Source: Thermacetogenium phaeum DSM 12270 (lineage in GTDB: Bacteria; Bacillota; DSM-12270; Thermacetogeniales; Thermacetogeniaceae). Taken from it: a stretch of DNA of 64,000 nucleotides. The stretch spans positions 2,694,501-2,758,500 of the forward strand of contig NC_018870.1 of NCBI RefSeq assembly GCF_000305935.1, given 5' to 3'. The position numbers and the translations under genes were made by a program. How positions within the stretch are numbered: position 1 is the first letter of the stretch; each line of letters begins with the position of its first letter. The notes beneath the pieces were generated by a model. The model was not told the origin of the DNA. It did not search any database and was given only the letters and a program-made list of their open reading frames with translations. Below are positions 1-64,000 of this stretch, piece after piece.

Positions 1-565
1 CCACATCTAGGAGCCCCACCAGGTAGTTGCAGGCCGTACAGGCTGCGGCGTGGTAGAGCACCTTGGACTCCGATTTGAGGATGAAGTGCTTCCCTTTCAG
101 TTTCTCCACCATCTCCCGGGCGAAACCGTACCCCCGTTCGTCCCCCTCGATGCTGAAATAGCTGCCGGGGAGGAGGGCGACGGCCTGATCCACAGAGGCA
201 AAGGACTGGATGGGATGCACCGAAAGGGTTACCGCCCCCCTCTCCGCCGCCGGCGCCAGCACCTGAGAGGAATGGGCACCGCTCATGTGGAGGAGGATCT
301 GCCCGGGATGGATGGCCCCTTTTTCGGCAAGCTCCGCCGCCACGGAGGCAATGGCGTCATCGGAGGTGGTGAGAAAGAGCACCTGCGACCTGCTGGCCAG
401 CTCCTCCTTAGGGAAAACCGGAACTCCCAGCCGCTGCGCCAGCCTGTCCGCGGACTCCCGCGACCTGCTGGCCACCCCGACTACTTCGTATCCCGCCTGC
501 TGGAGCAGAACGGCAAAGGCAGAACCCACCTTACCGGCCCCGATGAAGCCCAGCTTCAAAGGCAA
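1..565 (-). CDS. Rossmann-fold/DUF2520-type oxidoreductase, C-terminus outside window
   Basis: The minus strand reads about 188 residues without a stop up to the window edge. The N-terminus LKLGFIGAGKVGSAF is a dinucleotide-binding GxGxxG turn. It is followed by HMSGAHSS and LSVHPIQSF, which are typical of Rossmann-like proteins with a C-terminal DUF2520 domain, relatives of ketopantoate reductase. The dehydrogenase assignment rests on family resemblance; the substrate is unknown. An AGGAGG Shine-Dalgarno at 571-576 fits a TTG start at 565 (5 nt spacing) or 559 (11 nt); the GTG at 568 is too close. Genes of this type often lie near pantothenate synthesis genes, but the flank is not visible here. 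A terminator at 666-698 separates it from the upstream folate operon. Confidence 0.75.
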   Translation of the reverse strand, partial: MPLKLGFIGAGKVGSAFAVLLQQAGYEVVGVASRSRESADRLAQRLGVPVFPKEELASRSQVLFLTTSDDAIASVAAELAEKGAIHPGQILLHMSGAHSSQVLAPAAERGAVTLSVHPIQSFASVDQAVALLPGSYFSIEGDERGYGFAREMVEKLKGKHFILKSESKVLYHAAACTACNYLVGLLDV

Positions 566-665
566 CACCCCCTCCTAAAGCCGGCAACAGCATCGTTTTC
601 GGCGCCGGAACCGATGCCGCCGGACTGAGGATCGACAACCTGCAACCATCGCTTCTGAGCAGACA

Positions 666-698
666 CAAAAAACAAAAGCCTTCTGAGATCCAGAAGGC
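666..698 (-). terminator. Rho-independent terminator of the folate operon
   Basis: On the minus strand an 8-bp stem GCCTTCTG/CAGAAGGC with a 5-nt loop is followed by a T-rich tail (TTTTGTTTTTT). It lies about 170 nt past the folK stop. The rest of the 566-864 gap shows no gene. Confidence 0.8.
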
Positions 699-864
699 AG
701 TCGGCCATTCACGTTGTTATTCTTTTACCTTCCGTCTCATCCCCAAGAGGTACAAGCGGCTGGTTGTGTAAAGTTCCTCTCAACTTCTCAGGCGGATCCT
801 CCGGTATGGTGCTCCGTCCCATCCGCATACCGCCGTTTTTATCGTTTTTATTATAACACGAGGC

Positions 865-1365
865 CTATCCCCGGCACAACCGGATTTCCCCTCCCTCGCC
901 CTTTTCCTGAAGCTCTTCTGCGTGCTCCCTGGTAGTCCGCCCGTCCGGATGGATAAGGTCGGGGGCGATCTCCTGCAGCGGCACCAGCACAAAGCTGCGT
1001 TCGTACATCCTGGGATGAGGAATGATCAGCTCCGGGGTTTTCAGAACCAGATCCCCAAAAAGAAGGACGTCCAGGTCGATCACCCGGGGCCCCCAGCGGA
1101 TCAGGCGCTTCCTCCCCAGCCTGTTTTCGATCCCCTGAAGCACATGGAGCAGCTCAAGGGGCGCCAGGGTCGTCGCCACCTCCACCACCTGATTGAGGAA
1201 CCACCCCTGGTCGCGGTAGCCGACAGGTTCGGTTTCGTAAAGGGAGGAACGGCGTAGAAGCCTGATTTTCGGGTGTGCTGCAAGCTCCCGACAGGCCGCT
1301 TCCAGGTAAGCGCTCCGGTTCCCCAGGTTGGAGCCCAGGCTTAAGAATACCCGCCTTTCAGCCAC
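865..1365 (-). CDS. folK: 6-hydroxymethyl-7,8-dihydropterin pyrophosphokinase
   Basis: FolK transfers pyrophosphate from ATP to 6-hydroxymethyl-dihydropterin, the step before dihydropteroate synthase in folate synthesis. The protein (about 166 aa, normal for the family) has the N-terminal LSLGSNLGNR, the core GPRVIDLDVLLFGD with the paired acidic Mg-binding residues, and IPHPRMYERSFVLVPL. The open frame runs further upstream, but the GTG at 1365 is the best start: GGAGG lies 8 nt before it and FLSLGSN follows directly. This start overlaps the folB stop by 8 bp, suggesting translational coupling. It is last in a folP-folB-folK operon. Confidence 0.93.
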   Translation of the reverse strand: MAERRVFLSLGSNLGNRSAYLEAACRELAAHPKIRLLRRSSLYETEPVGYRDQGWFLNQVVEVATTLAPLELLHVLQGIENRLGRKRLIRWGPRVIDLDVLLFGDLVLKTPELIIPHPRMYERSFVLVPLQEIAPDLIHPDGRTTREHAEELQEKGEGGEIRLCRG

Positions 1366-1744
1366 ACCCCTCACCTCCCCTGCTGATCTCCACCGCCACA
1401 TAGGAGAAGGTGCCCTTCAAAGGGGCGTGCGGTTTCTTCACCCGCACCAGCACTTCGGCAACGGGATACTCTGCCAGCACCGCCTCGGCAATCCGCTCCG
1501 CCAGGGCCTCGATGAGGGAGAAAGGCTCTCCGGTGACGATCTTCTTGACAGCTTCAAAAACCCTGTTGTAGTCAACTGCCTTGGCGAGGTCATCGCTTTC
1601 CCCCGCCTCCTTTAGGTCGCAGGAGATCTCCAGGTCAATGATGAAAGGCTGGCCTAGCTCCCGCTCTGCAGGGAGAACCCCGTGGTAGCCGTAAAACTCC
1701 ATTCCATTGATAATAATGCGGTCACAGCTCTTCTTCCCGCTCAT
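1358..1744 (-). CDS. folB: Dihydroneopterin aldolase
   Basis: FolB converts 7,8-dihydroneopterin to 6-hydroxymethyl-dihydropterin and glycolaldehyde. At 128 aa it has normal length. The signature FYGYHGVLPAERELGQPF near residues 17-34 and the conserved lysine segment VRVKKPHAPL near residue 100 identify it. It lies between folP and folK; its stop overlaps the folK start. Gap to folP is 72 nt. Confidence 0.94.
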   Translation of the reverse strand: MSGKKSCDRIIINGMEFYGYHGVLPAERELGQPFIIDLEISCDLKEAGESDDLAKAVDYNRVFEAVKKIVTGEPFSLIEALAERIAEAVLAEYPVAEVLVRVKKPHAPLKGTFSYVAVEISRGGEGCG

Positions 1745-1816
1745 TGATCACAAAAACCCCCTAGAACAATGATTTACCGAAACCCGCGGAATGAAGCAAA
1801 CCACCGGTTACCAATC

Positions 1817-3037
1817 CTAACGGCTGTTCATAATGGCATCGGTCATGCGCGCCGCCCGCACGGATTCTTTCACATCATGGACACGGATGATGTCAGCCGC
1901 TCCTTGCGCTATTCCCCAAACCACGGTGGCGATGCTCCCCTCCAGGCGCTGGTCGACGGGGAGGTTCAGGGTATTGCCTATCACCGATTTGCGGGAAGTG
2001 CCGAGGAGCACCGGCTTACCCAGGGACCGCAGTTCCGCCAGGCGCCTGAGAACGATGAGGTTCTGCTCGGTAGTTTTCCCGAAGCCGATCCCGGGATCGA
2101 TGATAATGTTCTCCGGGCTCACCCCTCCCTCCTCCGCAATTCTGATGCTCTTGCGCAGGAAGGCGATGATTTCCCCCATCATATCCCGATAGGCGGTGTC
2201 CTTCTTGTTGTGCATGAGGACTACCGGAACGTCGTATTCACCGGCAACTTTAGCCATTCCGGGATCGCGCTGAAAACCCCAGATGTCGTTGATGATATGC
2301 ACTCCGGCCTCCAGTGCCGCCCGGGCGGTCTCCGCCTTGTAGGTATCTACCGAAATAGGAACCTTAAGCTCCTTCACCAGCCGCTCCAGGACCGGCCTGA
2401 GGCGCCGGATCTCTTCCTCAGCAGGGAGCGGTTCCTGGGTCCAGGTAGCAGGGCGGGTAGACTCACCCCCCACATCGATGATATCCGCTCCCTCCTCCAC
2501 CATCCTGTGGGCATGTTCCACCGCTGCCGACGGGTCGAAAAACTTCCCGCCGTCTGAAAAGGAGTCGGGAGTCACGTTGAGAATTCCCATCACCAGGGTG
2601 CGCTCCCCCAGGGTGAGGGAAAGGTCACGGCAGCGGAGGGTTCGGACCTCCTTCTTTCCGTAGTTGCGAAGGACATCCTGAATCTCATCGGCCAGCCTGC
2701 GCAGCCCAAAGGGCTGCATCTTGATCTTTTTACAGAGCTCGTCGTACTGCCTCAGGGTCCCCATGAGCAGGACGTCCGTCTCCTGAACGGAGAAGTTTCC
2801 GGCCTTCCTGCTGACAGCAGCCTCTCCCCCCCGGGAGAGCATCTCCTGTTTCAGGATAAGTGCCGCCGGGGTACCTAATTTTTTCACTTTGATGATGTAG
2901 TGCAGCGCTTTAGGTGCCATCCAGCGCACCCCGCCGGAGTCAACCCCGATCTCCTCCAACGCCCTTTTAGCATCCTCAGAATCGATAACAATTTGAACCC
3001 GCAGATTATTCCCCTCTCGTCTTTCCACCTCAACCAT
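1817..3037 (-). CDS. folP: Dihydropteroate synthase with N-terminal extension
   Basis: FolP condenses hydroxymethyl-dihydropterin pyrophosphate with p-aminobenzoate. The catalytic TIM barrel begins near residue 133 with LVMGILNVTPDSFSDGGKF, followed by GADIIDVGGESTRP, PISVDTYKAE, HIINDIWG, VVLMHNK, DPGIGFGKT and GTSRKSVIG, all canonical. The protein is 406 aa against 270-290 for simple family members; residues 1-130 are an extra domain whose function I do not recognise. Some anaerobic Firmicutes have long FolP proteins of this size. First gene of folP-folB-folK. The ATG at 3037 is preceded closely by AAAAAGG, so the exact start is less certain. Confidence 0.93.
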   Translation of the reverse strand: MVEVERREGNNLRVQIVIDSEDAKRALEEIGVDSGGVRWMAPKALHYIIKVKKLGTPAALILKQEMLSRGGEAAVSRKAGNFSVQETDVLLMGTLRQYDELCKKIKMQPFGLRRLADEIQDVLRNYGKKEVRTLRCRDLSLTLGERTLVMGILNVTPDSFSDGGKFFDPSAAVEHAHRMVEEGADIIDVGGESTRPATWTQEPLPAEEEIRRLRPVLERLVKELKVPISVDTYKAETARAALEAGVHIINDIWGFQRDPGMAKVAGEYDVPVVLMHNKKDTAYRDMMGEIIAFLRKSIRIAEEGGVSPENIIIDPGIGFGKTTEQNLIVLRRLAELRSLGKPVLLGTSRKSVIGNTLNLPVDQRLEGSIATVVWGIAQGAADIIRVHDVKESVRAARMTDAIMNSR

Positions 3038-3221
3038 CCTTTTTCCGATATTCTCAGCTCTGTTTCCCCACGGCAGGCCACAGCAGATGATGGAACGGGG
3101 ATAAAGACCGTAGCGCCGACCGGCTGCCGACCGACCACCTCTTGCGGGGATAACCGGGCCGCAGAGAAGGATCTAACGAAGAAGGATGTTCCCGCAGAAA
3201 GGCCCTCCCCGGTGAGGAACA

Positions 3222-3746
3222 TCAATATATCAACACCAAGTTCCCCGTCTCCATAGTTGGAAACTTATAGCACTTCTTTTGGGCGCTGCACTCATGGCAG
3301 GCCCTGGAGAGGTTATCCGCCCGGTGCAGGAGTTCCCCCAGCAGGGTCATCTGGTCACCGTGCTCTCTGTGCTCCAAAATCGCCCGGGTGACGATCCTGA
3401 TTTCGTTGGGAGTGAACCCTGCCCGCTCCATAATTTCCCCGGCATAGCGAGCTCCGACTGCAGAGTGATCCTCCCCTGTCTCATACTGCCTCCAGCGTCC
3501 AATATCATGGAGGATGCCGGCCGCATAAACAACCTCTTTGGCCTCCCGCGTCCCCTTAAGGTCGTTGTCTTTGATAAAACTCCACAGAGCGCCAGACTCC
3601 AGAATCAAGATATAAGTAATCCTGGCCACGTCCACAAAGTGCTGGAGATCGTGCTTACAAAACTCCCTCTCCTTTTCTATTTCCGCGGTTTTGGCAAGGC
3701 ACTCTTGAAACAAGGGGTCACGGACAATGGCATCGATGCGTTCCAT
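3222..3746 (-). CDS. HD-domain phosphohydrolase family protein
   Basis: A 174-aa protein with the metal-binding HD pattern: His36 (KHDLQHFVDVAR), the HD pair at residues 80-81 (GILHDIGRW), His94 and a later Asp (HRADNLSR). Short single-domain HD proteins of this kind hydrolyse phosphate esters; the substrate cannot be told. The tail carries a small cysteine cluster, CHECSAQKKC, unusual for the superfamily and perhaps metal-binding. It sits between fhs and folP with a 184-nt gap to folP, in the same direction. Shine-Dalgarno AAGGAGAAG precedes the ATG. Confidence 0.75.
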   Translation of the reverse strand: MERIDAIVRDPLFQECLAKTAEIEKEREFCKHDLQHFVDVARITYILILESGALWSFIKDNDLKGTREAKEVVYAAGILHDIGRWRQYETGEDHSAVGARYAGEIMERAGFTPNEIRIVTRAILEHREHGDQMTLLGELLHRADNLSRACHECSAQKKCYKFPTMETGNLVLIY

Positions 3747-3794
3747 CCTTCTTCTCCTTCCTTTTTCTGCCCATAGGGCAGCTTAAAGATAATC

Positions 3795-3837
3795 CAAAAA
3801 GTTAGGAAAAGCCCCGACTCGGCGAGGCTTTTCCTAA
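3795..3837 (-). terminator. Rho-independent terminator after fhs
   Basis: Minus-strand 12-bp inverted repeat TTAGGAAAAGCC/GGCTTTTCCTAA with a 12-nt centre, followed by CTTTTTGG. It lies 21 nt past the fhs stop. Confidence 0.88.
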
Positions 3838-3857
3838 TGAGTATCTTCTCCTTATTC

Positions 3858-5618
3858 TTAGAACAGTCCCATAACCTTGCCAGTGTTGACATCTACGTCG
3901 ATCCGCCTGAAGGCCGGGTCGGAGCTCGTGCCGGGCATCAGGCTGATGGCACCCGCCATTGGGCAAAGGAACTTGGCGCCCCCGTATACGAGTATGTCGC
4001 GGATCGGGAGCCTCCAGTTCTTGGGCACTCCCTTCCAGGTGGGCTCGTGGCTCAAGCTCAGGTGGGTCTTGACCATCATGGTGGCGTAGTCGGCGTACTT
4101 GGGATCGGACTCGAACTTCTTGGCCTTCTCTTCGGCCAGCGGAGCCCAGTCGACGCCGTCCGCACCGTAAACCTCTTTGGCGATGAGCTCAACACGCTGC
4201 CGCAGCGGCATCTCAAGCGGATAGAGGTACTTGAAGTCGACCTCCTCCTTGCAGGCATCCATAACCGCGTCGGCCAGTTCGAGGGCACCCTCGCCTCCCT
4301 TGAGCCAGTGCTCGGATACAGCTGCCCGGGCGCCGGCCTGCTCGGCAACTCTCTTGACAAGAGCTTGCTCGGCCGGGGTATCGGTGTAGAAGCTGTTGAT
4401 GCAGACCACCGGTTTAATCCCGGACTTCTTGACCACATTGATCATGTGCACCAGGTTCTCGCAGCCCTTTTCCAAAAGAGCGAGGTTTTCCTTGGTGTAC
4501 TCTTCCGGAATCGGGCGGCCGGGAACGACGGTCGGGCCGCCGCCGTGCATCTTGAGGGCGCGTACCGTGGCCACCAGGATGGAGACATTCGGCTTTAAGC
4601 CGCTCAGGCGGCACTTCACATTCCAGAACTTTTCAAACCCGATGTCGGCGGCAAATCCGGACTCTGTTACATGGTAATCAAAGAGCTTCAGCCCGAGGCG
4701 GTCGGCAATAATGGAGGACTGGCCGATGGCAATGTTGGCGAAGGGGCCGGCATGGACAAAGCAGGGCTGATGCTCCACGGTGCAGCAGAGCGTCGGGTTA
4801 ATGGTATTGCGCATCCAGGCGCACATCGCGCCATCGACTTCTAGGTCCGCCGTGGTGATCGGGTTGCCCTTCCTGTCATAGGCAACGACGATGTGTTTCA
4901 GGCGCTCCCTGAGGTCCGCCAGGTCTTTGGCCACGGCCAGGATGGCCATCAGCTCGGAGCTGACGGTGATGCCGAACTTGGACTGCATCAGGAAGCCGTC
5001 CTTCTTCCCGCCCAGGCCGATGATGATGTTGCGCAGCCCCTGGGCGGCGAAGTCGATAACCCAGCCCATTTCCACATTCTTCGGGTCTATGTCCAGCCTT
5101 CTCAGACCCCTCTGGGCCAGCTGCTCATCATCGTAATTGGCCTCATGCTGCATCCTGGCGTTCAAGGCCACCATTGCCAGGTTGTGGGCATTAGTGATGT
5201 CGTTAATATCCCCCGTAAGTCCAAGAGAGAACTCGGTCATCGGGATCAAGAGGGCATTCCCGCCGCCGGCAGCGGTACCCTTAATGTTCATGGTGGGTCC
5301 GCCGGAGGGCTGGCGGATGGCACCGCCGACATTCTGCCCCCTCTTGCCGAGGCCTTCCATAATCCCCATGGTGGTGGTGGTTTTGCCTTCTCCAAGAGGG
5401 GTTGGGGTGATGGCGGTCACTTCAATGTATTTGCCGTCCGGCCTGTCCTTCAGGCGATTCATCACTTTAATAAAATCGATCCTCGGCGTTCTGCCGTAAG
5501 GTATCAGCTCGTCCTTCTCCAACCCCAGCTTATCGATCCACTCTTCCGGGGTCGGCATAGTCTTTTCGGCTTCTTCGGCGATCTGCCAATCTTTCATTTT
5601 AGTAGGATCAAATGGCAT
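3858..5618 (-). CDS. fhs: Formate-tetrahydrofolate ligase (formyl-THF synthetase)
   Basis: Fhs makes 10-formyl-tetrahydrofolate from formate, ATP and THF, the entry of the methyl branch of the Wood-Ljungdahl pathway, or runs in reverse during formate release. The 586-aa protein has the ATP-binding loop [13 protein letters not shown] near residue 73, [21 protein letters not shown] and [13 protein letters not shown], all conserved in the family. It is some 25-30 residues longer than the usual 556-560. Own terminator downstream; a long upstream gap (5619-5959) suggests its own promoter. It fits the formate dehydrogenase gene at 53252-55936 as the next step of formate assimilation. Confidence 0.97.
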
Positions 5619-5959
5619 CTACTCACAACTCCCTTCCAAGATTAACTTTTCGCTTAGAGTTCTCTCTTAATCACCAAGCAGCTTCAACCACAATACAGGA
5701 TTGAATCGATTGGCCCCCTTCTTCCGAGAGCAACACCTCCTTGTCCTTTTTCCCCCCTCAATTTCGTTTTTGTGGTAACTGCATCCCGGTCTATTCTAAC
5801 CTTGAATGCAGTTTTTCATTACTGGATCTAAAAGCACAGCTTCTGTTTTAACCCTTCCAATTAAGGAAGACACTATGATTATTTTTATTCGCCACAAATT
5901 CAATTTTTCCTACTAATAGATTAATTATTTTATTCTGGAATTGGAGGTGTACCTGCCGT
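5619..5959. other. Intergenic region upstream of fhs
   Basis: AT-richer 340-bp gap holding the leader of fhs. On the minus strand an AAGGAGGTG lies at about 5730-5740, but no convincing open frame follows. I see no known riboswitch pattern. Repeat copy A begins at 5960. Confidence 0.4.
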
Positions 5960-6164
5960 GAAAATACATCAAGTTCACCCGCCGGTCTGCCGCTCGACTC
6001 CCGATTCCAGGCCGGACAGGACGATGGCTCGCTTCGGGACAGCTCTGGGATGCTGCGTAACAAGTTGCCTGTCCTGTTACCAGGCCTTCCGTAGGTCGCT
6101 CGCCGGTAGACCCGCCGGGTATTTTTATGCTCTTTTGGTGCCGCCGCTGGCGGCATGGTGGTCT
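5960..6164 (-). repeat. Leader-type repeat, copy A (subtype I)
   Basis: Read on the minus strand it begins AGACCACCATGCCGCC, forms a GCCGCC-AGC-GGCGGC hairpin followed by ACCAA, and ends in GTATTTTC. The body is a nested imperfect inverted repeat; for example GGACAGG pairs with CCTGTCC and AAATAC with GTATTT. Copies B (47033-47341) and C (37286-37356) share both ends. It lies between ndk and fhs, both on the minus strand. Confidence 0.75.
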
Positions 6165-6171
6165 AATAAAA

Positions 6172-6215
6172 AGATAGACAGAAAGGCGGCTCATCCTGCT
6201 AAGAGGACGGCCGCC
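6172..6215 (-). terminator. Rho-independent terminator after ndk
   Basis: Minus strand: GGCGGC (6215-6210) pairs with GCCGCC (6190-6185), with an inner TCCT/AGGA pairing, followed by TTTCTGTCTATCTTTTT. It starts 7 nt after the ndk stop. Confidence 0.75.
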
Positions 6216-6221
6216 TAAAGA

Positions 6222-6671
6222 TTATTCGTAAATCCAAGAGGCAAGGTTTAGAGAATACTCACAGATCTCCGACTCTGTGAAGAAAAGGGCTATTTCTCTG
6301 GCCGCGCTCTCCCTGGAGTCCGAACCGTGGATGACATTTCTGCCGATGTCCATCCCGAAGCTTCCCCGGATGGTGCCGGGGGCAGCTTTCCGCGGATCGG
6401 TCGCCCCCATCATCTCTCTCACCACACCGACGCAGTCCTTCCCTTCGAGAATCATGGCCACAACCGGGCCCGAGGTGATGTACTCAACCAGCCCTTTGAA
6501 GAAGGGCTTCTCCCGGTGCTCGGCGTAGTGCCTGGCGGCCAGTTCCGGTGTGATCCGCATCATCTTGAGGGCGACGATCTGCAAACCCTTCCTTTCGAAT
6601 CTCCCGATGATCTCTCCGACAAGCCCGCGCTGAACTCCGTCAGGCTTGACCATCACAAAGGTGCGCTCCAC
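6222..6671 (-). CDS. ndk: Nucleoside-diphosphate kinase
   Basis: Ndk exchanges the terminal phosphate between nucleoside tri- and diphosphates through a phosphohistidine. At 149 aa it is full length. [16 protein letters not shown] is the N-terminal signature, and the catalytic histidine lies in NVIHGSDS near residue 116. It lies 62 nt downstream of ftsH, so it may be read through from ftsH; a terminator follows at once. Confidence 0.97.
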
Positions 6672-6733
6672 GCTTTATCTCTCCTTTAAACAATTATAGC
6701 GTTCCTATCATTATTCCCAAAGAAGCCGGGATT

Positions 6734-8542
6734 TCAAGCGCTCTGCATCAACATCTCAAATTCGCTGGCGTCAATGGTTTCCTTCTCCATCAGGGTGTTG
6801 GCAACCAGGTGCAGCTTCTGGATGTTTTCCTCCAGAATCGTCTTCGCCTTCTGATAGCACTGTTCGATGATCCGGCGCGCCTCTTTATCGATAGAGTAGG
6901 CGATCTCCTCGCTGTAGTTCCGGTCGCGGGCAATATCCCTACCTAAGAAAACCTGTTCCTGCGGCCTTCCGAAGGTAAGCGGCCCCAGCTCCTCGGACAT
7001 GCCGTACTCGGTGATCATCTTGCGCACCAAGCCGGTAGCGCGCTCCAGGTCGTTTTGGGCGCCCGTGCTGATATCCTTTAAAACCAGGTCCTCCGAGACC
7101 CGCCCCCCGAGCAGGGTGGTGATCTCGTCGAGAAGGCGAGACTTGGTCAGGTAGTGGCGGTCCTCGGTCGGCAGCATCAACGTGTAGCCGCCGGCACGCC
7201 CGCGCGGTATAATGGATATCTTGTGCACCGGATCGGTATTGGGGAGCATGCTCCCCACCACCGCGTGCCCCGCTTCGTGGTAGGCCACCAGCCTCTTTTC
7301 CTCCTCACTCATCACCCGGGATCTCTTCTCAGGCCCGGCGATCACCCGCTCAATCGAATCCTCCAGTTCTTTCATGGTAATGCTCTTCTTACCTCTCCTG
7401 GCAGCCAAGAGAGCCCCTTCATTGACCAGATTGGCCAGATCCGCCCCGGTAAAGCCTGGAGTGCGGCGCGCCAGCACGTCCAGATCCACATCCTCGGCCA
7501 GCTTCTTACCCCGCAGGTGCACCTTGAGGATCTCCAGCCTCCCCTTGAGATCGGGGCTGTCGACGACGATCTGGCGGTCAAAGCGCCCCGGTCTGAGCAG
7601 CGCCGGGTCGAGGATATCCGGCCGGTTGGTAGCCGCCAGGATGATGATCCCCTCGTTGGCATCGAAGCCGTCCATCTCCACGAGCAGCTGGTTTAAGGTC
7701 TGCTCCCTTTCGTCATGCCCGCCGCCGAGCCCGGCACCCCGCTGTCTGCCGACGGCGTCGATTTCATCCACGAAAACGATGCAGGGAGCATTTTTTTTGG
7801 CCTGATCGAAGAGATCGCGCACCCGGGCAGCTCCCACTCCCACGAACATCTCCACGAAATCGGAACCGCTGATGCTGAAGAAGGGTACCCCCGCTTCCCC
7901 TGCTACAGCCCGGGCAAGCAGGGTCTTTCCGGTGCCAGGAGGTCCGTAGAGAAGAACCCCTTTCGGGATCCTCGCTCCGATCTCGCTGAAACGCTTCGGG
8001 TCCTTCAAAAACTCGACGATTTCCTGAAGCTCCTCCTTGGCTTCGTCGACCCCGGCTACATCCTTAAAAGTTACCTTCTGCTTTTCGGGGTCGAGCATGC
8101 GCGCTCTGCTGCGGCCAAACTGCATCACCCTGTTGCCGCTGCCCTGGGTCTGTTGAACCATAAAAAAAACAAAACCGGCGATCAACAGAATCGGCAGCAG
8201 CGTAGACAGCAGCCCCGCCCACCACGGCGTCCGCTCACTGGGCAGGTAGTTGACCATCGTCTTTTCCGCCAGCAGGTTATGCAGGTTCTGGTCATTCGCA
8301 GGGGCGTAAAGGGTGAACTTTTCCCCTTCCTCCGTCACCCCTTCTATATGGTAGCCGCCTTCTCCGTCAGCCTTCAAGGTAACCTTTTCAATCTTACCGG
8401 CGGCCAGGACTTCTCGAAAATGATTATAAGTCCAGTATTTTGTCTCTTCCTGGGGTGGCATTGCCAGTTTTAAGGCCAGCGCGGCGAACAAAACCAGGAC
8501 AAGATAAATAGACAAATTTCTCATAATGCGCCCCACCCTCAT
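6734..8542 (-). CDS. ftsH: ATP-dependent zinc metalloprotease FtsH
   Basis: Membrane-anchored AAA+ protease that extracts and degrades membrane and short-lived cytosolic proteins. Order: transmembrane helix near residues 8-27, external domain, second helix near 105-128, Walker A GPPGTGKT near 200, Walker [12 protein letters not shown], second region of homology [19 protein letters not shown], zinc site [11 protein letters not shown], and a C-terminal coiled region. 602 aa, normal. Two ATGs compete: 8542 (GGGGG directly before) and 8524, which gives [13 protein letters not shown]. The tilS-ftsH order matches Bacillus, except that hpt, normally between them, is absent. Confidence 0.97.
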
Positions 8543-8599
8543 CCCCCTTTCTCATCATCCGCATATCCAAAATATTTTATCATATTTCCGCTCTTACAT

Positions 8600-10054
8600 T
8601 CAATTTTCGAGCTTATTTTCCCCAGGCAATTTCCTGGCCCGCAAAATAAGGATCCGCCGGGTTTCCGGTAACACCGGAGCAGCACACCCCCTCCTGTACC
8701 CAACAACCCAACAGATCTCCTCACCCGACGTCACAAGAGGCACCCTATCCCTCTCTTCCGGAGGTATCCGCAGCTCGCCGAACAGCTTTTTGAGCTTTTT
8801 GGTGCCATTAAGGCCAAAAGGCCGGATGCGATCCCCTGCCCGCCGCGTTCGTACTGTTAGAGGCAGCTTCATTTTATCATAATCGAAACATACCTGGTAG
8901 TTCTCGGAGAAAAGGCAGCGGATATCACCATCACCCTTCAAGTTTTCCCGCTGCCGGACCTCCGCCTGAAAAAGAAATCCCAGAGCGGGAACCGGCGTCT
9001 CTCCCGGCACCTGCAGAACCACCTGCAACCCGCTTTTCGTTGGGTCCTCTGCAGGATGAGGATGGCGACCGTTGACAATAACCCGGAAGTTATCATAGCC
9101 CTTTTTCAACCTCACCCCGTGCGGCAGTTGGAGCTCCCCTCCCGGGAGGTTTTTTCTCAGGAATTCCAAACAATTGATGATGTGCCTGTAACCGAGATCC
9201 TTAAGACTCCCACCTGCTTCCCTGATCGCCCGGCGCAGCAGGCGCCTGCATACCGCCGGAGGCAGGGAGAGAAAATCCTCTAGGTTCAGCACCGCTTCCC
9301 CTTTTCCCCGCTTCCAGAGAACCCTGCGCAGTATTCGCCCGGTCAATTCCTCCAGAAAAGCGTCCTCGGCTCCCATAATTTCCGCCAGCTGCAGAATCGC
9401 CCGGTCAACTCCGGGGTTAAACTTCTCCCGCAGATAAGGCAGCAATTCCCTCCGCAGGCGGTTGCGCCGGTAGTCCGTCGTCAGGTTGGAAGCATCGGTG
9501 CGCCAGGTCAAAAGGCGGGCACCGCAGTATTCTTCGATTTCCTTTCGAGTCACATCCAGAAAAGGGCGGATTACCATCCCCCGGCGCGGCGGCATTCCGG
9601 AAAGACCTTTTGGGCCCGCCCCACGCAGAATATTCAAGAGCACAGTCTCCACCTGATCCCCGGCATGGTGCCCGACGGCGATCCTCTGGGCATTCACCCT
9701 CTCCGCCACGTGGTGGAGGAACCGGTAGCGCGCCCACCTCCCGGCATCTTCGATCCCCATTTTCTTCACTGCGGCCAGGCGGGAGACCCGGGCATAACCG
9801 ACGGTAACAGGGATGCCCAGCTCACGGGCAAACCGCCGGACAAAAGCGGCATCCTCCCCGGCCTCCTGGCGCAGCAGATGGTTCAGGTGGGCCACATGGA
9901 GTTCTAAGGGAAAAGAGCGGGAGATCTCGTTGAGAACGGAGAGCAGGGCTACCGAATCCGCCCCCCCGGAAACCCCCACCACAACCCTCATCCCCGGCTC
10001 CAGCAGCTCGTATTTTCTGATGAAGTTCTTTACTTTCTCAGGCAGATCGGACAC
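8600..10054 (-). CDS. tilS: tRNA(Ile)-lysidine synthase
   Basis: TilS modifies the CAU anticodon of tRNA-Ile2 to lysidine, changing its identity from Met to Ile. The PP-loop SGGADSVALLSVL lies near residues 29-41, followed by HLNHLLR and VGHHAGDQVETVLLNILRG. The C-terminal domain includes RAGDRIRPFGLNG and PPEERDRVPL. 484 aa, normal for the long form. It starts 7 nt after spoIIE, so it is probably translated from the same mRNA. Confidence 0.95.
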   Translation of the reverse strand: MSDLPEKVKNFIRKYELLEPGMRVVVGVSGGADSVALLSVLNEISRSFPLELHVAHLNHLLRQEAGEDAAFVRRFARELGIPVTVGYARVSRLAAVKKMGIEDAGRWARYRFLHHVAERVNAQRIAVGHHAGDQVETVLLNILRGAGPKGLSGMPPRRGMVIRPFLDVTRKEIEEYCGARLLTWRTDASNLTTDYRRNRLRRELLPYLREKFNPGVDRAILQLAEIMGAEDAFLEELTGRILRRVLWKRGKGEAVLNLEDFLSLPPAVCRRLLRRAIREAGGSLKDLGYRHIINCLEFLRKNLPGGELQLPHGVRLKKGYDNFRVIVNGRHPHPAEDPTKSGLQVVLQVPGETPVPALGFLFQAEVRQRENLKGDGDIRCLFSENYQVCFDYDKMKLPLTVRTRRAGDRIRPFGLNGTKKLKKLFGELRIPPEERDRVPLVTSGEEICWVVGYRRGCAAPVLPETRRILILRARKLPGENKLEN

Positions 10055-10061
10055 CCGTTAT

Positions 10062-11654
10062 TCACTCCACTTCAACACAATAACGCGCCACCAGCACGCT
10101 CATATCGTCCCGGTTTTGATAACCGGCCGCCTTTAAGGCATGCTTCAACACCAGGTCGGCAATCACCTGGGGATCCTCCAGTACAAGCCCCCGCAGGTAA
10201 TTATAGAGCCAGTCGCCACCGGCGCCTTCATGACCACCGGCCTCGGTTACCCCGTCCGTTGCCATGATCAGAATATCCCCGGACAAGATCCGCCTTTCGA
10301 GAACTTCGGGATCGACATCCTCCAGAATCCCCGCCGGCCAGCAGACCGACCTGATGATCTCCACCTGATCACCCCTCTTAAGATAGCTGGGAGGAGCGCC
10401 TGCCTTCAAAAACTTTAAGCAGCAGGCATCAAGGTCGGCCAGGGCGAGATCGATAGTGGCGGCGCTTTCCTCCCCTCCCCGCAGATAGAGGGCGGTATTT
10501 ACTATTGCGGCCGCTGCCCCTGGTTCCAGATCATAGCTTAGCAATTGCTCCATTAATTTTACCACAATCCTGCTTTCGCGGGCAGCATTAATCCCAGCCC
10601 CCATCCCGTCGCTGAGCGTCATGAGAAGGCGGCGGGACTCCAGGTGGGCCACACCCAGGCTGTCCCCACACAAAGTCTCACTAAAGCGCGGGCGCTGGGC
10701 AAACCCGACTTGTGCATGAAGCGGCCGGGCCGGGGGGGCTTCTTTCCCTTCACCTAAGATGGACTGGAAGCGCCCTGCAATCAGGTACAATCCCACCGCC
10801 AGGATGCTTTCCCAGAAGTGCCCCACCAGCCCCTCCTGCTGTCCGTAAAAGGCGGCGAACAGAAGAGTGCTCAGCAAAAATCCCCCGATCACACAGGCCC
10901 GTCCGCAGTTTTTGAAAAGGCCGGCAAAAAATCCGGTAGCCGCGTAAAACCCCGTGCGCTGCAGCAGGCTCCAGAAGTTGCCGGAAAGCAGCCCTATAAC
11001 CACTCCCGCAGCTGCCCCCCAGCCGGCTCCGAAAGTACCGGCAACCAGCAGGAGAACGCCGCGCCCCAAAACATCCCCGATCAGGGCGGGCCCAACCCGG
11101 AGATCGCCGAGCCCGAGAATGACGCAAACAATCAGGAGGTAAAAGGAAAGCCTCTTTTCCCTCCTGTAATTATTCAGAAGGAAGTGGATGGGGATCACAA
11201 TCAGCCCGGCCAGCACCGATTCGGCGATCAGGCCCGGCAAAAATCCGGGCTTCGGTCCATTTAAAAGGAAACACCCGTATTTAACCGCAAGGTTCGTTCC
11301 TCCCGCCACCAGGGCGGCGGAAATCCTGGATTCTCTGAGCCTTGCCCTCCCCCTCCGAGCCAGCAGGGCAGCACTCCCGGCGACAAGCAAATCCCCGATC
11401 AACCCTCCGGAAAAAGCAGACGGCGGCCTGCTCCCCACACCCAGAAAAACACCGGCCAGCGCCGGCCAGAAAAGATGGGAGGGAAGAACGGCCGTCGTCA
11501 CCACCAGAGGAACTGTCAAGGGAGCCAGGTCGCTGAGCAAAGCGCGACCGGCAGACAGCCCGATTAGGAAATAAAACAGGTACCACCCCGGCGCGACATT
11601 TGCTGCCGCCAAAATCGTTGCCAGCTGCCTTAGCCGGCCGACCAATACGGTCAC
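10062..11654 (-). CDS. spoIIE: Stage II sporulation protein E, compact form
   Basis: SpoIIE is the PP2C phosphatase at the sporulation septum that dephosphorylates SpoIIAA and so releases sigma-F. The first 310 residues are strongly hydrophobic, with about ten predicted membrane helices. The last 200 hold a PP2C/SpoIIE phosphatase: LMTLSDGMGAGINAARES, DIDVLIMATDGV-type motif (ILIMATDGVTEAGG) and NRDDMSVLV. At about 530 aa it is far shorter than the Bacillus protein (about 827); most of the central oligomerisation/FtsZ-interaction region is missing. The open frame extends to a TTG at 11684, but the GTG at 11654 has GGGGGGG 6 nt before it and lies downstream of a TATAAT at 11691-11686. Linked to tilS as in Bacillus. 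Confidence 0.85.
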   Translation of the reverse strand: MTVLVGRLRQLATILAAANVAPGWYLFYFLIGLSAGRALLSDLAPLTVPLVVTTAVLPSHLFWPALAGVFLGVGSRPPSAFSGGLIGDLLVAGSAALLARRGRARLRESRISAALVAGGTNLAVKYGCFLLNGPKPGFLPGLIAESVLAGLIVIPIHFLLNNYRREKRLSFYLLIVCVILGLGDLRVGPALIGDVLGRGVLLLVAGTFGAGWGAAAGVVIGLLSGNFWSLLQRTGFYAATGFFAGLFKNCGRACVIGGFLLSTLLFAAFYGQQEGLVGHFWESILAVGLYLIAGRFQSILGEGKEAPPARPLHAQVGFAQRPRFSETLCGDSLGVAHLESRRLLMTLSDGMGAGINAARESRIVVKLMEQLLSYDLEPGAAAAIVNTALYLRGGEESAATIDLALADLDACCLKFLKAGAPPSYLKRGDQVEIIRSVCWPAGILEDVDPEVLERRILSGDILIMATDGVTEAGGHEGAGGDWLYNYLRGLVLEDPQVIADLVLKHALKAAGYQNRDDMSVLVARYCVEVE

Positions 11655-11675
11655 GGCTACCCCCCCTGCCGTCTT

Positions 11676-11720
11676 AATCCCCAATATTATAATTCAACAT
11701 TGGTTAAAATATTGGGGATT
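11676..11720 (-). promoter_or_regulatory. 13-bp inverted repeat over the spoIIE promoter region
   Basis: Perfect arms AATCCCCAATATT (11676-11688) and AATATTGGGGATT (11708-11720) with a 19-nt centre. The centre holds TATAAT on the minus strand (11691-11686). It may be an operator or an RNA hairpin; no T-run follows on the minus strand. Confidence 0.5.
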
Positions 11721-11759
11721 TTTGGCAGGGATAGCCTTTTTACGACGACACGGAGAAGC

Positions 11760-11788
11760 AAAAATCCCACCCTTTTTGCGGTGGGATT
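11760..11788 (-). terminator. Terminator of the tRNA operon
   Basis: Minus strand ATCCCACC, 8-nt loop, GGGTGGGAT, then TTTTTG. It lies just 7 nt after the last encoded CCA of tRNA-Glu. Confidence 0.85.
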
Positions 11789-11794
11789 CGACGC

Positions 11795-11870
11795 TGGTGA
11801 CCCGTAGGGGATTCGAACCCCTGTTACCGGCGTGAAAGGCCGGTGTCTTAGACCACTTGACTAACGGGCC
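11795..11870 (-). tRNA. tRNA-Glu (TTC)
   Basis: 76-nt cloverleaf with encoded CCA. Acceptor GGCCCGT pairs with ACGGGTC; anticodon stem CCGGC/GCCGG encloses loop CTTTCAC, anticodon TTC; T-arm AGGGG-TTCGAAT-CCCCT. Third gene of the fMet-Met-Glu operon. Confidence 0.96.
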
Positions 11871-11874
11871 AGCC

Positions 11875-11951
11875 TGGTAGCGGCGGCTGGATTCGAACCA
11901 GCGACACTGCGGGTATGAACCGCATGCTCTGACCAGCTGAGCTACGCCGCC
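11875..11951 (-). tRNA. tRNA-Met elongator (CAT)
   Basis: 77 nt including encoded CCA. Acceptor GGCGGCG/CGCCGCT, anticodon stem TGCGG/CCGCA with loop TTCATAC. It closely resembles the Bacillus elongator tRNA-Met. The anticodon stem lacks the three G-C pairs of initiators. A lysidine-modified tRNA-Ile2 also has CAT, but overall similarity favours Met. Confidence 0.9.
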
Positions 11952-11962
11952 ATTTTCGATTT

Positions 11963-12037
<75 letters not shown>

Positions 12038-12049
12038 TCGACACTTAAC

Positions 12050-12078
12050 ATTATGCATAAAAATATGGACTCTGTCAA
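12050..12078 (-). promoter_or_regulatory. Sigma-A promoter of the tRNA operon
   Basis: Minus strand TTGACA (12078-12073), 17-nt spacer, CATAAT (12055-12050), 13 nt upstream of tRNA-fMet. Near-consensus. The following 12079-12310 stretch has no gene I can support. Confidence 0.88.
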
Positions 12079-12310
12079 GAGCAATTAGGAGGCGTCCGCA
12101 GAACGACCAGAGTTTCGTTCACAGCACTTTGGTCGGTTAAAAAAGATATTGCAAAAAGTAGGTATCTCTAAATTATTATGGTTGTGGTGTAAAAAACCTT
12201 TTTGCCCTCGAAAATCTAATAACAAGCCCCGTCTAATGCTTTGTCGTTTCAAGAGCCTACCTGAGATATTACACTGCCCCGGCAGCATTGATAAAGATCA
12301 GACGCATAGC

Positions 12311-13261
12311 CTAGATCAGCCCCCAGATCCGGGCGTCCTCCTGCCCCAGACGCCAGGCAGCAAATCCCGGCAGGCCCAGCGTCCGGATCAGGCCGAGTTT
12401 GACCGCGAAGCTGCGGGCATCCTCAAACCAGACAATATGGCGGGTGCCGTCGGCAGTGTAAGTATAGGTTGACTCCTGTGCCTGTTCGTCGTAAATGATG
12501 GGAACTCCGTAGCGCCGGGCGCGGGCAACGGCCTCGGCGTGGGAAAGGGTTTCCGGAAACCCTCCTTCCTCCTGCCAGTCATAACCGTAGACAGCCATTC
12601 CCAGCTTAATCTTCTCTCGGGGAATTTCTGTCAGAGCAAAATCGAGCACTCTTCGCACAAAGCCGATCGAGGCAATGGGCCCAGGCACGGTAAAGTGCTC
12701 ATCATAGGCAAGAATAAAAACCTGATGGCTGTACTGCCCCAGGGCGGCGTAGGAGAAGGCACCGGAGAAGGGGTGCTGGGGGTCGTCGGAGAGTTTGGCC
12801 GGCGCGGATATGGTCACGAGAAACCAGGGGGCAAGCCGTGAATAAAGTTCCCTCATGAAGGCGTTGAGGTACGGCCGGTCCGCGGGAGGGACGAATTCAA
12901 AGTCGATATTGACCCCGGCGAAGGATCTGGATGCCAGCACCACTTCGATACTATCCACCAGCCGGCGGCGGAGGGTTGCATCGACCAGCAGATCGTGAAT
13001 GATGGCACCCAATTGAGGGTCGGAGTAGTTGTGAACAATAGCGATAATCGGCACGTCGTTCTCTTTTGCCGTCCTCTCCACGTCCGGAGCCGACTGGTCC
13101 AGCAGTCCTCCCTCCTGGGTAACCCCAAACCAGAAGGGTACCAGAGCATCTATTTTATCCAGGTGCTGCAAAAAACTCGACCTGGCATCAGGCACATTGA
13201 CATAAAACCACAGCCGTTCCAGTGCGATCACCTCAAATTCTGATGTTCTCTCGGCGCTCAC
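12311..13261 (-). CDS. Glycoside hydrolase family 18 protein (spore cortex/YaaH-like)
   Basis: 316-aa GH18 barrel. SFAGVNIDFEFVPPADR contains the catalytic pattern with the acid glutamate in DFE; TISAPAK, LGMAVYGYDW and GLPGFAAWRLG are later barrel strands shared with YaaH/SleL-type enzymes that cut cortex peptidoglycan during spore germination. No signal peptide and no LysM repeats are visible, although both relatives and secreted chitinases usually have one or the other. It stands alone between the tRNA operon and the hyp genes. The start is a GTG. Confidence 0.8.
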   Translation of the reverse strand: MSAERTSEFEVIALERLWFYVNVPDARSSFLQHLDKIDALVPFWFGVTQEGGLLDQSAPDVERTAKENDVPIIAIVHNYSDPQLGAIIHDLLVDATLRRRLVDSIEVVLASRSFAGVNIDFEFVPPADRPYLNAFMRELYSRLAPWFLVTISAPAKLSDDPQHPFSGAFSYAALGQYSHQVFILAYDEHFTVPGPIASIGFVRRVLDFALTEIPREKIKLGMAVYGYDWQEEGGFPETLSHAEAVARARRYGVPIIYDEQAQESTYTYTADGTRHIVWFEDARSFAVKLGLIRTLGLPGFAAWRLGQEDARIWGLI

Positions 13262-13411
13262 TGTACCATTATATGCCAGGGTTTTTCATTATGTTACGCC
13301 CAGCTGGGGCAGAACCAGTGGTTCGTCCCCTCATCGCTAAGGGCTGCGGCTGCCCGGCCTCTTATCTTCTTTATACCCCGTTTGCCGATGAGGGCAGGTC
13401 GCGGTGGGAGG

Positions 13412-13445
13412 ATAGGGAAGGGGGGCCACTACCCCCCTTCCCTAT
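13412..13445 (-). other. 14-bp perfect hairpin at the end of hypB
   Basis: ATAGGGAAGGGGGG (13412-13425) and CCCCCCTTCCCTAT (13432-13445) with a 6-nt loop. It touches the hypB stop codon. No T-run follows on either strand, so it is either an atypical terminator or an mRNA 3' stabiliser. Confidence 0.55.
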
Positions 13446-14113
13446 TACCTTTTTTGCGTTTGCTTTTCCTGTACCTGATTCTCCAGCCAGGAGAGCCACG
13501 GTTCGAAGCCCTCGCCTGAGCGCGCCGAAACGCGGAAGAGCATTAGTTCCGGGTTGATCTGCTTCAAGTCCTTTTCCAGCTGATCGACATCGCAGTCGAT
13601 ATAGGGCAGCAGGTCGATCTTGTTGATCAGCACGGCCCGGGACTCCCGAAAGACCAGGGGGTATTTCACAGGCTTGTCATTCCCCTCGGTGACGCTCAAA
13701 ACGGCTGCTCTGGCATCCTCACCCAAGTCGAACTCCGCGGGGCAGACCAGGTTTCCCACATTCTCCACGATCAGGAGATCGATCTCCCTAAGGTCGAAGT
13801 CCTCCAGGGTTGGTTTAACCATCCTGGCATCCAGGTGGCACGCCCCTGCGGTGTTGATCTGCACCACGGGTACCCCGTACTTCTCAATGCGCTCCGCATC
13901 CCTGGTGGTGTAAATATCCCCCTCGACCACACCCAGCTTCAGGCGTCCAGAAAGACCTTCGATGGTCCGCTCCAGGACGCTGGTCTTTCCCGAGCCGGGG
14001 GAACTCATCAGGTTGAGCACAAAGACCCCCTTTTGGAGAAACACTTTCCTGTTCTCCGCGGCCACCTCGTCATTTTGCTGCAGCACCGGTGCTGCCATCC
14101 GTACCTTTACCAT
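13445..14113 (-). CDS. hypB: Hydrogenase/urease nickel incorporation GTPase HypB
   Basis: HypB uses GTP to help load nickel into the [NiFe] hydrogenase large subunit, together with HypA. 222 aa. P-loop LMSSPGSGKTSVLE near residues 35-48, VVEGDIYTTRDAERI, the metal/GTP switch INTAGACHLDARMV, IVENVGNLVCPAEFDLG and NKIDLLPY are all present. It lacks the N-terminal CXXCGC and histidine-rich nickel-storage segment of some HypB proteins. Last in the operon, 3 nt after hypA. Confidence 0.96.
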   Translation of the reverse strand: MVKVRMAAPVLQQNDEVAAENRKVFLQKGVFVLNLMSSPGSGKTSVLERTIEGLSGRLKLGVVEGDIYTTRDAERIEKYGVPVVQINTAGACHLDARMVKPTLEDFDLREIDLLIVENVGNLVCPAEFDLGEDARAAVLSVTEGNDKPVKYPLVFRESRAVLINKIDLLPYIDCDVDQLEKDLKQINPELMLFRVSARSGEGFEPWLSWLENQVQEKQTQKR

Positions 14114-14116
14114 CCT

Positions 14117-14458
14117 TCAATCACCTTCATAGTAGTCGATATAGAGATCCCTTCCGGAGGCCACCTTCACATTAGGGCCGGAACAGAAGGGGCAGAGAAA
14201 AACGAAATCCTTAATGTCAAAGCTGCGGTGGCAGTCCCTGCACTCTCCCCGCACCGGTTCCATGCGGATTTCCAAAACCGCATCGCGAAACAGCTCCTCC
14301 TCCTTGAAGGACTCAAAGGCGAACTGCAGGGCATCGGGCACCGCCATGGTCATCTCTCCGACCACCAGCAAGACCTTAGTGATTCTCTTGACGTTGTTCT
14401 CTGATGCGCTTTTCCTGAGCAGGTTGACGACCCCTTGCATCAGCGAAAGCTCGTGCAT
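14117..14458 (-). CDS. hypA: Hydrogenase nickel incorporation protein HypA
   Basis: 113 aa. Starts MHEL, whose His2 is the nickel ligand, and has the zinc site CRDCHRSF...LCPFCSG (two CxxC pairs near residues 73-94). It brings nickel to the hydrogenase with HypB. It is separated from the hydrogenase protease gene by 269 nt with no supported gene, but all are collinear. Other maturation genes (hypC-F) are not in the window. Confidence 0.95.
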   Translation of the reverse strand: MHELSLMQGVVNLLRKSASENNVKRITKVLLVVGEMTMAVPDALQFAFESFKEEELFRDAVLEIRMEPVRGECRDCHRSFDIKDFVFLCPFCSGPNVKVASGRDLYIDYYEGD

Positions 14459-14727
14459 AGGGACACCACCATCCTTTGCACCTTAAGCGGCACCTCCTTC
14501 ATTGTAAACAAAACCCGCCGCCCACGCAATCCCCACTGCCTCGTCGGGTAAAAAGAAAAGAGCGCCCCATCCCGACAGGCAGGGCATCCGCCGATAGTCA
14601 TCCTGAAATCACGCCTTCGACAACGAAAGGGCTCAAACGGAACGGATGGCTGGCCCATGGAAGCACCGGCAACTACAGGGATAGAGGATAGGGAAACGCC
14701 CCTGTTCTCTTCTCCCATTGGCCGAAA

Positions 14728-15195
14728 TCAGCCGATCATCTTTTTTGCCTCCGCCAGCACGCGCTCACAGGCCGGTTCCACCGCCGCCGCCACCCTGGGG
14801 GAGAGGCCTTCACAGTAGGCTTCTTCCGTGAGGATCTCGACGCCGACGATCCGCAGCTCCCGCGGCAACCTGCCCAGCACTCCGGCCATGGTGATGGCAT
14901 CAATGACATTAAAACCGTGCAGGCAGAGGGGGAGAAAGTTCCGCGGTGGAAGGGATGTTCCTTCGAAGACATGGATGGTTCCCGGCTCGGCCCCGCTCAT
15001 AACCGCATCGACGACAATCACCTTATCGAACCCTTCCCAGAGATCAAGCAGCTTGAGGCCGGGTGTACCGGCCTCAAGCACTTCAATCCCCTCCGGGATC
15101 TGCCCCTCTTTCAGCCTCCTCGCCACGTGCAGCCCAACCGCGTCGTCGGACGAGTAGCGGTTGCCGCAGCAGACGATGAGCAGTTCGGGTTTCAT
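14728..15195 (-). CDS. [NiFe] hydrogenase maturation protease
   Basis: 155-aa HycI/HyaD-family endopeptidase that cuts the C-terminal tail of the large subunit after nickel insertion. Conserved features: VCCGNRYSSDDAVGLHVA with the nickel-sensing acidic residue, VLEAGTPGLKLLDLW, KVIVVDAVMSG and LCLHGFNVIDAI with the conserved His. Adjacent to its presumed substrate: it starts directly after the hydrogenase alpha subunit stop. Confidence 0.92.
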   Translation of the reverse strand: MKPELLIVCCGNRYSSDDAVGLHVARRLKEGQIPEGIEVLEAGTPGLKLLDLWEGFDKVIVVDAVMSGAEPGTIHVFEGTSLPPRNFLPLCLHGFNVIDAITMAGVLGRLPRELRIVGVEILTEEAYCEGLSPRVAAAVEPACERVLAEAKKMIG

Positions 15196-16509
15196 TTAGC
15201 CCTCCCGGCGGATATTGACCTTTATCGAGTGCGTCGCGCAGGACTGGCACGGGTCGTAGTTCCGAACCATCATCTCACACTTCAGCTTCAGATCCTCATC
15301 AGGCAGATCGAGCAGCTTCGGAACAAACTCGTGAAAGTCCTTTTCCAGGTTGTAGACGTTTCTGGCGGTTGGAGCGACGATATCCCACTTCTGGCAGACG
15401 CCGTCCTTGTCGATCTTCCCACCGTGACAGCAGATGCCGCGGGCGGCCTCGGTAACGGCATAGGATTCGCCGGCCTTGACCTCGTACTTCGGCTCTTCCT
15501 GCTTGGGCTCGCCGATCTCATCGATGAGAGCGATCGAAGCATCGATGGCATGCACGATCTCAATGGTCCGGGCAACGATGCTCTTGAAGGGGTTGAAGTC
15601 CGGGGCCTGGAAGCCGACCTCCTTGGCCACCGCTTTCGCATCGGCGGAAAGCTGATCGAAGTTGTTGTTAACCCGGGCGAGCGGGCCTACCAGGAAGGAA
15701 TCCCGTCCCTTGATCACGGCGTGCTTGCAGTTGCAGCCTGGCACGTGTTTTTCGATGAGCCATTCCGGATACTCCCACTCCGGAACATTGAGGCCTTCGG
15801 TGGAGACGAGCCGCCCTTCGTTGATGGCGTACCTGTTGTCATCGTGGAGGGCCACATGCTCGCACTTCCGGACGAGATCCGGGTACGGAGGCTGGGAGGC
15901 CAGCTTCGCCGCCAGCTTCACCGAAGCAATGGCGAACTCCTTGGAGGCCTTCAGGCGCTCCTTCAAGTTCCTGAGATCGGAGCCGGACGGAACAGAAGTG
16001 AAGCCCCCGACAACAGAGGTCCTGTTCTGGATCTCATGGCCCTGGATTACTACACTCATATCGTTCCCCAGCCGCTTGAGAGCCAGGGCCTGCTTGACAA
16101 CCGGGAGCAGTTCCGGATCTCCGGCCATGGCCAGAACGCTCTCATACCCCAGGAAGTCCGGTGCCGCCAGGCAGTAGACGTGCAGGGTATGGCTTTGGAT
16201 CCAGTCCCCGTAGTGCAATAACTCTCTCAACAGCTTAGTCTGCAGGCTGACCTTGACTCCCATGGCCGCTTCCACCGCCCTGACTGCCGCCAAGTGATGG
16301 GCATGAGGGCAAATACCGCAGATCCGCTGGACTAATTCGGGAATCTCATCATATTTCCTGCCGATCAGGAAAGCCTCGAAGAACCTCGGGGGTTCCCAGA
16401 CCTCCCAGCGAGCCTTTTTGATCTCCCCGTTAGGTCCAAGAATGATGTCAATGGCGCCGTCCCCCTCAGTGCGGGCTATGTAATCGACAAATATCCTCCT
16501 CTCGTTCAT
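15196..16509 (-). CDS. [NiFe] hydrogenase alpha (large) subunit, group 3 type
   Basis: Carries the Ni-Fe active site. First cysteine pair RICGICPHAHH (Cys64, Cys67), last pair DPCQSCATH (Cys421, Cys424), then a tail of 10 residues that the neighbouring protease would remove. 437 aa. Gene order beta-gamma, delta, alpha matches bifunctional NAD(P)-linked sulfhydrogenases (group 3b). Its start overlaps the delta stop by 4 bp. Expected to be cytoplasmic: no signal sequence on any subunit. Confidence 0.94.
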   Translation of the reverse strand: MNERRIFVDYIARTEGDGAIDIILGPNGEIKKARWEVWEPPRFFEAFLIGRKYDEIPELVQRICGICPHAHHLAAVRAVEAAMGVKVSLQTKLLRELLHYGDWIQSHTLHVYCLAAPDFLGYESVLAMAGDPELLPVVKQALALKRLGNDMSVVIQGHEIQNRTSVVGGFTSVPSGSDLRNLKERLKASKEFAIASVKLAAKLASQPPYPDLVRKCEHVALHDDNRYAINEGRLVSTEGLNVPEWEYPEWLIEKHVPGCNCKHAVIKGRDSFLVGPLARVNNNFDQLSADAKAVAKEVGFQAPDFNPFKSIVARTIEIVHAIDASIALIDEIGEPKQEEPKYEVKAGESYAVTEAARGICCHGGKIDKDGVCQKWDIVAPTARNVYNLEKDFHEFVPKLLDLPDEDLKLKCEMMVRNYDPCQSCATHSIKVNIRREG

Positions 16510-17276
16510 AGCGCTTCAGCTCCTTTACTAAACTCCGGTGTGTTCCCCGCATACTTGCGGAACTTCCGCACCACATCCGCCTTGGACAAACCGAGCTCGG
16601 AGGCAAAGGTTCTGGCCAGAGAGGCCGCGTTGCAGTCGCTGGCAGGGCCGCGGCAGCCCTCGCAAGGCCGTCCCAGACTGGGGCAGAGAGCACCGCAACC
16701 GGCAGCGGTCACAGAACCCATGCACGGTTTGCCCTTGGTGAGAAGCAGGCATTCATTCTCCTTAAGCTTGCACTCATTGCAAACGCTGTGGTACCGGAAG
16801 AGCGGGTTTGTCCCCTGAAGCGCGCACTTCACAAGGGTTACCAGTTCCCCTAGATCGATGGCACAGCCGCGCAGGTAGGCGTCCACCTTCACATAGTAGT
16901 CAATGCCGTGAGCCGGAATCGACTTCAGATCCCACAGCTCGGTGTAGACCTTTTCCTCAACCTCTCTTTCGGTCATGCCGCAGTAATTCTTGATGGATGG
17001 GACGCCACCGAAGCAGGCGCAGGTGCCCATGGCCACCAGCACTTTGCACTCCTCGCGGATCTTCTTAAGCTCCAGAAGCTCCCTCGGAGAGGTGACAGCT
17101 CCCTCCACAAATCCAATATCATAGGGGCCCTCATGGTTCTCCCGTTTGGCCATAACGAAGTACCTGATATCGATCGCGCCGACAACGTCCAGCAACACAG
17201 GCTCCAGGTTGAGCACCGACAACTGGCATCCGGCACAGGAACTGAACTTAAAGAATGCAACTTTTGGTTTCGCCAC
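16506..17276 (-). CDS. [NiFe] hydrogenase delta (small) subunit
   Basis: 256-aa electron-transfer subunit. The proximal 4Fe-4S cluster ligands are visible as SSCAGCQ near residue 13 and MGTCACFGG near 92, with LRGCAID further on. A C-terminal cysteine-rich part (SVCNECKLKENECLLL, GCGALCPSLGRPCEGCRG) can bind two more clusters. No Tat signal, so it is cytoplasmic. Overlaps alpha by 4 bp and follows the beta-gamma gene by 13 nt. Confidence 0.94.
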   Translation of the reverse strand: MAKPKVAFFKFSSCAGCQLSVLNLEPVLLDVVGAIDIRYFVMAKRENHEGPYDIGFVEGAVTSPRELLELKKIREECKVLVAMGTCACFGGVPSIKNYCGMTEREVEEKVYTELWDLKSIPAHGIDYYVKVDAYLRGCAIDLGELVTLVKCALQGTNPLFRYHSVCNECKLKENECLLLTKGKPCMGSVTAAGCGALCPSLGRPCEGCRGPASDCNAASLARTFASELGLSKADVVRKFRKYAGNTPEFSKGAEAL

Positions 17277-17289
17277 CTAGCACACCTCC

Positions 17290-19194
17290 TTAAAAGACCC
17301 CGCCGGGAATGTCCATGATATCGGCATACCTGAAGACGGGACCATCCTGGCAGACGAAGACCGGCCCCATCTGGCAGTTGCCGCACTTCTTAATTCCGCA
17401 GCTCATGCGGCGCTCCAGAGATACATAGATCTGCTCGGGGCTCCAGCCGCGCTTCAAGAGGTCGAGCACCACGAATTTCATCATGATATCGGGGCCGCAG
17501 GTGACAACTATGGTGTTCTCTTTGCCGACGGAGATCTTGTCGAACAACGTGGTAACCACACCGATGCTGTGCCCCCACTCGACTCCCGGCGGGCAGAAAT
17601 CCACCGTCAGGTGCAGCCTAGTATCGGGAATTCGGCGCCACTCATCATACTCATCGGTGAAGAGCATGCCCTCCGGTGTTCTGCAGCCGTACAGAATCTC
17701 AAAGGTGCCGTACTCGGAACGCCGGGCCTGGATATACTTGATGACCGGCCGCAGAGGAGCCAATCCGATACCGCCCGCTACCAGGAGGACATCCTTCCCC
17801 TTCATCTCTTCAACCGGCCAGCCGAAGCCGAAGGGGCCGCGGATACCGACGATATCCCCCTCTTTGAGCTGGGCGAGGGCATTGGTCACATTACCAACGG
17901 CGCGAATGGTGTGATCAAAGGATCCTTTGACATCGGCGCAGGAGCTGATGGAGATGGCAGATTCACCCACACCGAAGACACTGATCAAGTTGAAAACACC
18001 GGGGTCATACGTATAGGCTTCCTGAACCTTGGGGTCCACAAAGGAGAAGGTATAGGTTCGCACATCCGGTGTTTGCTGCTTGATCGACTTGATTACGGCC
18101 TTCTGAGGCTCCCACGGGTTGATTTCCGGGACCACCTTCTTGGCCGGCGGTTTATAGAGCCTGACCTCCTTAGCCGGGCCGGGGCTGGACTGAATCCTGG
18201 CCACGACATCCACCGGATCGATGTGTTTGATGCAGGCGGTTACACAGCGGCCGCAGCCCACACATCCGTTAACACCGAACTGCTGTTTGTAGTAGGCCAG
18301 CTTATGATACATTCTCTGTTTCAAACGAGCAGTCCTGTCCGGCATAAAGATGTGGTCCAGCGCCACCCGGGAGAACTCGTAAAACATACAGGAATCCCAA
18401 TAACGCTGCCGCTCGCCCTTCTCCAAAGTCAGGTCGACATAATCCTTGACCCCAAAACAGTAGCAGGTGGGGCAAACGGTGGTGCAGGAGCCACAGGCCA
18501 GACATTCCTCTTTCAGTTCTAACCAGACCGGGTGGTCGAAGTTTTGATGCAGGAATGTTCCCAGATCGCCGCCTACACTGATGCGCCGCGTCATGTCGTG
18601 CTGGCAGGAACGCAGCGCCTTTTTCCCGGCAACGAGATCCTCATCGGCGGCAGCAGCCAGCCCCGCTGCTAGCTCTCTCCCCTTTTCACTCCCGACGACA
18701 ACAACATACTTATCTCCGATGTCCGTCAAGGAAAGATCGAAACCATAATCCGCTTCCGGGCCTGTATTGAAGGAACCGCAAAAACCATTCTCACAGGGCG
18801 CCACGCAGTTCAAGACAACAATTGCTGTGTTTTCCCGGCGAGCCTTGTAGTACGGATCGGGATAGGTCTCCAGGAAAACCTTATCCAGGCTCAGCAGCCC
18901 GTTCAGGTCACAGGGATGCACCCCAAAGAGTACCCGTTTCCCTACCTCCGGCACATCCTTCTTTTTCTCAACGGCTCCCTCAAACTCGAAAAGGACCTCT
19001 CCTGGCATATGGATGAACTTCTTCGTCGGCGGAAGAATGGTTGTATCATAATCAAGACGCAGCGCCTCCGTGTCATCGATGGCAGCGAAAACGAACTTTT
19101 CGCCCTTGGCAACCGGGCCCACAACTTCATAGTCCTTTTTCAGCTTTGCCACAAAACTACCTAACTCCGCTTTCGGGAGCACAAATGCTTCCAC
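17290..19194 (-). CDS. Hydrogenase beta-gamma fusion: FeS and FAD/NAD(P) subunit
   Basis: 634 aa combining two proteins that are separate in Pyrococcus sulfhydrogenase. Residues 1-340 match the beta subunit, with CVAPCENGFCGS, ECLACGSCTTVCPTCYC and GCVGCGRCVTACIKHIDP as FeS ligands. Residues 370-634 match the gamma flavoprotein: FNLISVFGVGES and ISISS (FAD fold), LLVAGGIGLAPLRP (nucleotide binding), and SCGIKKCGNCQMG with a later Cys for a 2Fe-2S cluster. The fusion would carry electrons between NAD(P)H and the delta subunit. GTG start with GGAGGTG 11 nt upstream. First gene of the hydrogenase operon. Confidence 0.92.
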   Translation of the reverse strand: MEAFVLPKAELGSFVAKLKKDYEVVGPVAKGEKFVFAAIDDTEALRLDYDTTILPPTKKFIHMPGEVLFEFEGAVEKKKDVPEVGKRVLFGVHPCDLNGLLSLDKVFLETYPDPYYKARRENTAIVVLNCVAPCENGFCGSFNTGPEADYGFDLSLTDIGDKYVVVVGSEKGRELAAGLAAAADEDLVAGKKALRSCQHDMTRRISVGGDLGTFLHQNFDHPVWLELKEECLACGSCTTVCPTCYCFGVKDYVDLTLEKGERQRYWDSCMFYEFSRVALDHIFMPDRTARLKQRMYHKLAYYKQQFGVNGCVGCGRCVTACIKHIDPVDVVARIQSSPGPAKEVRLYKPPAKKVVPEINPWEPQKAVIKSIKQQTPDVRTYTFSFVDPKVQEAYTYDPGVFNLISVFGVGESAISISSCADVKGSFDHTIRAVGNVTNALAQLKEGDIVGIRGPFGFGWPVEEMKGKDVLLVAGGIGLAPLRPVIKYIQARRSEYGTFEILYGCRTPEGMLFTDEYDEWRRIPDTRLHLTVDFCPPGVEWGHSIGVVTTLFDKISVGKENTIVVTCGPDIMMKFVVLDLLKRGWSPEQIYVSLERRMSCGIKKCGNCQMGPVFVCQDGPVFRYADIMDIPGGVF

Positions 19195-19570
19195 TGGCTA
19201 AATACACCTCCCACAAATGCTTTTTCCCGCGAACCAATCTTTCGCCCCCAAAATCAATACTCTCCGGCCACACCCCCCTGAACCGTATTTCCCCCTTAAT
19301 TGTGTCTTTCCAGAAGATTAGCTCAAATTTCAACCGATAAACAGTGATTGATCACTTCTACATCGGCGCCGGAAATCCTTCCGGCGAACATGGAAAAAAT
19401 AGAGTTTTCTTGCCGCGGAACAGAGTGCAGATTAAAGAGCATGAACAAGAAAGGCGCAAATGGCGGGAACAAAGAGGTTTTTTGGGATAACATGATAATG
19501 GATGGAAACGGGATGATATGGTTACGAAAGAAGGGGGGGGGAAAGGATGGCAGGCCTTTTTGTTGCTGTT
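19195..19570. other. Intergenic region upstream of the hydrogenase operon
   Basis: 376 bp between the hydrogenase operon and the 3' end of the upstream permease gene. It must hold the operon promoter, but I cannot pick out a clear -35/-10 pair. There is a run of eight G at about 19530-19540 and a short CCGGAAATCCTTCCGG hairpin near 19368-19383. No gene seen. Confidence 0.4.
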
Positions 19571-20011
19571 CTAATTCAGCATTAATTTGGCCCCGGTGGC
19601 CAGGAGAACAATCCCCAGCAGCTTCCACCAGGTGAAGGGGATCTCTTTCAGGCCGAACAGCCCGAAATGATCGATTATCAACGCCGTGGAAACCTGGCCG
19701 ACGATAATGGATGTTGTCGCAACGGCAACGCCCAGCTTGGAGATGCTGAACATGACGGTGTAGATAATGACAACGCTCAAGATGCCCCCCAGATAGGCAT
19801 ACCAGGGGGCTTCTCCGATCCTGCTTAAATCCCCTTGCCCCAGTTTTAACAGCAGCAGCGCTACCAGCGCAGCTGCTCCTATTACATGAACGATGAAATT
19901 CGCCTCCAGCAGACCGATAACCTTGCTCAAGCAGGTATTCAGAGAGCCCTGGAGAGCCATGGAAACACCGGCAACAACCGCAACCAAGAGAGGAACAAGA
20001 GCGATATCCAT
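19571..20011 (-). CDS. DMT-superfamily permease, DUF606/YdcZ type
   Basis: 146-aa integral membrane protein with about five hydrophobic helices (LVPLLVAVVAGVSMALQGSL, FIVHVIGAAALVALLLL, AYLGGILSVVIIYTVMF, ATTSIIVGQVSTALIIDH, WWKLLGIVLLATGAKLML). Matches the short DUF606 transporters that work as pairs or dimers. Substrate unknown. Same direction as ppx/gppA, 54 nt downstream of it. Confidence 0.8.
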   Translation of the reverse strand: MDIALVPLLVAVVAGVSMALQGSLNTCLSKVIGLLEANFIVHVIGAAALVALLLLKLGQGDLSRIGEAPWYAYLGGILSVVIIYTVMFSISKLGVAVATTSIIVGQVSTALIIDHFGLFGLKEIPFTWWKLLGIVLLATGAKLMLN

Positions 20012-20065
20012 TGAAAACCCCTTCCGCGATCTTATTTCGCAACTGCTGCTCCGATTCTTGCTGCG

Positions 20066-20965
20066 CTAGAGTGAGATCATCTCCAGAATAATCCCCTGCA
20101 GGAGATCGGCCTCGCTGACGGTAATCCCCGGTGCCCCTAGATAGGTGAGAATAGCCCAGAGGATGGTCGTCCCGGCGACGATGATGTCCACCCGTTCCGG
20201 CTGGAGCCCGGGCACCCTCTTTCTCTCCTCACTATTTTTAGCTGCAAGGGAAAACATTATTCTCTCCACCGCCGCCCTTGTCAGGTAGTACCCCTGAATG
20301 CGCCCGGGGTCGTATCTCTCCAGGGCCTGATCCACGGCTGCCAGTGTCGTAATGGTTCCGCCCACCCCAACCAGGTCCTGGCGGAACCCCCTTAGATCAT
20401 CCAGGGCGCTTTTGAGAGAGCCGAGGATTTCCGGCAGAAGGAGGGGATGCTCAGTAAGGCGGACGGCACCGAGAGGAACGCTGCGGCAAGAAAGAGCATC
20501 CCCTCCTCCTTCGGCGAGGGGATAGGTAAATTCCGTGCTCCCACCACCGATGTCGATGACGGCCGCCCTTCTCCCGAGCGACAAACTGCGGCAGACACCG
20601 ACATAGTTCAAGCGGGCCTCTTCCTCACCGCTGATGACATCCACAATCAGGCCGGCTTCATCCCGGGCACGCTCCAAAAAAAAGGCAGCATTTGCAGCCT
20701 CCCGCACGGCGCTTGTCGCCACCGCCCGAATCCGAGAAACCCCGTAGCTTCTAGCTAGAGATAAGAACCCCTGGAGTGCAACTACCGTCCGCCGCACAGG
20801 CTCTTGTTGCAGATAACCCTTTTCGGAAAGGCCTTCCCCGATGCGCGTCATCCTCAGGGTGAACAGCACCGGGACGAGGCGCCCCTCTCTGATATCCGCA
20901 ATCAACAAACGACAGGAATTGGTGCCGACATCGATTGCCGCATAGCGCTCACCGTAAGCTGACAT
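20066..20965 (-). CDS. ppx: Exopolyphosphatase / pppGpp phosphohydrolase family protein
   Basis: About 300 aa. The ASKHA-fold phosphate loops are AAIDVGTNSCRLLIADI near the N-terminus and AAVIDIGGGSTEFTY near residue 140; VATSAVREAAN and GVGGTITTLAAVD are also typical. Ppx and GppA cannot be separated by sequence alone. The open frame runs further upstream, but the ATG at 20965 has AGGGG 8 nt before it and lies 10 nt after divIC. Gene order divIC-ppx/gppA is common in Clostridia. Confidence 0.92.
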   Translation of the reverse strand: MSAYGERYAAIDVGTNSCRLLIADIREGRLVPVLFTLRMTRIGEGLSEKGYLQQEPVRRTVVALQGFLSLARSYGVSRIRAVATSAVREAANAAFFLERARDEAGLIVDVISGEEEARLNYVGVCRSLSLGRRAAVIDIGGGSTEFTYPLAEGGGDALSCRSVPLGAVRLTEHPLLLPEILGSLKSALDDLRGFRQDLVGVGGTITTLAAVDQALERYDPGRIQGYYLTRAAVERIMFSLAAKNSEERKRVPGLQPERVDIIVAGTTILWAILTYLGAPGITVSEADLLQGIILEMISL

Positions 20966-20975
20966 GAAGATACCC

Positions 20976-21356
20976 CTAGTCGCGGATTTGCCGTTCATTT
21001 TGCGGAGGCTCCTGCACATAGCCGGGAACTGCAGGCTGTAGCAGCACCTCACCGGGCTTAACCAGCCCCAGCTCCCTCCGCGCCGCTTCTTCTATATAAG
21101 CATCGCTGGAATAATACCGGATCTTGTCCAAAATCTCCTGCCTCTGCTGCCGCAGGGCCCGCTCCTGGCGCTGATACTCCCGGAGTTCCCCCTGCAGCTT
21201 CCAGATCTTCAACTGCGGCGGCAGGATGATCAGAAACAGAGCCGAGGCAGCGAGAACCCACCAGACGGCTCTCCGCTTCCACTTCGGCCCTTTACTCCTC
21301 TTCACCGAGTTTCCGACGCTTCTCCTCCGCAACTTATGGTTAAGCCTCCTCATCAT
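20976..21356 (-). CDS. divIC: Septum formation initiator DivIC/FtsB
   Basis: 126-aa bitopic membrane protein of the divisome. A basic N-terminus is followed by a single helix (AVWWVLAASALFLIILPP) and a coiled coil rich in Gln/Glu/Leu/Arg (LKIWKLQGELREYQRQERAL), then DAYIEEAARRELGLVKPGE, the standard end of the DivIC/FtsB domain. It lies downstream of yabP-yabQ, as in Bacillus. Start overlaps the end of the HTH gene by 17 bp. Confidence 0.92.
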   Translation of the reverse strand: MMRRLNHKLRRRSVGNSVKRSKGPKWKRRAVWWVLAASALFLIILPPQLKIWKLQGELREYQRQERALRQQRQEILDKIRYYSSDAYIEEAARRELGLVKPGEVLLQPAVPGYVQEPPQNERQIRD

Positions 21357-21567
21357 TCTCCCCCCCGAATAAACCGAGAGTGGTCGGGATCACAATTACA
21401 ACCTCATAACCCTTGCTGCGCGCCCGGTTCAGGAGGGTGGCTACGGTCGCCGCATTAATGCCCATTCTCCTGGCTATTTCCTCGTTGCTGCAGCCGGTTT
21501 CCTTGAGAACAACCGCCTGTTTTTCACGGAAACTGAGTTTTTCGGCACCACGAATCTCCAGATGCAA
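21340..21567 (-). CDS. Small sigma-like helix-turn-helix protein
   Basis: About 75 aa. LSFREKQAVVLKETGCSNEEIARRMGI and ATVATLLNRARSKGYEV resemble a sigma-70 region 4 / LuxR-type helix-turn-helix. The open frame extends to 21810, but upstream residues are not conserved-looking and contain an unusual palindrome. I favour TTG at 21567, preceded by GGTGGGAAAAGA. No partner domain, so probably a DNA-binding regulator of the yabP-divIC cluster. It overlaps divIC. Confidence 0.7.
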   Translation of the reverse strand: MHLEIRGAEKLSFREKQAVVLKETGCSNEEIARRMGINAATVATLLNRARSKGYEVVIVIPTTLGLFGGENDEEA

Positions 21568-21593
21568 TCTTTTCCCACCGGACCTCGAGACAA

Positions 21594-21627
21594 AATATCC
21601 ACATATTGTGGACATATTGTGGATATT
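21594..21627. promoter_or_regulatory. Palindrome with three DnaA-box-like units
   Basis: AATATCCACA (21594-21603) and TGTGGATATT (21618-21627) form perfect 10-bp arms; the middle holds a further TGTGGACAT (21607-21615), one helical turn from the right arm. Each unit is one or two mismatches from TTATCCACA. It lies just upstream of the small HTH gene. Confidence 0.5.
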
Positions 21628-21743
21628 TTTTGGATAAGTATTCTCTGTCCGGGGTGAAAATCCTTCCCAGATGCCCAAATCTAAGGAACATTTTTTCAAA
21701 AGCTGCCGTTGAAGGGCGAGGCAGGCCTCCACGAGGGGGATTT

Positions 21744-22265
21744 TCAGGGCTTTTTCCTCCGCCTCCGGCACCACTCCAGTAAGCTGCGCCTGAGGGTGCG
21801 CCAGCCCCATTGCAGAGGCAGGAGCAACAGGCGAAAAACCCCACAGAGAAACTGCAGGCTAAAACCGAGGAGACAAACGGCAAAGCAAAAGGGAAACAGA
21901 AGGGTTCGCCAGCAAAAGACGAACGCCCTCCAAAGGAAGCCGAGGAAGAGCCCTGTCTGCCGAAAGCACCACAATAACGGCCACAGCACAAAAGGGCTTA
22001 ATAATTTCAAATAAATCCCCATCCCGGCGGGAATCAGCAGGATAGAAAAGAGGCGTACCTCCCCGCCGGTAAGTATCATAAAGACGTAATACGCCGCCCC
22101 GGCGCTGATAACCCAGAAGAGGAGGTCTGTTACCTGGGTCAAGAAATAACCCGGCTTCGTGTATCTGCGCAGGAGGCGGTAGCAGTCGAAGAAGAGGCCG
22201 ACGCCCATCCCCGTCGCTGTTAGGGCGACCAGCATCAAAAGCTCCTGGGCTACAGTACGGCTCAT
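21744..22265 (-). CDS. yabQ: Spore cortex biosynthesis protein YabQ
   Basis: 173 aa, membrane protein with four or five hydrophobic helices (LLMLVALTATGMGVGLFFDC, VTDLLFWVISAGAAYYVFMI, LLSPFVLWPLLWCF) and a basic tail RRRRKKP. The N-terminus with GLFFDCYRLLRR matches YabQ, needed for spore cortex formation in Bacillus. Its ATG overlaps the yabP stop by 4 bp. Confidence 0.88.
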   Translation of the reverse strand: MSRTVAQELLMLVALTATGMGVGLFFDCYRLLRRYTKPGYFLTQVTDLLFWVISAGAAYYVFMILTGGEVRLFSILLIPAGMGIYLKLLSPFVLWPLLWCFRQTGLFLGFLWRAFVFCWRTLLFPFCFAVCLLGFSLQFLCGVFRLLLLPLQWGWRTLRRSLLEWCRRRRKKP

Positions 22266-22540
22266 TTGAGCAGGCGTTCGAGAATATTCTTCCCTTTCAT
22301 TTTGATTTTCTTTCCCCTATCTTCGGCGTACTTGATGGAGACAATCAAACCTTCAACAACCAGTTCCCCCGCCGTCAGGTCGAGGTGGGTGATATGCAAT
22401 CCCTCCCCCTCCAGAATGAGAGAGCCGATCACAGTTTCCAGGGCTATTTCCCGTTCGTCAAAGCTGACCACCTTTTGCACCCCCGTCGCTTCCAGTCGCT
22501 CCCGGTTGGTCAACGTTAAATCCTGAGCAGACTGCGACAT
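22262..22540 (-). CDS. yabP: Sporulation protein YabP
   Basis: 92 aa from the ATG at 22540 (preceded by GGGAGGGGAGCGGAG). The body NRERLEATGVQKVVSFDE...LETVIGSLILEGEGLHITHLDL...ELVVEGLI is the YabP/YqfC fold. Mother-cell sporulation protein acting with YabQ; overlaps it by 4 bp. The open frame extends upstream to 22675, but that part is not family-like. The 22541-22828 gap shows only a terminator. Confidence 0.88.
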   Translation of the reverse strand: MSQSAQDLTLTNRERLEATGVQKVVSFDEREIALETVIGSLILEGEGLHITHLDLTAGELVVEGLIVSIKYAEDRGKKIKMKGKNILERLLK

Positions 22541-22828
22541 CTCCGCTCCCCTCCCTTCCTCCATCCTCCTTTCATAATATGAAGAGGGAGGGGCGTTTAG
22601 ACCCTCCCTCACTACCGTTGTTCGGCATAACAAAATCCGGTTCATACCGCCCTCCTGTCTCGATAAAAGAGCCAACAGCTCCTTCGGGCAATCGTTCCGG
22701 CCAGGGGGTTATTTCCCGCCATTGCGGTCCCTAACCCCAACCAAATCAGGGCTGCCGCCGAGGCGCCTTCAATAACTTCCCCTCTTTAGCCCCTGGTTAT
22801 CTGCCATTTACCATCATCCAGTACAGAA

Positions 22829-22857
22829 AGGAAAATAACCCCGGAAAATCCGGGGTT
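22829..22857 (-). terminator. Terminator of the glyA-thrC-PLP operon
   Basis: Minus strand AACCCCGGA, short TTT loop, TCCGGGGTT, then ATTTTCCTTTC; 22 nt after the PLP-enzyme stop. Confidence 0.8.
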
Positions 22858-22879
22858 GTCAGCGCACCCTGAAGTCGCA

Positions 22880-24241
22880 TTACAGCTCCCGCAGCTCCTT
22901 GATCTTCTGATCGTAATATTTAACCTTGGCGTATTCTTCCTCCCAGAACTCGGGATTACGCATGCTGTCCAGGTAATCCTTCGTGTACCCGAAGGGCAGC
23001 CAGTCCTTTTCCTTCTGGCGGAAAAGCAGTTCTTTTACCTCCGGATCCCGGAAGTCGTAGATGTGCTCCTCGCTGATATTAAAGAAGATGTCCCTCGCCC
23101 AACGCTTCAGAACAAACGTTTCTATTTCCAGGCAGCGCCTTTCCAGGTCCTTCAGCACCGAAGGGTAGCGGTCGAAGCCGTCGGTGGCGACGGTCACCAC
23201 ATTGTCGCCGGGCCCCAACCGCAGATAATGGGCCATCTTGATGGCACCCAGGATGTTGCAGATGCCGGAGACACCGAAGAGCCCCTTCAAGGCCGCAGTT
23301 TTTTCCGGGGGAACACCCAATTCGGCCAGGGCCTCCGCCCCATCCTGGATGATCTTCAGGCCACGCACGGCATCTTCGTCGTGGATCAGAGCAACAAAAT
23401 CGGTGTTCAGGACGTTGTGAATGAGGGTGCACATCTTGTCTCCAATCCCCTCGATCCGGTGCTGCCCGCGGCCTCCTGTTGCCAGGGTGGAGCACTCGTA
23501 GGGTTCCAGAGCCACTACTTTGGCTTCGGGAAAGGCCTTCTTGATCTCATCACCGGCCGCCAGCGTCCCCGCCGATCCGGGAGCGGAAACAAAACAGGCG
23601 ATGCGGCCGTTGCCGATACCCTTAACAGCCTCAATGGCCGAATTTCCTGTGACATAACGGTGGAAACGGTAGTTGGGCATCAGTTCGAATTGGGCGAGAG
23701 CACGGTTCTTTGGGTCTTTCTTCAATTCGTAAGTGCGCTTCAAAGTAAGGATGACATCGGATTCGGTGCCGGGCGTCAGATCGAGTCTGGCCCCGTACCT
23801 GCGGATGCGATCGTAGCGCTCCTTGCTCATGTTGTCCGGCATGATGATGACCGCCTCATAGCCCATCAGCCTGCAGATATAGGCAACGCCGATTCCGAAG
23901 TTTCCCGTCGAAGGGCCGAGTATGGTGTGTTCACCTGGAAGGATGTTGCCGTCAACGCATCCTTCGATCAAAGTTGCGTAGGCTGGACCGACTTTGTGGG
24001 AACCTGAAGGAAAATCCTTCCCGAGAAGAACGATGATGTTTGCTCTGGTCCTGGTCAGTTCCTTAGGCAATACGATCTTGCGAACAGAGTTGTGTTCATC
24101 CTTCCAGGTGATATTAAACAGGTTCAGCGGATTAAGCTCATCGGTCTCCTTGACCTCCAGCGCCTTCTGGCGGATATCCGGAGGTATTGTTTCGGGATTT
24201 AGCATTTCCGTATAGGTCGGACCAAATGGTATTCTGTCCAT
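22880..24241 (-). CDS. PLP-dependent beta-family enzyme (cysteine-synthase-like)
   Basis: About 453 aa, fold type II PLP enzyme. The Schiff-base lysine is in FPSGSHKVGPAYA near residue 100; ILGPSTGNFGIGVAYICRLMG is the substrate/phosphate loop, and SAPGSAGTLAAGDEIK the PLP phosphate loop. It is longer than cysteine synthase (about 310 aa) or diaminopropionate ammonia-lyase (about 400 aa); the reaction is not certain, with beta-elimination or beta-replacement on a serine- or cysteine-type substrate likely. Start at the ATG 24241 with GGAGG 8 nt upstream. Third gene of a sigma-54-linked glyA-thrC operon. A 13-bp tandem duplication (24263-24288) lies in the gap before it. Confidence 0.8.
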   Translation of the reverse strand: MDRIPFGPTYTEMLNPETIPPDIRQKALEVKETDELNPLNLFNITWKDEHNSVRKIVLPKELTRTRANIIVLLGKDFPSGSHKVGPAYATLIEGCVDGNILPGEHTILGPSTGNFGIGVAYICRLMGYEAVIIMPDNMSKERYDRIRRYGARLDLTPGTESDVILTLKRTYELKKDPKNRALAQFELMPNYRFHRYVTGNSAIEAVKGIGNGRIACFVSAPGSAGTLAAGDEIKKAFPEAKVVALEPYECSTLATGGRGQHRIEGIGDKMCTLIHNVLNTDFVALIHDEDAVRGLKIIQDGAEALAELGVPPEKTAALKGLFGVSGICNILGAIKMAHYLRLGPGDNVVTVATDGFDRYPSVLKDLERRCLEIETFVLKRWARDIFFNISEEHIYDFRDPEVKELLFRQKEKDWLPFGYTKDYLDSMRNPEFWEEEYAKVKYYDQKIKELREL

Positions 24242-24301
24242 CTTCTTGCCTCCAGTCAAATCATGGTGAAAATAAATGGTGAAAATAAATGCCGGTGTCG
24301 A

Positions 24302-25582
24302 TTATACCAGTTTCCGCCTTGTCAGTTCGTCAAACAGCCGGTCAAGAGATGGCTCCACTTTGATGGGTTCCCCGGCGGCGGCGATGGCGTTCTTGACATC
24401 CTTGAGCCCGTTACCGGTAACAACGACGACGACCTTCTCCTCCCGGCCGATCTCCCCCTTCTCCAGCAGAGAGCGCAGCCCCGCCAGTCCCGCCGCGCCC
24501 GCCGGCTCGGCGAAGATACCGCTGCTCCTTCCCAGCAACCGCATGGCGGCGAGAATCTCTTCATCCGGCACCGCCACCATCTTACCTCCCGACTCCCGCA
24601 CTGCCCGCAAGGCCTTTTCCGGGTTGCGCGGCACGCCCACGGCGATGCTGTCCGCCAGGGTGTTCTCCTCCGCCGGGCACCAGGGCCTGTTCTCTCGGAA
24701 GGCGTCCGCCAGCGGACTGCAGCCTGTTGACTGCACGCCCAGCAGTTTAGGCAGCCTGTCAATCCAGCCGACCCTGTAGAGATCGCAGAAGCCCTTCCAG
24801 ATCCCGGCAATGGTGCAGCCGTCACCTACAGATACAACCACCCAGTCGGGAACCTCCCAGCCCAGCTGCTCGGCTATCTCCAGGGCAACGGTCTTCTTCC
24901 CCTCTACGAGGTAGGGGTTGATGGCGGCATTCCTGTTATACCAGCCCCACCGCTCAATGGCCTCCGATGACAGCCGGAAGGCATCGCTGTAGGAACCCTG
25001 AACGCTGATGACGTTGGCGCCGAAAATCAGCAGCTGTGCTATCTTCCCTTGGGGAGCCCTGCCGGGAACGAAGATGAAGGTCCGGAGACCCATTGCTGCC
25101 GCATTCCCGGCCAGAGAGGAAGCCGCATTTCCCGTAGAGGAGCAGGCGACGGTCGTCATCCTTTCCTCAACGGCCTTGATAACGGCGATCACAGAAGCCC
25201 TATCCTTTAAAGAGGCGGTCGGGTTCTGGCCGTCGTCTTTAACGTAGATTCTGCTGATCCCCAGCTGGCGGGCGAGCCCGATAGGACGGTAGAGGGGGGT
25301 CCAGCCGACCCGCAGGTGGGGACGAGGGGTATCCGGTCGCACCGGAAGAAAAGGCAGATAGCGGAACAGGGAATAATCGGTCGACCCCGTCACCTGCTCC
25401 CGGGAAACGGTTCTTTTGATACGCTCATAATCATAGATAACATCGAGGATTCCTTCTTTCGGACCGCACGCCGGGCAGGTGTACACCCCCGGCCCGGCTG
25501 CTAATTCTCTGCCGCAGCTTATGCAGCGAAGCCCGAGAACAAAATCCCTCCGTTCGTTGTCAAAAGCGCTGTCTTCGAACAT
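24302..25582 (-). CDS. thrC: Threonine synthase family protein with zinc ribbon
   Basis: 426 aa. N-terminal CISCG...CPACG zinc-ribbon (residues 20-40), PLP lysine in DGQNPTASLKDRAS near 120, SSTGNAASSLAGNAAAMG and SVGDGCTIAGIWKG. Matches threonine synthase, which makes threonine from O-phosphohomoserine, but related enzymes act on other amino acids, and its place in a glyA operon under a catabolic-type sigma-54 promoter leaves a degradative role (threonine or serine) open. 42-48 nt gaps to both neighbours. Confidence 0.82.
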   Translation of the reverse strand: MFEDSAFDNERRDFVLGLRCISCGRELAAGPGVYTCPACGPKEGILDVIYDYERIKRTVSREQVTGSTDYSLFRYLPFLPVRPDTPRPHLRVGWTPLYRPIGLARQLGISRIYVKDDGQNPTASLKDRASVIAVIKAVEERMTTVACSSTGNAASSLAGNAAAMGLRTFIFVPGRAPQGKIAQLLIFGANVISVQGSYSDAFRLSSEAIERWGWYNRNAAINPYLVEGKKTVALEIAEQLGWEVPDWVVVSVGDGCTIAGIWKGFCDLYRVGWIDRLPKLLGVQSTGCSPLADAFRENRPWCPAEENTLADSIAVGVPRNPEKALRAVRESGGKMVAVPDEEILAAMRLLGRSSGIFAEPAGAAGLAGLRSLLEKGEIGREEKVVVVVTGNGLKDVKNAIAAAGEPIKVEPSLDRLFDELTRRKLV

Positions 25583-25630
25583 TCTTGGTCCCTCGCAATT
25601 ATTTCGACAACTTGTCCGAGCAAGAGTCCG

Positions 25631-26890
25631 TCAGCAACAACCATCCCTGCCGTACAGCGGAAAGCGCTCACAAAGGCGCTGCACCCGGCGGCGGGCTTCG
25701 TCACCGCGCCCCTGTCCCGTCAGGGTGATGTCAATGATCTGGGCGATCTCTTTCATGGCCTCAGCGTCAAAACCGCGGCTCGTCACTGCAGGTGTGCCGA
25801 TGCGGATACCGCTGGTTATAAAAGGCCCCTTCGGGTCATCGGGAACGGCGTTTTTATTAACGGTGATGCCTACTTCATCAAGGCGCCGCTCCGCTTCTTT
25901 ACCGGTCATGTGTTTGCTGCGCAGATCGACCAGCATCAGGTGATTGTCGGTGCCGCCGGAAACGAGGTCATAACCGTGCTCCATCAGGCTTGCGGCAAGT
26001 GCTTTGGCGTTGGCGACAACCCTCTTTTGATAGTCCTTGAATTCGGGTTGCAGGGCCTCCTGGAGAGCAACCGCCTTGGCGGCAATGACGTGCATCAGAG
26101 GGCCGCCCTGGATCCCCGGGAAAACCGCCTTATCGACGGCTTCTGCATACTCCTGCTTGCAAAGGATCATCCCACCCCGGGGGCCCCTCAGGGTTTTATG
26201 GGTCGTCGTTGTCACGAAGTCGGCCAGGGGCACAGGAGAGGGATGAAGCCCCGCGGCAACCAGCCCGGCAATGTGGGCCATATCCACCATCAACAAAGCC
26301 CCTACCTGATCGGCTATCTCCCTAAAGGCCTCAAAATCGATGATCCTGGGGTAGGCGCTGGCCCCGGCCACGATCATCTTCGGCTGATGCCGAAGGGCCA
26401 GCTCCCTCACCTCTTCATAGTCAATGGTCCCCGTTTCCCGACTCACGCCGTAGGGTATAAAATTGAAGTACTTCCCGGAGATGTTCACCGGGCTCCCGTG
26501 GGTCAGGTGCCCGCCGTGAGCCAGATCCATTCCCAAGACCGTATCCCCCGGCTTCAGGGCGGCAAAGTAAACCGCCGTATTGGCCTGGGCACCGGAATGG
26601 GGCTGCACGTTAACGTGCTCTGCGCCGAAGAGCAGCTTCGCCCTCTCCCGGGCCAGGTCTTCCACCTGGTCAACGTACTCGCAGCCACCATAGTAGCGTC
26701 TCCCGGGATAACCTTCCGCATACTTATTGGTCAATACGGTTCCCTGGGCCTCCATCACGGCCGGGCTCGTAAAATTTTCCGAAGCAATCAACTCGATCTT
26801 CCATTCTTGTCTGTTGCGTTCCCGACGTATGAGAGCCGCTATTTCCGGGTCTGTTCGCTCCAACCATTCGAGTTTTTCCGGATAATGCAT
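25631..26890 (-). CDS. glyA: Serine hydroxymethyltransferase
   Basis: GlyA interconverts serine + THF with glycine + methylene-THF. 419 aa, complete. Signature [46 protein letters not shown] and the PLP lysine in [16 protein letters not shown]. First gene of a three-gene operon; a sigma-54 promoter is at 26951-26937, 47 bp upstream of its ATG, with enhancer-like palindromes at 27270-27303. That is unusual for glyA, normally a purine/one-carbon housekeeping gene, and suggests use in amino-acid catabolism. Confidence 0.97.
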
Positions 26891-26936
26891 ATAGATCCTC
26901 TCCGTCTATTTTCAATACTGGTACTAACAGGCATAA

Positions 26937-26951
26937 GCAATTATCATGCCA
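26937..26951 (-). promoter_or_regulatory. Sigma-54 promoter of glyA operon
   Basis: Minus strand TGGCATGATAATTGC: GG and GC separated by 10 nt, matching TGGCAC-N5-TTGC at 13 of 15 informative positions or better. About 47 bp upstream of the glyA ATG. The 26952-27193 stretch holds no gene. Confidence 0.8.
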
Positions 26952-27193
26952 GCCCCAATCTGAATTCACTATCAATTCTAACGATTTCTCTGCCGCTCCC
27001 GGGCGAGGTTTTTTAGCCCAGCCTTTAACCATTCCGCAGCCTCTACGCCTTAAAGGAAAATCCCCTGCAGAACCCCGACAATCGTTTACGAGAGGCGAAT
27101 TGGGTGTTCAATCAGGTTCGTTTTTCTATCGTTTTGATAAAACCTTCCCCCGGCCCTACTGCCCGCTCCGCCGTCACTCCTGCAAAAGCGCAG

Positions 27194-27221
27194 CAAAAAG
27201 AACTGCCCTTTTGTAGGGCAG
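27194..27221 (-). terminator. Terminator of the hydantoinase/D-aminoacylase operon
   Basis: Minus strand CTGCCCT, ACAAA loop, AGGGCAG, then TTCTTTTTG. It lies 200 nt past the D-aminoacylase stop, beyond the palindromes at 27270-27303. Confidence 0.75.
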
Positions 27222-27269
27222 CCTTTCTTATGTGAAGGATGGTCAGTGCTCAAGACGGGCCAGGCGCCT

Positions 27270-27303
27270 TTATCATTATGATAGCGATCTATCATTATGA
27301 TAA
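27270..27303. promoter_or_regulatory. Two enhancer-like palindromes upstream of glyA
   Basis: TTATCATTATGATA (27270-27283) and TATCATTATGATAA (27290-27303), centres 20 bp apart. Both contain the 13-bp palindrome TATCATTATGATA found again at 33752-33764. They lie about 330 bp upstream of the glyA sigma-54 promoter. Confidence 0.75.
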
Positions 27304-27423
27304 TACAGATCCCTGTCATTACTGCCTCGGCACCGCCCTCGTAAGGGGTTGCCCCGCCGTCCGGCCTATAAATAGCGGCTTTCCCCCTGCACTGCAGATG
27401 CGTACCGCCGCCCGTAAGGAGAA

Positions 27424-29010
27424 TTACAATTTAATAACCTGACCGCTCAATTGATCGAATCTTTTTCCTTTGTGCAGGACAACCACTCCGTTGATGATAA
27501 CCGTTTCAATGCCCTTAGGAAACTGCCTTGGCTCCTCAAAGGTGGCGGTATCGATTACCGTATCCGGGTTAAAGATCACTATATCGGCTTTTTTCCCTTT
27601 TTCTAAAGAACCACGGTCTGTTATGTTAAAAGCGGCAGCCGCCTTGAGGGTCATTTTGTTGACTGCCTCTTCCAGCGTCAACGCTTTCTCCTCACGGACA
27701 TACTTCCCTAAAACACGAGGGAACGAACCGTATACCCGCGGATGGGGTTTGCCGCCCAACAAGCCGTCGGTACAGACATTCTGCTCCGGTCTCTTCATGA
27801 ATGCTATTACATGTTCCTCTTTACCGTAGTAGTCGTACATACCGACGGCATTTTCTTCCTCCAGCAGCAGGTCAAAAGTGGCTTCAAAGGGGTCCTTTCC
27901 TCTCATTTCGGCTATTTCCCTTAAATTCTTGCCGATGCAGTCCCTGTTTTTGTCCGTCTTGACGCTGGTGACAAATATTCCATCGAAACCGGCAAAGTCG
28001 ATGAAATTATCCCAGCCGGGTATGCCGTTCCTGATATCTTCGGCCATTCTCTTCCTCAATTCCGGGTCCTTTAATCTTTCCAAGACTTTCTCCGTTCCCC
28101 CATCATGCACCCAAGGCGGCAGGATAACCCCCAGCATGGTGCTTCCAGCTATATAAGGATACTGGTCGAAGGTAACCCTGATCCCTTCCTGCTTGGCCTT
28201 CTCCAAGAGTTCTAACACTTTATCGATCTTACCCCAGTTCTTGATGCCGCAGATTTTGAAGTGCGAAAAGTGGACCCTTACCCCGCTTTCCCTGCCTACC
28301 CTGATTATTTCCTGCATAGAATCCAGTATCGTGTCGGCTTCACTGCGCTGGTGGACTACAAAGACCCGGTTATATTCCCTGACCACCTTGCACAGCTCAA
28401 TTATCTCTTCGGTGTCGGCGTAGGCACAGGGCATATAAATCAATCCCGTAGAAAGGCCCACCGCCCCTGTCTCTAAGGCTTGCCTGAGCAGATCTTTCAT
28501 CAATTCCAGCTCGGCTGCCGTCGCCTTTCTGTTGTCCAGCCCCATTGCCGCCATTCTGATATTGCCGTGCGGCACCAGATAGGCCACATTCGGCCCGACT
28601 TTATTCTTTTCGAGAAGCTCAAAATATCCCGACGTGTCCTTCCAGTCCCAGCCGATTTCGTCGCTGTCGCCATTTAAACCGGCCAGGTTTTTCCTCCAGG
28701 GCGCCACATATTCCGGCGGCAGAGGTGCCATGGAAATGCCGTCCTGCCCTAATATCTCCGTCGTTATTCCCTGCCGCACTTTCGGTTCCACATAAGGATC
28801 CAATAATATTTTCAGATCTGAATGGCTGTGGGTGTCGATGAAGCCAGGTGCCACAGCCAGACCTGTGGCATCGATGACCTGCTCAGCCTGCCCCTGCCGG
28901 TCAAAAAACCCGATCTCTGCGATCCGATCCCCCTCGACCAGCAGATCACCGCGATAGGCAGGTGCACCGCTGCCGTCGATGATCATACCGTTTTTGATGA
29001 GAATACTCAT
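27424..29010 (-). CDS. N-acyl-D-amino-acid deacylase (D-aminoacylase) family amidohydrolase
   Basis: 528-aa metal-dependent amidohydrolase. Metal ligands: GFIDTHSHSDLK near residue 60, a conserved Cys region (STGLIYMPCAYAD), VVHQRSE, HFSHFKI and CTDGLLGGKPHPRVYG. Members hydrolyse N-acyl-D-amino acids or related N-substituted amino acids to the free amino acid. Last gene of the ygeY-hydantoinase-permease-deacylase operon, where it would act after ring opening or on imported acylated amino acids. The exact substrate is inferred from family and context only. Confidence 0.88.
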   Translation of the reverse strand: MSILIKNGMIIDGSGAPAYRGDLLVEGDRIAEIGFFDRQGQAEQVIDATGLAVAPGFIDTHSHSDLKILLDPYVEPKVRQGITTEILGQDGISMAPLPPEYVAPWRKNLAGLNGDSDEIGWDWKDTSGYFELLEKNKVGPNVAYLVPHGNIRMAAMGLDNRKATAAELELMKDLLRQALETGAVGLSTGLIYMPCAYADTEEIIELCKVVREYNRVFVVHQRSEADTILDSMQEIIRVGRESGVRVHFSHFKICGIKNWGKIDKVLELLEKAKQEGIRVTFDQYPYIAGSTMLGVILPPWVHDGGTEKVLERLKDPELRKRMAEDIRNGIPGWDNFIDFAGFDGIFVTSVKTDKNRDCIGKNLREIAEMRGKDPFEATFDLLLEEENAVGMYDYYGKEEHVIAFMKRPEQNVCTDGLLGGKPHPRVYGSFPRVLGKYVREEKALTLEEAVNKMTLKAAAAFNITDRGSLEKGKKADIVIFNPDTVIDTATFEEPRQFPKGIETVIINGVVVLHKGKRFDQLSGQVIKL

Positions 29011-29096
29011 GCTTTCACTTCCCCTTAAAAATTTTGGCGCCGGTCAACTGCTAAAAGGCAAGAGCGCAACTTGACCGGCGCAGCAGGCATCCGCGT

Positions 29097-30521
29097 TTAG
29101 ACGGTCGAAGAGCCGAGTTTGTCCATGTCGAGCTCGATGGACTGGCCGATCTTCTGGTCGTACTTCTTCAGCGTGTAAGCTCTCATCAAAAGGACGTAGA
29201 TGATCGGGCTGGTGACCAGACCGATGAAGAAAGCGTAGCTACTGCTGAGGAAGCTCAGCGCAAAGCCTGAGATCAGTGCGATCATAGCGCTGATATTATA
29301 GCCGCCTTCGTATTGATACTGGCCGTTGGGGGTATAGAGATCATGAACATTGAGCTGGCTTTTTCTAATGATGAAATAGTCTGCCAGCATGATACCCATA
29401 ATCGGCCCAAGCATAGTAGAGATCCACACCTGCACGTCCACGAGAAAAGTACCGGAGCTCTGAATCTTCCACGGCATGATGCCGAGACCGATAACACCGG
29501 CAATGACGGTGGCAGACCAATACTTCAGCTTAGGGAAGAGGCTGATCAAAATATAGGTCGGCGGCATCAGATTGGCGGCTGTATTGGTGGACCACTGCGC
29601 AAACACTATTACTATGAAAGCCAAGACCAGGCTCAACCGGCTTTCGAACAAGAGAAGACAGACTTTGTTGAGATCCCACTCACCGGTGACGATACCGGCA
29701 GCCATACCGATCAGCATGAGAACTACACCGACGATCATCAAACCGATAAACTGACCGATAAAGGCTCTCCTGTTGCGCCTGAAAAAGCACTGGGAAGCAT
29801 AGTCCGGGTCGCGCTTTATCTGGCGCGAGAGATCAGGGCCGTTGAGCGCCATGGTGATCCACCCGCCGGCAATACCGGCTACCGCATAGGCAAAGGACAT
29901 TTGCCCTTCGGCAGGGGTGGCTATGATATCGGGAATGGAAACCCCGAATTTGGTGGTGATGGTGACAATAATCGCCGCGAACAAGATAGCCAGTAACGGC
30001 ACGGCCAGCCAGTCAAACTTGGCCATCGCCTTCAAACCATACATGGCGTTCAAGATCTGCAGGCCTCCGAACAGGATTATCATCAGCGTCAAATTGTCAA
30101 AACCCGAGATGAACATGCCCATAATGTAATTGAGGGCGCTGGCTCCGACCCAGGTCAGGAAGCCAAACCAGTACAAAGCGGGTATGGCCCGCAGGACGGC
30201 GGCTATGCTGCCGCCCTTATAGCCGAACGGCGCCCGGATATAGGCAGCAAAGGGGATGCCGTACTTGGTACCGATATCGCCGATCATGGCGGTCATCGCC
30301 GTAACGAGGCCGTAGCCCAGCAACACCACCAGGACCAAAGTCAAGGCCGACAAACCTTTACCGTTGTTGTAATATTGAGCACCCAGAGAGAAACCAACGA
30401 TATTGATGGTCATCCCGGCCCAGAGAATGGTATAATCACCCAATGACATCTTTCTTCCATCATCTGTAGTCGGCAACAATTCGGGATTTTTCAAAATACT
30501 ATCTTTGGCTTCCGCCATCAA
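29097..30521 (-). CDS. NCS1-family nucleobase/hydantoin permease
   Basis: 474 aa, 12 predicted membrane helices. The start SLGDYTILWAGMTINIVGFSLGA and GYGLVTAMTAMIGDIGTKYGIPFAAYIRAPFGYKG match the nucleobase:cation symporter-1 family (cytosine, uracil, allantoin, hydantoin). Between hydantoinase and D-aminoacylase genes on one transcript, so a hydantoin or pyrimidine-type ring is the likely cargo. 32 nt after the hydantoinase stop. Confidence 0.92.
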   Translation of the reverse strand: MMAEAKDSILKNPELLPTTDDGRKMSLGDYTILWAGMTINIVGFSLGAQYYNNGKGLSALTLVLVVLLGYGLVTAMTAMIGDIGTKYGIPFAAYIRAPFGYKGGSIAAVLRAIPALYWFGFLTWVGASALNYIMGMFISGFDNLTLMIILFGGLQILNAMYGLKAMAKFDWLAVPLLAILFAAIIVTITTKFGVSIPDIIATPAEGQMSFAYAVAGIAGGWITMALNGPDLSRQIKRDPDYASQCFFRRNRRAFIGQFIGLMIVGVVLMLIGMAAGIVTGEWDLNKVCLLLFESRLSLVLAFIVIVFAQWSTNTAANLMPPTYILISLFPKLKYWSATVIAGVIGLGIMPWKIQSSGTFLVDVQVWISTMLGPIMGIMLADYFIIRKSQLNVHDLYTPNGQYQYEGGYNISAMIALISGFALSFLSSSYAFFIGLVTSPIIYVLLMRAYTLKKYDQKIGQSIELDMDKLGSSTV

Positions 30522-30553
30522 TAACTACCCCCTTGTATTATTAGAACACCCAA

Positions 30554-31978
30554 TTAAAGGCTGAACTCCTTCAGATACTCAGGGTTGATGCTGCGCCGGA
30601 TGAATTTGCCGGCTCCCTTTTTGCCCTTGAATTCGCCGTTTTCCACGATCACGCTGCCCCAGGATATGGTCATCACAGGGTATCCCTTCACTTTCATGCC
30701 ATCAAACAGACAATAATCGATATTGTTATGCAGAACCTGAGCACTCAGCGTTACCTCTTTTTCTAAATCGACAACGACCAGGTCGGCATCACTGCCTGGG
30801 GCAATGATCCCCTTCTGGGGGTAACATCCCAAGAGTTTCGCAATGTTTGTGCTGGTGATGGCCACCAATTTGTTAATGGAGATTCTCCCTTTGTTCACTC
30901 CCTCGGAAAGCAGAATCGGCAGCCTGGTCTCTATACCCGAAAGCCCGTTTACCACCTTGGTAAAATCGGGAATGATATTACCCTCCTCATCCTTTTCCAA
31001 GAACATGGTTTTTTCGTGGATGGAATAGGTACAATCATCGGAGCCGGTTACCGAAATCACTCCCTCCTGAATCCCTTTCCACAATTTTTCTGCCTCTTCG
31101 GGTGTCCTCAATGGTGGTGAACAAATGGCTAAGAACCCTTCAGGTTTTTCATAAATGTCCTGGAATAGGGTCAAATAATGAGGGCATGTCTCAATGTATA
31201 CCGGGTAGCCCTGCTCCTGAGCCCTTTTGGCTATTTCCAAAGCCTCTCCGTTTGTTGTATGAACTATCAATAAGGCATTGCCCACATACTTGGTGAAATA
31301 AATTGCCCTGCTCACTGCTTCCGCTTCGCAGAGGACGGGCTTTGCTTCCGCAAACTTCGGCCAGCTTAAATCCCCTTCTTCTCTGAACTTCTCAATATTG
31401 AGTTCGGCAATGGCATTGCATTCGGCATGAACCATCGGCAAGGCGTTGCACTCTTTGGACCTTGCAAACACCTTGATCAGTGTTTCATCGTCAGCCATTA
31501 CCCCCTCCTTCTTGTAAGTCATGAACAGCTTAAAGGAGGGGCAGCCATAATCCACTATTTTCTCTATTTCATCTATTACTCTCTGCGGAGCTTCAACGAA
31601 TTTGCCGTGGATGCTGTAGTCGATAGCAGATTTACTCATCTCTTCGTGCCTGACCTTGATCTTTTCCAGCACGGAATCATTTTTAAAGGTATTTGTGAAA
31701 TCCATGAAGGTGGTGACCCCGCCGAAAGCGGCAGAAATGCTTTGGGTATAAAAGTCATTTGCCCCAAAACAGCCGGCGAAAGGAGCTTCCACATGCATGT
31801 GGGCATCAATAACGCCGGGCAAAACATACTTGCCCTGGACATCGATAACCCTTCTCGCCTCGCCGAAATCGGCCGCATTACCAATTGCCGCTATCTTTTC
31901 ATCCTTAACGGCGATATCGGCTTTGATTGTTGAAGAATCGGACACTACCCAACCGTTCTTAATAATCAAATCGTACAT
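30554..31978 (-). CDS. Dihydropyrimidinase/hydantoinase family cyclic amidase
   Basis: 474-aa amidohydrolase that opens cyclic amide rings. First metal pair LPGVIDAHMHVEAPF, carboxylated lysine in SFKLFMTYKKEG, metal histidines in MVHAECN and IVHTTNG, final metal Asp in VTGSDDCTYS. The length and motifs fit D-hydantoinase, dihydropyrimidinase or phenylhydantoinase (HyuA). Second gene of the operon; repeat copy D lies in the 323-nt gap to ygeY, ending 59 nt before its start codon. Confidence 0.92.
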   Translation of the reverse strand: MYDLIIKNGWVVSDSSTIKADIAVKDEKIAAIGNAADFGEARRVIDVQGKYVLPGVIDAHMHVEAPFAGCFGANDFYTQSISAAFGGVTTFMDFTNTFKNDSVLEKIKVRHEEMSKSAIDYSIHGKFVEAPQRVIDEIEKIVDYGCPSFKLFMTYKKEGVMADDETLIKVFARSKECNALPMVHAECNAIAELNIEKFREEGDLSWPKFAEAKPVLCEAEAVSRAIYFTKYVGNALLIVHTTNGEALEIAKRAQEQGYPVYIETCPHYLTLFQDIYEKPEGFLAICSPPLRTPEEAEKLWKGIQEGVISVTGSDDCTYSIHEKTMFLEKDEEGNIIPDFTKVVNGLSGIETRLPILLSEGVNKGRISINKLVAITSTNIAKLLGCYPQKGIIAPGSDADLVVVDLEKEVTLSAQVLHNNIDYCLFDGMKVKGYPVMTISWGSVIVENGEFKGKKGAGKFIRRSINPEYLKEFSL

Positions 31979-32036
31979 GCGATACCCTTCTCCTTTCCTT
32001 TGAAAGCTTATTTTACGGAATTATAACCTGCCCTCA

Positions 32037-32304
32037 CATACATTTCGGTTTATCCTTGCACTTGCTCCCGGATCTTTCGGTTTAACTCACCCTAAGACTC
32101 GTCGATAGATAACCAGCCGATCAGCTCCTATGAAGGCATCCCTGCCGCAGAGTCACCTATCTCGACATCATGTCTCGATTCGGCTGCCGTTTGCTGCTCC
32201 TTCGTCAAGGGCGAGTAACAACCCCCCTACGGTCGCTGCTCCGGCAAGGATAAACTCTTTTTTCCTTCCTCTGTTAGTGCAGCAGCTGGCGGCATGGTGG
32301 TCTA
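32037..32304 (-). repeat. Leader-type repeat, copy D (subtype II)
   Basis: On the minus strand it begins AGACCACCATGCCGCC; those first bases overlap the ygeY stop codon. The body is nested: TTTATCCTTGC/GCAAGGATAAA, ACTCGCCCT/AGGGTGAGT, CAGCCGA/TCGGCTG, with hairpins GACATGATGTC and GGCAGGGATGCC. About 80 percent alike to copy E. It lies between ygeY and the hydantoinase gene. Confidence 0.85.
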
Positions 32305-33489
32305 CTGTCGAAGGAGGGCAGAAATAATCCCATAATAACCCTGACAGCCCTTCAATAACTGCTCAACCTCGATATACTCATCGATAATGTGCGCTAAATG
32401 CTCGTAAGAAGGTCCGAAGCCAACGGTCGGGATTCCGGCCTCTCCTGCGAAATGGCTCCCGTTGGTGCAGAACGACCAGTGGGATACCTCGGGCTTGAGG
32501 CCGACGCTGACGAGCCCCTTTAAAGCGGTCTGCACCAGTTCGTGCTGTTCGTCCAGCAGCCAGGCCGGGTAAAACCTCTCCGCCCTGATCGTCTCTCCCG
32601 TCCAACACCTTTCTTCCCCCCGGGCAAAGTAGACCTTGGCTTCCAGCTCAGGGTCTTCTTCAGCCAGCTTGTTGATTACTTCCTCAATCTGGGATATCAC
32701 CGACTCCTTTGTTTCTCCCGCCAAAGTCCTGCGGTCATAAGTTACCCGACAGAGGTTAGGAACCACCGACTTTCCCGGATAAGGACTGGAAATAATGTCC
32801 GTCAACTCTAAGATCCCCTCACCTAACACCTCCTGCCTTTCTAGTCTGACCCCCTTAATTGCCCGAATAACCCGCATCATATAATAAACGGCATTCTTCC
32901 CAAACTGCGGGTTAGCCGAATGGGCCGTTTTTCCGTACGTCTCAACGACAATCTCAGCCCTTCCCCTCTGCCCCCGCATTAAATTCAACCCAGAGGGCTC
33001 CCCGATTATCACGTAATCCGGATTAACGCGGGCGGAAATCTCCCGGGCGGCGATCCCCTCAAAACATTCCTCATGAACGGTACAGGAAAGATAAATATCC
33101 CCCGAAAAGTCCCTCCCCGTATCCCTGGCGAAGAAAGCAGCTGCGGCGATCATTGCCGACATGGGGCCCTTCATGTCGGTGGCACCGCGGCCGAATATCT
33201 TCCCGTCAACGACCTCCGCCCCATAGGGATCGTGCTGCCAGAGCTTTCTATCGGAAACATCTACTGTGTCAATGTGGCCATCGAGCAGCAAAGTCTTGCC
33301 GGGTTTTTTACCTTTGATCCTTCCAATAACACTCCCGTACTTATCGACCACAACCTCATCAAAATCCCACGATTCCATCGTGTTTTCAATGAGCTTGACC
33401 ACTTCGGATTCCTGTCCCGAAAGGCTGGGGGTTTTCAACATTTTCCGGCACAGTTCAATTAATAACATTGATCTTTCTTCAGTCAGCAT
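32302..33489 (-). CDS. ygeY: YgeY-type M20 amidohydrolase/peptidase
   Basis: 395-aa M20 zinc hydrolase of the YgeY group. LLDGHIDTV, KIFGRGATDMKGPM, VHEECFEG (catalytic Glu and metal Glu), IGEPSG and a C-terminal YEHLAHIIDEY metal His are in place. In E. coli ygeY sits with ygeV (sigma-54 activator), ygeX and hyuA in a cluster linked to anaerobic purine breakdown; here it heads an operon with hydantoinase, NCS1 permease and D-aminoacylase, beside a sigma-54 activator. Likely cuts a linear carbamoyl or acyl amide. Preceded by a sigma-54 promoter 77 bp upstream. Confidence 0.88.
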   Translation of the reverse strand: MLTEERSMLLIELCRKMLKTPSLSGQESEVVKLIENTMESWDFDEVVVDKYGSVIGRIKGKKPGKTLLLDGHIDTVDVSDRKLWQHDPYGAEVVDGKIFGRGATDMKGPMSAMIAAAAFFARDTGRDFSGDIYLSCTVHEECFEGIAAREISARVNPDYVIIGEPSGLNLMRGQRGRAEIVVETYGKTAHSANPQFGKNAVYYMMRVIRAIKGVRLERQEVLGEGILELTDIISSPYPGKSVVPNLCRVTYDRRTLAGETKESVISQIEEVINKLAEEDPELEAKVYFARGEERCWTGETIRAERFYPAWLLDEQHELVQTALKGLVSVGLKPEVSHWSFCTNGSHFAGEAGIPTVGFGPSYEHLAHIIDEYIEVEQLLKGCQGYYGIISALLRQ

Positions 33490-33565
33490 AACTTACCACC
33501 CTTCATCAGCTTTATTTTGGAAGATCCCCACCCCTTATTAACCGCAAATACACTTGATAATCCAA

Positions 33566-33580
33566 GCAATAATCATGCCA
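33566..33580 (-). promoter_or_regulatory. Sigma-54 promoter of ygeY operon
   Basis: Minus strand TGGCATGATTATTGC, GG-N10-GC, differing by one base from the glyA promoter. Enhancer-like palindromes lie 180 bp and about 410 bp upstream. Confidence 0.85.
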
Positions 33581-33751
33581 CCTCTTGCAGTTGGCCTTTG
33601 TTAACTTTATTGCATTTCGGATATATACATTTGTTTCTCCTAATTTAATCACTCTCTTGCACGCAGACGGCATCATTCTCGATGATACTCCCCGTTACTC
33701 TTTCCCCAGGGCTGTGCTTTCGAAAATACAATGACGGATTCGCTGCTTTCA

Positions 33752-33764
33752 TATCATAATGATA
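33752..33764. promoter_or_regulatory. Enhancer-like palindrome, ygeY operon
   Basis: TATCATAATGATA, identical to the glyA-linked sites read on the other strand. About 180 bp upstream of the -24 element at 33580, a normal distance for a sigma-54 activator site. Confidence 0.75.
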
Positions 33765-33865
33765 TAATTCAGGGAAACCAGACCCTCCCAGCAGCAAACC
33801 CTCCTATCGCCACCGGCCAATCGTTGAGATTCTACCTAAGAGGATCTGACGACAAAAACCGGCTT

Positions 33866-33915
33866 CAAAACGAGGAGCAGACAACCGCCACCCAAGGCAG
33901 TCATCTGCTCTCCTC
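33866..33915 (-). terminator. Probable terminator of the sigma-54 activator gene
   Basis: Minus strand GAGGAGAGCAGA, 22-nt loop, TCTGCTCCTC, then GTTTTG; a further GGTTTTTG lies just beyond. One bulged pair. Moderate support. Confidence 0.55.
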
Positions 33916-33974
33916 CTGAGCGGAGGGGGAGAACCAGAAGAGCAACCTCCCCCAACTAAAAATTCGCCTTTGCA

Positions 33975-34009
33975 TTATCATAATGAGAAGTAATTTATCG
34001 CAATGATAA
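33975..34009. promoter_or_regulatory. Two distal enhancer-like palindromes, ygeY operon
   Basis: TTATCATAATGAGA (33975-33988) and TTATCGCAATGATAA (33995-34009), centres 20 bp apart like the glyA pair. They end one base before the stop codon of the activator gene. Confidence 0.65.
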
Positions 34010-34010
34010 G

Positions 34011-35792
34011 TCACACATCGACATCCTTGATCCCGTAGCGCGCCATCTTCCGGTAAAGGGTGGCAATGCCGATCCCCAAGGCCTTGGCCGCTTTTTTCTT
34101 CCCCTCCACCGTTGTGCCGTACCGCTTCAGGCAGCGAACAATCGTCCTGCGCTCCAGCATATCCAGCTTGAATGTCTCTTCCTCATCCTGCTCCTGGGCC
34201 TCCCGGATCGCTACCGGCAGGTGCTCAACGCTCAATACATCCCCATCGGCCAGGTTCATAGCGTATTCAATGGCATTCTGCAGTTCCCGGACATTGCCGG
34301 GCCAGGAGTACTCCCACAACTTCCTGCGAAAATCCTCCGTCATTCCCCTGACCTCCTTGTTCAGCTGCTGATTGTAAACTTCGATAAAATGCCGGCAGAG
34401 GACCTCGATATCCTCCTTTCTCTCACGCAGAGGGGCAACATCAATGGGGATCACGTTGATGCGGTAATAGAGATCCTCCCGGAATTCACCCTGGGCGATC
34501 ATCTTTTCCAGATCGCGGTTCGTTGCGGCGATCACCCGCACGTCCACGGGAATTGGGGAAAGGCCGCCGATGCGCTCGATCTGCCGCTCCTGCAGCACCC
34601 TCAACAGCTTGACCTGCAAATACTGCGCCATGTCTCCGATCTCGTCCAGGAACAGCGTTCCTTTATCGGCCAGCTCGAATTTCCCCATTTTACCGCCCTT
34701 CCTGGCGCCGGTAAAAGCGCCATCTTCATAGCCGAACAATTCACTCTCTAAAAGGGATTCCGGAATGGCGCTGCAGTTGATGGCAACAAAGGGGCCCTGG
34801 CGCCTGGAACCGCAATTATGGATCGCCCTGGCCACCAGTTCTTTACCAGTGCCGCTCTCCCCCCTGATCAGCACAGTGGAATTGCTGGAAGCAATGCTTT
34901 TAATCTTTTCGCGCAGCCGCCTTACCGCTTCACTGCTCCCCAGAATATCATCCACCGTATAACTGATCTCATTTCCGGAATAACGGTTCACCAGCCGCTT
35001 GATCTTGGTAAAATGATTGAGGGCAATGGCGATACCCTGCACCCCCCTTTCGGCGGTGATCGGCCGGGCGTGAATCATTAACTGCAACTTCTCGGACCCC
35101 GCATCCAACCTGATTTCCTTCTCCAGCACCTTCTGCCCCTTGCCGGCAACATCGATGATCTCCTCAGCCCTCTTCGAACCGAACAGCAACTCCAGGGAAG
35201 CATCGGAGGAAGAGACCTTTTTTCCTAAGAGATTTTGAGCGGTCTTGTTGTAATGCACGATTTTTCCGTCGAGAGCGGTCGTAATCAATCCCTCTTCCAG
35301 GCAGTCGATAACCGATTTAAAATACCGGTTGGAATAAACCAGACCCTTTAAATAATTCTCTTCCTTAATCTTCAACGCCAGGGTCTCCGCCATCTTTCCT
35401 AAAAAGGTCAGATAAGAATCCTGATTCTGCTTGACACGCCTCGCTTTCTCATCGTCAAAGCACAAAAGACCGATAACCCCTATAGAAACGCCGTCGACAT
35501 TGATCGGGTAGACAATCTCATATTTTTCCGAACAATGCCCCTTTTGTTCACACGGCTGGCACAGCTCATGCTTCCCGGGATTGTCGATCACGATCTCGTA
35601 ACCGAGGCGCATTACCTCCCGGTAAATGTACCCCTGGCTCGCCATCGACTGCCCCACATAATCCCGGTAGATACCCGTTCCTGCGACACGAATGAGGTTG
35701 TTGTCGGCTATCTCTACGTCGATCCCCAATACCGACGCTATTGCCTCAGCAATCTGCTGGGCGTTCTTTTGAATGCTCATTAAATCAACCAT
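34011..35792 (-). CDS. Sigma-54-dependent transcriptional activator, GAF/PAS-AAA-Fis
   Basis: 593-aa enhancer-binding protein. Residues 1-150 form a GAF-like sensor containing HELCQPCEQKGHCSEK, a three-cysteine patch near residue 77. Residues 165-270 look like PAS. The AAA+ domain (about 290-520) has Walker A GESGTGKELVA, the sigma-54 contact loop GAFTGA, Walker B TLFLDEIGDM and ATNRDLEKMI. A Fis-type HTH closes the protein (KKAAKALGIGIATLYRKMARYG). It sits in the middle of the three transcription units that carry matching sigma-54 promoters and palindromes, so it is the obvious candidate activator. Its own upstream region (35793-35973) shows no such site. Confidence 0.93.
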   Translation of the reverse strand: MVDLMSIQKNAQQIAEAIASVLGIDVEIADNNLIRVAGTGIYRDYVGQSMASQGYIYREVMRLGYEIVIDNPGKHELCQPCEQKGHCSEKYEIVYPINVDGVSIGVIGLLCFDDEKARRVKQNQDSYLTFLGKMAETLALKIKEENYLKGLVYSNRYFKSVIDCLEEGLITTALDGKIVHYNKTAQNLLGKKVSSSDASLELLFGSKRAEEIIDVAGKGQKVLEKEIRLDAGSEKLQLMIHARPITAERGVQGIAIALNHFTKIKRLVNRYSGNEISYTVDDILGSSEAVRRLREKIKSIASSNSTVLIRGESGTGKELVARAIHNCGSRRQGPFVAINCSAIPESLLESELFGYEDGAFTGARKGGKMGKFELADKGTLFLDEIGDMAQYLQVKLLRVLQERQIERIGGLSPIPVDVRVIAATNRDLEKMIAQGEFREDLYYRINVIPIDVAPLRERKEDIEVLCRHFIEVYNQQLNKEVRGMTEDFRRKLWEYSWPGNVRELQNAIEYAMNLADGDVLSVEHLPVAIREAQEQDEEETFKLDMLERRTIVRCLKRYGTTVEGKKKAAKALGIGIATLYRKMARYGIKDVDV

Positions 35793-35973
35793 GCCTGACC
35801 ACCCCGGTCACGGTTTAATGACAACGGCCGAAGAACTCACCGGCAAATGCCGCCGTTCACAGTTACTTCGACATTTTTCTCCGCAAAACCTCCTGCCGGG
35901 GCCGGGAAATCATTTCCGAAAACAACAAATTCCTCATCGATCACCAGCCACCAGACGGCAACCCAGAGCAACC

Positions 35974-37260
35974 CTAACCTTTCTCGGGGATCACTTTACC
36001 TTCGATAATCTTACAAATACACCTGTCCGTCTCCCTCATCCCCTTAGAGCACACCATAGCGACGTTTTCCATGGTTTCCCGGATGCTCCCCCCGACGATG
36101 CCGTCAGTTCGCCCGATTTCAACCCCGTTCAACGACAGCAAAGAGGCCAATACTGCCTCATAAGCGCTTGTAGAAACCTTGAAAGCGCAGCCAGGCTTTC
36201 CTCCATCGCAAACCATACCGCTGAGATTTCCTGCCAGGTTGTTCACCGCAGCCGTGATTTCTCTGTCACCCCCGCCCAACATCCAGGTGGCAGCTGCCGC
36301 CACACCTATACCGGCACAGATTGCCGCTCCGCAAGCGCCACCGAGGCGCCCTATGAATTCCTTGGCGTACAGGGTCAACAGATTGCTGAACACCAATCCC
36401 CTCACTTTTCTCTCAGGATCAATACCAAAGTGTTCTGCCAAAATTCCAATAGGCAAAAAAGCGCAGATCCCCTGATTGCCGCTCCCCCCGGTTGACATCG
36501 CCGGCAGCTCCGCTCCACCCATCCTGGCATCCACCGCTGCAGCCGTAAGCAGCCTTGTTCTTGTCAAAGGATCTTGAGCGAAGCGGTATTTCTCACCAAG
36601 CGACTGCAGCGCCTTACCCACCCCCAGACCATAGCGCCCCTCCAGGCCCAATAAGGCAAGGGACATGTTCATCTCAAGGCCTTCCAAAAGAAAACCAAAA
36701 TTATCCAGGGGGGCGCTGCTGGCAAATTCCTTGAGGCGCTCCCAATCACAATGGCTCAATGGCGAATCCTCGTCATCACCTCTTCGCTGAAAAAGCGTTT
36801 CCCCATCCACTTTGACAAGAGTGACGTTGGTATAGTCATCCTCTATTCTTACAAGAACCTCCCCCGCCTCGGAAAAAAGGTGCGCCTCCACGAATAGATC
36901 GGGGCAGATCTCTCTGACTTCAATATCCACAGGATTGCGCTTTAACAGCTCTTTGGCTCGAACCACATCCTCCTCGGTTACCGATTTCAGCACCTCCAAA
37001 CCGGCATCAGCATCCCCCGCCAATGCCCCCAAGAGGGCTGCCAACGGAATACCGGCCTCTCCCAGCCGGGGGATCCTCGCTCCACTGGCGTTTTTGAAAA
37101 GATTACCGCTTAAGACAAGCCTCATCTTGAGCGGTGTTCCAGAGAGATACCTTCTGGCCGTTGCCGCAGCTAAGGCGATAACCCCGGGATCGGTACAGCC
37201 CAAGGCAGGCCGCACCTGTCTTTTCAAAAAATCAACTACCTCTTCGCCACAACCAGCCAT
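35974..37260 (-). CDS. UPF0597/CyuA-type L-cysteine desulfidase family protein
   Basis: 428 aa. Markers: PALGCTDPGVIALAAA near residue 20, MSTGGSGNQGICAFLP near 260, RLGGACGAAICAGIGVA, NLAGNLSGMVCDGGKPGCA and ETDRCICKIIEG. These cysteines bind the 4Fe-4S cluster in this family, which contains L-cysteine desulfidases and is related to the alpha chain of iron-sulfur L-serine dehydratase. It would release pyruvate, ammonia and sulfide or water from cysteine or serine. Own transcription unit with sigma-54 promoter at 37419-37405; repeat copy C occupies most of its leader. Confidence 0.88.
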   Translation of the reverse strand: MAGCGEEVVDFLKRQVRPALGCTDPGVIALAAATARRYLSGTPLKMRLVLSGNLFKNASGARIPRLGEAGIPLAALLGALAGDADAGLEVLKSVTEEDVVRAKELLKRNPVDIEVREICPDLFVEAHLFSEAGEVLVRIEDDYTNVTLVKVDGETLFQRRGDDEDSPLSHCDWERLKEFASSAPLDNFGFLLEGLEMNMSLALLGLEGRYGLGVGKALQSLGEKYRFAQDPLTRTRLLTAAAVDARMGGAELPAMSTGGSGNQGICAFLPIGILAEHFGIDPERKVRGLVFSNLLTLYAKEFIGRLGGACGAAICAGIGVAAAATWMLGGGDREITAAVNNLAGNLSGMVCDGGKPGCAFKVSTSAYEAVLASLLSLNGVEIGRTDGIVGGSIRETMENVAMVCSKGMRETDRCICKIIEGKVIPEKG

Positions 37261-37285
37261 TATCCAACCTCCAAACTCCTGCTAT

Positions 37286-37356
37286 GAAAATACATCAAGT
37301 TCACCCGTCGGGTATTTTCATGCTCTGTTGGTGCCGTCCCAGCGGCGTGAGGGTCT
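37286..37356 (-). repeat. Leader-type repeat, copy C (minimal)
   Basis: 71-bp version containing only the two ends of subtype I: AGACCCTCACGCCGC...GGCACCAACAGAG, then GAAAATACCCG and the closing GTATTTTC. The internal arms of copies A and B are absent. It ends 26 nt before the start codon of the cysteine desulfidase-like gene. Confidence 0.75.
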
Positions 37357-37404
37357 GCTAAGGAATCGAATTAACTGTCAGCAACGTCACATTTCAACAT
37401 ACTA

Positions 37405-37419
37405 GCAATATCGATGCCT
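37405..37419 (-). promoter_or_regulatory. Sigma-54 promoter of the cysteine desulfidase-like gene
   Basis: Minus strand AGGCATCGATATTGC with GG-N10-GC. First base departs from the consensus T. Palindromes lie about 95 and 290 bp upstream. Confidence 0.7.
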
Positions 37420-37508
37420 GCCGCACTCCTTACGGGAAGGCATTGCCCACACCGCCGCTTTATGGGCATTTGCCGCTTACGGCTTGGATGGAAGCCCTGT
37501 AAGCTATT

Positions 37509-37522
37509 CTCATAATGATAAA
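37509..37522. promoter_or_regulatory. Enhancer-like palindrome, proximal
   Basis: TCTCATAATGATAA, one arm imperfect. About 95 bp upstream of the sigma-54 promoter at 37405-37419. Confidence 0.6.
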
Positions 37523-37680
37523 CGGCTTGGTGCTCAACCCCTGAAATCACCGCCGTCAACAAGGAACGTTCATCTCTGAACCTTCCTCGCCTCAACTTCG
37601 GCACCTCCACTCCTCCCTCCTCAAGGAAAGAAGGCAGTTATCTTCTCCGGCTAACAATGAGGGCTCCGGCCGCCTGTCCT

Positions 37681-37715
37681 TTATCACAATTATTCGTGCT
37701 TTATCATTGTGATAA
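37681..37715. promoter_or_regulatory. Enhancer-like palindrome pair, distal
   Basis: TTATCACAATTAT (37681-37693, weak) and TTATCATTGTGATAA (37701-37715, strong), again with centres about 20 bp apart. Confidence 0.65.
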
Positions 37716-37779
37716 TAAACGGCAGTGTCGCCTATCAGCAATCATAAAATCTCCTCTTCCCCCGGTCAAGTCCAAATTT

Positions 37780-39142
37780 GTGTGTAAATTCCCTCTGGCA
37801 GATAAGATCACCCCGTTTTAAGCTACATTTACCTGGGTATCGGCATTATTCACCTCCTTCTGCTGTTTTTCTGTGTTAGCCTTCCACTCCCAATACTCTG
37901 CCATATCAAAGTAGCGCTTTCCTGTGGTCCACACCTCGTCGATCTCTACAAGCACTGCTCCGATCAGTCTCACAGCCGACTCCTCGTTAGGGAAGATTCG
38001 GATCACCCGCTCCCGCCGGCGGATCTCCTGGTTGAGCCGCTCGACTCCATTGGTGGTGCGCAGCCGCTTCCGGTAGCGCCCTGGTAGTGCCATCACCGCC
38101 ATTGCGTCCTCGAAACCAGCTTCAAGTCGCTCTACCGCCTTTGGCGCCCGGGCGCCAAAGGCCTCTATCGTTTCGTTCAGCAACCGCCTGGCCGTCTCCA
38201 TATCCGGCGCGTCGAAGATCAACCGCAGTCGCCCGTGCAGGTCGCCCTGGAGGCTCTTAGGACAGGCGTCCAGGATGTTCCGGATAAAGTGGGTCTGGCA
38301 CCGCTGCCATGTCGCTCCTTGGAAGTGGGTTTCTATCGCATTGATCAAGCCCTTGTGATCATCCGAAACAACCAAGTCCACTCCCTTGAGACCGCGCTCC
38401 TTGAGCCGGCCGAAGAACTCCGACCAAGCAGCCTCTGATTCGCTATCCCCGAGCATAAGCCCTAAAATCTCCCGGTATCCCTCCCGGTTGATCCCTGTAG
38501 CGAGAAGTACGCTTGAAAGCCGTACCCGGCCGCCTTTACGCACCCGGATGACAATGGCATCTACCAGGAGAAATGGGTATTCCTGGCTGCTCAAATCTCG
38601 CTCGTTCCACTCCTTTACGATGTCGTCCAGTCTTTTGCACAGGCTGGATACGGTGGATTTGGAGAACTCCGTGCCGCATAGTTCATCAACAACCGCCCTT
38701 ACCTTCCTGGTGGATACGCCGTTCACGACCATCTCGACCATGGCCAGCAAGAGCGCCTGCTCGCTCCGCTGGTACCGCTCGAAAAGCTCCGTGGAGAAGT
38801 GCCCGCTCCGGAGACGGGGAACCATAAGCGTAAGTTCTCCTACGCGAGACTTGAGCAGCTTATCCCGATACCCGTTGCGGTACCCCTGCCGCTCTTCGGT
38901 ACGTTCGTATGGCTTGGCCCTGAGTTGTTCGGTAGCCTGAGCATCGAGTATCTGATTCACGATGTTCTCCACCAACCGAGCCAATCCATCATCCCGAATA
39001 AATAATCCTTGCAAGAGATCACAGTCTACGGTAACCTGGTAGTGAGCCATCTTTTCTCCCTCCTGATGATTAAGATTAAGCCACTTCTTATCTACCAGAG
39101 GGAGGGGTGGCTCTCCTGCTTCAAGCCATCAATTTTACACCA
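37780..39142 (-). mobile_element. IS256-family insertion sequence
   Basis: Ends share CCCTCTGG(C/T)AGATAAGA in inverted orientation (37791-37807 and 39086-39103), and both outer tips read GTGTAAA(A)TT. The right end has about 27 extra bp between tip and inner repeat. I could not find the 8-bp target duplication expected of IS256, so the exact borders are uncertain. Confidence 0.8.
37818..39050 (-). CDS. IS256-family transposase
   Basis: 410-aa mutator-type DDE transposase, complete and without frameshift. Conserved stretches: RLRSGHFSTELFERYQRSEQ, LVDAIVIRVRKGG (first Asp), DLVVSDDHKGLINAI (second Asp), WQRCQTHFIRNIL and TTNGVERLNQEIRRRERVIR (Glu). Likely an active or recently active copy. 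Confidence 0.96.
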   Translation of the reverse strand: MAHYQVTVDCDLLQGLFIRDDGLARLVENIVNQILDAQATEQLRAKPYERTEERQGYRNGYRDKLLKSRVGELTLMVPRLRSGHFSTELFERYQRSEQALLLAMVEMVVNGVSTRKVRAVVDELCGTEFSKSTVSSLCKRLDDIVKEWNERDLSSQEYPFLLVDAIVIRVRKGGRVRLSSVLLATGINREGYREILGLMLGDSESEAAWSEFFGRLKERGLKGVDLVVSDDHKGLINAIETHFQGATWQRCQTHFIRNILDACPKSLQGDLHGRLRLIFDAPDMETARRLLNETIEAFGARAPKAVERLEAGFEDAMAVMALPGRYRKRLRTTNGVERLNQEIRRRERVIRIFPNEESAVRLIGAVLVEIDEVWTTGKRYFDMAEYWEWKANTEKQQKEVNNADTQVNVA

Positions 39143-39209
39143 TCATAATGGACACTACTTCTTCCCCCGCCGAAGTTAACCCCCTCTGCTCAACGGGAAG
39201 CTGTCGGCA

Positions 39210-39240
39210 GCTGGCACCTTTGAATACCGAAGGTGCCAGC
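39210..39240. other. Perfect 11-bp hairpin downstream of the flg operon
   Basis: GCTGGCACCTT (39210-39220) / AAGGTGCCAGC (39230-39240), 9-nt loop. Lies 12 nt beyond the terminator; no T-run on either side. Role unknown. Confidence 0.45.
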
Positions 39241-39251
39241 AGGGGTTCGAT

Positions 39252-39286
39252 AAAAAAAACAGGGTATGAGGTATCCTCAAACCCTG
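39252..39286 (-). terminator. Terminator of the flagellar/mbl cluster
   Basis: Minus strand CAGGGTTTGAGG, ATA loop, CCTCATACCCTG, one mismatch, followed by TTTTTTTT. 180 nt after the flgJ stop. Confidence 0.88.
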
Positions 39287-39466
39287 CACTCGTTCCAGAA
39301 AATCATCCAACGGTTCCGCCTCAGGCTGCTGAGGCATCCCCGGCTCAACACTTTCTGTTTTTAGTTACCTACCAACATCCCCAACCACCGGCAATCCTTC
39401 ACCTGCCGTGAGCCAGGAGGTAAGCGCCCCAGAGCAAACCCGACCGAGGCCGTCAATCACCAACAG

Positions 39467-39769
39467 CTACTTTCCCCGCAGCTGCTCGTACAGCAGCCTC
39501 CCCAGTCCGGCCCGCTCCTGTCCGGCAAGGATCAGGGCGTACTGCTCATCCAGCAGATCTGTGTAGACATCCCTGGCGTAGGAACGCCCCAGCAGCCCCC
39601 CTGCAGGGATGGTCCTGCGCATCGCCCGCAGCAGCTGCTGCCAGAAAACGGCCTCCAGCTGACGGCAGGCATCCTTCAGCCTGGCCTCCTCCCGTCCGTT
39701 CCCGGGAGGCGTAAGCTCCCTTCCGTCCGGCACAGGCCTGTCAACGGTCAAAGAGGACATCGCTCTCAC
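39467..39769 (-). CDS. flgJ: FlgJ-like rod-binding protein
   Basis: 100 aa with only the rod-binding domain: ACRQLEAVFWQQLLRAMR, a glycine-rich turn, then ARDVYTDLLDEQYALILAGQ. The muramidase domain of proteobacterial FlgJ is absent, as usual in Firmicutes. It helps assemble the flagellar rod or caps it. Follows flgG by 34 nt. Confidence 0.85.
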   Translation of the reverse strand: MRAMSSLTVDRPVPDGRELTPPGNGREEARLKDACRQLEAVFWQQLLRAMRRTIPAGGLLGRSYARDVYTDLLDEQYALILAGQERAGLGRLLYEQLRGK

Positions 39770-39803
39770 CCCTCAACCAGCGTCTCATTCACCCGGCAGA
39801 TCA

Positions 39804-40589
39804 TCAGCGCCTGATGTTGCTGGCGATAGAAAGCATCTCATCAGAGGCCTGGATGACCTTGGAGTTCAGCTCGTAGGCGCGCTGGGCGGTGATCATCTTA
39901 ACCATCTCCTCGACCACCTGGACGTTGGACGCTTCCAGGTAGCCCTGCTCCACGCTGACGGCCTCTCCTGAATCGCCGTCAACCTCTAGCGCCTCACCGG
40001 AAGCGGCAGTTGCCCGGTAGAGATTGTGCCCGACCTTCTCCAGGCCGGCCGGATTGGCAAACCGAACGATCGCCAGCTTTCCCGCCGAATGCTCCTCCCC
40101 CTCTTCGTCCAGATAACTGACGGATCCGTCCCTGGCTATAGAGATATCGGCAGCTCCGGCCGGGATGGATTCTACCCCCTCGACCCGGTATCCTTCGGTC
40201 GTCACCAGGTTCCCCTCGGCATCCAGCTTGAAACTTCCGTCGCGAGTGTAGTATTCCTCGTCCCCGGGGCCCCTGATGACAAAGAAACCGGGGCCGGAAA
40301 GGGCAACATCGAGAGGGTTTTCCGTCGGCTGGAGGTTTCCCTGCTGGAAGATGGTGTGCGTCCCCGCAGTGCATACGCCGAGCCCGATCTCCAGGCCTAC
40401 CGGCCGTCCCGCCCCTTCCGCCTCCGGCGCTGTGGGGCGCCTGATGGCGAGATAGATCAGGTCCTGAAACTCCGGCCGCACCCTCTTGAACCCGGTCGTG
40501 TTGACATTGGCCAGGTTATGAGAAATGGTGTCGATGTGAAACTGCTGCGCCGTCATTCCGGACGCTGCAGTATAGAGTGAGCGCAGCAT
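39804..40589 (-). CDS. flgG: Flagellar basal-body rod protein FlgG (FlhP type)
   Basis: 261 aa. N-terminus MLRSLYTAASGMTAQQFHID and NTISHNLANVNTTGFKR-type motif (TISHNLANVNTTGFKR) plus C-terminus EASNVQVVEEMVKMITAQRAYELNSK are the rod-protein signatures. Distal rod component. In Bacillus the second rod-protein pair flhO-flhP follows mbl, as here. Confidence 0.94.
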   Translation of the reverse strand: MLRSLYTAASGMTAQQFHIDTISHNLANVNTTGFKRVRPEFQDLIYLAIRRPTAPEAEGAGRPVGLEIGLGVCTAGTHTIFQQGNLQPTENPLDVALSGPGFFVIRGPGDEEYYTRDGSFKLDAEGNLVTTEGYRVEGVESIPAGAADISIARDGSVSYLDEEGEEHSAGKLAIVRFANPAGLEKVGHNLYRATAASGEALEVDGDSGEAVSVEQGYLEASNVQVVEEMVKMITAQRAYELNSKVIQASDEMLSIASNIRR

Positions 40590-40707
40590 ACAGATTCGCC
40601 TCCTTGGTCTATGAGCTTAAGAAAGCCCGGCGCTTCTGTCGTTCGGCGCCGGAGGAGGCTCCTGCCAGGCAGTCCGCCCCCTTCTCTTTCCCGCCGATTA
40701 AAGCCGA

Positions 40708-41469
40708 CTAAACCCGACCGACTTCATTCACCGCCTTTTCCAGGGTGACGTCGGCGGCCTGGATTGCCTTTTGATTCATCTCATAAGCCCGCATCGCGGC
40801 GATCATTCCGACCATTTCTTCCACCGGGTTAACATTGGACGCCTCCAGGTACCCCTGTCTCACCTGATAATCATCCGGCTCCTCGGCAGGGGGCTGCCCC
40901 TGAAAAAGGGAATCCCCCACCTTACGCCAGCCCTGCCCGATCCCACTGCGAACCAGGGCAAGCCTCTCCACCGCCTCCCCGGCCGCGCTGAAGGCCCCTG
41001 AGAGCGCCCCGTCCGTATCAACCACCAGCTCTCCATCCGGGAGATAGATCTCCTCCAGGTTGCCGTTAACAACACCCAGCACCGGGTTCCCAGCACCGGT
41101 CACCAGACGCCCGCTCCCATCACGGGTGAAACTCCCGTTACGGGTGTAGTAGACCTCACCATCCCCTCCCCGCACCGCCAGGAAGACGTCCCCGATGAGA
41201 GCAATATCAAGGGCATTGCCGGTTTCCCGCAAACCACCCTGACGCCCGGAGGTAAAAACCCCCTCGACAACACAGCCGGTCGCCGCAGTGCCGATCGGTC
41301 CGCCATCCCTCTCCAAACGCCAGAGCAGCATCTCCGGAAAGGACCGAAAAACAGCCTCATCCCTGCGGAAGCCGGTGGTTTCGGCATTTGCCAGGTTATT
41401 GGAGATCGTGTCCAGCCGCGCCTGCTGCGCCATCATCCCGGCAGCAGCGGTGTAGAGCCCGCGCACCAT
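40708..41469 (-). CDS. flgF: Flagellar basal-body rod protein FlgF (FlhO type)
   Basis: 253 aa. MVRGLYTAAAGMMAQQARLD, NTISNNLANAETTGFRRDE-type motif and EASNVNPVEEMVGMIAAMRAYE mark the family. Paired with flgG 118 nt downstream. Located downstream of mbl as in Bacillus (spoIIID-mbl-flhO-flhP). Confidence 0.92.
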   Translation of the reverse strand: MVRGLYTAAAGMMAQQARLDTISNNLANAETTGFRRDEAVFRSFPEMLLWRLERDGGPIGTAATGCVVEGVFTSGRQGGLRETGNALDIALIGDVFLAVRGGDGEVYYTRNGSFTRDGSGRLVTGAGNPVLGVVNGNLEEIYLPDGELVVDTDGALSGAFSAAGEAVERLALVRSGIGQGWRKVGDSLFQGQPPAEEPDDYQVRQGYLEASNVNPVEEMVGMIAAMRAYEMNQKAIQAADVTLEKAVNEVGRV

Positions 41470-41555
41470 AATGTCACCCCCTTCCCCTGCGCTCTTAAAC
41501 CGTATCTAATAAATACTGCCTAAATAAGGGAAATTCCTGCTAAAGTGTCCAATAA

Positions 41556-41563
41556 TTTCGACA
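41556..41563 (-). promoter_or_regulatory. Possible Spo0A box upstream of flgF
   Basis: Minus strand TGTCGAAA, the core of the Spo0A site, 87 bp upstream of the flgF start in the 261-bp gap after mbl. Single short motif, so chance is possible. Confidence 0.3.
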
Positions 41564-41730
41564 CCGGCAGCCATCATCCTTCACTTGATGTCCGAAATTA
41601 GAGGGCAAAATCCCGTATCCTTTCTTAATCGAACCTTAAAGCCAAGTCTTATCCTCGGCAATTACCCCCTTCACTTCAGCAATGGCTTTTTAATTCCTTT
41701 TTATCGACCTCATCGAGGCCGCAGGCTTTT

Positions 41731-42756
41731 TTAAAGCAGCTTCCGGGGGCCGTGACGGGAATTCTTTAAAACATGCAGCATATCCAGGGCCTTTCCCGTC
41801 CCCCTGGCCACACAAGAAACGGCATCCTCGGCGATATGCACCGCAAGGCCTGTCTCCTTGCTGATCAAAAGATCGAGGCCGTGCAAAAGAGCACCGCCGC
41901 CGGTCAAGACGATCCCCTTATTCACAATATCTGCTGCCAGCTCGGGAGGAGTGCGCTCCAGCACCTCCTTAACGGCACCGACAACCTGTGCCACCGGTTC
42001 CTGGAGGGCAACGGCAATCTCTTCAGCACTAACGGCGATCGTCTTCGGCAGCCCCGTCACCAGGTCACGGCCGCGAACCTCCATCACCGTTCCGGGCTCC
42101 TTTGCCGCAGGGTAAGCCGTGCCGATCTTGATCTTCAGTTCTTCGGCGGTGCGCTCGCCGATCATCAGATTATACTCTTTCCGCACATGCCTGGCGATGG
42201 CCTCATCGAATTCATCACCGGCAACCCGGAGGGTTTGAGTACAGACGATACCTCCGAGGCTTAAAACGGCAACATCGGTGGTGCCTCCCCCCACATCGAC
42301 AACCATATTGCCGCTTGCCTCGTGAATAGGTATCCCGGCTCCCAGAGCCGCGGCCAGCGGTTCCTCAATCAAATAGGCCTGGCGGGCTCCCGCCTGCAGG
42401 GAGGCTTGTCGCACCGCCCTCTCTTCCACGCTGGTGATGCGGGAGGGAACGCAGACCATAACGCGCGGCCGGAAGAAGAAGCGCCGGCCCGTTGCCTTTT
42501 GGATAAAGTAGCGAAGGATGCGCTCGGTGACATCATAATCGGCGATCACCCCGTTCCGCAGCGGTCGCATGGCGATGATATTACCGGGGGTGCGCCCGAG
42601 CATCTGACGCGCTTCTTCACCAACTGCTATCAGATTGCCCGTGTTCTTATCGATGGCCACCACAGTAGGTTCATTTAAAACAATCCCTCTGTTCTTCACA
42701 TAGATCAGTACAGTCGCCGTCCCCAGGTCGATGCCGATATCCTCAGTCCATAACAT
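41731..42756 (-). CDS. mbl: MreB/Mbl actin-like cell-shape protein
   Basis: 341 aa, actin fold. DIGIDLGTATVLIYVKNRGIV (phosphate 1), VVDVGGGTTDVAVLSLGGIV (phosphate 2), LTGGGALLHGLD (adenosine). Directly downstream of spoIIID, the arrangement of mbl in Bacillus. Directs the peptidoglycan synthesis machinery along the side wall. Confidence 0.94.
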   Translation of the reverse strand: MLWTEDIGIDLGTATVLIYVKNRGIVLNEPTVVAIDKNTGNLIAVGEEARQMLGRTPGNIIAMRPLRNGVIADYDVTERILRYFIQKATGRRFFFRPRVMVCVPSRITSVEERAVRQASLQAGARQAYLIEEPLAAALGAGIPIHEASGNMVVDVGGGTTDVAVLSLGGIVCTQTLRVAGDEFDEAIARHVRKEYNLMIGERTAEELKIKIGTAYPAAKEPGTVMEVRGRDLVTGLPKTIAVSAEEIAVALQEPVAQVVGAVKEVLERTPPELAADIVNKGIVLTGGGALLHGLDLLISKETGLAVHIAEDAVSCVARGTGKALDMLHVLKNSRHGPRKLL

Positions 42757-42869
42757 AATGACGCAGCAGTCCTTTCCTGAAAATAGTGCCTGCCGTTTTA
42801 GCCAGGATAATAATGCCTTTAGAGGATATTCGACACTGTTTTTGATTATCCTGTCGCAATACCCGTCTG

Positions 42870-43118
42870 TTATTCTCCCCGGTACTTTTTTCGGGTGGCG
42901 TCCCCTCCCCGCAGGTGGCGCTCCGCCTTGTTGATATCCAGAACGAAGCGCACCTGCTTGGCCATTTGAGGGTTAATTCTGGGCAGGCGCTCGGTCAAAT
43001 CCTTGTGAACCGTGCTCTTGCTGACGCCGAAAACCTTAGCGGCACCGCGCACTGTTGCCGATGTCTCGATAACGTAGGCGCTGATCTCCAGGACCCGGCG
43101 GCGAATGTACTCCTGCAC
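42870..43118 (-). CDS. spoIIID: Stage III sporulation transcription factor SpoIIID
   Basis: 82 aa from GTG 43118 (GGGGGAG 5 nt upstream), which aligns with the Bacillus start. TVRGAAKVFGVSKSTVHKDLTERLP is the helix-turn-helix and FVLDINKAERHLRGGDATRKKY the C-terminal region. Mother-cell regulator that adjusts sigma-E genes. The open frame continues upstream to 43169 without family similarity. Confidence 0.96.
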   Translation of the reverse strand: MQEYIRRRVLEISAYVIETSATVRGAAKVFGVSKSTVHKDLTERLPRINPQMAKQVRFVLDINKAERHLRGGDATRKKYRGE

Positions 43119-43273
43119 TCTGCTCCCCCCGACGATGGTTTGGGTTTCACTACATTTATATGAACCCAAGGGGGAAAAAGACTAACGGACAGGCCCGAAA
43201 GCCGCAGGATATATTTGCATAAACAATAATGAAGGCGCACATACTAGCAAACAAAACAGGGAGGTGAACGCAT

Positions 43274-43477
43274 TTGGCCGGTTTGACAACAAAGGAATTG
43301 GGGCTTATTGAAGACAACCTTCGGCAGGAGCACCTCATGGTGCAAAAGTACAATATGTACGCTAATCAGGTAAAGGATCCGGAAATCAAAAATCTCTGCC
43401 AGCAGCTGCGCGATCTGCACCAGTCGCACACAGACATCCTCATGAAGCACCTCAACGAAGCATCGAAAATGCAGTGA
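43274..43477 (+). CDS. Small CotF-like spore coat protein
   Basis: 67 aa. TTG start with GGGAGGTG 7 nt upstream. Helical segment EDNLRQEHLMVQKYNMYANQ, with Lys-Asp-Pro-Glu turn and LCQQLRDLHQSHTDILMKHL, the ferritin-like helical pair of CotF-type small coat proteins. Pairs with the next gene, 26 nt downstream. Confidence 0.78.
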   Translation: MAGLTTKELGLIEDNLRQEHLMVQKYNMYANQVKDPEIKNLCQQLRDLHQSHTDILMKHLNEASKMQ

Positions 43478-43503
43478 AAAAACCTAGAAAGGGGGTTTCT
43501 CAC

Positions 43504-43821
43504 TTGACACAGAACCAGCTTGACGACCAGCTGTGCGTTGAAGACGTGCTGTCCAGCCAGAAATTTTTGAGCAGCAACTATAACACGGCCGTTCAGGAAG
43601 CGGCCAATCCGAAGCTGCGCAAAGATCTGATGGAAATCCAGCGCCAGGAACAGGATGCCGCCCAAAAAGTCTTCTCTTACATGAGTCAAAAGGGCTGGTA
43701 CAAGGTTTCCCCGGCCGATCCGCAGATGATCGACAACGCCCGGATGAAGGCTCAACAACAGATCGGCGGACAGGCAAGGATGCCCGGTGGGGCAGGTAGA
43801 GAAGAGAGGCAGTTCCTCTAA
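43504..43821 (+). CDS. CotF-family spore coat protein
   Basis: About 105 aa from TTG 43504 (GGGGG upstream). SSQKFLSSNYNTAVQEAANPKLRKDL and QRQEQDAAQKVFSYMSQKGWY match the CotF domain. The tail is rich in Met, Gly, Gln and Arg. Opposite in direction to spoIIID and spoIID; the two coat genes have been placed between them. Confidence 0.85.
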   Translation: MTQNQLDDQLCVEDVLSSQKFLSSNYNTAVQEAANPKLRKDLMEIQRQEQDAAQKVFSYMSQKGWYKVSPADPQMIDNARMKAQQQIGGQARMPGGAGREERQFL

Positions 43822-43846
43822 ACCGGCATCCTCAATATCTAAAATC

Positions 43847-43872
43847 AAGGGGGAAGAAATTCCCCCTTTTTT
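43847..43872 (+). terminator. Terminator after the coat genes
   Basis: AAGGGGGA, 6-nt loop, TCCCCCTTTTTT. Works on the plus strand; it may also serve spoIID from the other side. Confidence 0.85.
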
Positions 43873-43924
43873 GCTTCCTTCCTTTCAGGCTGTCTCTGCT
43901 CGAAAGGCAATACTGGGCAGTTCA

Positions 43925-44926
43925 TCACCCCGATTCCGGCAACCATTTTTTCAGGCTGACACCCCGGTAATAGTAGGTCAGGATTTTATTATAAGGAACC
44001 CCCTTTTGGGCAAGCCCCTCTGCACCGTACTGACACATCCCCACGGCATGCCCATAGCCGCGGGTACGAAAGGTGACCTCTCCGCCGGAAACCTCAACGG
44101 TGAAATCTGTGGAACGCAGGCCAAGCGCTTTGCGCAGCTCCGTTCCCCGGTAGGTCCGGGTTCCCACCAGCACGGTTTTTACCCTTCCGCCGGCAGTGCG
44201 CTCTTTGACCCGAATGAAGGAGGATGTGCCCGCCGCCGCAGGAACCGCCTCCCCTGAAAGCCCCATCCGGGAGACTAAATCCGCCAGCCGATACCGGGAG
44301 GTTACGGGCTCCTGCCTCTGCGGCGGGTCGAAAGTGCAGGATACCCTCTTCAAATAGGGCACATCCTCCCCCCAGACGTCCCGGGCGTCCTCGGTCCCCC
44401 TTCCCCCGCAGCTGGAGTGGTAAACCGGGTCGATCAATTCATCTGCGTAAACCAACACCTCCCCCTCCGTCTCCCTGACTGCCGCACAAACCTTATTATA
44501 ATAATAGCGAAAATGAATAATACCCCACCTTTTCCGCATCTCGGAGGTGGAAATCCACGCCTGGCAGTGAGTGGAGTCGGCGCAGAGGTGTGCCCCCGGG
44601 TGGTCACCGTCGGGTTTTTCCAAAAGCAACCGGCGCAGGGCATAGGTGCGTGCCGCAACCGCCTGGGCCTTGAGTGCCTCCTCATGAAAGGAGGCGGGCA
44701 TCTCCGCCGCCACCACACCGATCAGGTACTCTTCCAGGGGAAGGGTAAGCACATTCCCCTCCGCCAGCTGCAGTTTCACCAGGGTATCCCTCTCCGTTCT
44801 CGAAGGCTGCCCTTTCCAGTCACACCCCCGCACCAGGATTGCCGGAAGGCCGACCAGGATAAAAGACAGGATGAGCACGGCAAAACCCAACCGGCGGTAT
44901 CCCCGCAGCCCTTTCGCCACTCTCAT
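43925..44926 (-). CDS. spoIID: Stage II sporulation protein D (peptidoglycan lytic transglycosylase)
   Basis: 333 aa with an N-terminal membrane anchor (LGFAVLILSFILVGLPAIL). The catalytic region VAAEMPASFHEEALKAQAVAARTYA holds the active-site Glu; SSCGGRGTEDARDVWG and RGYGHAVGMCQYGAEGLA complete the domain. Acts with SpoIIP/SpoIIM in septal peptidoglycan degradation during engulfment. spoIID before spoIIID matches Bacillus order. Repeat copy F lies just upstream. Confidence 0.95.
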   Translation of the reverse strand: MRVAKGLRGYRRLGFAVLILSFILVGLPAILVRGCDWKGQPSRTERDTLVKLQLAEGNVLTLPLEEYLIGVVAAEMPASFHEEALKAQAVAARTYALRRLLLEKPDGDHPGAHLCADSTHCQAWISTSEMRKRWGIIHFRYYYNKVCAAVRETEGEVLVYADELIDPVYHSSCGGRGTEDARDVWGEDVPYLKRVSCTFDPPQRQEPVTSRYRLADLVSRMGLSGEAVPAAAGTSSFIRVKERTAGGRVKTVLVGTRTYRGTELRKALGLRSTDFTVEVSGGEVTFRTRGYGHAVGMCQYGAEGLAQKGVPYNKILTYYYRGVSLKKWLPESG

Positions 44927-44945
44927 CCCCTCCCCTGAAAAGATG

Positions 44946-45133
44946 TTCCGGTTGCACTTTGTGCTTGCTCCCGGACTCCGCCGCTAATGCTTCGTCAACG
45001 GCAGTGGTCCTATCCGCCTTCTCCGGTGCAGAGCCGCTTATGCATCACATCCTGTTTAGTTCTGATGTCTTTGCCGCTTCTCATCAAAGGCGAGGCGACG
45101 ACGTTCGGAAGGTCGCCGTATAAACCTCAGCCC
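44946..45133 (-). repeat. Leader-type repeat, copy F (degenerate, subtype II)
   Basis: Minus strand keeps recognisable blocks of copies D and E: GGTTTATA, CTCGCC, ACAGGATGT, CGGCTCTGC, CCGGGAGCAAGC. The AGACC...GGCGGC end is missing. It ends 20 nt before the spoIID start. Confidence 0.55.
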
Positions 45134-45181
45134 CGCCCTCCTTCCATATTTATGAAAACAAGGAGCGCATTAGAACCCGGC

Positions 45182-46222
45182 CTACCCCAGCCTGCTCCTA
45201 CCCCTCCAGTAAAGGTCAATCACCGCCCAGGTGACGAGAAACACTCCCAGAAACACAACGAACTGCAGACCGGTATCGGAGAGCGAGGAAATATTGCCGG
45301 CGATAATAGCGGCCAAGGCGGCACCGAAGAAAGAAATACCCACCTGGAAAATCCTCCTGGCGTTGCCCAACATGAGGACCTGCCCGGTGCGCTCCAGGGG
45401 GTTGCGCCGGAAAAGCTGCACCCCGTGGGAGAACAGGGCCGCCCCTGCAAGGAGCAGCAGCGGAACCAGCCAGACGGCGTTTCGGAAGCTCCATTGGTAA
45501 TTGACAATATAAGAAGGCAAAGTGAGATATAACCCGATATCTGTCAGGGCCTGGCTCAACGGATGGGGGTAATCCACAGGGAGCAGCCCGAAGACTTCAA
45601 GCAGTTCTCTGATCAGTTCGGCAATCACTGCCGGGGAATAGGCCACGGCAAACGCCCCGATCAAGGAGGCGAGGAGGTTGCCGGTCATCACCGCCACCAG
45701 GAAACCCAGGCTGTAAAGAGCCAGAAGCACCCCTGTGGTCACGGCGAACCAGGTACATGCTGCCGCCGGCGTGTACCCGGCAGGGAAGAGCAATGCCATC
45801 ACCAGCATGAACACCAGGTTGACCACCATGATCCCCAGGATCGTACCGGCGCCCACCAGGAACTTCGTCCCGGCAATCTCCCTCCTGCTCAAGGGCAAAG
45901 CAGCCAGGAACTCCAGGGTATGGGGGGAACGCTCCCCGGCTATCAGCATGGCCCCCAAACCCAGCGCCATGATGATGGCCAGCATGCCCATTGAAGTAGA
46001 TGAAGGGTTTACGTAGATCATTGAGTCGAGATGCCGTGACCAGAGGGATGGGTTTCCCGCACCCCCCCAATAAGCATCGGGAAAACAGGCCCTGATTATA
46101 AAATAGAATGCTGTTCCCAGGATTGGTGTCATGCTCATGAGCACACCTATCCCCCAGAACTTCCACCTGTTCTGCCTCCACTCCTTCCAGGCCAGGGCCT
46201 TATTCCAGAACGAGAGCCTCAC
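45182..46222 (-). CDS. ABC-2 type transporter permease
   Basis: 346 aa with six or more hydrophobic helices (FWGIGVLMSMTPILGTAFYF, LGMLAIIMALGLGAML, GTILGIMVVNLVFMLVMALLF, LLASLIGAFAVAYSPAVIAEL). The stretch AGERSPHTLEFLAALPLSRREI is characteristic of ABC-2 permeases. Its ATPase gene upstream is broken, so transport by this system is doubtful unless another ATPase serves it. Start overlaps the ATPase remnant by about 20 bp. Confidence 0.85.
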   Translation of the reverse strand: MRLSFWNKALAWKEWRQNRWKFWGIGVLMSMTPILGTAFYFIIRACFPDAYWGGAGNPSLWSRHLDSMIYVNPSSTSMGMLAIIMALGLGAMLIAGERSPHTLEFLAALPLSRREIAGTKFLVGAGTILGIMVVNLVFMLVMALLFPAGYTPAAACTWFAVTTGVLLALYSLGFLVAVMTGNLLASLIGAFAVAYSPAVIAELIRELLEVFGLLPVDYPHPLSQALTDIGLYLTLPSYIVNYQWSFRNAVWLVPLLLLAGAALFSHGVQLFRRNPLERTGQVLMLGNARRIFQVGISFFGAALAAIIAGNISSLSDTGLQFVVFLGVFLVTWAVIDLYWRGRSRLG

Positions 46223-46471
46223 GGCTGTAACCCTCCTTTGCCATGATGTTGATAAAAATGTCCTCCAGGTCGAGGTCCAGCACCTCCAGGTAGACCGGCC
46301 GGAGTTGTTTCACTCTTTCCAGTGTCCTTTCGAAATTCCCTTCCCTGCCCCGTTTGGCCCCATGAGCCCGAAAACCGACCCCTCGGGTACCTGCAGGTCG
46401 AGATTATCCACCGCCGCCTCTCCGTTGAAGACCTTGGTCAATCCTTCCGTTTCAATTGCCCACTCCATCAT
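46200..46471 (-). pseudogene. ABC transporter ATPase with large internal deletion
   Basis: The N-terminal 45 residues are intact ([37 protein letters not shown], Walker A), then the frame breaks. A second frame gives a true C-terminus: [20 protein letters not shown]...AKEGYSREALVLE. About 200 residues with Q-loop, signature and Walker B are gone. ATGA overlap with gntR shows the original start. Confidence 0.85.
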
Positions 46472-46875
46472 CAATCTCCACCCCTTTCCCTGTACCACTC
46501 CCGCACCGTTTCTTCAATGATCTCCAGCAGCTCCTCCCGGGGAAGACCCAGGTAGAATGCCTCCACCAGCATCTTTTCAGTCATCTCCCTGATCACCCTG
46601 CGTTTCGCCTCCTCATTCACCCGGCTTTTCCAGAGGGCGACAAAGGTACCGCGCCCTCGTAAAGTCTCAATAACACCCTCCCGTTCCAGCTCCTGATAGG
46701 CCTTGGCTATGGTGTTGGGGTTGATGGCGATCCTCGCCGCCAGCTCCCTTACGGAGGGGAGTTTTTCCCCTGTGGAGAGGATCCCCCGGGCCACCGCTTC
46801 CTTGATCTTGTCGACCAGCTGCTGATAGATGGGTATGCTCGACCTCTGATCAATATCAAACCACAATTCCTTCAC
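46471..46875 (-). CDS. GntR-family (YtrA-type) repressor
   Basis: 134 aa. Winged helix: [54 protein letters not shown], then a short helical tail typical of the YtrA subfamily that controls adjacent ABC exporters. Translationally coupled to the ATPase remnant. Operator-like palindrome and promoter lie at 47357-47418, beyond repeat copy B. Confidence 0.92.
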
Positions 46876-47032
46876 TCCCTTCCCTGCTGCCTGCAGCCAC
46901 CGCTATCTCCTAGCCGTTCCACCCGCCCGAACCTGCCCCCTGGCTCTCCACATTGACGTTAACCTCCGGACCCAACAGGCAATGAGAACAGTCCTTGCTC
47001 CGACCGAGCGCCACTTTTCCAGATTCTGCCCT

Positions 47033-47341
47033 GAAAATACATCAAGTTCACCTGCCGGTCTACCGCTCGACTCCCGATTCCAGGCCGAACAGGACGACGG
47101 CTCGCTTCGGGACAGCTCTGGGATGCTGCGTAACATGTTACGAATTGCTTCTGCCAATCGCAGCGTTTGGCCTCGCAGCAAATCCATTCCGTTGAAACTC
47201 TTAAGGTGTCTGTACTCGCATTCCGACCTGTCATCCCCGCTTCGCCTGTCCTGTTACCCGGCCTTCCATGGGTCGCTCGCCGGTAGACCCGTCGGGTATT
47301 TTCATACTCTGTTGGTGCCGCCGCTGGCGGCATGGTGGTCT
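47033..47341 (-). repeat. Leader-type repeat, copy B (subtype I, longest)
   Basis: Minus strand starts AGACCACCATGCCGCC-AGC-GGCGGCACCAACAGAG and ends GTATTTTC. Matches copy A on both sides of a roughly 95-nt segment that A lacks (about 47130-47245). It lies in the gntR leader, 158 nt before the start codon. Confidence 0.75.
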
Positions 47342-47356
47342 CCGCTGTTATATAGC

Positions 47357-47418
47357 GTACTATGTGTCATATATGTTATAGTACACATATAATACCTCGA
47401 CCGACACAACGGTGTCAA
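47357..47418 (-). promoter_or_regulatory. Promoter and palindromic operator of the gntR-ABC operon
   Basis: Minus strand TTGACA (47418-47413), 18-nt spacer, TATTAT (47394-47389), directly followed by arms GTACTAT (47384-47378 side) and ATAGTAC (47363-47357 side), a palindrome of the type bound by YtrA repressors. Transcript would run through repeat copy B. Confidence 0.7.
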
Positions 47419-47627
47419 TACACTCCGGCCATCTTTTAATTGCCTTCGCCGCCCCGGGTGGGCGAAGCCATAAAAAAGATCATTATAACAAGCCGGGGAG
47501 AAATTATGCCGTCTGATCTGAATATATATAAAAAAACGTTCCAAGCGGGTTAAGCCCGAAAGGCGCTTCCGAATCGGTGAGAGATTGCAGGTCTTGCGCT
47601 CAATCAACAATCCGGGGGGATGATCAG

Positions 47628-48194
47628 GTGAAGAAACACTTTCATACGGTGCGCGGTTATCAGCTTCTAGAACAGAAGAAAAAGGTCCTCACATCCTCCA
47701 TGGAGGACTACCTGGAAATGATCTACCGGGCAAGCCTTAAAGACGGCTATATCCGCATCACCACCCTCTCCCGGTTCCTCAACGTCCAGGCTTCTTCGGC
47801 ATCAAAAATGGTCCAGAAACTGACGGCCTTGGGGCTTTTGGATTACAAGAAGTACGGGATCATCTTCCTCACCGAGAGCGGACAGGAAATGGGCAGGTTC
47901 CTTCTGGAAAGGCATAACATCGTGGAAAAATTCCTGAAATTCCTGGGGGTCGGGGAAAACCTGCTGATAGAAACGGAGCTCATCGAACACCACATCAGCG
48001 TCCATACCCTCCAGCTGCTGTCCCTTTTCAACGAGTTTCTGACAGAAAACTCCTACGTACGGGAACAGTTTGACCAGTTCAGAAAAAATCATAATCAAAA
48101 GGCAGCGCAGAAAAGCGCCCTCAGCGGCAACAGGCCTGTTTGCCCGGACCTGAAAGAAGGCGTATCCCCTTCCGAAAAAATCGGTTTTCTCTAA
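47628..48194 (+). CDS. DtxR/MntR-family metal-dependent regulator
   Basis: About 188 aa. TSSMEDYLEMIYRASLKDGYIRITTLSRFLNVQ and ASSASKMVQKLTALGLLDYKK form the winged helix, followed by the dimerisation/metal region ERHNIVEKFLKFLGV and ELIEHHISVHTLQLL. No SH3-like third domain, so MntR-like. The GTG at 47628 gives the conserved start; upstream residues from 47577 do not look conserved. No metal transporter is nearby. Confidence 0.85.
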   Translation: MKKHFHTVRGYQLLEQKKKVLTSSMEDYLEMIYRASLKDGYIRITTLSRFLNVQASSASKMVQKLTALGLLDYKKYGIIFLTESGQEMGRFLLERHNIVEKFLKFLGVGENLLIETELIEHHISVHTLQLLSLFNEFLTENSYVREQFDQFRKNHNQKAAQKSALSGNRPVCPDLKEGVSPSEKIGFL

Positions 48195-48931
48195 TATTCG
48201 CAGGATATTAATGGCGTACCCAGATAAACCCGGGTTTCCCGCTCATTTTCAGACCCAACCAGGGCCAGATTGATATTTATTTTTTCTCCGGACACCTTCA
48301 CGGCATCCGGCAGCAGAGAGGAGTAGCCGGTCAGGCTCAGGTAGCTGCCTTCCCGGAGGATTCCGGTCACCGGGGAACGGAGCTCCCGGAAGATCGCCCG
48401 CCCCCAGGCAAGCTGCGCCTCGTCACCGAGGGGGACGGGAATTTTCCCCCTTATCGTCATCGAGATTCCGCCATCCTCTCCCAGAGAGGAAAAGGCCCTC
48501 TTCATTTTCCTCTCCCAGTCGGGGATCCCCGTCGTTTCCGCCGGCAGCGTGCACCGGACCAGAATACAGCAGAGATCCCGCCCGCCGGTTCCTGCAATTC
48601 TCTGAACGGCGGCCCGGACGGCAACCCCATCCTTTGAAGACGTCACCTGAAGGCGGTCCCCCCAGGAAGTAGGAACGGTTTCTATCCCGGCATCCGCAAT
48701 TCCCAGCGCCTCCTCCAGCCCCGTTTTTTCCCATACAGCGGTAAGCTCCCCGGAGGATTCGAGCACCGACCACCCCTCCAGTTCATACCCCTCCACCAGC
48801 ACTCCCCCCTCTGCGAGCAGGGAGGAGAGTTCGGCAAGGGTCAGCCTTTTCCCCGGGCCCACTGCCGCCAGGATTGCTCCGGCGAGAATAATCAGCGGCA
48901 AAGCCCTTTTTATCAGCGCAGGCGTTTTCAT
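48191..48931 (-). CDS. ywmB: YwmB-like secreted protein
   Basis: About 246 aa from ATG 48931, with a signal peptide or anchor (ALPLIILAGAILAAVG). The two-fold alpha/beta pattern (VLESSGELTAVWEKTG, LQVTSSKDGVAVRAAVQRI, GKIPVPLGDEAQLAWGRAIF) fits the YwmB family, which in Bacillus lies between atpC and murA-spoIID. Function unknown. Its last bases overlap the end of the convergent DtxR-type gene. Confidence 0.72.
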   Translation of the reverse strand: MKTPALIKRALPLIILAGAILAAVGPGKRLTLAELSSLLAEGGVLVEGYELEGWSVLESSGELTAVWEKTGLEEALGIADAGIETVPTSWGDRLQVTSSKDGVAVRAAVQRIAGTGGRDLCCILVRCTLPAETTGIPDWERKMKRAFSSLGEDGGISMTIRGKIPVPLGDEAQLAWGRAIFRELRSPVTGILREGSYLSLTGYSSLLPDAVKVSGEKININLALVGSENERETRVYLGTPLISCEY

Positions 48932-49270
48932 CCCCAGAACACCTCTCGTGTTCCATTTTCTACCTCCAGTCTCCCCCGGGAGCAGCCGCTTTATTCTTAC
49001 ACCGGAATGGTTTAGTTTCCGGGCTGCAACGGCAACCTCACAAAAATCTCCGCGCAATTCCACGGCTCTTCAAAAAAAGCAGCGGCCACTGATGTATAAT
49101 TTAATTATGAACTGCAGCGAAAAACTGCTACAAAAGATTCATTTTGCCACCCGGTTGGCCGCCTTAGAGAAAGCCGACTGCTTGCGGCAACGTAAAGCCT
49201 TACCAAGCCGGGGGTTCTGCAGAGGTAAGTGACGGTGGATAAAAACCGGTGCCGGAATCTGCGATAACTA
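48932..49270. other. Divergent promoter region between ywmB and the Nudix gene
   Basis: 339 bp. TATAAT occurs at 49096-49101 on the plus strand, without a good -35. No gene, hairpin or repeat stands out. Confidence 0.35.
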
Positions 49271-49696
49271 TTGGTCGGGAGGGAGAATGAATTGCGGGAA
49301 AACCATGTTGTTACCTGTTTTCTGGAGCACGACGGGGAGGTTCTCGTGCTCAAGCGCAGCAGCCGGGTGGGTTCCTACCGGGAGCGGTGGGCCGGCATCA
49401 GCGGCTACATTGAAGAGGGTAACGCCCCATCGAAACAGGCGCTCATCGAACTCCGGGAAGAGGCGGGACTTCAGGAGGAGAGCGTCGCGCTGGTCAAAGC
49501 CGGCCTACCCCTGGAGGTCGTGGACGAAAAACTCGCTATTAAGTGGGTGGTTCACCCCTTCCGCTTCCGGTTAGAAGACAGGCGGAAAATAGCCTTAGAC
49601 TGGGAGCACACCGAGTGCCGCTGGGTCAACCCCGCGGAGATCCGGGATCTGGAAACGGTACCCGGCCTCTGGGAAGCCTGGGAGAGAGTCCAATGA
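49271..49696 (+). CDS. Nudix hydrolase
   Basis: 141 aa. VVTCFLEHDGEVLVLKRS starts the fold; the Nudix helix is ISGYIEEGNAPSKQALIELREEAGL, in which the core E-L-x-E-E-x-G-L is kept but the first Glu is Asn and the Arg is Ile. The enzyme would cut a nucleoside diphosphate linked to another group. Overlaps the next gene by ATGA, so the two are coupled; such Nudix proteins are found beside eIF2B-like sugar-phosphate isomerases. Confidence 0.88.
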   Translation: MVGRENELRENHVVTCFLEHDGEVLVLKRSSRVGSYRERWAGISGYIEEGNAPSKQALIELREEAGLQEESVALVKAGLPLEVVDEKLAIKWVVHPFRFRLEDRRKIALDWEHTECRWVNPAEIRDLETVPGLWEAWERVQ

Positions 49697-50547
49697 AGGA
49701 TCTGGTCGGTAGAATCAACTCCATCAGGGAGGACCGCACCCACGGGGCCGGAGAACTCTCCCGCCGGGCACTGGAAATCCTGAGGGAGGCGGCTCAGGAA
49801 AACCGCTCCCCTACCACCGCCGGCTTCCTGGAGGAGATGGGGGTCATCTGCCGGGAATTGATCGCGGCCCGTCCCTCGATGGCGATCATTGCCAGCTCCG
49901 TGGGCCGGTTCCGGCGCCGCCTGACGGAATATGCCGGGAGGGAAAAGGACATCGAGTCTCTGAGAACCTTCGCCGTCCGGGCTGCAGCAGAGATCATGGA
50001 GGAGATCTCCTCGGCAAAGGGGCAGGCCGTCACCGCTGCCGCCGGTCTTTTTGCTGACGGCACACGAATGGTCACCTGCAGCTACAGCTCTACCATCCTG
50101 CAGGTGCTGGAGCAGGCCGCCCGGGAGAAAAGATTCCCGGTAACGGTGCTGGAATCCCGGTTCGGCGCCTACAGCTACGGGGAAATAACCGCCTGCCGGC
50201 TGCGGGAAAAGGGCATCAACTGCCGGGTGATACCCGACGACCGGGCAAGAGAAGCGGTCGCAGAGGCCGATCTCATCCTGGTGGGAGCTGACGCCGTTCT
50301 TCCGGACGGTTCTCTAGTCAACGGCTACCCCACCCTGGAGCTGGCAACGGCGGCTGCGGAACGCCACCCCAGGGTGCCCTTCTACGCCGTCTGCGAATCC
50401 CTGAAATTCCATCCCAGAGGCGCCATCACCCTGGAAGAAGGGTTTCAGCTTATACCCTCCTGGATGATTAAGGGAATCATCTGCGAAGAAGGGATTATTG
50501 ACCCCGGCCGAGTTGCCGAATACTCAGCCGGCCCTGCGGCCACCTGA
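49693..50547 (+). CDS. eIF-2B alpha/beta/delta-like protein (R15P/MTR1P isomerase family)
   Basis: About 284 aa. FADGTRMVTCSYSSTILQVLE, VLESRFGAYSYGEITACRL, VGADAVLPDGSLVNGYPTLELA and FYAVCESLKFHP match the eIF2B-like fold, with the Cys and Asp (GADAV) used by ribose-1,5-bisphosphate and methylthioribose-1-phosphate isomerases. In a bacterium it is probably a sugar-phosphate isomerase in nucleoside salvage; the Nudix partner would supply the phosphorylated sugar. Start ATG 49693 overlaps the Nudix stop. Confidence 0.82.
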   Translation: MKDLVGRINSIREDRTHGAGELSRRALEILREAAQENRSPTTAGFLEEMGVICRELIAARPSMAIIASSVGRFRRRLTEYAGREKDIESLRTFAVRAAAEIMEEISSAKGQAVTAAAGLFADGTRMVTCSYSSTILQVLEQAAREKRFPVTVLESRFGAYSYGEITACRLREKGINCRVIPDDRAREAVAEADLILVGADAVLPDGSLVNGYPTLELATAAAERHPRVPFYAVCESLKFHPRGAITLEEGFQLIPSWMIKGIICEEGIIDPGRVAEYSAGPAAT

Positions 50548-50799
50548 GATTTATTCCATCAATAGAGGCAGGAAACTCCCGACCGGGAACCTTTTTTAAG
50601 CAGGCTCAACCGGGTGAAGATGAGAACCCTTGCGCCGGGCCCGAGCGAACCCGGTGTCCACCCGAAACTTAATCTTACTAAATTCCTGAAAGTAAGCCGA
50701 CAGAATCAAGAGTAACTATGCTGGATGAGAGGAGATTTTCTTCAAGCTTCCGACATCGGACATTCTGCCTCAGAACAATTCAGAGGGGAGATGTACATA

Positions 50800-51996
50800 A
50801 TGGAAAAAAATAAAGACAGGAGCGGGCAGGAACAGGGCAGGAAAAACGCCATGAGGTTTATCCTCCTGCTGGGGTTGGTCAGCCTGCTGGGGGATGTGGT
50901 TTACGAAGGAGCACGCAGCATCACCGGCCCCTTCATGGCCGTCCTGGGAGCCAGCGCCACCGCAGTAGGAGTTGTGGCAGGGCTCGGGGAGCTGGTGGGA
51001 TACGCCCTGCGGCTCTTCTCCGGAATTCTCACCGACAAAACGGGTAAATACTGGGTAATCGCCTTCACAGGGTATATCATGACCTTCCTCGCCGTTCCCC
51101 TCCTGGCCCTGGCGGGTTCCTGGCAGGTAGCCGCCCTCCTGGTCATCGCCGAGCGTTTCGGGAAGGCAATCCGCACTCCGGCACGGGATGCCATGCTTTC
51201 TCACGCCACCTCCGAGGTCGGGAGGGGTTGGGGGTTCGCCGTCCACGAGGCCCTGGACCAGGTTGGGGCATTGCTGGGCCCCCTGCTCATCGCCGCTGTC
51301 ATGTACTTTCGGGGCAGCTACCGCAGCAGCTTCGCCGTCCTTTTTATCCCTGCCGTCATGGCCATCCTGGTACTGGTAACCGCCCGGGTGCTCTATCCCA
51401 GCCCACGCGACCTGGAGCGGGAACGGACGATCCTTCAGGGGAAGGGGTTGCCCCGGGCCTTCTGGCTCTACCTGGCTGCCACTGCCCTCCTTGCCGCCGG
51501 TTATGCCGACTTCGCCCTGGTGGCCTTCCACTTCAAGAAGGCCTCCCTCTTCAGTGATCAGATGGTACCCCTCCTCTACGCCTTTGCCATGGGGATTGAC
51601 GCTATCGCCGCTCTGATCTTCGGGCGCCTCTTCGACCGCATCGGGATAAATTCCCTGATCATTTCAGCCATCCTTTCGGCCCTCTTTGCCCCCCTGGTCT
51701 TCCTGGGCGGCAGCGGGCTTGCCGTCGCCGGTATGGCGGTCTGGGGGATCGGAATGGCCGCCCAGGAATCGGTCCTGCGGGCAACAATTTCAGAGATGGT
51801 CCCGGCCAACAAGCGAGGCACCGCTTACGGCATCTTTAACACCGGGTACGGCCTCTTCTGGTTTCTGGGCAGCTCCCTGATGGGATTTCTCTACGAAAGC
51901 TCGATCCCCACTCTGGTAATCTTCTCGGTGGTCGTCCAGCTGGCCGCGGTGCCGGTCCTGATTACAACCAGGGAACAGCTCAGAGGAACCTCGTGA
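50800..51996 (+). CDS. Major facilitator superfamily transporter
   Basis: About 398 aa, 12 predicted helices. GILTDKTGKYWVIAFTGY is the loop 2-3 motif and KAIRTPARDAMLSHATSEVGRG the region typical of putative drug or small-molecule exporters; GRLFDRIGINSLII marks the second half. The open frame starts at 50725, but AGAGGGGAG upstream of ATG 50800 fits better. Substrate unknown. Confidence 0.88.
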   Translation: MEKNKDRSGQEQGRKNAMRFILLLGLVSLLGDVVYEGARSITGPFMAVLGASATAVGVVAGLGELVGYALRLFSGILTDKTGKYWVIAFTGYIMTFLAVPLLALAGSWQVAALLVIAERFGKAIRTPARDAMLSHATSEVGRGWGFAVHEALDQVGALLGPLLIAAVMYFRGSYRSSFAVLFIPAVMAILVLVTARVLYPSPRDLERERTILQGKGLPRAFWLYLAATALLAAGYADFALVAFHFKKASLFSDQMVPLLYAFAMGIDAIAALIFGRLFDRIGINSLIISAILSALFAPLVFLGGSGLAVAGMAVWGIGMAAQESVLRATISEMVPANKRGTAYGIFNTGYGLFWFLGSSLMGFLYESSIPTLVIFSVVVQLAAVPVLITTREQLRGTS

Positions 51997-52297
51997 GCAT
52001 CCTCCGGCACGAGGCAGTAAACGCAGCCGCGTCCTGCTGGTTGACTTCCTTGACGTTTAATCCACTGCGGTTTTAGTAGATTCAGCAATTCTACCGGAGA
52101 GGGCTCATTCCCAGTCTCCCCAGCATAGCTGCACGGTTCGCCCCTGCCATCCTCAGTTTTAAAGCGCCCACGGCACCATTCTCTACCGATTCTACTGCCC
52201 GGCGATAGAGGCGGCGGACTACTCAATATCGAAAAAATTGATTCCGAGGAAGGAATTCTTGTGAAGCTGGCGAATTATTTTTTCTATATTAATTCAA
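51997..52297. other. Gap between the MFS gene and the Moco riboswitch
   Basis: 301 bp; presumably holds the fdhA operon promoter. No gene or clear promoter pair recognised. Confidence 0.35.
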
Positions 52298-52395
52298 TTC
52301 TCCGAGTTCACCGTCCTGTGGCAGTTTGCTATGGCGGTCGAACCGATAGGGTGTACCTGGAAACGGGTGCGCCTCCCAGTGCGGAAAGGAGACTA
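52298..52395 (+). ncRNA. Moco-family riboswitch upstream of formate dehydrogenase
   Basis: Conserved order: TCTCCGAG (P1 left), GCTATGG, CCTGGAAACGGG, GCGCCTCCC, GCGGAAAGGAGA (P1 right). The pair GCCTCCC...GGAAAGG and CTCC/GGAG closing match the molybdenum-cofactor RNA upstream of E. coli moaA and the second copy at 61565-61675. Binds Moco or the tungsten cofactor; the terminator downstream at 52415 is its likely expression platform. Confidence 0.85.
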
Positions 52396-52414
52396 CGGCA
52401 AAAGCGTTCGCTCG

Positions 52415-52446
52415 CCGGGGTGCGATTTCCGCACCCCGGTTTTTTT
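52415..52446 (+). terminator. Riboswitch-linked terminator
   Basis: CCGGGGTGCG, ATTTC, CGCACCCCGG, TTTTTTT. 20 nt after the Moco aptamer. Confidence 0.92.
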
Positions 52447-52633
52447 AATCGCCGCATAATTAGGGGGGCTCGATGTCCAACCGGGTCAGTGCCATTATCT
52501 TGCCAGGTCGTCTCCGGGGCAACCGTCCCGGCAGTCGCTGCGGCGGCGGGAGCGCCGGGTTTATCCGGAGGCAGGTGCACCTTTAAGTGAAAAAACAGCT
52601 TTCCCGTGTTCTCACATTCCTTTTCCCATACTT

Positions 52634-52684
52634 GGGTTGTCTTTCCTTCTGGGCGGAAGGAAAGACAACCCGGGAACTTTTTTT
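52634..52684 (+). terminator. Second terminator in the fdhA leader
   Basis: 16-bp perfect stem GGGTTGTCTTTCCTTC / GAAGGAAAGACAACCC, 6-nt loop, then GGGAACTTTTTTT. Intrinsic terminator 190 nt after the first and still 570 nt before fdhA. Confidence 0.85.
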
Positions 52685-52903
52685 GCCTGATACGGTCGAG
52701 AGATCTCTGCGATTTGAGAAAGCCGGAGTTGCACTTTTCCCGATAAACTCGATCAGAGCCCGATACCCTTACCGCTTGCGGCAACACCATCAGAATGACG
52801 TCAATACAGGGTGGAGTCAGGTTGTACGGGGTTGCTTGGGAACCGGCTTTAGACAATTCCAGCAATCCTCTGAAATCAGGCCTCCAACATCTATCTTCAG
52901 GGC

Positions 52904-53170
52904 AGACCCTCACGCCGCCTCTGGCGGCACCAACAGAGGAACGAAAAAAGGGTTTATCCTTGCCGGCGCAGCGACCTGACGGAGGTTGTTACTCGCCCTT
53001 GACGAAGGAGCAGCAAACGGCAGCCGAATCGAGACAGGATGTCGAGATAGGCGACTCTGCGCCAGGGAAGGCGCATAGGAGCCGGTCGGCTGCCGTCTGC
53101 GACAAGTCTTAGGGCGAGTTAAACCGGAGTCCGGGAGCAAGCGCAAGGATAAACCGAAAGGTATTTTCAT
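52904..53170 (+). repeat. Leader-type repeat, copy E (subtype II, best preserved)
   Basis: Begins AGACCCTCACGCCGCC-TCT-GGCGGCACCAACAGAG; nested stems GTTTATCCTTGC/GCAAGGATAAAC, ACTCGCCCT/AGGGCGAGT, ACGGCAGCCGA/TCGGCTGCCGT, hairpins GACAGGATGTC and TGCGCCAGGGAAGGCGCA; ends GGTATTTTC. Lies 82 nt before the fdhA start. Confidence 0.88.
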
Positions 53171-53251
53171 GACAGCTGTTGTGTCCCGAAGAGATAACAG
53201 ATCGCCTGAATGGTGTTATCGACCAACCAAAATTTGAAAGGAGTGGTATTG

Positions 53252-55936
53252 ATGGAACTCGTCAAGCTAACCATAGACGGAAAGGAGGTTCAAGTTCCGG
53301 CAGGGATCACGGTCCTGGAGGCGGCGGAACGAGCGGGGATCCACATCCCCCGGCTCTGCCACGATCCGGACCTGACGCCCGTAGGGGCCTGCCGCCTCTG
53401 CGTGGTGGAGATCGAAGGGATGCGGAACCTCCCGGCATCCTGCGTCACCGTGGTAAGCGAGGGAATGGTTGTACGCACCGCCACACCGGCGGTCATCGAG
53501 GCGCGCCAAACCATCCTGGAGCTGTTAATTGCCAACCACCCCCTGGACTGCCTCACCTGCGAGAAACTGGGGGACTGCCAGCTGGCGGAATACTGCTACC
53601 GCTACGGTGTCACCCAAAGCCCCTTTATCGGCGGTGAAAAACATAACTACGAATTGGAGGAGAGCAACCCCTTCATCATCCGGGACTTAAACAAGTGCAT
53701 CCTCTGCGGCAGGTGCATCAGGGCCTGCGCCGAGATTACCTGCAAGGACATCATCGACTTTTCCTATCGCGGCTTTAATACCAAGGTGACGCCGTTCGGC
53801 GATACCCCCTTAATCGAATCCGACTGCGTTTACTGCGGGAACTGCGTGTCGGTCTGCCCTACCGGAGCCCTGACAGAGAAACAGATGCGGGGGCGGGGCC
53901 GGAGATGGGAATACAAGAGGGTGAGGACCACCTGCCCCTTCTGCGGCACCGGCTGCAACTTCGACCTCCTGGTCAAGGATGGGAAGATCGCCGGGGTGGC
54001 TTCCAATCCGGACAGCCCGGTCAACGGGAAGGCGCTCTGCATCAAGGGCCGTTTCGGTTGGGATTTCGTTCACAGCGACAAGCGCCTGAAAACCCCGCTC
54101 ATTAAGAAAAACGGGGAGTTCGTGCCTGTTAGCTGGGATGAAGCCTTCACCACCATCTCTGAGCGTTTGAAGGAAATTAAAGAGAAATACGGGGCCAACT
54201 CTTTTGCTGCATTGAGTTCCGCCAGGTGCACCAATGAAGAAAACTACCTGGTTCAGAAGTTCGTCAGGGCGGTGATGGGCACCAACAACGTCGACCACTG
54301 TGCCCGCACCTGACACGCGCCCACAGTGGCCGGTCTGGCCACTTCCTTTGGCAGCGGCGCAATGACCAACTCCATCAACGAAATTCTGGAGGCCGAACTA
54401 TTATTCCTGATCGGAACCAACACCACCGAAGCGCATCCCGTTATCGGCTATAAGATGAAACAGGCGAAGAGGAAGGGCGCCAAACTGATCGTCGTCGACC
54501 CGCGGCGCACCGAACTGGCAGAAGAGGCCGATTACTGGCTGCGCCTCAAACCGGGTACGGACATCCCGCTCCTGAACGGCATCATGCACGTCATCATCAA
54601 AGAGGGGCTCTACGACCGGAAGTTCATTGAAGAGCGAACGGAGAACTTCGAGGCCCTCAGGGAGACCGTCGAGAAATATACGCCGGAATACGTTTCCGAA
54701 CTCACCGGTGTGCCGGTGGAGGATATCACTGCGGTGGCCCGCCTCTACGCTACCACCGACAAGGCCGGGATCTTCTATACCCTGGGGATCACCGAGCATG
54801 TCTGCGGCACCAGCAATGTGATGAGCATTGCCAACCTGGCCATGCTGACCGGGCACATCGGCCGCCCCGGCACAGGCGTCAATCCCCTGCGCGGGCAGAA
54901 CAACGTTCAGGGAGCCTGCGATATGGGCGCCCTCCCCAACGTTTACCCCGGTTACCAGAAGGTCACCGACCCGTCGGTGCGGGAGAAGTTTGAAAAGGCC
55001 TGGGGGGTTTCCCTGCCTCCGGATGTCGGCCTGATGATCCCGGAGATGTTCGATAAGGCCAATTCCGGTGAAATCAAGGCCATGTACATTCTGGGGGAAA
55101 ACCCGGTCCTGACCGACCCCAACGCCAACCATATTAAATCCGGCCTGGAGAAACTGGAATTCCTGGTGGTGCATGAGCTCTTCCTGACGGAAACCGCAGC
55201 CTATGCCGATGTGATCCTGCCTGCGGCAAGCTTTGCGGAGACCGACGGGACGTTCACCAACACCGAGCGCCGCGTCCAGCGCGTCCGTAAAGCCATCGAA
55301 CCGCTCCCCGGGCGCACCAACTGGCAGACGATCATGGAATTGAGCACCAGAATGGGCTATCCCATGAACTACAACAGCGCCGAGGAGATCTTCAAGGAAA
55401 TGGCCTCCCTGACCCCGTCCTACGCCTGGATCAGCTATTCCCGAATCGAGAAGGAAGGGCTCCAGTGGCCGTGCCCGACCGCCGACCACCCGGGAACCAG
55501 ATACCTGCATGCAGCAACCTTTACCCGGGGCAAAGGGCTCTTCCAGGGGATCGACCATGTGCCTCCGGCGGAATTGCCGGATCACGAGTACCCCTTCCTC
55601 CTCTCCACCGGAAGGATCCTTTTCCACTACAACGTCACCACCCCGTACTCGGCAGGCATCCAGAGCATGTGGTCGGAGGAGTACGCGGAGGTCAACCCCG
55701 ATGATGCCTCCCGCCTCAAGCTGGCTACAGGGGACAGGGTAAAGGTGACCTCCAGGCGCGGCCAGCTCGTTACCAGGGTTCAGGTGACCGACCGGGTGCC
55801 GCCCGGTATCATCTGGATGTCGTTCCACTATGCAGACAGCCCCACCAACGTCCTGACAAGTGACGCCGTCGACCCGGTCACCAAAACCGGAGAATATAAA
55901 GTATGTGCGGTGAGAGTGGAGAAGCTGAATCAGTAA
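53252..55936 (+). CDS. fdhA: Formate dehydrogenase catalytic subunit, selenocysteine-containing
   Basis: 894 aa if TGA at 54311 is read as selenocysteine (residue 354). NuoG-like N-terminus: 2Fe-2S ligands Cys36, 47, 50, 64 (CHDPDLTPVGACRLC...SC), then HPLDCLTCEKLGDC, two 4Fe-4S sites (CILCGRCIRACAEITC; CVYCGNCVSVCPTGA), and the molybdopterin-domain cluster CPFCGTGC. The Sec lies in the context CAR-T-U-HAPTVAGLA, where the Mo/W ligand sits in formate dehydrogenases. Size and layout match the NAD(P)-linked tungsten-selenium enzyme of Moorella. It reduces CO2 to formate or oxidises formate. ATG 53252 has AAAGGAG 8 nt upstream. No partner flavin subunit follows; two MoeA-type genes do. Confidence 0.95.
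54311..54342 (+). promoter_or_regulatory. In-frame TGA and SECIS hairpin
   Basis: TGA at 54311-54313, then 18 nt, then apical loop GGTCT (54332-54336) on stem GTGGCC/GGCCAC (54326-54331, 54337-54342). The loop sequence and the 18-nt distance are the same as in E. coli fdhF. Reading continues in the same frame to 55936. Confidence 0.93.
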
Positions 55937-55955
55937 ACCCGGGAGGCATTGAAAA

Positions 55956-56984
55956 ATGCAGAAAGTTCCTGTGAACAAGGCAGTAGGGATGATCCTCTGC
56001 CACGACCTGACAAAGATCGTTCCCGGCAGGGAAAAGACCCGGGCCTTCCGAAGGGGGCATATCATCACTCCCGCCGACATCCCTGCCCTTCTGGATATGG
56101 GGAAGAAGCATATCTACGTCTGGGATCCGGGGGCAGGCCTCGTCCACGAGGATGAGGCCGCCATCCGGCTCGCCCGGAGTGCCGCCGGGCCGGGGGTCAC
56201 CTGGGGGGAACCCAACCAGGGGAAGGTGACTTTGAAAGCAGCTCACGACGGCATTTTGAAAGTCCGGTTGGAGCAGCTCAACCGGGTGAACAGCCTGGAG
56301 AAGATCTCCCTGGCCACCCTTCATAACAACCGGCCGGTTGCTGCAGGGCAGCCCGTCGCCGGCACCCGGGTGATCCCTCTGGCCATCGAAAATGAGATCC
56401 TGGTAGAGGCGGAAAGGCACTGCGGCAGCCCTTCTCCTCTCCTGACAGTTTTACCTTTCCGGCCCCTCTGGGTGGGAGTTGTCACCACCGGAACAGAGGT
56501 TTATGAAGGCCGCATCCGGGACGGTTTCTGCAGTATTGTCAGACGCAAAACCGCCCCCTTCGGTGCCAGAATGCTCGGCCAGGTGATCGTCCCCGACGAT
56601 CCGGACTGCATCTCCCGGGAGATTCTCCAGATGATCGGGGAGGGTGCGGAACTGGTGCTGGTAACCGGAGGGATGTCTGTGGACCCGGATGACGTCACAC
56701 CGGCGGGGATCAGGGGAACAGGAGCCCAGGTGGTCACCTACGGCGCTCCCGTGCTCCCCGGGTCCATGTTCATGCTGGCCTATCTGGGGCACGTGCCCGT
56801 CGTGGGGCTGCCGGGGTGCGTCATGTTCAACAAAACCACCATCTTCGACCTCGTCCTGCCGCGGCTCTTCGCCGGCGACCGGATAACCAGGGAGGATATT
56901 GTCGCCCTCGGTCACGGCGGTCTCTGCGCCGAGTGCGAAGCATGCCACTACCCGCACTGCTCCTTCGGGAAAAGCGCCTGGTAA
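55956..56984 (+). CDS. Molybdopterin-binding protein with cysteine-rich tail (MoeA-like)
   Basis: 342 aa. The central part WVGVVTTGTEVYEGRI ... ELVLVTGGMSVDPDDVTPAGIR ... PVVGLPGCVMFNKTTIFDLVLPRLFAG is the MoeA/MogA molybdopterin-binding fold. It lacks the long N-terminal MoeA domain of the next gene. The last residues hold CAECEACHYPHCSFG, a compact Cys/His cluster that could bind a metal. 20 nt after fdhA and probably dedicated to it: metal insertion or cofactor delivery. Confidence 0.85.
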   Translation: MQKVPVNKAVGMILCHDLTKIVPGREKTRAFRRGHIITPADIPALLDMGKKHIYVWDPGAGLVHEDEAAIRLARSAAGPGVTWGEPNQGKVTLKAAHDGILKVRLEQLNRVNSLEKISLATLHNNRPVAAGQPVAGTRVIPLAIENEILVEAERHCGSPSPLLTVLPFRPLWVGVVTTGTEVYEGRIRDGFCSIVRRKTAPFGARMLGQVIVPDDPDCISREILQMIGEGAELVLVTGGMSVDPDDVTPAGIRGTGAQVVTYGAPVLPGSMFMLAYLGHVPVVGLPGCVMFNKTTIFDLVLPRLFAGDRITREDIVALGHGGLCAECEACHYPHCSFGKSAW

Positions 56985-57041
56985 ACGGTGACAGATTCTC
57001 CGTTGAGCTAAGCAAGATTTCAAGGAATGGGGATTTTGAAA

Positions 57042-58235
57042 ATGAAAAGTTGTTTGCCCCTGGAGGACTCCCAGGAGCTCCTCCTGAGTTCGATAAAACC
57101 CCTGCTAAGCGAGACGATCACCCTAGAGGAAGCACCGGGGCGGGTTCTTGCCGCAGATATCTTTGCTCCTCACGATCTTCCCCCTTACCCCCAGGCGGCC
57201 CTGGACGGGTTTGCCATCCCTCGCGAGGGGAAGAGAGGGAGCCCCCTTTCCGTGAAGAGAATCCTGGGGGCAGGGGATCTCCCCGGTCACCCTCTAGGCC
57301 CCGGGGAGGCAGCAGGTGTCCTCACAGGGGGGCATATTCCACCCGGTACCGCGGCGGTCGTCCGCCAGGAAGATGCCATGGTGAAGGACGGCATCCTGAC
57401 CATTGATAAGGATCTAACCGTCGGGGAAAACATCAGGGATCAGGGAGAGGACTTCCCGGCCGGAGCGGTGATCGCCCGGCGCGGCACAAGGATCACCCCC
57501 GGTTTGAGCGCCGTGCTGGCGGCCTTCGGGTTTCAGGAAATCAGCGTCTTCCGCCGTCCCAGGGTGGCGATTGTAAACCTGGGGAAAGAGATCGCACCTC
57601 ACCAGGCCACCCCCCTCCCCGGCCAGGTCCGGGACAGCAACGGCCCCCTGCTGGCCGCTTTGACCCGCCGCACCGGTGGTCAGGTCGTCGCTATCCATTA
57701 CGCCCGCACGAAGACCGAAAAGCAGATCGGGGAACTGCTGATGGAAGCGGACGTGGTGCTGACCATCGGGGGAACGGCTTCGGGCAACAACGACCCGGGG
57801 CACCATTTCATAGAAAGGGTGGGAGGGCGCCCGCTCTTCGCGGGGTATCAGGTTAAACCGGGAAGCCACACCTCTGCCGGTATTCTCGACGGCAGGATTA
57901 TCCTGATGCTGTCGGGTAACCCGGTGCCCTGTGCCGTCGGCTACCACCTCCTGGCCGCCCCGGTGCTGCGCGCCCTGCAGGGGCTTAACCCCTACCTGCA
58001 CCGCATTCCTGCAGTCGCCACCAATTCCTTCCCTAAAAGGGGAGGGCCGCGGCGCTTCCTGTTGGGGTACGCTCTCGGCAGCCATCAGGGGTGGAGGGTA
58101 GCCGTGCTTCCCTTTCAAAAACCCAGCAATCTCCACTCCCTTATCGATTACAACTGCCTCATCGACCTTCCGGCGGGACACCCGCCGCTGCAATTGGGTG
58201 ATGAGGTGAAGATCATTCTCCTGGAAAACGCCTGA
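57042..58235 (+). CDS. moeA: Molybdopterin molybdenumtransferase MoeA
   Basis: About 397 aa. N-terminal region ITLEEAPGRVLAADIFAPHDLPPYPQ; the catalytic loop reads AALDGFAIP rather than the usual S-x-M/V-D-G-Y/F-A. Then GGHIPPGTAAVVRQED, GENIRDQGEDFPAGAVIARRG, RDSNGPLLAAL, LTIGGTASGNNDPG and LSGNPVPCAVGYHLL. It inserts molybdate or tungstate into adenylated molybdopterin. ATG 57027 is also possible but its Shine-Dalgarno touches it. Third gene after fdhA. Confidence 0.9.
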   Translation: MKSCLPLEDSQELLLSSIKPLLSETITLEEAPGRVLAADIFAPHDLPPYPQAALDGFAIPREGKRGSPLSVKRILGAGDLPGHPLGPGEAAGVLTGGHIPPGTAAVVRQEDAMVKDGILTIDKDLTVGENIRDQGEDFPAGAVIARRGTRITPGLSAVLAAFGFQEISVFRRPRVAIVNLGKEIAPHQATPLPGQVRDSNGPLLAALTRRTGGQVVAIHYARTKTEKQIGELLMEADVVLTIGGTASGNNDPGHHFIERVGGRPLFAGYQVKPGSHTSAGILDGRIILMLSGNPVPCAVGYHLLAAPVLRALQGLNPYLHRIPAVATNSFPKRGGPRRFLLGYALGSHQGWRVAVLPFQKPSNLHSLIDYNCLIDLPAGHPPLQLGDEVKIILLENA

Positions 58236-58617
58236 TGCCATCCTGTTGTGCGGGGCTATCGGGCGGATGTTGAATGGTCGCAGGAAATAACCCAGAGAAT
58301 GCTTCCTGTTTTGCCGGTACCCACCTAGCGGTATGGGCATCTGACCTGAATATCAGGATTCTAAACCGGAAGAATACCATGAGCCAGCAGGCAAGAGCGC
58401 CCTGAGCCGGCCTTGACGAACCTGGTGCTCGCCCGGACCGGCGCTTTAATAACGGGAACCGGGTGGCAGAGATCGAGAACTTTCCTGTTCAGGATGGAAG
58501 CCAGCGGGGTAATTGGACAGCAATTTTAACTGGCGGGAATAGATTCTGGAAAGAAGGAGACAGGATGTCTCCTTCCATCTGTCGAAAAGAATAACAGAAA
58601 ACTTAGGAGAAGAAATC
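58236..58617. other. Leader region of the MOT1-type gene
   Basis: 382 bp without a gene. A perfect 10-bp hairpin, GAAGGAGACA (58553-58562) / TGTCTCCTTC (58566-58575), lies 43 nt before the start codon. No Moco riboswitch pattern (no CCTCCC...GGAAAGG) found here. Confidence 0.45.
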
Positions 58618-59783
58618 ATGGCCACCAACAAAGAGAGCCTCACAGAAGCAGCCGAAAAACAACGGGAAAACCCGGAACAGAAGAGCTTCCTGGGAGAACT
58701 TTCGGGAGCAATGGGTGACCTGGGCACTTTCCTCCCCCATGTGCTCGGAGCCATCTCCGTTGCCGGGCTCAACCCCGCCAGCATCTTCACCGGATTCGGG
58801 CTCTTCTATCTCTTTTGCGGCTGGTATTACAGGATTCCCATGGCGGTTCAGCCCATGAAGGCGGCTTCGGCGGCCGTCCTGGTGCAAAAGCTGACTCCCG
58901 GGGAGGTGGCGGCGGCCGGGCTGATGATCGGTCTGCTGCTGTTTCTCCTGGGCGTTACCGGTCTCATCGACAGAATCGCCCGGATCACCCCTCCGGGGGT
59001 CATCGGGGGGATTCAGGTAGGGTTGGGGCTTTCCCTGGCGACCCTCGGGATCAAGATGGTCGCTGCCGATCCCTTATTGGGCTGGCCGGTGCTGATCATG
59101 ATGCTGCCCCTCCTCAGCAGCAGACGCTTCCCCGCCGCCATTATGGCAGTTCTGGTGGGAACGGCACTCAACGTGATACTCCACCCCGGCCTCGACCTGC
59201 CCCGGATCGCCTTCGGGGTGCACCTGCCCTCCATCATCTGGCCTGCAGCCGCCGATTTCCAGAAGAGCCTTTTCATGGTCGTCCTGCCCCAGCTCCCCCT
59301 CACACTGACAAACGCAGTCCTGGTGACGACCGCCCTCACCGCGGAACTCTACGGCAGCAAAGCCCGCCGGGTGAATGACAGAAATCTCTGCCTGACGATG
59401 GGGCTGGGCAACCTCCTGGCAGCGCCCTTTGGAGGGTACATGATGTGCCACGGGAGCGGGGGGGTGGCCGCCCACTACCGCTTCGGCGGCAGGACAAAGC
59501 ACACCCCTTACATCATCGGCATCATCCTGCTGGTGGTGGGGCTGCTGTTGGGAGGCAACGGAGCCAAAGTCCTGTCCCTGATCCCCGATGCCGCCCTGGG
59601 CTGTCTCCTTTTTACAGCGGTCTCGACCTCGCCCTGGCAGCCAGAGGGGGCACCGGGTGCCGGGAGGACTTTTTCCTCATCCTGGCCGTGGCCGCCCTTG
59701 CCCTGGCGATCAATCCCGCCGTCGCCTTCATCGCCGGAATAGCGCTGGGCAAGGGATTGGAGAAGAAGTGGTTCCGCATCTAA
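58618..59783 (+). pseudogene. MOT1-type molybdate/sulfate permease with one-base frameshift
   Basis: The protein begins normally: LSGAMGDLGTFLPHVLGAIS, FGLFYLFCGWYYRIPMAVQPMKA, GGIQVGLGLSLATLGIKM, HGSGGVAAHYRFGGRTKH. These are signatures of MOT1 high-affinity molybdate transporters, with about ten helices. Near 59613-59617 (CTCCTTTTTACAGC) the frame shifts: adding one T gives ALGCLLFYSGLDLALAARGG and a good last helix (LILAVAALALAINPAVAFIAG) to 59783. As written, the frame ends at 59742 in unrelated residues. A real mutation or a homopolymer sequencing error. Confidence 0.85.
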
Positions 59784-60520
59784 TAGATCATCTTTCCGGT
59801 CACAAACTGCTTGGTCAACTCGGACCTGGGGCAGTTGAAGATCTCCTCGACCGGCGCCTTCTCCACGAGCCTCCCCTGGTAGAGCAGGAGCACCTCTTCC
59901 GCTACCCGCCGTGCCTGGAAAAGATTGTGAGTCACCAGCAGAACCGTCGTTTGCAGTTCGTCGTGCACCTTCCGGATAAGTTCTTCGATCAGGGCCACAC
60001 TGTCAGGGTCGAGGTTGGCGGTGGGCTCGTCCAGGAGCAAAACCCGCGGCCTGATGGCAATGGCCCTGGCCAGGGCAACCCGCTGGGTTTCTCCCCCCGA
60101 CAGCCTGACGGCGCTGCGCCGGCTCAGTTCTTTAAGCCCTACAAAAGAAAGGGCTTCTTCCGCCCTCTCCCTGATCTCGGCGGCAGGGAGGCCGCGCAGC
60201 TTCAGCCCATAGACCACATTGTTATAGACGGAGGTGTTGAACATGTAAGGATGCTGAAAGACCATGCACATCTGGCGCCTCAGCTTCAGGCGCACCCCTT
60301 CCCCCACCCGGCCCGTATCGATGTTCCGAAAAATCACCCTGCCCGAGGCAGGCTCCTCCAGAAGGTTCAGTATCCGGAGCAGGGTGCTTTTTCCAGACCC
60401 GTTGGGGCCGAGGATGGCGTAGATCTTATTCCCCTCGAGTTTGAGGTCGTCGATCTCCAGTACCGTACGCCCGTCGTACTTTTTAACCAGGTCCTCAATC
60501 TCATATAAAAATTCCGGCAT
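59780..60520 (-). CDS. tupC: ABC transporter ATPase, tungstate/molybdate type
   Basis: About 246 aa from ATG 60520 (GGGGAG 7 nt upstream). Walker A ILGPNGSGKSTLLRIL, Q-loop FQHPYMF, signature VRLSGGETQRVALARA, Walker B VLLLDEPTANLD, H-loop VTHNLFQA. Linked to a TupB-like permease 19 nt upstream and to a Moco riboswitch leader, so tungstate or molybdate is the likely cargo. Convergent with the MOT1-type gene; the two ends overlap by 4 bp. Confidence 0.85.
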   Translation of the reverse strand: MPEFLYEIEDLVKKYDGRTVLEIDDLKLEGNKIYAILGPNGSGKSTLLRILNLLEEPASGRVIFRNIDTGRVGEGVRLKLRRQMCMVFQHPYMFNTSVYNNVVYGLKLRGLPAAEIRERAEEALSFVGLKELSRRSAVRLSGGETQRVALARAIAIRPRVLLLDEPTANLDPDSVALIEELIRKVHDELQTTVLLVTHNLFQARRVAEEVLLLYQGRLVEKAPVEEIFNCPRSELTKQFVTGKMIY

Positions 60521-60539
60521 GGCACTACTCCCCGCCTTC

Positions 60540-61232
60540 TTATCCGAGTTTGGATTCATCCAGATGGAGCAGGATGCTGCTGACAATAAAGGAAAGGGCG
60601 AGCAGAACGCCCCCCAGAGCAACGGCGAACTCGAAGTTGCCCTGCCTGGTCTCCAGCACGATGGAGGTGGTCAGAACTCGGGTATAATAGCGGATGTTGC
60701 CGCCTACCAGCATCACCGCCCCCACTTCCCCAAAAGCCCTGCCGAACCCCGTCATAATACCGGCAATAATCCCGGAGCGCGCCTCCTTAATCACCATCCA
60801 GGCGGCCTGCCGCCGGCTGGCTCCCAGCGACCTGGCCGTATCCATGGCCAGTTTCTCCTTGGCGGCAACTGCCGCTGCCGAGATGCCGGCGATAATCGGC
60901 GTAGCCAGAAGCACCTGGGCGACGATCATGGCCGCCGGTGTGAAAAGAATGTCCAGAAAACCCAAGGGGCCGTTCCGGCAAAAGACCATGTAGACCACCA
61001 GCCCGGCTAGAACCGGGGGAAGGCTCATCAAGGTATAGATCAAGCGCAGCAGCAGCTTCCTCCCGGGAAACCTCTTCAGCCCCAGCAACGCCCCTAGCGG
61101 TACCCCGATCAGCGCCCCGATGACAACCGCGCTTCCGGAAACAGCCAGGGAAAGGCCGACAATGCCGGTGAATTCATCCCCCAGGGAGGTAAAAAACTGC
61201 CAGATCGAAGAGAGTAAACCGTTATCTGTCAT
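60540..61232 (-). CDS. tupB: ABC transporter permease, tungstate/molybdate type
   Basis: 230 aa with about six helices. The EAA loop is ARSLGASRRQAAWMVIKEARSGIIAG; FGRAFGEVGAVMLVGGNI is characteristic of TupB/ModB-type permeases. First gene after the riboswitch; no substrate-binding gene (tupA/modA) is present between riboswitch and tupB or after tupC. A 264-nt leader (61233-61496) separates it from the riboswitch terminator. Confidence 0.85.
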   Translation of the reverse strand: MTDNGLLSSIWQFFTSLGDEFTGIVGLSLAVSGSAVVIGALIGVPLGALLGLKRFPGRKLLLRLIYTLMSLPPVLAGLVVYMVFCRNGPLGFLDILFTPAAMIVAQVLLATPIIAGISAAAVAAKEKLAMDTARSLGASRRQAAWMVIKEARSGIIAGIMTGFGRAFGEVGAVMLVGGNIRYYTRVLTTSIVLETRQGNFEFAVALGGVLLALSFIVSSILLHLDESKLG

Positions 61233-61496
61233 CTTATCACCGAAGTTCTGACAAAAGTTTTGGCAATCAGCAAATGTGTCCCATCAAATGTCGAAGGCCG
61301 AAACCTTGCAGGTACTTGCCCTTGTTGGTTGCCGCCTCCCCTTGCTTCCGGCGTTCTTCAATGCTGGCGAGCAGCGACCAACCACGGAAGGGCAGGGCCA
61401 CGATGGGCCGGACCCGGGAGCTCAAAGCGAAAAGAACAAGAACAAAGCGCCTTTGCTATCCTGCGGAGGCAGCGCCCCCTGCGGCCGCTTCCTGCC
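61233..61496 (-). other. Leader between riboswitch terminator and tupB
   Basis: 264 nt, GC-rich, with possible stem GTTGGT/ACCAAC around 61325-61385. Open frames on either strand have no family similarity. I see no remnant of a substrate-binding protein. Confidence 0.4.
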
Positions 61497-61548
61497 CAAA
61501 AGAAAACGCCTGAACTAAGCTTAATCGAAAAACCGCTTCAGTTCAGGC
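61497..61548 (-). terminator. Terminator of the tupB riboswitch
   Basis: Minus strand GCCTGAACT (61548-61540) pairs with AGTTCAGGC (61516-61508), followed by GTTTTCTTTTGG. 17 nt past the aptamer. Confidence 0.85.
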
Positions 61549-61564
61549 TTTGCATCCCACGATA

Positions 61565-61675
61565 AGATCTCTCCTTTCCAAACACGGGAGGCAAGGCGGT
61601 TTCCCGTCCTGCCCAGCGGCCAAAGACCATAGCCGGAGAGCCGGCCTCAGGCCTTTTGGCTCGGAGAAAAGATCC
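61565..61675 (-). ncRNA. Moco-family riboswitch upstream of tupBC
   Basis: Minus strand order: GATCTTTTCTCCGAGCC, CCGGCTCTCCGGCTATGG, TCTTTGGCCGCTGGGCAGG, ACGGGAAACCG, CTTGCCTCCCG, TTTGGAAAGGAGAGATC. P1 closes between GATCTTTTCTCC and GGAGAGATC. The blocks GCCTCCCG...GGAAAGG are the Moco RNA hallmark. Long peripheral arm kept, as in classic Moco RNAs. Confidence 0.92.
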
Positions 61676-61771
61676 CATTTTTTATTATTCTTTTAAGATC
61701 TTCGTGACTTAACCGGCAAAATCCTTCCCTGTGCGACTAATTGTGCCGCTTTCCACCTGACACTGCGGAGC

Positions 61772-61801
61772 AAAAAACCCGGGCAACAGGCTCCCGGGTT
61801 T
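61772..61801 (-). terminator. Terminator of the ATP synthase operon
   Basis: Minus strand AAACCCGGG, 9-nt loop, CCCGGGTTTTTT, 27 nt after the atpC stop. Confidence 0.92.
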
Positions 61802-61827
61802 CCGGTAACGGCCGTCAGATATCTCCT

Positions 61828-62268
61828 TCATTTAACCATTTTGCCCGCCGCTTCGGCAGCCTTCAACCGGGCGAGGGACCTGCGCAGGGCCAGCTCTGCC
61901 CGGAGAACATCCAGACCTTCCGCTTTCTCCCGGAGGCGTTTCTCCGCCCGCTGTCGCGCCTGCTTTGCCCTTTCCACGTCAATCCTCTCCCCCCGCTCTG
62001 CAGTATCTGGGAGGATGCGCAGGACGTTGCCGCTCATCTCGAAAACCCCCATACCGCAGGCGACATAATGGGGCTGCCCCTCTTTGACGTATTTGATCAC
62101 ACCGATATCCAGCCCGCCGATAATAGGGGCGTGATTGCGCAAGATGCCCAGCAGGCCGTCCTGCGAAGGGATGACCACTCCTTCCACATCCTCTTCGACG
62201 ACAACCCGCTCGGGGGTAACGATCTCCAACCGAAAGGTTTTCCCTTTTTCCTTAGCCTGTTCCGCCAC
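61828..62268 (-). CDS. atpC: ATP synthase epsilon subunit
   Basis: 146 aa. FRLEIVTPERVVVEEDVEGVVIPSQDGLLGILRNHAP is the N-terminal beta-barrel; the C-terminal helical hairpin is RAKQARQRAEKRLREKAEG and LALRRSLARLKAAEA. Rotor-stalk subunit that can inhibit ATP hydrolysis. Begins one base after the atpD stop. Confidence 0.96.
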   Translation of the reverse strand: MAEQAKEKGKTFRLEIVTPERVVVEEDVEGVVIPSQDGLLGILRNHAPIIGGLDIGVIKYVKEGQPHYVACGMGVFEMSGNVLRILPDTAERGERIDVERAKQARQRAEKRLREKAEGLDVLRAELALRRSLARLKAAEAAGKMVK

Positions 62269-63714
<1,446 letters not shown>

Positions 63715-63725
63715 TTATACCTCCT

Positions 63726-64000
63726 TCATCCTTTCAGGGCCTCCGCCCCGCCGACGATCTCGGAGATCTCTTTGGTAATCGCCGCCTGACGGGCTTTGTT
63801 GCTCAACAGGGTCAACTGCTGGATCATCTCTCCGGCGTTTTCCGTGGCGTGGCTCATGGCCACCATCCGCGCCGCGTGTTCACTGGCCTTTGACTCCAGA
63901 AGGGCGCGGTAAACCTCGGCGTCGATAAAGCGAGGCAGGATCATTTCCAGAACGGCCCGCGGGCTCGGCTCGATAAAGTAATCACTGAGATAATCTGCCT
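63726..64000 (-). CDS. atpG: ATP synthase gamma subunit, C-terminal part only
   Basis: The open frame continues past the window edge. C-terminal helix [22 protein letters not shown] and [25 protein letters not shown] are diagnostic of the central-stalk gamma subunit. 14-nt gap to atpD. Confidence 0.95.

What the first reader, a model, noticed from the sequence alone, without database searches (positions are those of the whole stretch)
32037..32304. Compensating base changes between repeat copies D and E
E has hairpin TGCGCC-AGGGAA-GGCGCA; D has GCGGCA-GGGA-TGCC, changing both sides of the stem. E stem ACTCGCCCT/AGGGCGAGT becomes ACTCGCCCT/AGGGTGAGT in D, a G-U wobble. Apical GACAGGATGTC becomes GACATGATGTC with pairing kept. 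Outer stem TTTATCCTTGC/GCAAGGATAAA is unchanged. The pattern suggests selection on a folded RNA or a DNA cruciform rather than on coding.
Basis: seen in the sequence. Interest (0 to 1): 0.7.

Follow-up and report, generated by a model that had tools for sequence, protein, structure and literature searches.

The report
Jumping DNA carrying a two-hairpin RNA
The two repeats are copies of a small transposable element that has lost its own enzyme, carries the ends of an RNA-guided (IS110-type) transposon, and has inside it a widespread bacterial RNA fold of unknown function whose two hairpin tips look like landing sites for the regulator protein CsrA.

Summary
Confirmed in substance, re-explained. 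D (32028-32303, minus) and E (52904-53175, plus) are two of about 40 full or partial genomic copies of a ~270-bp element. Its ~206-nt core is the Rfam TwoAYGGAY RNA (E 46.2 bits, gathering score 43; D does not score). In 66 cores from Thermacetogeniaceae the fold covaries strongly: 94.5% of cells paired, 166 double-changed cells against 8-14 when the stems are slid by 1-3 columns. So the covariation inference holds, though the D/E pair alone proves little and D is a decayed copy.

New here: the core sits between the ends of an IS110-family insertion sequence, which encodes a recombinase of the kind guided by bridge RNA. The same genome holds full-length IS110s with these ends. A sister non-autonomous element occupies the identical nucleotide of the same CRISPR repeat as one of them. 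The upstream guide of the IS110 relatives matches and co-varies with the right end. The core also occurs inverted between the same ends, so it is cargo.

Both apical loops are CA(N)GGANG, with ANGGA near-invariant and N free: the CsrA motif. csrA is in 42 of 44 TwoAYGGAY genomes against 171 of 255 others. CsrA binding, expression and mobility are inferred.

The parts
32028..32303 (-). Copy D: whole IS110-ended element X, both AG cores included. The left-end AG lies in the TAG stop codon of the upstream gene (stop 32302-32304).
32047..32257 (-). D: TwoAYGGAY-type core, outer stem GAGTTTATCCTTGC..GCAAGGATAAACC (decayed copy; below RF01731 threshold)
32164..32174 (-). D hairpin 1 GACATGATGTC, GGA loop lost
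   Evidence: column frequencies
32135..32148 (-). D hairpin 2 GCGGCAGGGATGCC, loop AGGGAT intact (CAGGGATG)
52904..53175 (+). Copy E: whole IS110-ended element X, AGACC..TTTTCATGACAG
52914..52928 (+). E left-end hairpin GCCGCC-TCT-GGCGGC, shared with the IS110 left end (there GTCACC-TCC-GGTGAC)
52950..53155 (+). E: TwoAYGGAY core (RF01731 match 52977-53132, 46.2 bits, gathering 43)
53033..53043 (+). E hairpin 1, loop CAGGATG (CsrA-like)
53058..53075 (+). E hairpin 2, loop CAGGGAAG (CANGGANG, CsrA-like)
47026..47341 (-). Sister non-autonomous element Y (316 bp): same ends, different structured interior
5953..6164 (-). Sister element Y, 212-bp internally deleted form
37279..37356 (-). Minimal element: left-end hairpin plus right end only

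Best explanation
D and E are copies of a non-autonomous IS110-family element that carries a TwoAYGGAY structured RNA as cargo. The element keeps only the left end of an IS110 (about 46 bp with a hairpin) and its right end (TTTTCAGGGC-AG). Recombinase and bridge RNA are supplied in trans by an autonomous IS110, whose bridge-RNA donor guide reads the right-end sequence, and insertion uses a 2-nt AG core. The inserted copy places a ~206-nt two-hairpin RNA into intergenic regions and operons. The two apical CA(N)GGANG loops, 26 nt apart, would be bound by one CsrA dimer when the copy is transcribed, so that copies act as dispersed CsrA binding sites or weak decoys. Shown by sequence: family membership of E, the ends, the related IS110s, the shared insertion site of a sister element, guide/right-end co-variation, covariation of the fold and loop conservation. 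Inferred: movement in trans, transcription, CsrA binding and any regulatory effect.
For: E matches RF01731 above its gathering score, as do two further copies of this genome. About 40 full or partial copies exist, and the full ones share both ends. 1562-bp elements with the same ends encode DEDD_Tnp_IS110 + Transposase_20 proteins. The 304-bp sister element and the 1562-bp IS110 sit at the same nucleotide of the same CRISPR repeat, GTTTCAATTCCTCAT|AG|..|AG|GTACGCTG. The upstream guide GCACG[CAGGGYAG]ATT of the IS110s equals the right-end terminus and changes with it in relatives (CAAGATAG, CGGGATAG, CATGGGAG, CATGGTAG, CAGGATAG). In experiments by others, cargo between IS110/IS1111-type ends moves with transposase and NCR in trans (PMC11187229), and a 22-bp IS621 donor suffices with bridge RNA in trans (PMC11208160). 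The core occurs in both orientations between the ends (L220, L221, L222, L224, L225). Fold: 166 double-changed cells against 48 in shuffles and 8-14 in slid registers. Loops: A86 G87 G88 A89 and A114 G116 G117 A118 at 93-99%, N90, N115 and N119 free, matching CsrA's ANGGA (PMC7366521). CsrA in 42/44 TwoAYGGAY genomes against 171/255 others, Fisher p = 4e-5, not corrected for kinship.
Against: No IS110 transposase was found in the g3 and g7 relatives G002, G009, G014 and G012, although the g3 genomes carry many such elements; MAG gaps or loss could explain this, another mobiliser cannot be excluded. X right ends vary (CATGACAG, CAGGGTAG), so not all copies would be donors for one bridge RNA. 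Target guides were not convincingly identified. Only 11 of 26 cores in this genome keep both loop motifs, 14 keep one. An R-scape-like tree null gave no single column pair at E<0.05, so the covariation case rests on named helices. The first steps to G-U and A-C are symmetric. Two TwoAYGGAY genomes lack a CsrA match (G196 and G248, incomplete MAGs). No expression or binding data were available.
Confidence: 0.68

Rival explanations
1. The repeat is a cis-regulatory RNA leader or riboswitch-like element controlling the adjacent genes (ygeY/hydantoinase for D; the gene downstream of E).
For: D lies between two co-directional genes. Rfam types RF01731 as Cis-reg. 17 of 26 downstream genes are in sense orientation (p = 0.17).
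Against: Copies lie beside unrelated genes in all four arrangements (9/8/7/2), share transposon ends, and the core is inverted relative to those ends in a related genus.
Confidence: 0.12
2. The fold is selected as DNA: a single strand or cruciform recognised by a transposase (REP/IS200-like logic), and the RNA is irrelevant.
For: Outer stems are nearly always complementary even when replaced (L118/L239, L220-L225, L232). The first steps to G-U and A-C are equal. In G258 the core lies inside REP-like inverted repeats and in G135 between duplicated terminator hairpins.
Against: IS110-type donors need only short end sequences and IS110s move without this core. The loop constraint is exactly ANGGA with free N positions on one strand, a protein-RNA signature. 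G-U to Watson-Crick repairs exceed A-C repairs 16 to 4 (p = 0.012).
Confidence: 0.15
3. The core is itself a bridge/seek RNA that programmes the element's own insertion.
For: Structured RNA of the right size inside IS110 ends, next to the left end where IS110 bridge RNAs are encoded.
Against: BLAST finds no similarity to the IS110 upstream region beyond the first 45-48 bp. By reading, no donor guide matching the right end (GCAGGGYAG) stands in the core, and its loops are the constant part, not the variable part. The core works with other ends in other genera and in either orientation.
Confidence: 0.04
4. Plain duplication followed by random changes, without selection on structure.
For: D and E alone differ at about 15% of sites and D is decayed. 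The tree-based test found no significant single column pair.
Against: 0 of 500 shuffles reach the observed double-changed cells; slid registers give 8-14 against 166. About 24 double Watson-Crick-to-Watson-Crick events on the tree against 1.6 to non-pairs.
Confidence: 0.02

Closest known systems
TwoAYGGAY RNA (Rfam RF01731; Weinberg et al. 2010, PMC2864571)
   Same: Two GGA-loop hairpins inside a closing helix with tandem G-A; E and two other copies in this genome exceed the gathering score.
   Different: Published description gives no function and no mobility in the text found. Here the core is embedded in IS110 ends, is multi-copy, and D falls below threshold.
IS110-family insertion sequences with bridge RNA / seekRNA (IS621 in PMC11208160; ISEc11 and ISEc21 in PMC11187229)
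   Same: Same left and right ends, 2-nt core, upstream guide matching the right end, related autonomous copies in the genome.
   Different: The element has no recombinase gene and no recognisable bridge RNA; it resembles the published artificial mini-IS with cargo. Its core is AG on the strand read here, IS621's is CT.
CsrA-sequestering sRNAs (CsrB, RsmX/Y/Z); the proposal for TwoAYGGAY by Gardner and Eldai, PMC4333381
   Same: Hairpins exposing ANGGA; csrA present in this genome.
   Different: Only two sites per RNA instead of many, dispersed mobile copies instead of one gene, no binding data.
Bacterial MITEs and REPINs
   Same: Short, non-coding, multi-copy, non-autonomous, structured.
   Different: No terminal inverted repeats; ends are of IS110 type with a 2-nt core and no longer target duplication.

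Membership tests
TwoAYGGAY (RF01731) | Covariance-model score at or above the gathering score (43 bits) | tested here: met
   E 46.2 bits; 48.6 and 45.3 bits for two other copies. D: no match at E<=1, so D belongs only by homology to E.
TwoAYGGAY (RF01731) | Two hairpins with AYGGAY-type loops inside a closing stem, with covariation | tested here: met
   Loops CA(N)GGANG; 23 of 50 pairs with changes on both sides.
IS110-family non-autonomous derivative | Same ends as an autonomous IS110 in the genome | tested here: met
   First 45-48 bp 77-80% identical to the 1562-bp IS110, same TTTTCAGGGC-AG right end.
IS110-family non-autonomous derivative | Insertion at the same site type as the autonomous element | tested here: met
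   Met for sister element Y: identical nucleotide of the CRISPR repeat. For X only the shared YAG/AG core context was seen.
IS110-family non-autonomous derivative | Bridge-RNA donor guide of an autonomous element matches the element's right end | tested here: met
   CAGGGCAG and CAGGGTAG guides match X right ends of the same sequence; other X right ends differ.
IS110-family non-autonomous derivative | Target guides match the insertion sites | tested here: inconclusive
   Only short partial matches seen by eye.
IS110-family non-autonomous derivative | Movement in trans | not testable with these tools
   Needs a transposition assay.
CsrA-binding RNA | ANGGA exposed in hairpin loops | tested here: met
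   A and GGA 93-99% conserved, N positions free, in 74 copies collected by DNA similarity.
CsrA-binding RNA | csrA in the same genome | tested here: met
   G000:C1:590656-590811; 42 of 44 TwoAYGGAY genomes.
CsrA-binding RNA | Binds CsrA and is expressed | not testable with these tools
   Needs EMSA or CLIP and RNA-seq.
CsrB/RsmZ-type sponge sRNA | Many GGA hairpins in one dedicated sRNA gene | tested here: not met
   Two motifs per copy at most in nearly all cores; dispersed repeat.
Bridge/seek RNA | Donor guide matching the right end within the RNA | tested here: not met
   No similarity of the core to the IS110 upstream region; no GCAGGGYAG-like guide in the core (by reading).

The most novel reading that the evidence does not exclude
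TwoAYGGAY is a genuinely mobile regulatory RNA: a CsrA-binding module that has been captured as cargo by unrelated transposon types (IS110 ends here, REP-like inverted repeats in G258, a terminator-targeting element with duplicated hairpins in G135), and that in Thermacetogeniaceae is spread in trans by bridge-RNA-guided recombinases, rewiring or titrating CsrA as it accumulates.
Probability: 0.3. Interest if true: 0.82.

Novelty: new variant of a known kind. Interest (0 to 1): 0.62.

Why it matters
It offers a concrete explanation for a curated RNA family that has had no assigned function since 2010: it is mobile cargo with CsrA-type loops. It also gives a natural counterpart of the artificial cargo-carrying mini-IS used with bridge/seek RNA recombinases. 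Both ideas are directly testable: one gel-shift assay with CsrA and one transposition assay in trans.

Tried and rejected
An R-scape-like G-test with tree null on 79 cores gave no pair at E<0.05, possibly because divergent outliers inflate the null; replaced by named-helix counts with slid-register and shuffle controls. The G-U versus A-C test for RNA against DNA was inconclusive on first-step counts. FliW co-occurrence was not informative. Cis-regulation rejected from gene context. Bridge-RNA identity of the core rejected. Rfam search for other members of the same clan gave only TwoAYGGAY. Literature searches for non-autonomous IS110 elements together with bridge RNA returned no paper in the library. 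The species (probably Thermacetogenium phaeum, from genome size and gene content) is my own knowledge; the look-up to check the size failed.

Full report
WHAT WAS CHECKED. The window is bases 2,694,501-2,758,500 of a single 2.94-Mb contig. D lies at 32028-32303 on the minus strand and E at 52904-53175 on the plus strand; they are about 85% identical. Their reading needs correction in two places. The GACAGGATGTC to GACATGATGTC change lies in the loop and removes a GGA that is nearly invariant in the family. The C-to-T giving G-U is a one-sided change. D is a decayed copy: its right end reads TATGTGAGGGCAG instead of TATTTTCAGGGCAG, and its left-end hairpin arms no longer match.

FAMILY. A BLAST search of the genome with D gives 42 matches, about 30 of them long. 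E scores 46.2 bits against Rfam RF01731, TwoAYGGAY (gathering score 43). Nine copies in the genome score at E<1e-3, three above the gathering score. D itself gives no Rfam hit. Among 299 Bacillota genomes, 44 carry the family, often in many copies. In relatives, 13 of 41 genomes searched carry the element, all of them in the same taxonomic family.

COVARIATION. 66 cores from this and related genomes were aligned and a 50-pair structure was counted. 94.5% of cells pair; 23 pairs have changes on both sides; 166 cells are double-changed, against 48.2 +/- 5.3 after shuffling partners (0 of 500 reach it) and 8-14 when partners are slid by 1-3 columns. Examples: helix 4 col 86-105 GC 27, UA 26, CG 4; col 90-101 AU 36, GC 27; helix 3 GC to AU in 13; helix 2 CG to UA in 14; hairpin 2 CG 46, GC 8. 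On a tree, about 24 double Watson-Crick to Watson-Crick events stand against 1.6 double changes to non-pairs. A stricter search over all column pairs with a tree-based null found no single significant pair; this is reported as a limit. Shuffles ignore relatedness, so the slid registers are the better control.

RNA OR DNA. First steps to G-U (48.5) and A-C (45) are equal, so wobble asymmetry does not decide it. Later repair to Watson-Crick pairs is commoner from G-U (16) than from A-C (4; p = 0.012). Loop positions are more telling. In 74 copies gathered by DNA similarity, not by a model that rewards GGA, hairpin 1 keeps A-G-G-A and hairpin 2 keeps A-N-G-G-A at 93-99%, while positions N90, N115 and N119 vary freely. 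With the closing C-G this reads CA(N)GGANG, the motif exposed by CsrA-binding hairpins (ANGGA, PMC7366521). Gardner and Eldai (PMC4333381) had proposed CsrA binding for TwoAYGGAY from a motif match; the conservation pattern here is an independent test. CsrA is found in 42 of the 44 TwoAYGGAY genomes (missing in G196 and G248) and in 171 of the other 255 (Fisher p = 4e-5). This is not corrected for phylogeny. In distant copies nearly all have two such motifs, but those were found with a model that contains them.

MOBILE ENDS. All full copies start AGACC(A/C)(C/T)CA(C/T)GCC, then a hairpin, then GGCACCAACAGAG, and end TATTTTCANGGCAG, with a few changes per copy. With up to two mismatches these ends recur 74 and 92 times in the genome and also bound other interiors: the Y elements (window 47026-47341 and 5953-6164), a minimal element (37279-37356), and 1562-bp elements (L120:9660-11221, L123:1343-2904) that encode a 405-aa protein with DEDD_Tnp_IS110 and Transposase_20 domains. 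A second IS110 with such ends is at L240. Between the IS110s and X the left-end hairpin itself changes on both sides (GTCACC/GGTGAC against GCCGCC/GGCGGC). The IS110 of Peptococcaceae BICA1-7 (L253) has a left end ending GAGGAACGAAAA, like X.

SAME SITE. The 304-bp Y element (L121) and the 1562-bp IS110 (L120) interrupt the same CRISPR repeat at the same nucleotide: TTCAATTCCTCAT|AG|element|AG|GTACGCTGAAAAC. The non-autonomous elements therefore most likely use the IS110 machinery, with AG as the 2-nt core. D's core AG falls in the TAG stop codon of the upstream gene (stop 32302-32304).

GUIDE. [quoted passage not shown] In IS110 relatives the upstream region contains GCACG followed by a copy of the right-end terminus, and the two change together: CAGGGCAG, CAGGGTAG, CAGGATAG, CAAGATAG, CGGGATAG, CATGGGAG, CATGGTAG (a few show one mismatch). 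X and Y lack such a guide, but X right ends match the guides of IS110-1 (CAGGGCAG) or IS110-2 (CAGGGTAG) in many copies. Trans mobilisation of cargo between such ends is established experimentally in related systems (PMC11187229; PMC11208160).

CARGO, NOT PART OF THE ENDS. In a related genus the core also sits inverted between the same ends (L220, L221, L222, L224, L225). In another genus (G012, G017, G019, G006) it occurs without these ends. In more distant genomes the flanks differ again: REP-like inverted repeats in G258, and duplicated terminator hairpins in G135 (own flank pairs score 17-53, cross pairs mean 10.8, max 18). The RNA core therefore seems to be carried by different mobile elements.

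HOW IT LIKELY WORKS. Shown: ends, related autonomous IS110s, identical insertion site of a sister element, guide match, covarying fold, CsrA-type loops. Inferred: an IS110 recombinase with its bridge RNA excises and inserts the element in trans; a copy that lands in a transcribed region yields a two-hairpin RNA that one CsrA dimer can hold. Whether this benefits the element, the host or neither is unknown. Only 11 of 26 cores here keep both loops, so most copies may be dead. Gene context is mixed (9/8/7/2 arrangements), which argues against a dedicated leader function.

MAIN WEAKNESSES. No IS110 transposase was detected in related genomes that carry the element. Target guides were not resolved. 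No expression, binding or mobility data exist in these tools.

Noticed in passing
L120:1633-5091 and 9660-11221; L121:890-1193 and 8956-9259: Autonomous and non-autonomous IS110-type elements inserted repeatedly at the same nucleotide inside CRISPR repeats of this genome. The 3.46-kb one is an IS110 with another IS110-family element inserted into it.
   Followed up: partly
L168-L173, L175, L176 (genome G135): TwoAYGGAY elements lie between two near-identical copies of a terminator hairpin, like a 20-30 bp target duplication; the mobilising enzyme is unknown.
   Followed up: partly
L162, L163 (genome G258): TwoAYGGAY core inside long inverted repeats GTCACGGGGACGGTTCT.. resembling REP/REPIN sequences.
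   Followed up: partly
window 47026-47341, 5953-6164; L121, L122: Y elements: a second structured interior (up to ~240 nt, predicted -117 kcal/mol for the 316-bp copy) between the same IS110 ends, without an Rfam match in the window; possibly another cargo RNA.
   Followed up: no
L118, L239 (genome G004): Core with a completely different but complementary outer stem (GCGAAATTTAA../..TTTAAATTTCGC).
   Followed up: no
window 44930-44980: Fragment of an X element (right-end side), minus strand.
   Followed up: no
window 52288-52407 (+) and 61555-61678 (-): Two Moco (molybdenum/tungsten) riboswitches; E lies downstream of the first one, before the next gene.
   Followed up: no

Follow-up and report, generated by a model that had tools for sequence, protein, structure and literature searches.

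Riboswitches of the Moco/Tuco family have already been described ahead of tungstate transporters in the accessible text of two papers (PMC2408646; PMC9971707), and a riboswitch before such a transporter is in itself an ordinary element of a known kind. The accessible part of PMC2408646 reports RNAs of this family that lack the P3 stem in 19 organisms, 17 of them with genes for the tungsten cofactor (Tuco), and proposes that these P3-less RNAs sense Tuco. The same text gives at least 15 copies of RF01055 for S. wolfei and 8 for D. hafniense. The locus considered here lies in a window, the whole stretch of 64,000 nucleotides of Thermacetogenium phaeum DNA that was analysed, and positions below are counted from its first letter unless a genome coordinate is given.

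A preliminary description of this DNA had placed a Moco-family riboswitch on the minus strand and named an Rfam search as a check. That search (cmscan of the window) bore the claim out: RF01055 matched at 61678-61555(-) with 80.1 bits against a gathering score of 36 (E 8.4e-18), and the match covers the model end to end (1-135). The aptamer comprises P1, P2 with a tetraloop receptor, P4 with a GAAA loop, and P5. No P3 stem lies between P2 and P4, which places the RNA in the P3-less (Tuco) subtype. The strands of the closing stem P1 sit where the description had put them, at 61674-61663 (GATCTTTTCTCC) and 61574-61566 (GGAGAGATC); read by eye, the pairing is UCUCC/GGAGA and GAUC/GAUC, interrupted by a 3-nt bulge. 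The aptamer fold had a z score of -3.0, and none of 200 shuffles equalled it. Model R1 scored it at 90.0 bits, with this aptamer itself among the 22 sequences on which R1 was trained.

The expression platform downstream of the aptamer is an intrinsic terminator (61548-61498, minus strand). Its position had been predicted correctly as 17 nt past the motif: the hairpin GCCTGAACT...AGTTCAGGC occupies 61548-61508, the T-rich tail reaches 61498, and the spacer between the end of P1 (61566) and the terminator (61548) is exactly 17 nt (61565-61549). The hairpin folds at -19.6 kcal/mol (z -5.1), and 0 of 200 shuffles did as well. Because the T tract is interrupted (GTTTTCTTTT), we rate the tupBC terminator as moderate. 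The consensus terminator scan missed this hairpin, which we attribute to the scan's loop limit of 3-8 nt. The outer stem, GCCTGAAC/GTTCAGGC, is constant in four members (the tupBC copy and its counterparts in relatives G005, G007 and G016), while the inner stem and loop vary among them. A second candidate terminator between 61490 and 61440 was rejected, as its fold (z 0.15) was no better than those of shuffled sequences.

Both genes claimed to lie behind the riboswitch are there and on its strand. tupB (61232-60540) starts 265 nt beyond the terminator, and tupC (60520-59780, start set by eye) comes next. TupB is a tungstate-type ABC permease (NF038017 ABC_perm1, PF00528) that scored 251.5 bits with NF038017, over the cut-off of 100, and 153.2 bits with the TupB model NF041773, under the cut-off of 320. 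TupC, an ABC ATPase (PF00005), reached 154.3 bits with the TupC model NF041774 (cut-off 400), and it was not the ATPase model with the highest score. The genome's own TupA stayed under its NCBIfam equivalog cut-off as well (229.5 bits, cut-off 400) and matched the TupA structures 3lr1 (E 7.7e-61) and 5my5 (E 7e-60). Since all three proteins fall under the equivalog cut-offs, the Tup name rests on homology, the TupA structures and the gene order in relatives. tupA does not adjoin tupBC; it sits about 0.6 Mb away on the circular genome, where a separate P3-less riboswitch (L009), immediately followed by a terminator, precedes it. Adjoining tupCB, the stretch 55956-59742(+) encodes a molybdopterin-binding protein, MoeA and a MOT1-type molybdate transporter, forming a Mo/W gene cluster.

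The tupBC copy had been called the second Moco-family riboswitch. Another copy in the window does precede fdhA, but the genome (one contig of 2,939,057 bases) holds 12 RF01055 matches, not two. Four have P3 and eight are without it. The P3-containing copies stand before mobA-mobB-moeA (L002), an xdhC cluster (L003), an ABC/molybdopterin-oxidoreductase cluster (L006) and moeA-moeA-moaA (L011), the last being assigned from the length and sequence of its insert. The P3-less copies precede tupBC, fdhA, tupA, the molybdate-type modABC (L001), a sigma-54 activator gene (L005), an NAD-type aldehyde dehydrogenase gene (L008) and a NiFeSe hydrogenase gene (L010, locus L019); the eighth, L012, has no clear gene following. 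A broken modA upstream of modBC was suspected and refuted, modA being intact in another frame. NiFeSe hydrogenase uses no molybdopterin, and the enzyme behind L010 is perhaps a stand-in switched on when the cofactor is short. L012 (locus L021, G000:C1:341221-341344(-) in the genome) has a SigH-type promoter and a terminator, with no clear gene on its own strand, and faces the 3' end of a helicase-like ORF. L005 and L008 are divergent and back to back (G000:C1:2190043-2190580), and the aldehyde dehydrogenase behind L008 is possibly a tungsten-free substitute for AOR. Six aldehyde:ferredoxin oxidoreductase genes were found in the genome, two of them scoring equally, and their order and spacing agree with T. 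phaeum locus tags; the accessible text of PMC6436200 gives six such tags, two of them reported to be identical.

The other copy in the window is a P3-less aptamer at 52288-52407(+) (RF01055, 68.6 bits), so that fdhA does lie behind a Moco-family riboswitch, as proposed. The terminator of this copy (52414-52448(+), fold z -5.2) contains, in its loop and 3' arm, TTTCCGCAC, which is complementary to GTGCGGAAA of the aptamer. fdhA, encoding formate dehydrogenase, occupies 53252-55936(+), with an in-frame TGA (54314-54316) that is probably a selenocysteine codon. Directly after the terminator stands a 37-codon ORF with a good ribosome site (52464-52577(+)), either a small gene or a remnant, and then a second strong terminator-like hairpin (about 52631-52686, z -6.7) between riboswitch and gene. 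RF01731 (TwoAYGGAY) also matched in this leader (52977-53132(+), 46.2 bits); with 9 matches in the genome, 3 of them over the cut-off, it is a dispersed element, and CsrA or a second regulator acting through it was rejected. Among 14 fdhA-type loci from relatives, 10 had a riboswitch in the upstream stretch that was fetched. The association with fdhA is therefore real and conserved, although in the window the second hairpin intervenes. The preliminary description saw a simple feedback loop in this pair of genes. Negative feedback fits tup import, but it does not by itself explain fdhA, which would be shut off when its own cofactor is plentiful. The gene is most likely Tph_c27290, for which the accessible portions of two papers report a low level on acetate and a higher one in syntrophic growth on ethanol or ethanolamine (PMC6895022; PMC6436200).

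When the TupB loci of relatives were scanned with Rfam, a riboswitch was found in the fetched stretch at 14 of 29. Among the five same-family genomes with TupB 75-80% identical, in three (G005, G007, G016) it immediately precedes tupB, and there was no riboswitch match at tupB in G006 and G017 (79-80% identical). A search of 11 genomes for TupA located it in 7, and five of these seven loci have a riboswitch directly upstream; the remaining two are G034, where tupA follows tupBC, and G011, which gave a 26-bit match. In the named collection, 34 of 80 tupB loci had a riboswitch upstream, a count that includes 11 loci with less than 1.3 kb of upstream sequence and that may be too low for P3-containing copies, since the model used was trained on P3-less sequences. 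tupA intervenes in 17 of the 34 and not in the other 17. Judged from printed Rfam alignments where shown and otherwise from the sequences by eye, 22 are P3-less and 12 P3-containing, and all 12 reach the Rfam cut-off.

Several arrangements in this collection stand apart. In L107 the copy ahead of tupBC contains P3 and the one ahead of tupA does not, and in L093 a riboswitch occurs only between tupC and tupA. L073 (a Syntrophomonas sp. MAG) surrounds a single tup operon with four copies, including a tandem pair upstream of tupA. The foot of P4, otherwise nearly invariant as CCUCCC, reads CCCCCC in L088, L069, L085, L125, L116, L086, L107 and L121 (P3-containing) and in L140 and L142 (P3-less). 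The G partner there reads C or A, i.e., G-U is replaced by C-C or A-C, and 10 of 10 carriers are tup-linked. We rejected this change as the mark of a third specificity class of P3-containing tup copies, since L140 and L142 are P3-less tupA copies.

Our explanation of the locus as a whole, to which we give a probability of about 0.7, is that a P3-less Moco/Tuco-family riboswitch shuts down tupBC by acting on transcription elongation. The transcript would begin just upstream of the aptamer, probably at a SigH-type promoter. Plentiful tungsten cofactor would bind the aptamer and hold P1 and P5, the terminator at 61548-61498 would form, and tupBC would go untranscribed. With the cofactor scarce, the 3' part of the aptamer (UUGGAAAG) would instead pair with the terminator loop (UUUUUCGA), so that the terminator would fail and permease and ATPase would be made. 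tupA would be controlled in parallel through its own riboswitch copy elsewhere. The OFF direction is likely, and it agrees with the fact that P1 and the terminator can be present in one transcript together.

The antiterminator is a candidate, weak for tupBC itself and better supported across the genome's copies, many of which have a terminator loop complementary to the 3' end of the aptamer. By eye, TTTTTCTAC in L002 is complementary to GTAGAAAAA. The same holds for TCCTTTACA and TGTAAAGGA in L006, where aptamer and loop both depart from the common GGAAAGG. A terminator fits the 3' end of the aptamer in its own leader better than the 3' ends of other aptamers, with a permutation p of 0.004 for 11 copies of this genome and 0.006 over all 21 copies; within the four tupBC leaders p was 0.25, and after removal of those four it was 0.052. 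The tupBC match exceeded that of every one of the 19 control terminators (p 0.05, the lowest value attainable) with the tupBC hairpin entered by hand, the automatic search having picked another. These run-length and permutation tests omitted L001, which is without a platform terminator, and L036, L041, L043 and L049, which have no clear platform hairpin. They replaced a duplex-energy shuffle test of low power on GC-rich arms, in which tupBC gave p 0.74 and 3 of 17 loci fell below 0.05. Transcripts of G005 and G016 that end before the terminator 3' arm fold into an antiterminator using the 3' strand of P1. No antiterminator was seen in the truncated transcripts of G007 or of the window's tupBC, and the latter retained P1 in the MFE fold.

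A weak antiterminator and an interrupted T tract in the tupBC copy, together with tupB lacking a riboswitch match in two same-family relatives, would also suit a decayed or ligand-independent leader, in which the terminator is constitutive and a different promoter, within the 265 nt ahead of tupB, serves tupBC. However, the aptamer is full-length, the outer stem is kept in four members whose inner stems and loops differ, and no sigma-70 site was found within 61200-61860, and we consider decay improbable. Direction is a separate matter. Ligand binding that prevented termination would be sensible for fdhA, a consumer of the cofactor, but P1 and the terminator stand 17 nt apart without overlap and could form together, and in many copies the terminator loop has complementarity to the very aptamer 3' strand that the ligand would sequester. 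An ON switch is thus very improbable.

The preferred OFF switch leaves a choice of ligand. The fdhA and tupBC copies, described as wired to the same ligand, both belong to RF01055, but the P3-less form makes Tuco likelier than Moco. For the tupBC aptamer, Tuco is the better guess because the copy lacks P3 and controls tungstate-type genes. The same switch might respond to Moco, or to Moco and Tuco alike, if the absence of P3 sets no metal specificity. A rule that pairs P3-less copies only with tungsten genes and P3 only with Mo genes fails at 12 of the 34 tupB loci elsewhere, where other lineages have P3 in the riboswitch upstream of tupB. It holds broadly in T. phaeum, with the P3-less copy before modABC as the exception, and is therefore not strict. 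Moreover, according to the accessible text of PMC2408646, the E. coli RNA lost regulation on removal of P3 and did not switch its specificity. Against a Moco ligand, the genome's own four P3-containing copies all precede Moco/MPT-type genes, both tup units are P3-less, and that text finds Tuco genes in 17 of 19 organisms with P3-less RNAs. We regard Moco, alone or alongside Tuco, as possible but unlikely for tupBC. With its eight P3-less and four P3-containing copies, this genome is a good natural test of whether P3 sets the choice of metal, and the 12 tupB loci of other genomes whose riboswitch contains P3 speak directly against that idea.

Upstream of the tupBC aptamer lies a SigH-type promoter-like site, AGGATTTT-N13-CGAAGAT (61725-61698, minus strand), and the fdhA riboswitch has one at 52251-52275(+), both found by pattern match. 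SigH is a transition-phase sigma factor, and the genome has a sigH gene (373 bits, cut-off 294.8). The pattern, AGGAWTT, 11-15 nt, nGAA, is what we take to be the B. subtilis SigH consensus, and it was picked after the upstream sequences had been seen, so the SigH figures given here are not blind tests. It occurs within about 90 nt upstream of four of the eight P3-less copies in this genome, tupBC and fdhA among them, and the tupA copy is a fifth by a relaxed pattern; upstream of the P3-containing copies it was found at 0 of 4. In relatives it accompanies 9 of 14 tup copies and 5 of 5 same-family tupA copies, and it is rarer at distant named loci (4 of 27 P3-less, 2 of 12 P3-containing). Four sites within 90 nt upstream of 12 riboswitches compare with 0.013 expected by chance. 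Of random 102-nt windows, 0.45% matched the pattern, and of AT-matched ones 2.0% (139/6874). Genome-wide, a related pattern gave 69 matches versus 17 for the reversed control. Among 17 control leaders of the same genome (T-box and cobalamin), 1 had a SigH-type and 11 a SigA-type site, and at the Moco-family copies a SigA-type promoter was found in 0 of 12.

Judging by these motifs, SigH may use the predicted promoters that carry the pattern. We found no earlier report of a SigH link in the mainly non-subscription literature, including the accessible parts of PMC12674515, PMC5651825 and PMC13396061, and the association of SigH-type promoters with Moco/Tuco riboswitches may be new. We tentatively propose, with some doubt, that the tungsten-cofactor regulon of this bacterial family is under two locks, with a split transporter gated by two aptamers. 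The SigH-type promoter would set when the leader is made and the P3-less riboswitch would set read-through, with the binding protein and the permease/ATPase gated separately by their two aptamers. If this holds up, the novelty lies in the type of promoter and in the division of the transporter. SigH-type promoters, if real, would link the control of growth phase with tungsten metabolism, here in an acetogen that runs its main pathway in reverse.

Comparison with known systems places the locus as follows. It resembles the TupABC tungstate transporter of structures 3lr1 and 5my5 in that its own TupA matches both, and differs in that TupA, TupB and TupC are below the equivalog cut-offs. The riboswitch-tupBCA operons of Syntrophomonas (L055, S. 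wolfei subsp. methylbutyratica; L052, S. palmitatica) likewise have a P3-less riboswitch directly before tupB and then tupC, but in them tupBC is followed on its own strand by tupA, whereas the tupA of T. phaeum is about 0.6 Mb distant. With the Moco RNA of Regulski (RF01055), in its P3-less type, our copy has in common the aptamer architecture, the GAAA tetraloop and the terminator-type platform, as well as the links to transporters and cofactor-using enzymes and the many copies per genome. Unlike the Regulski systems, T. phaeum has tupBC and tupA unlinked, each with its own riboswitch copy, and several of its copies have SigH-type promoters.
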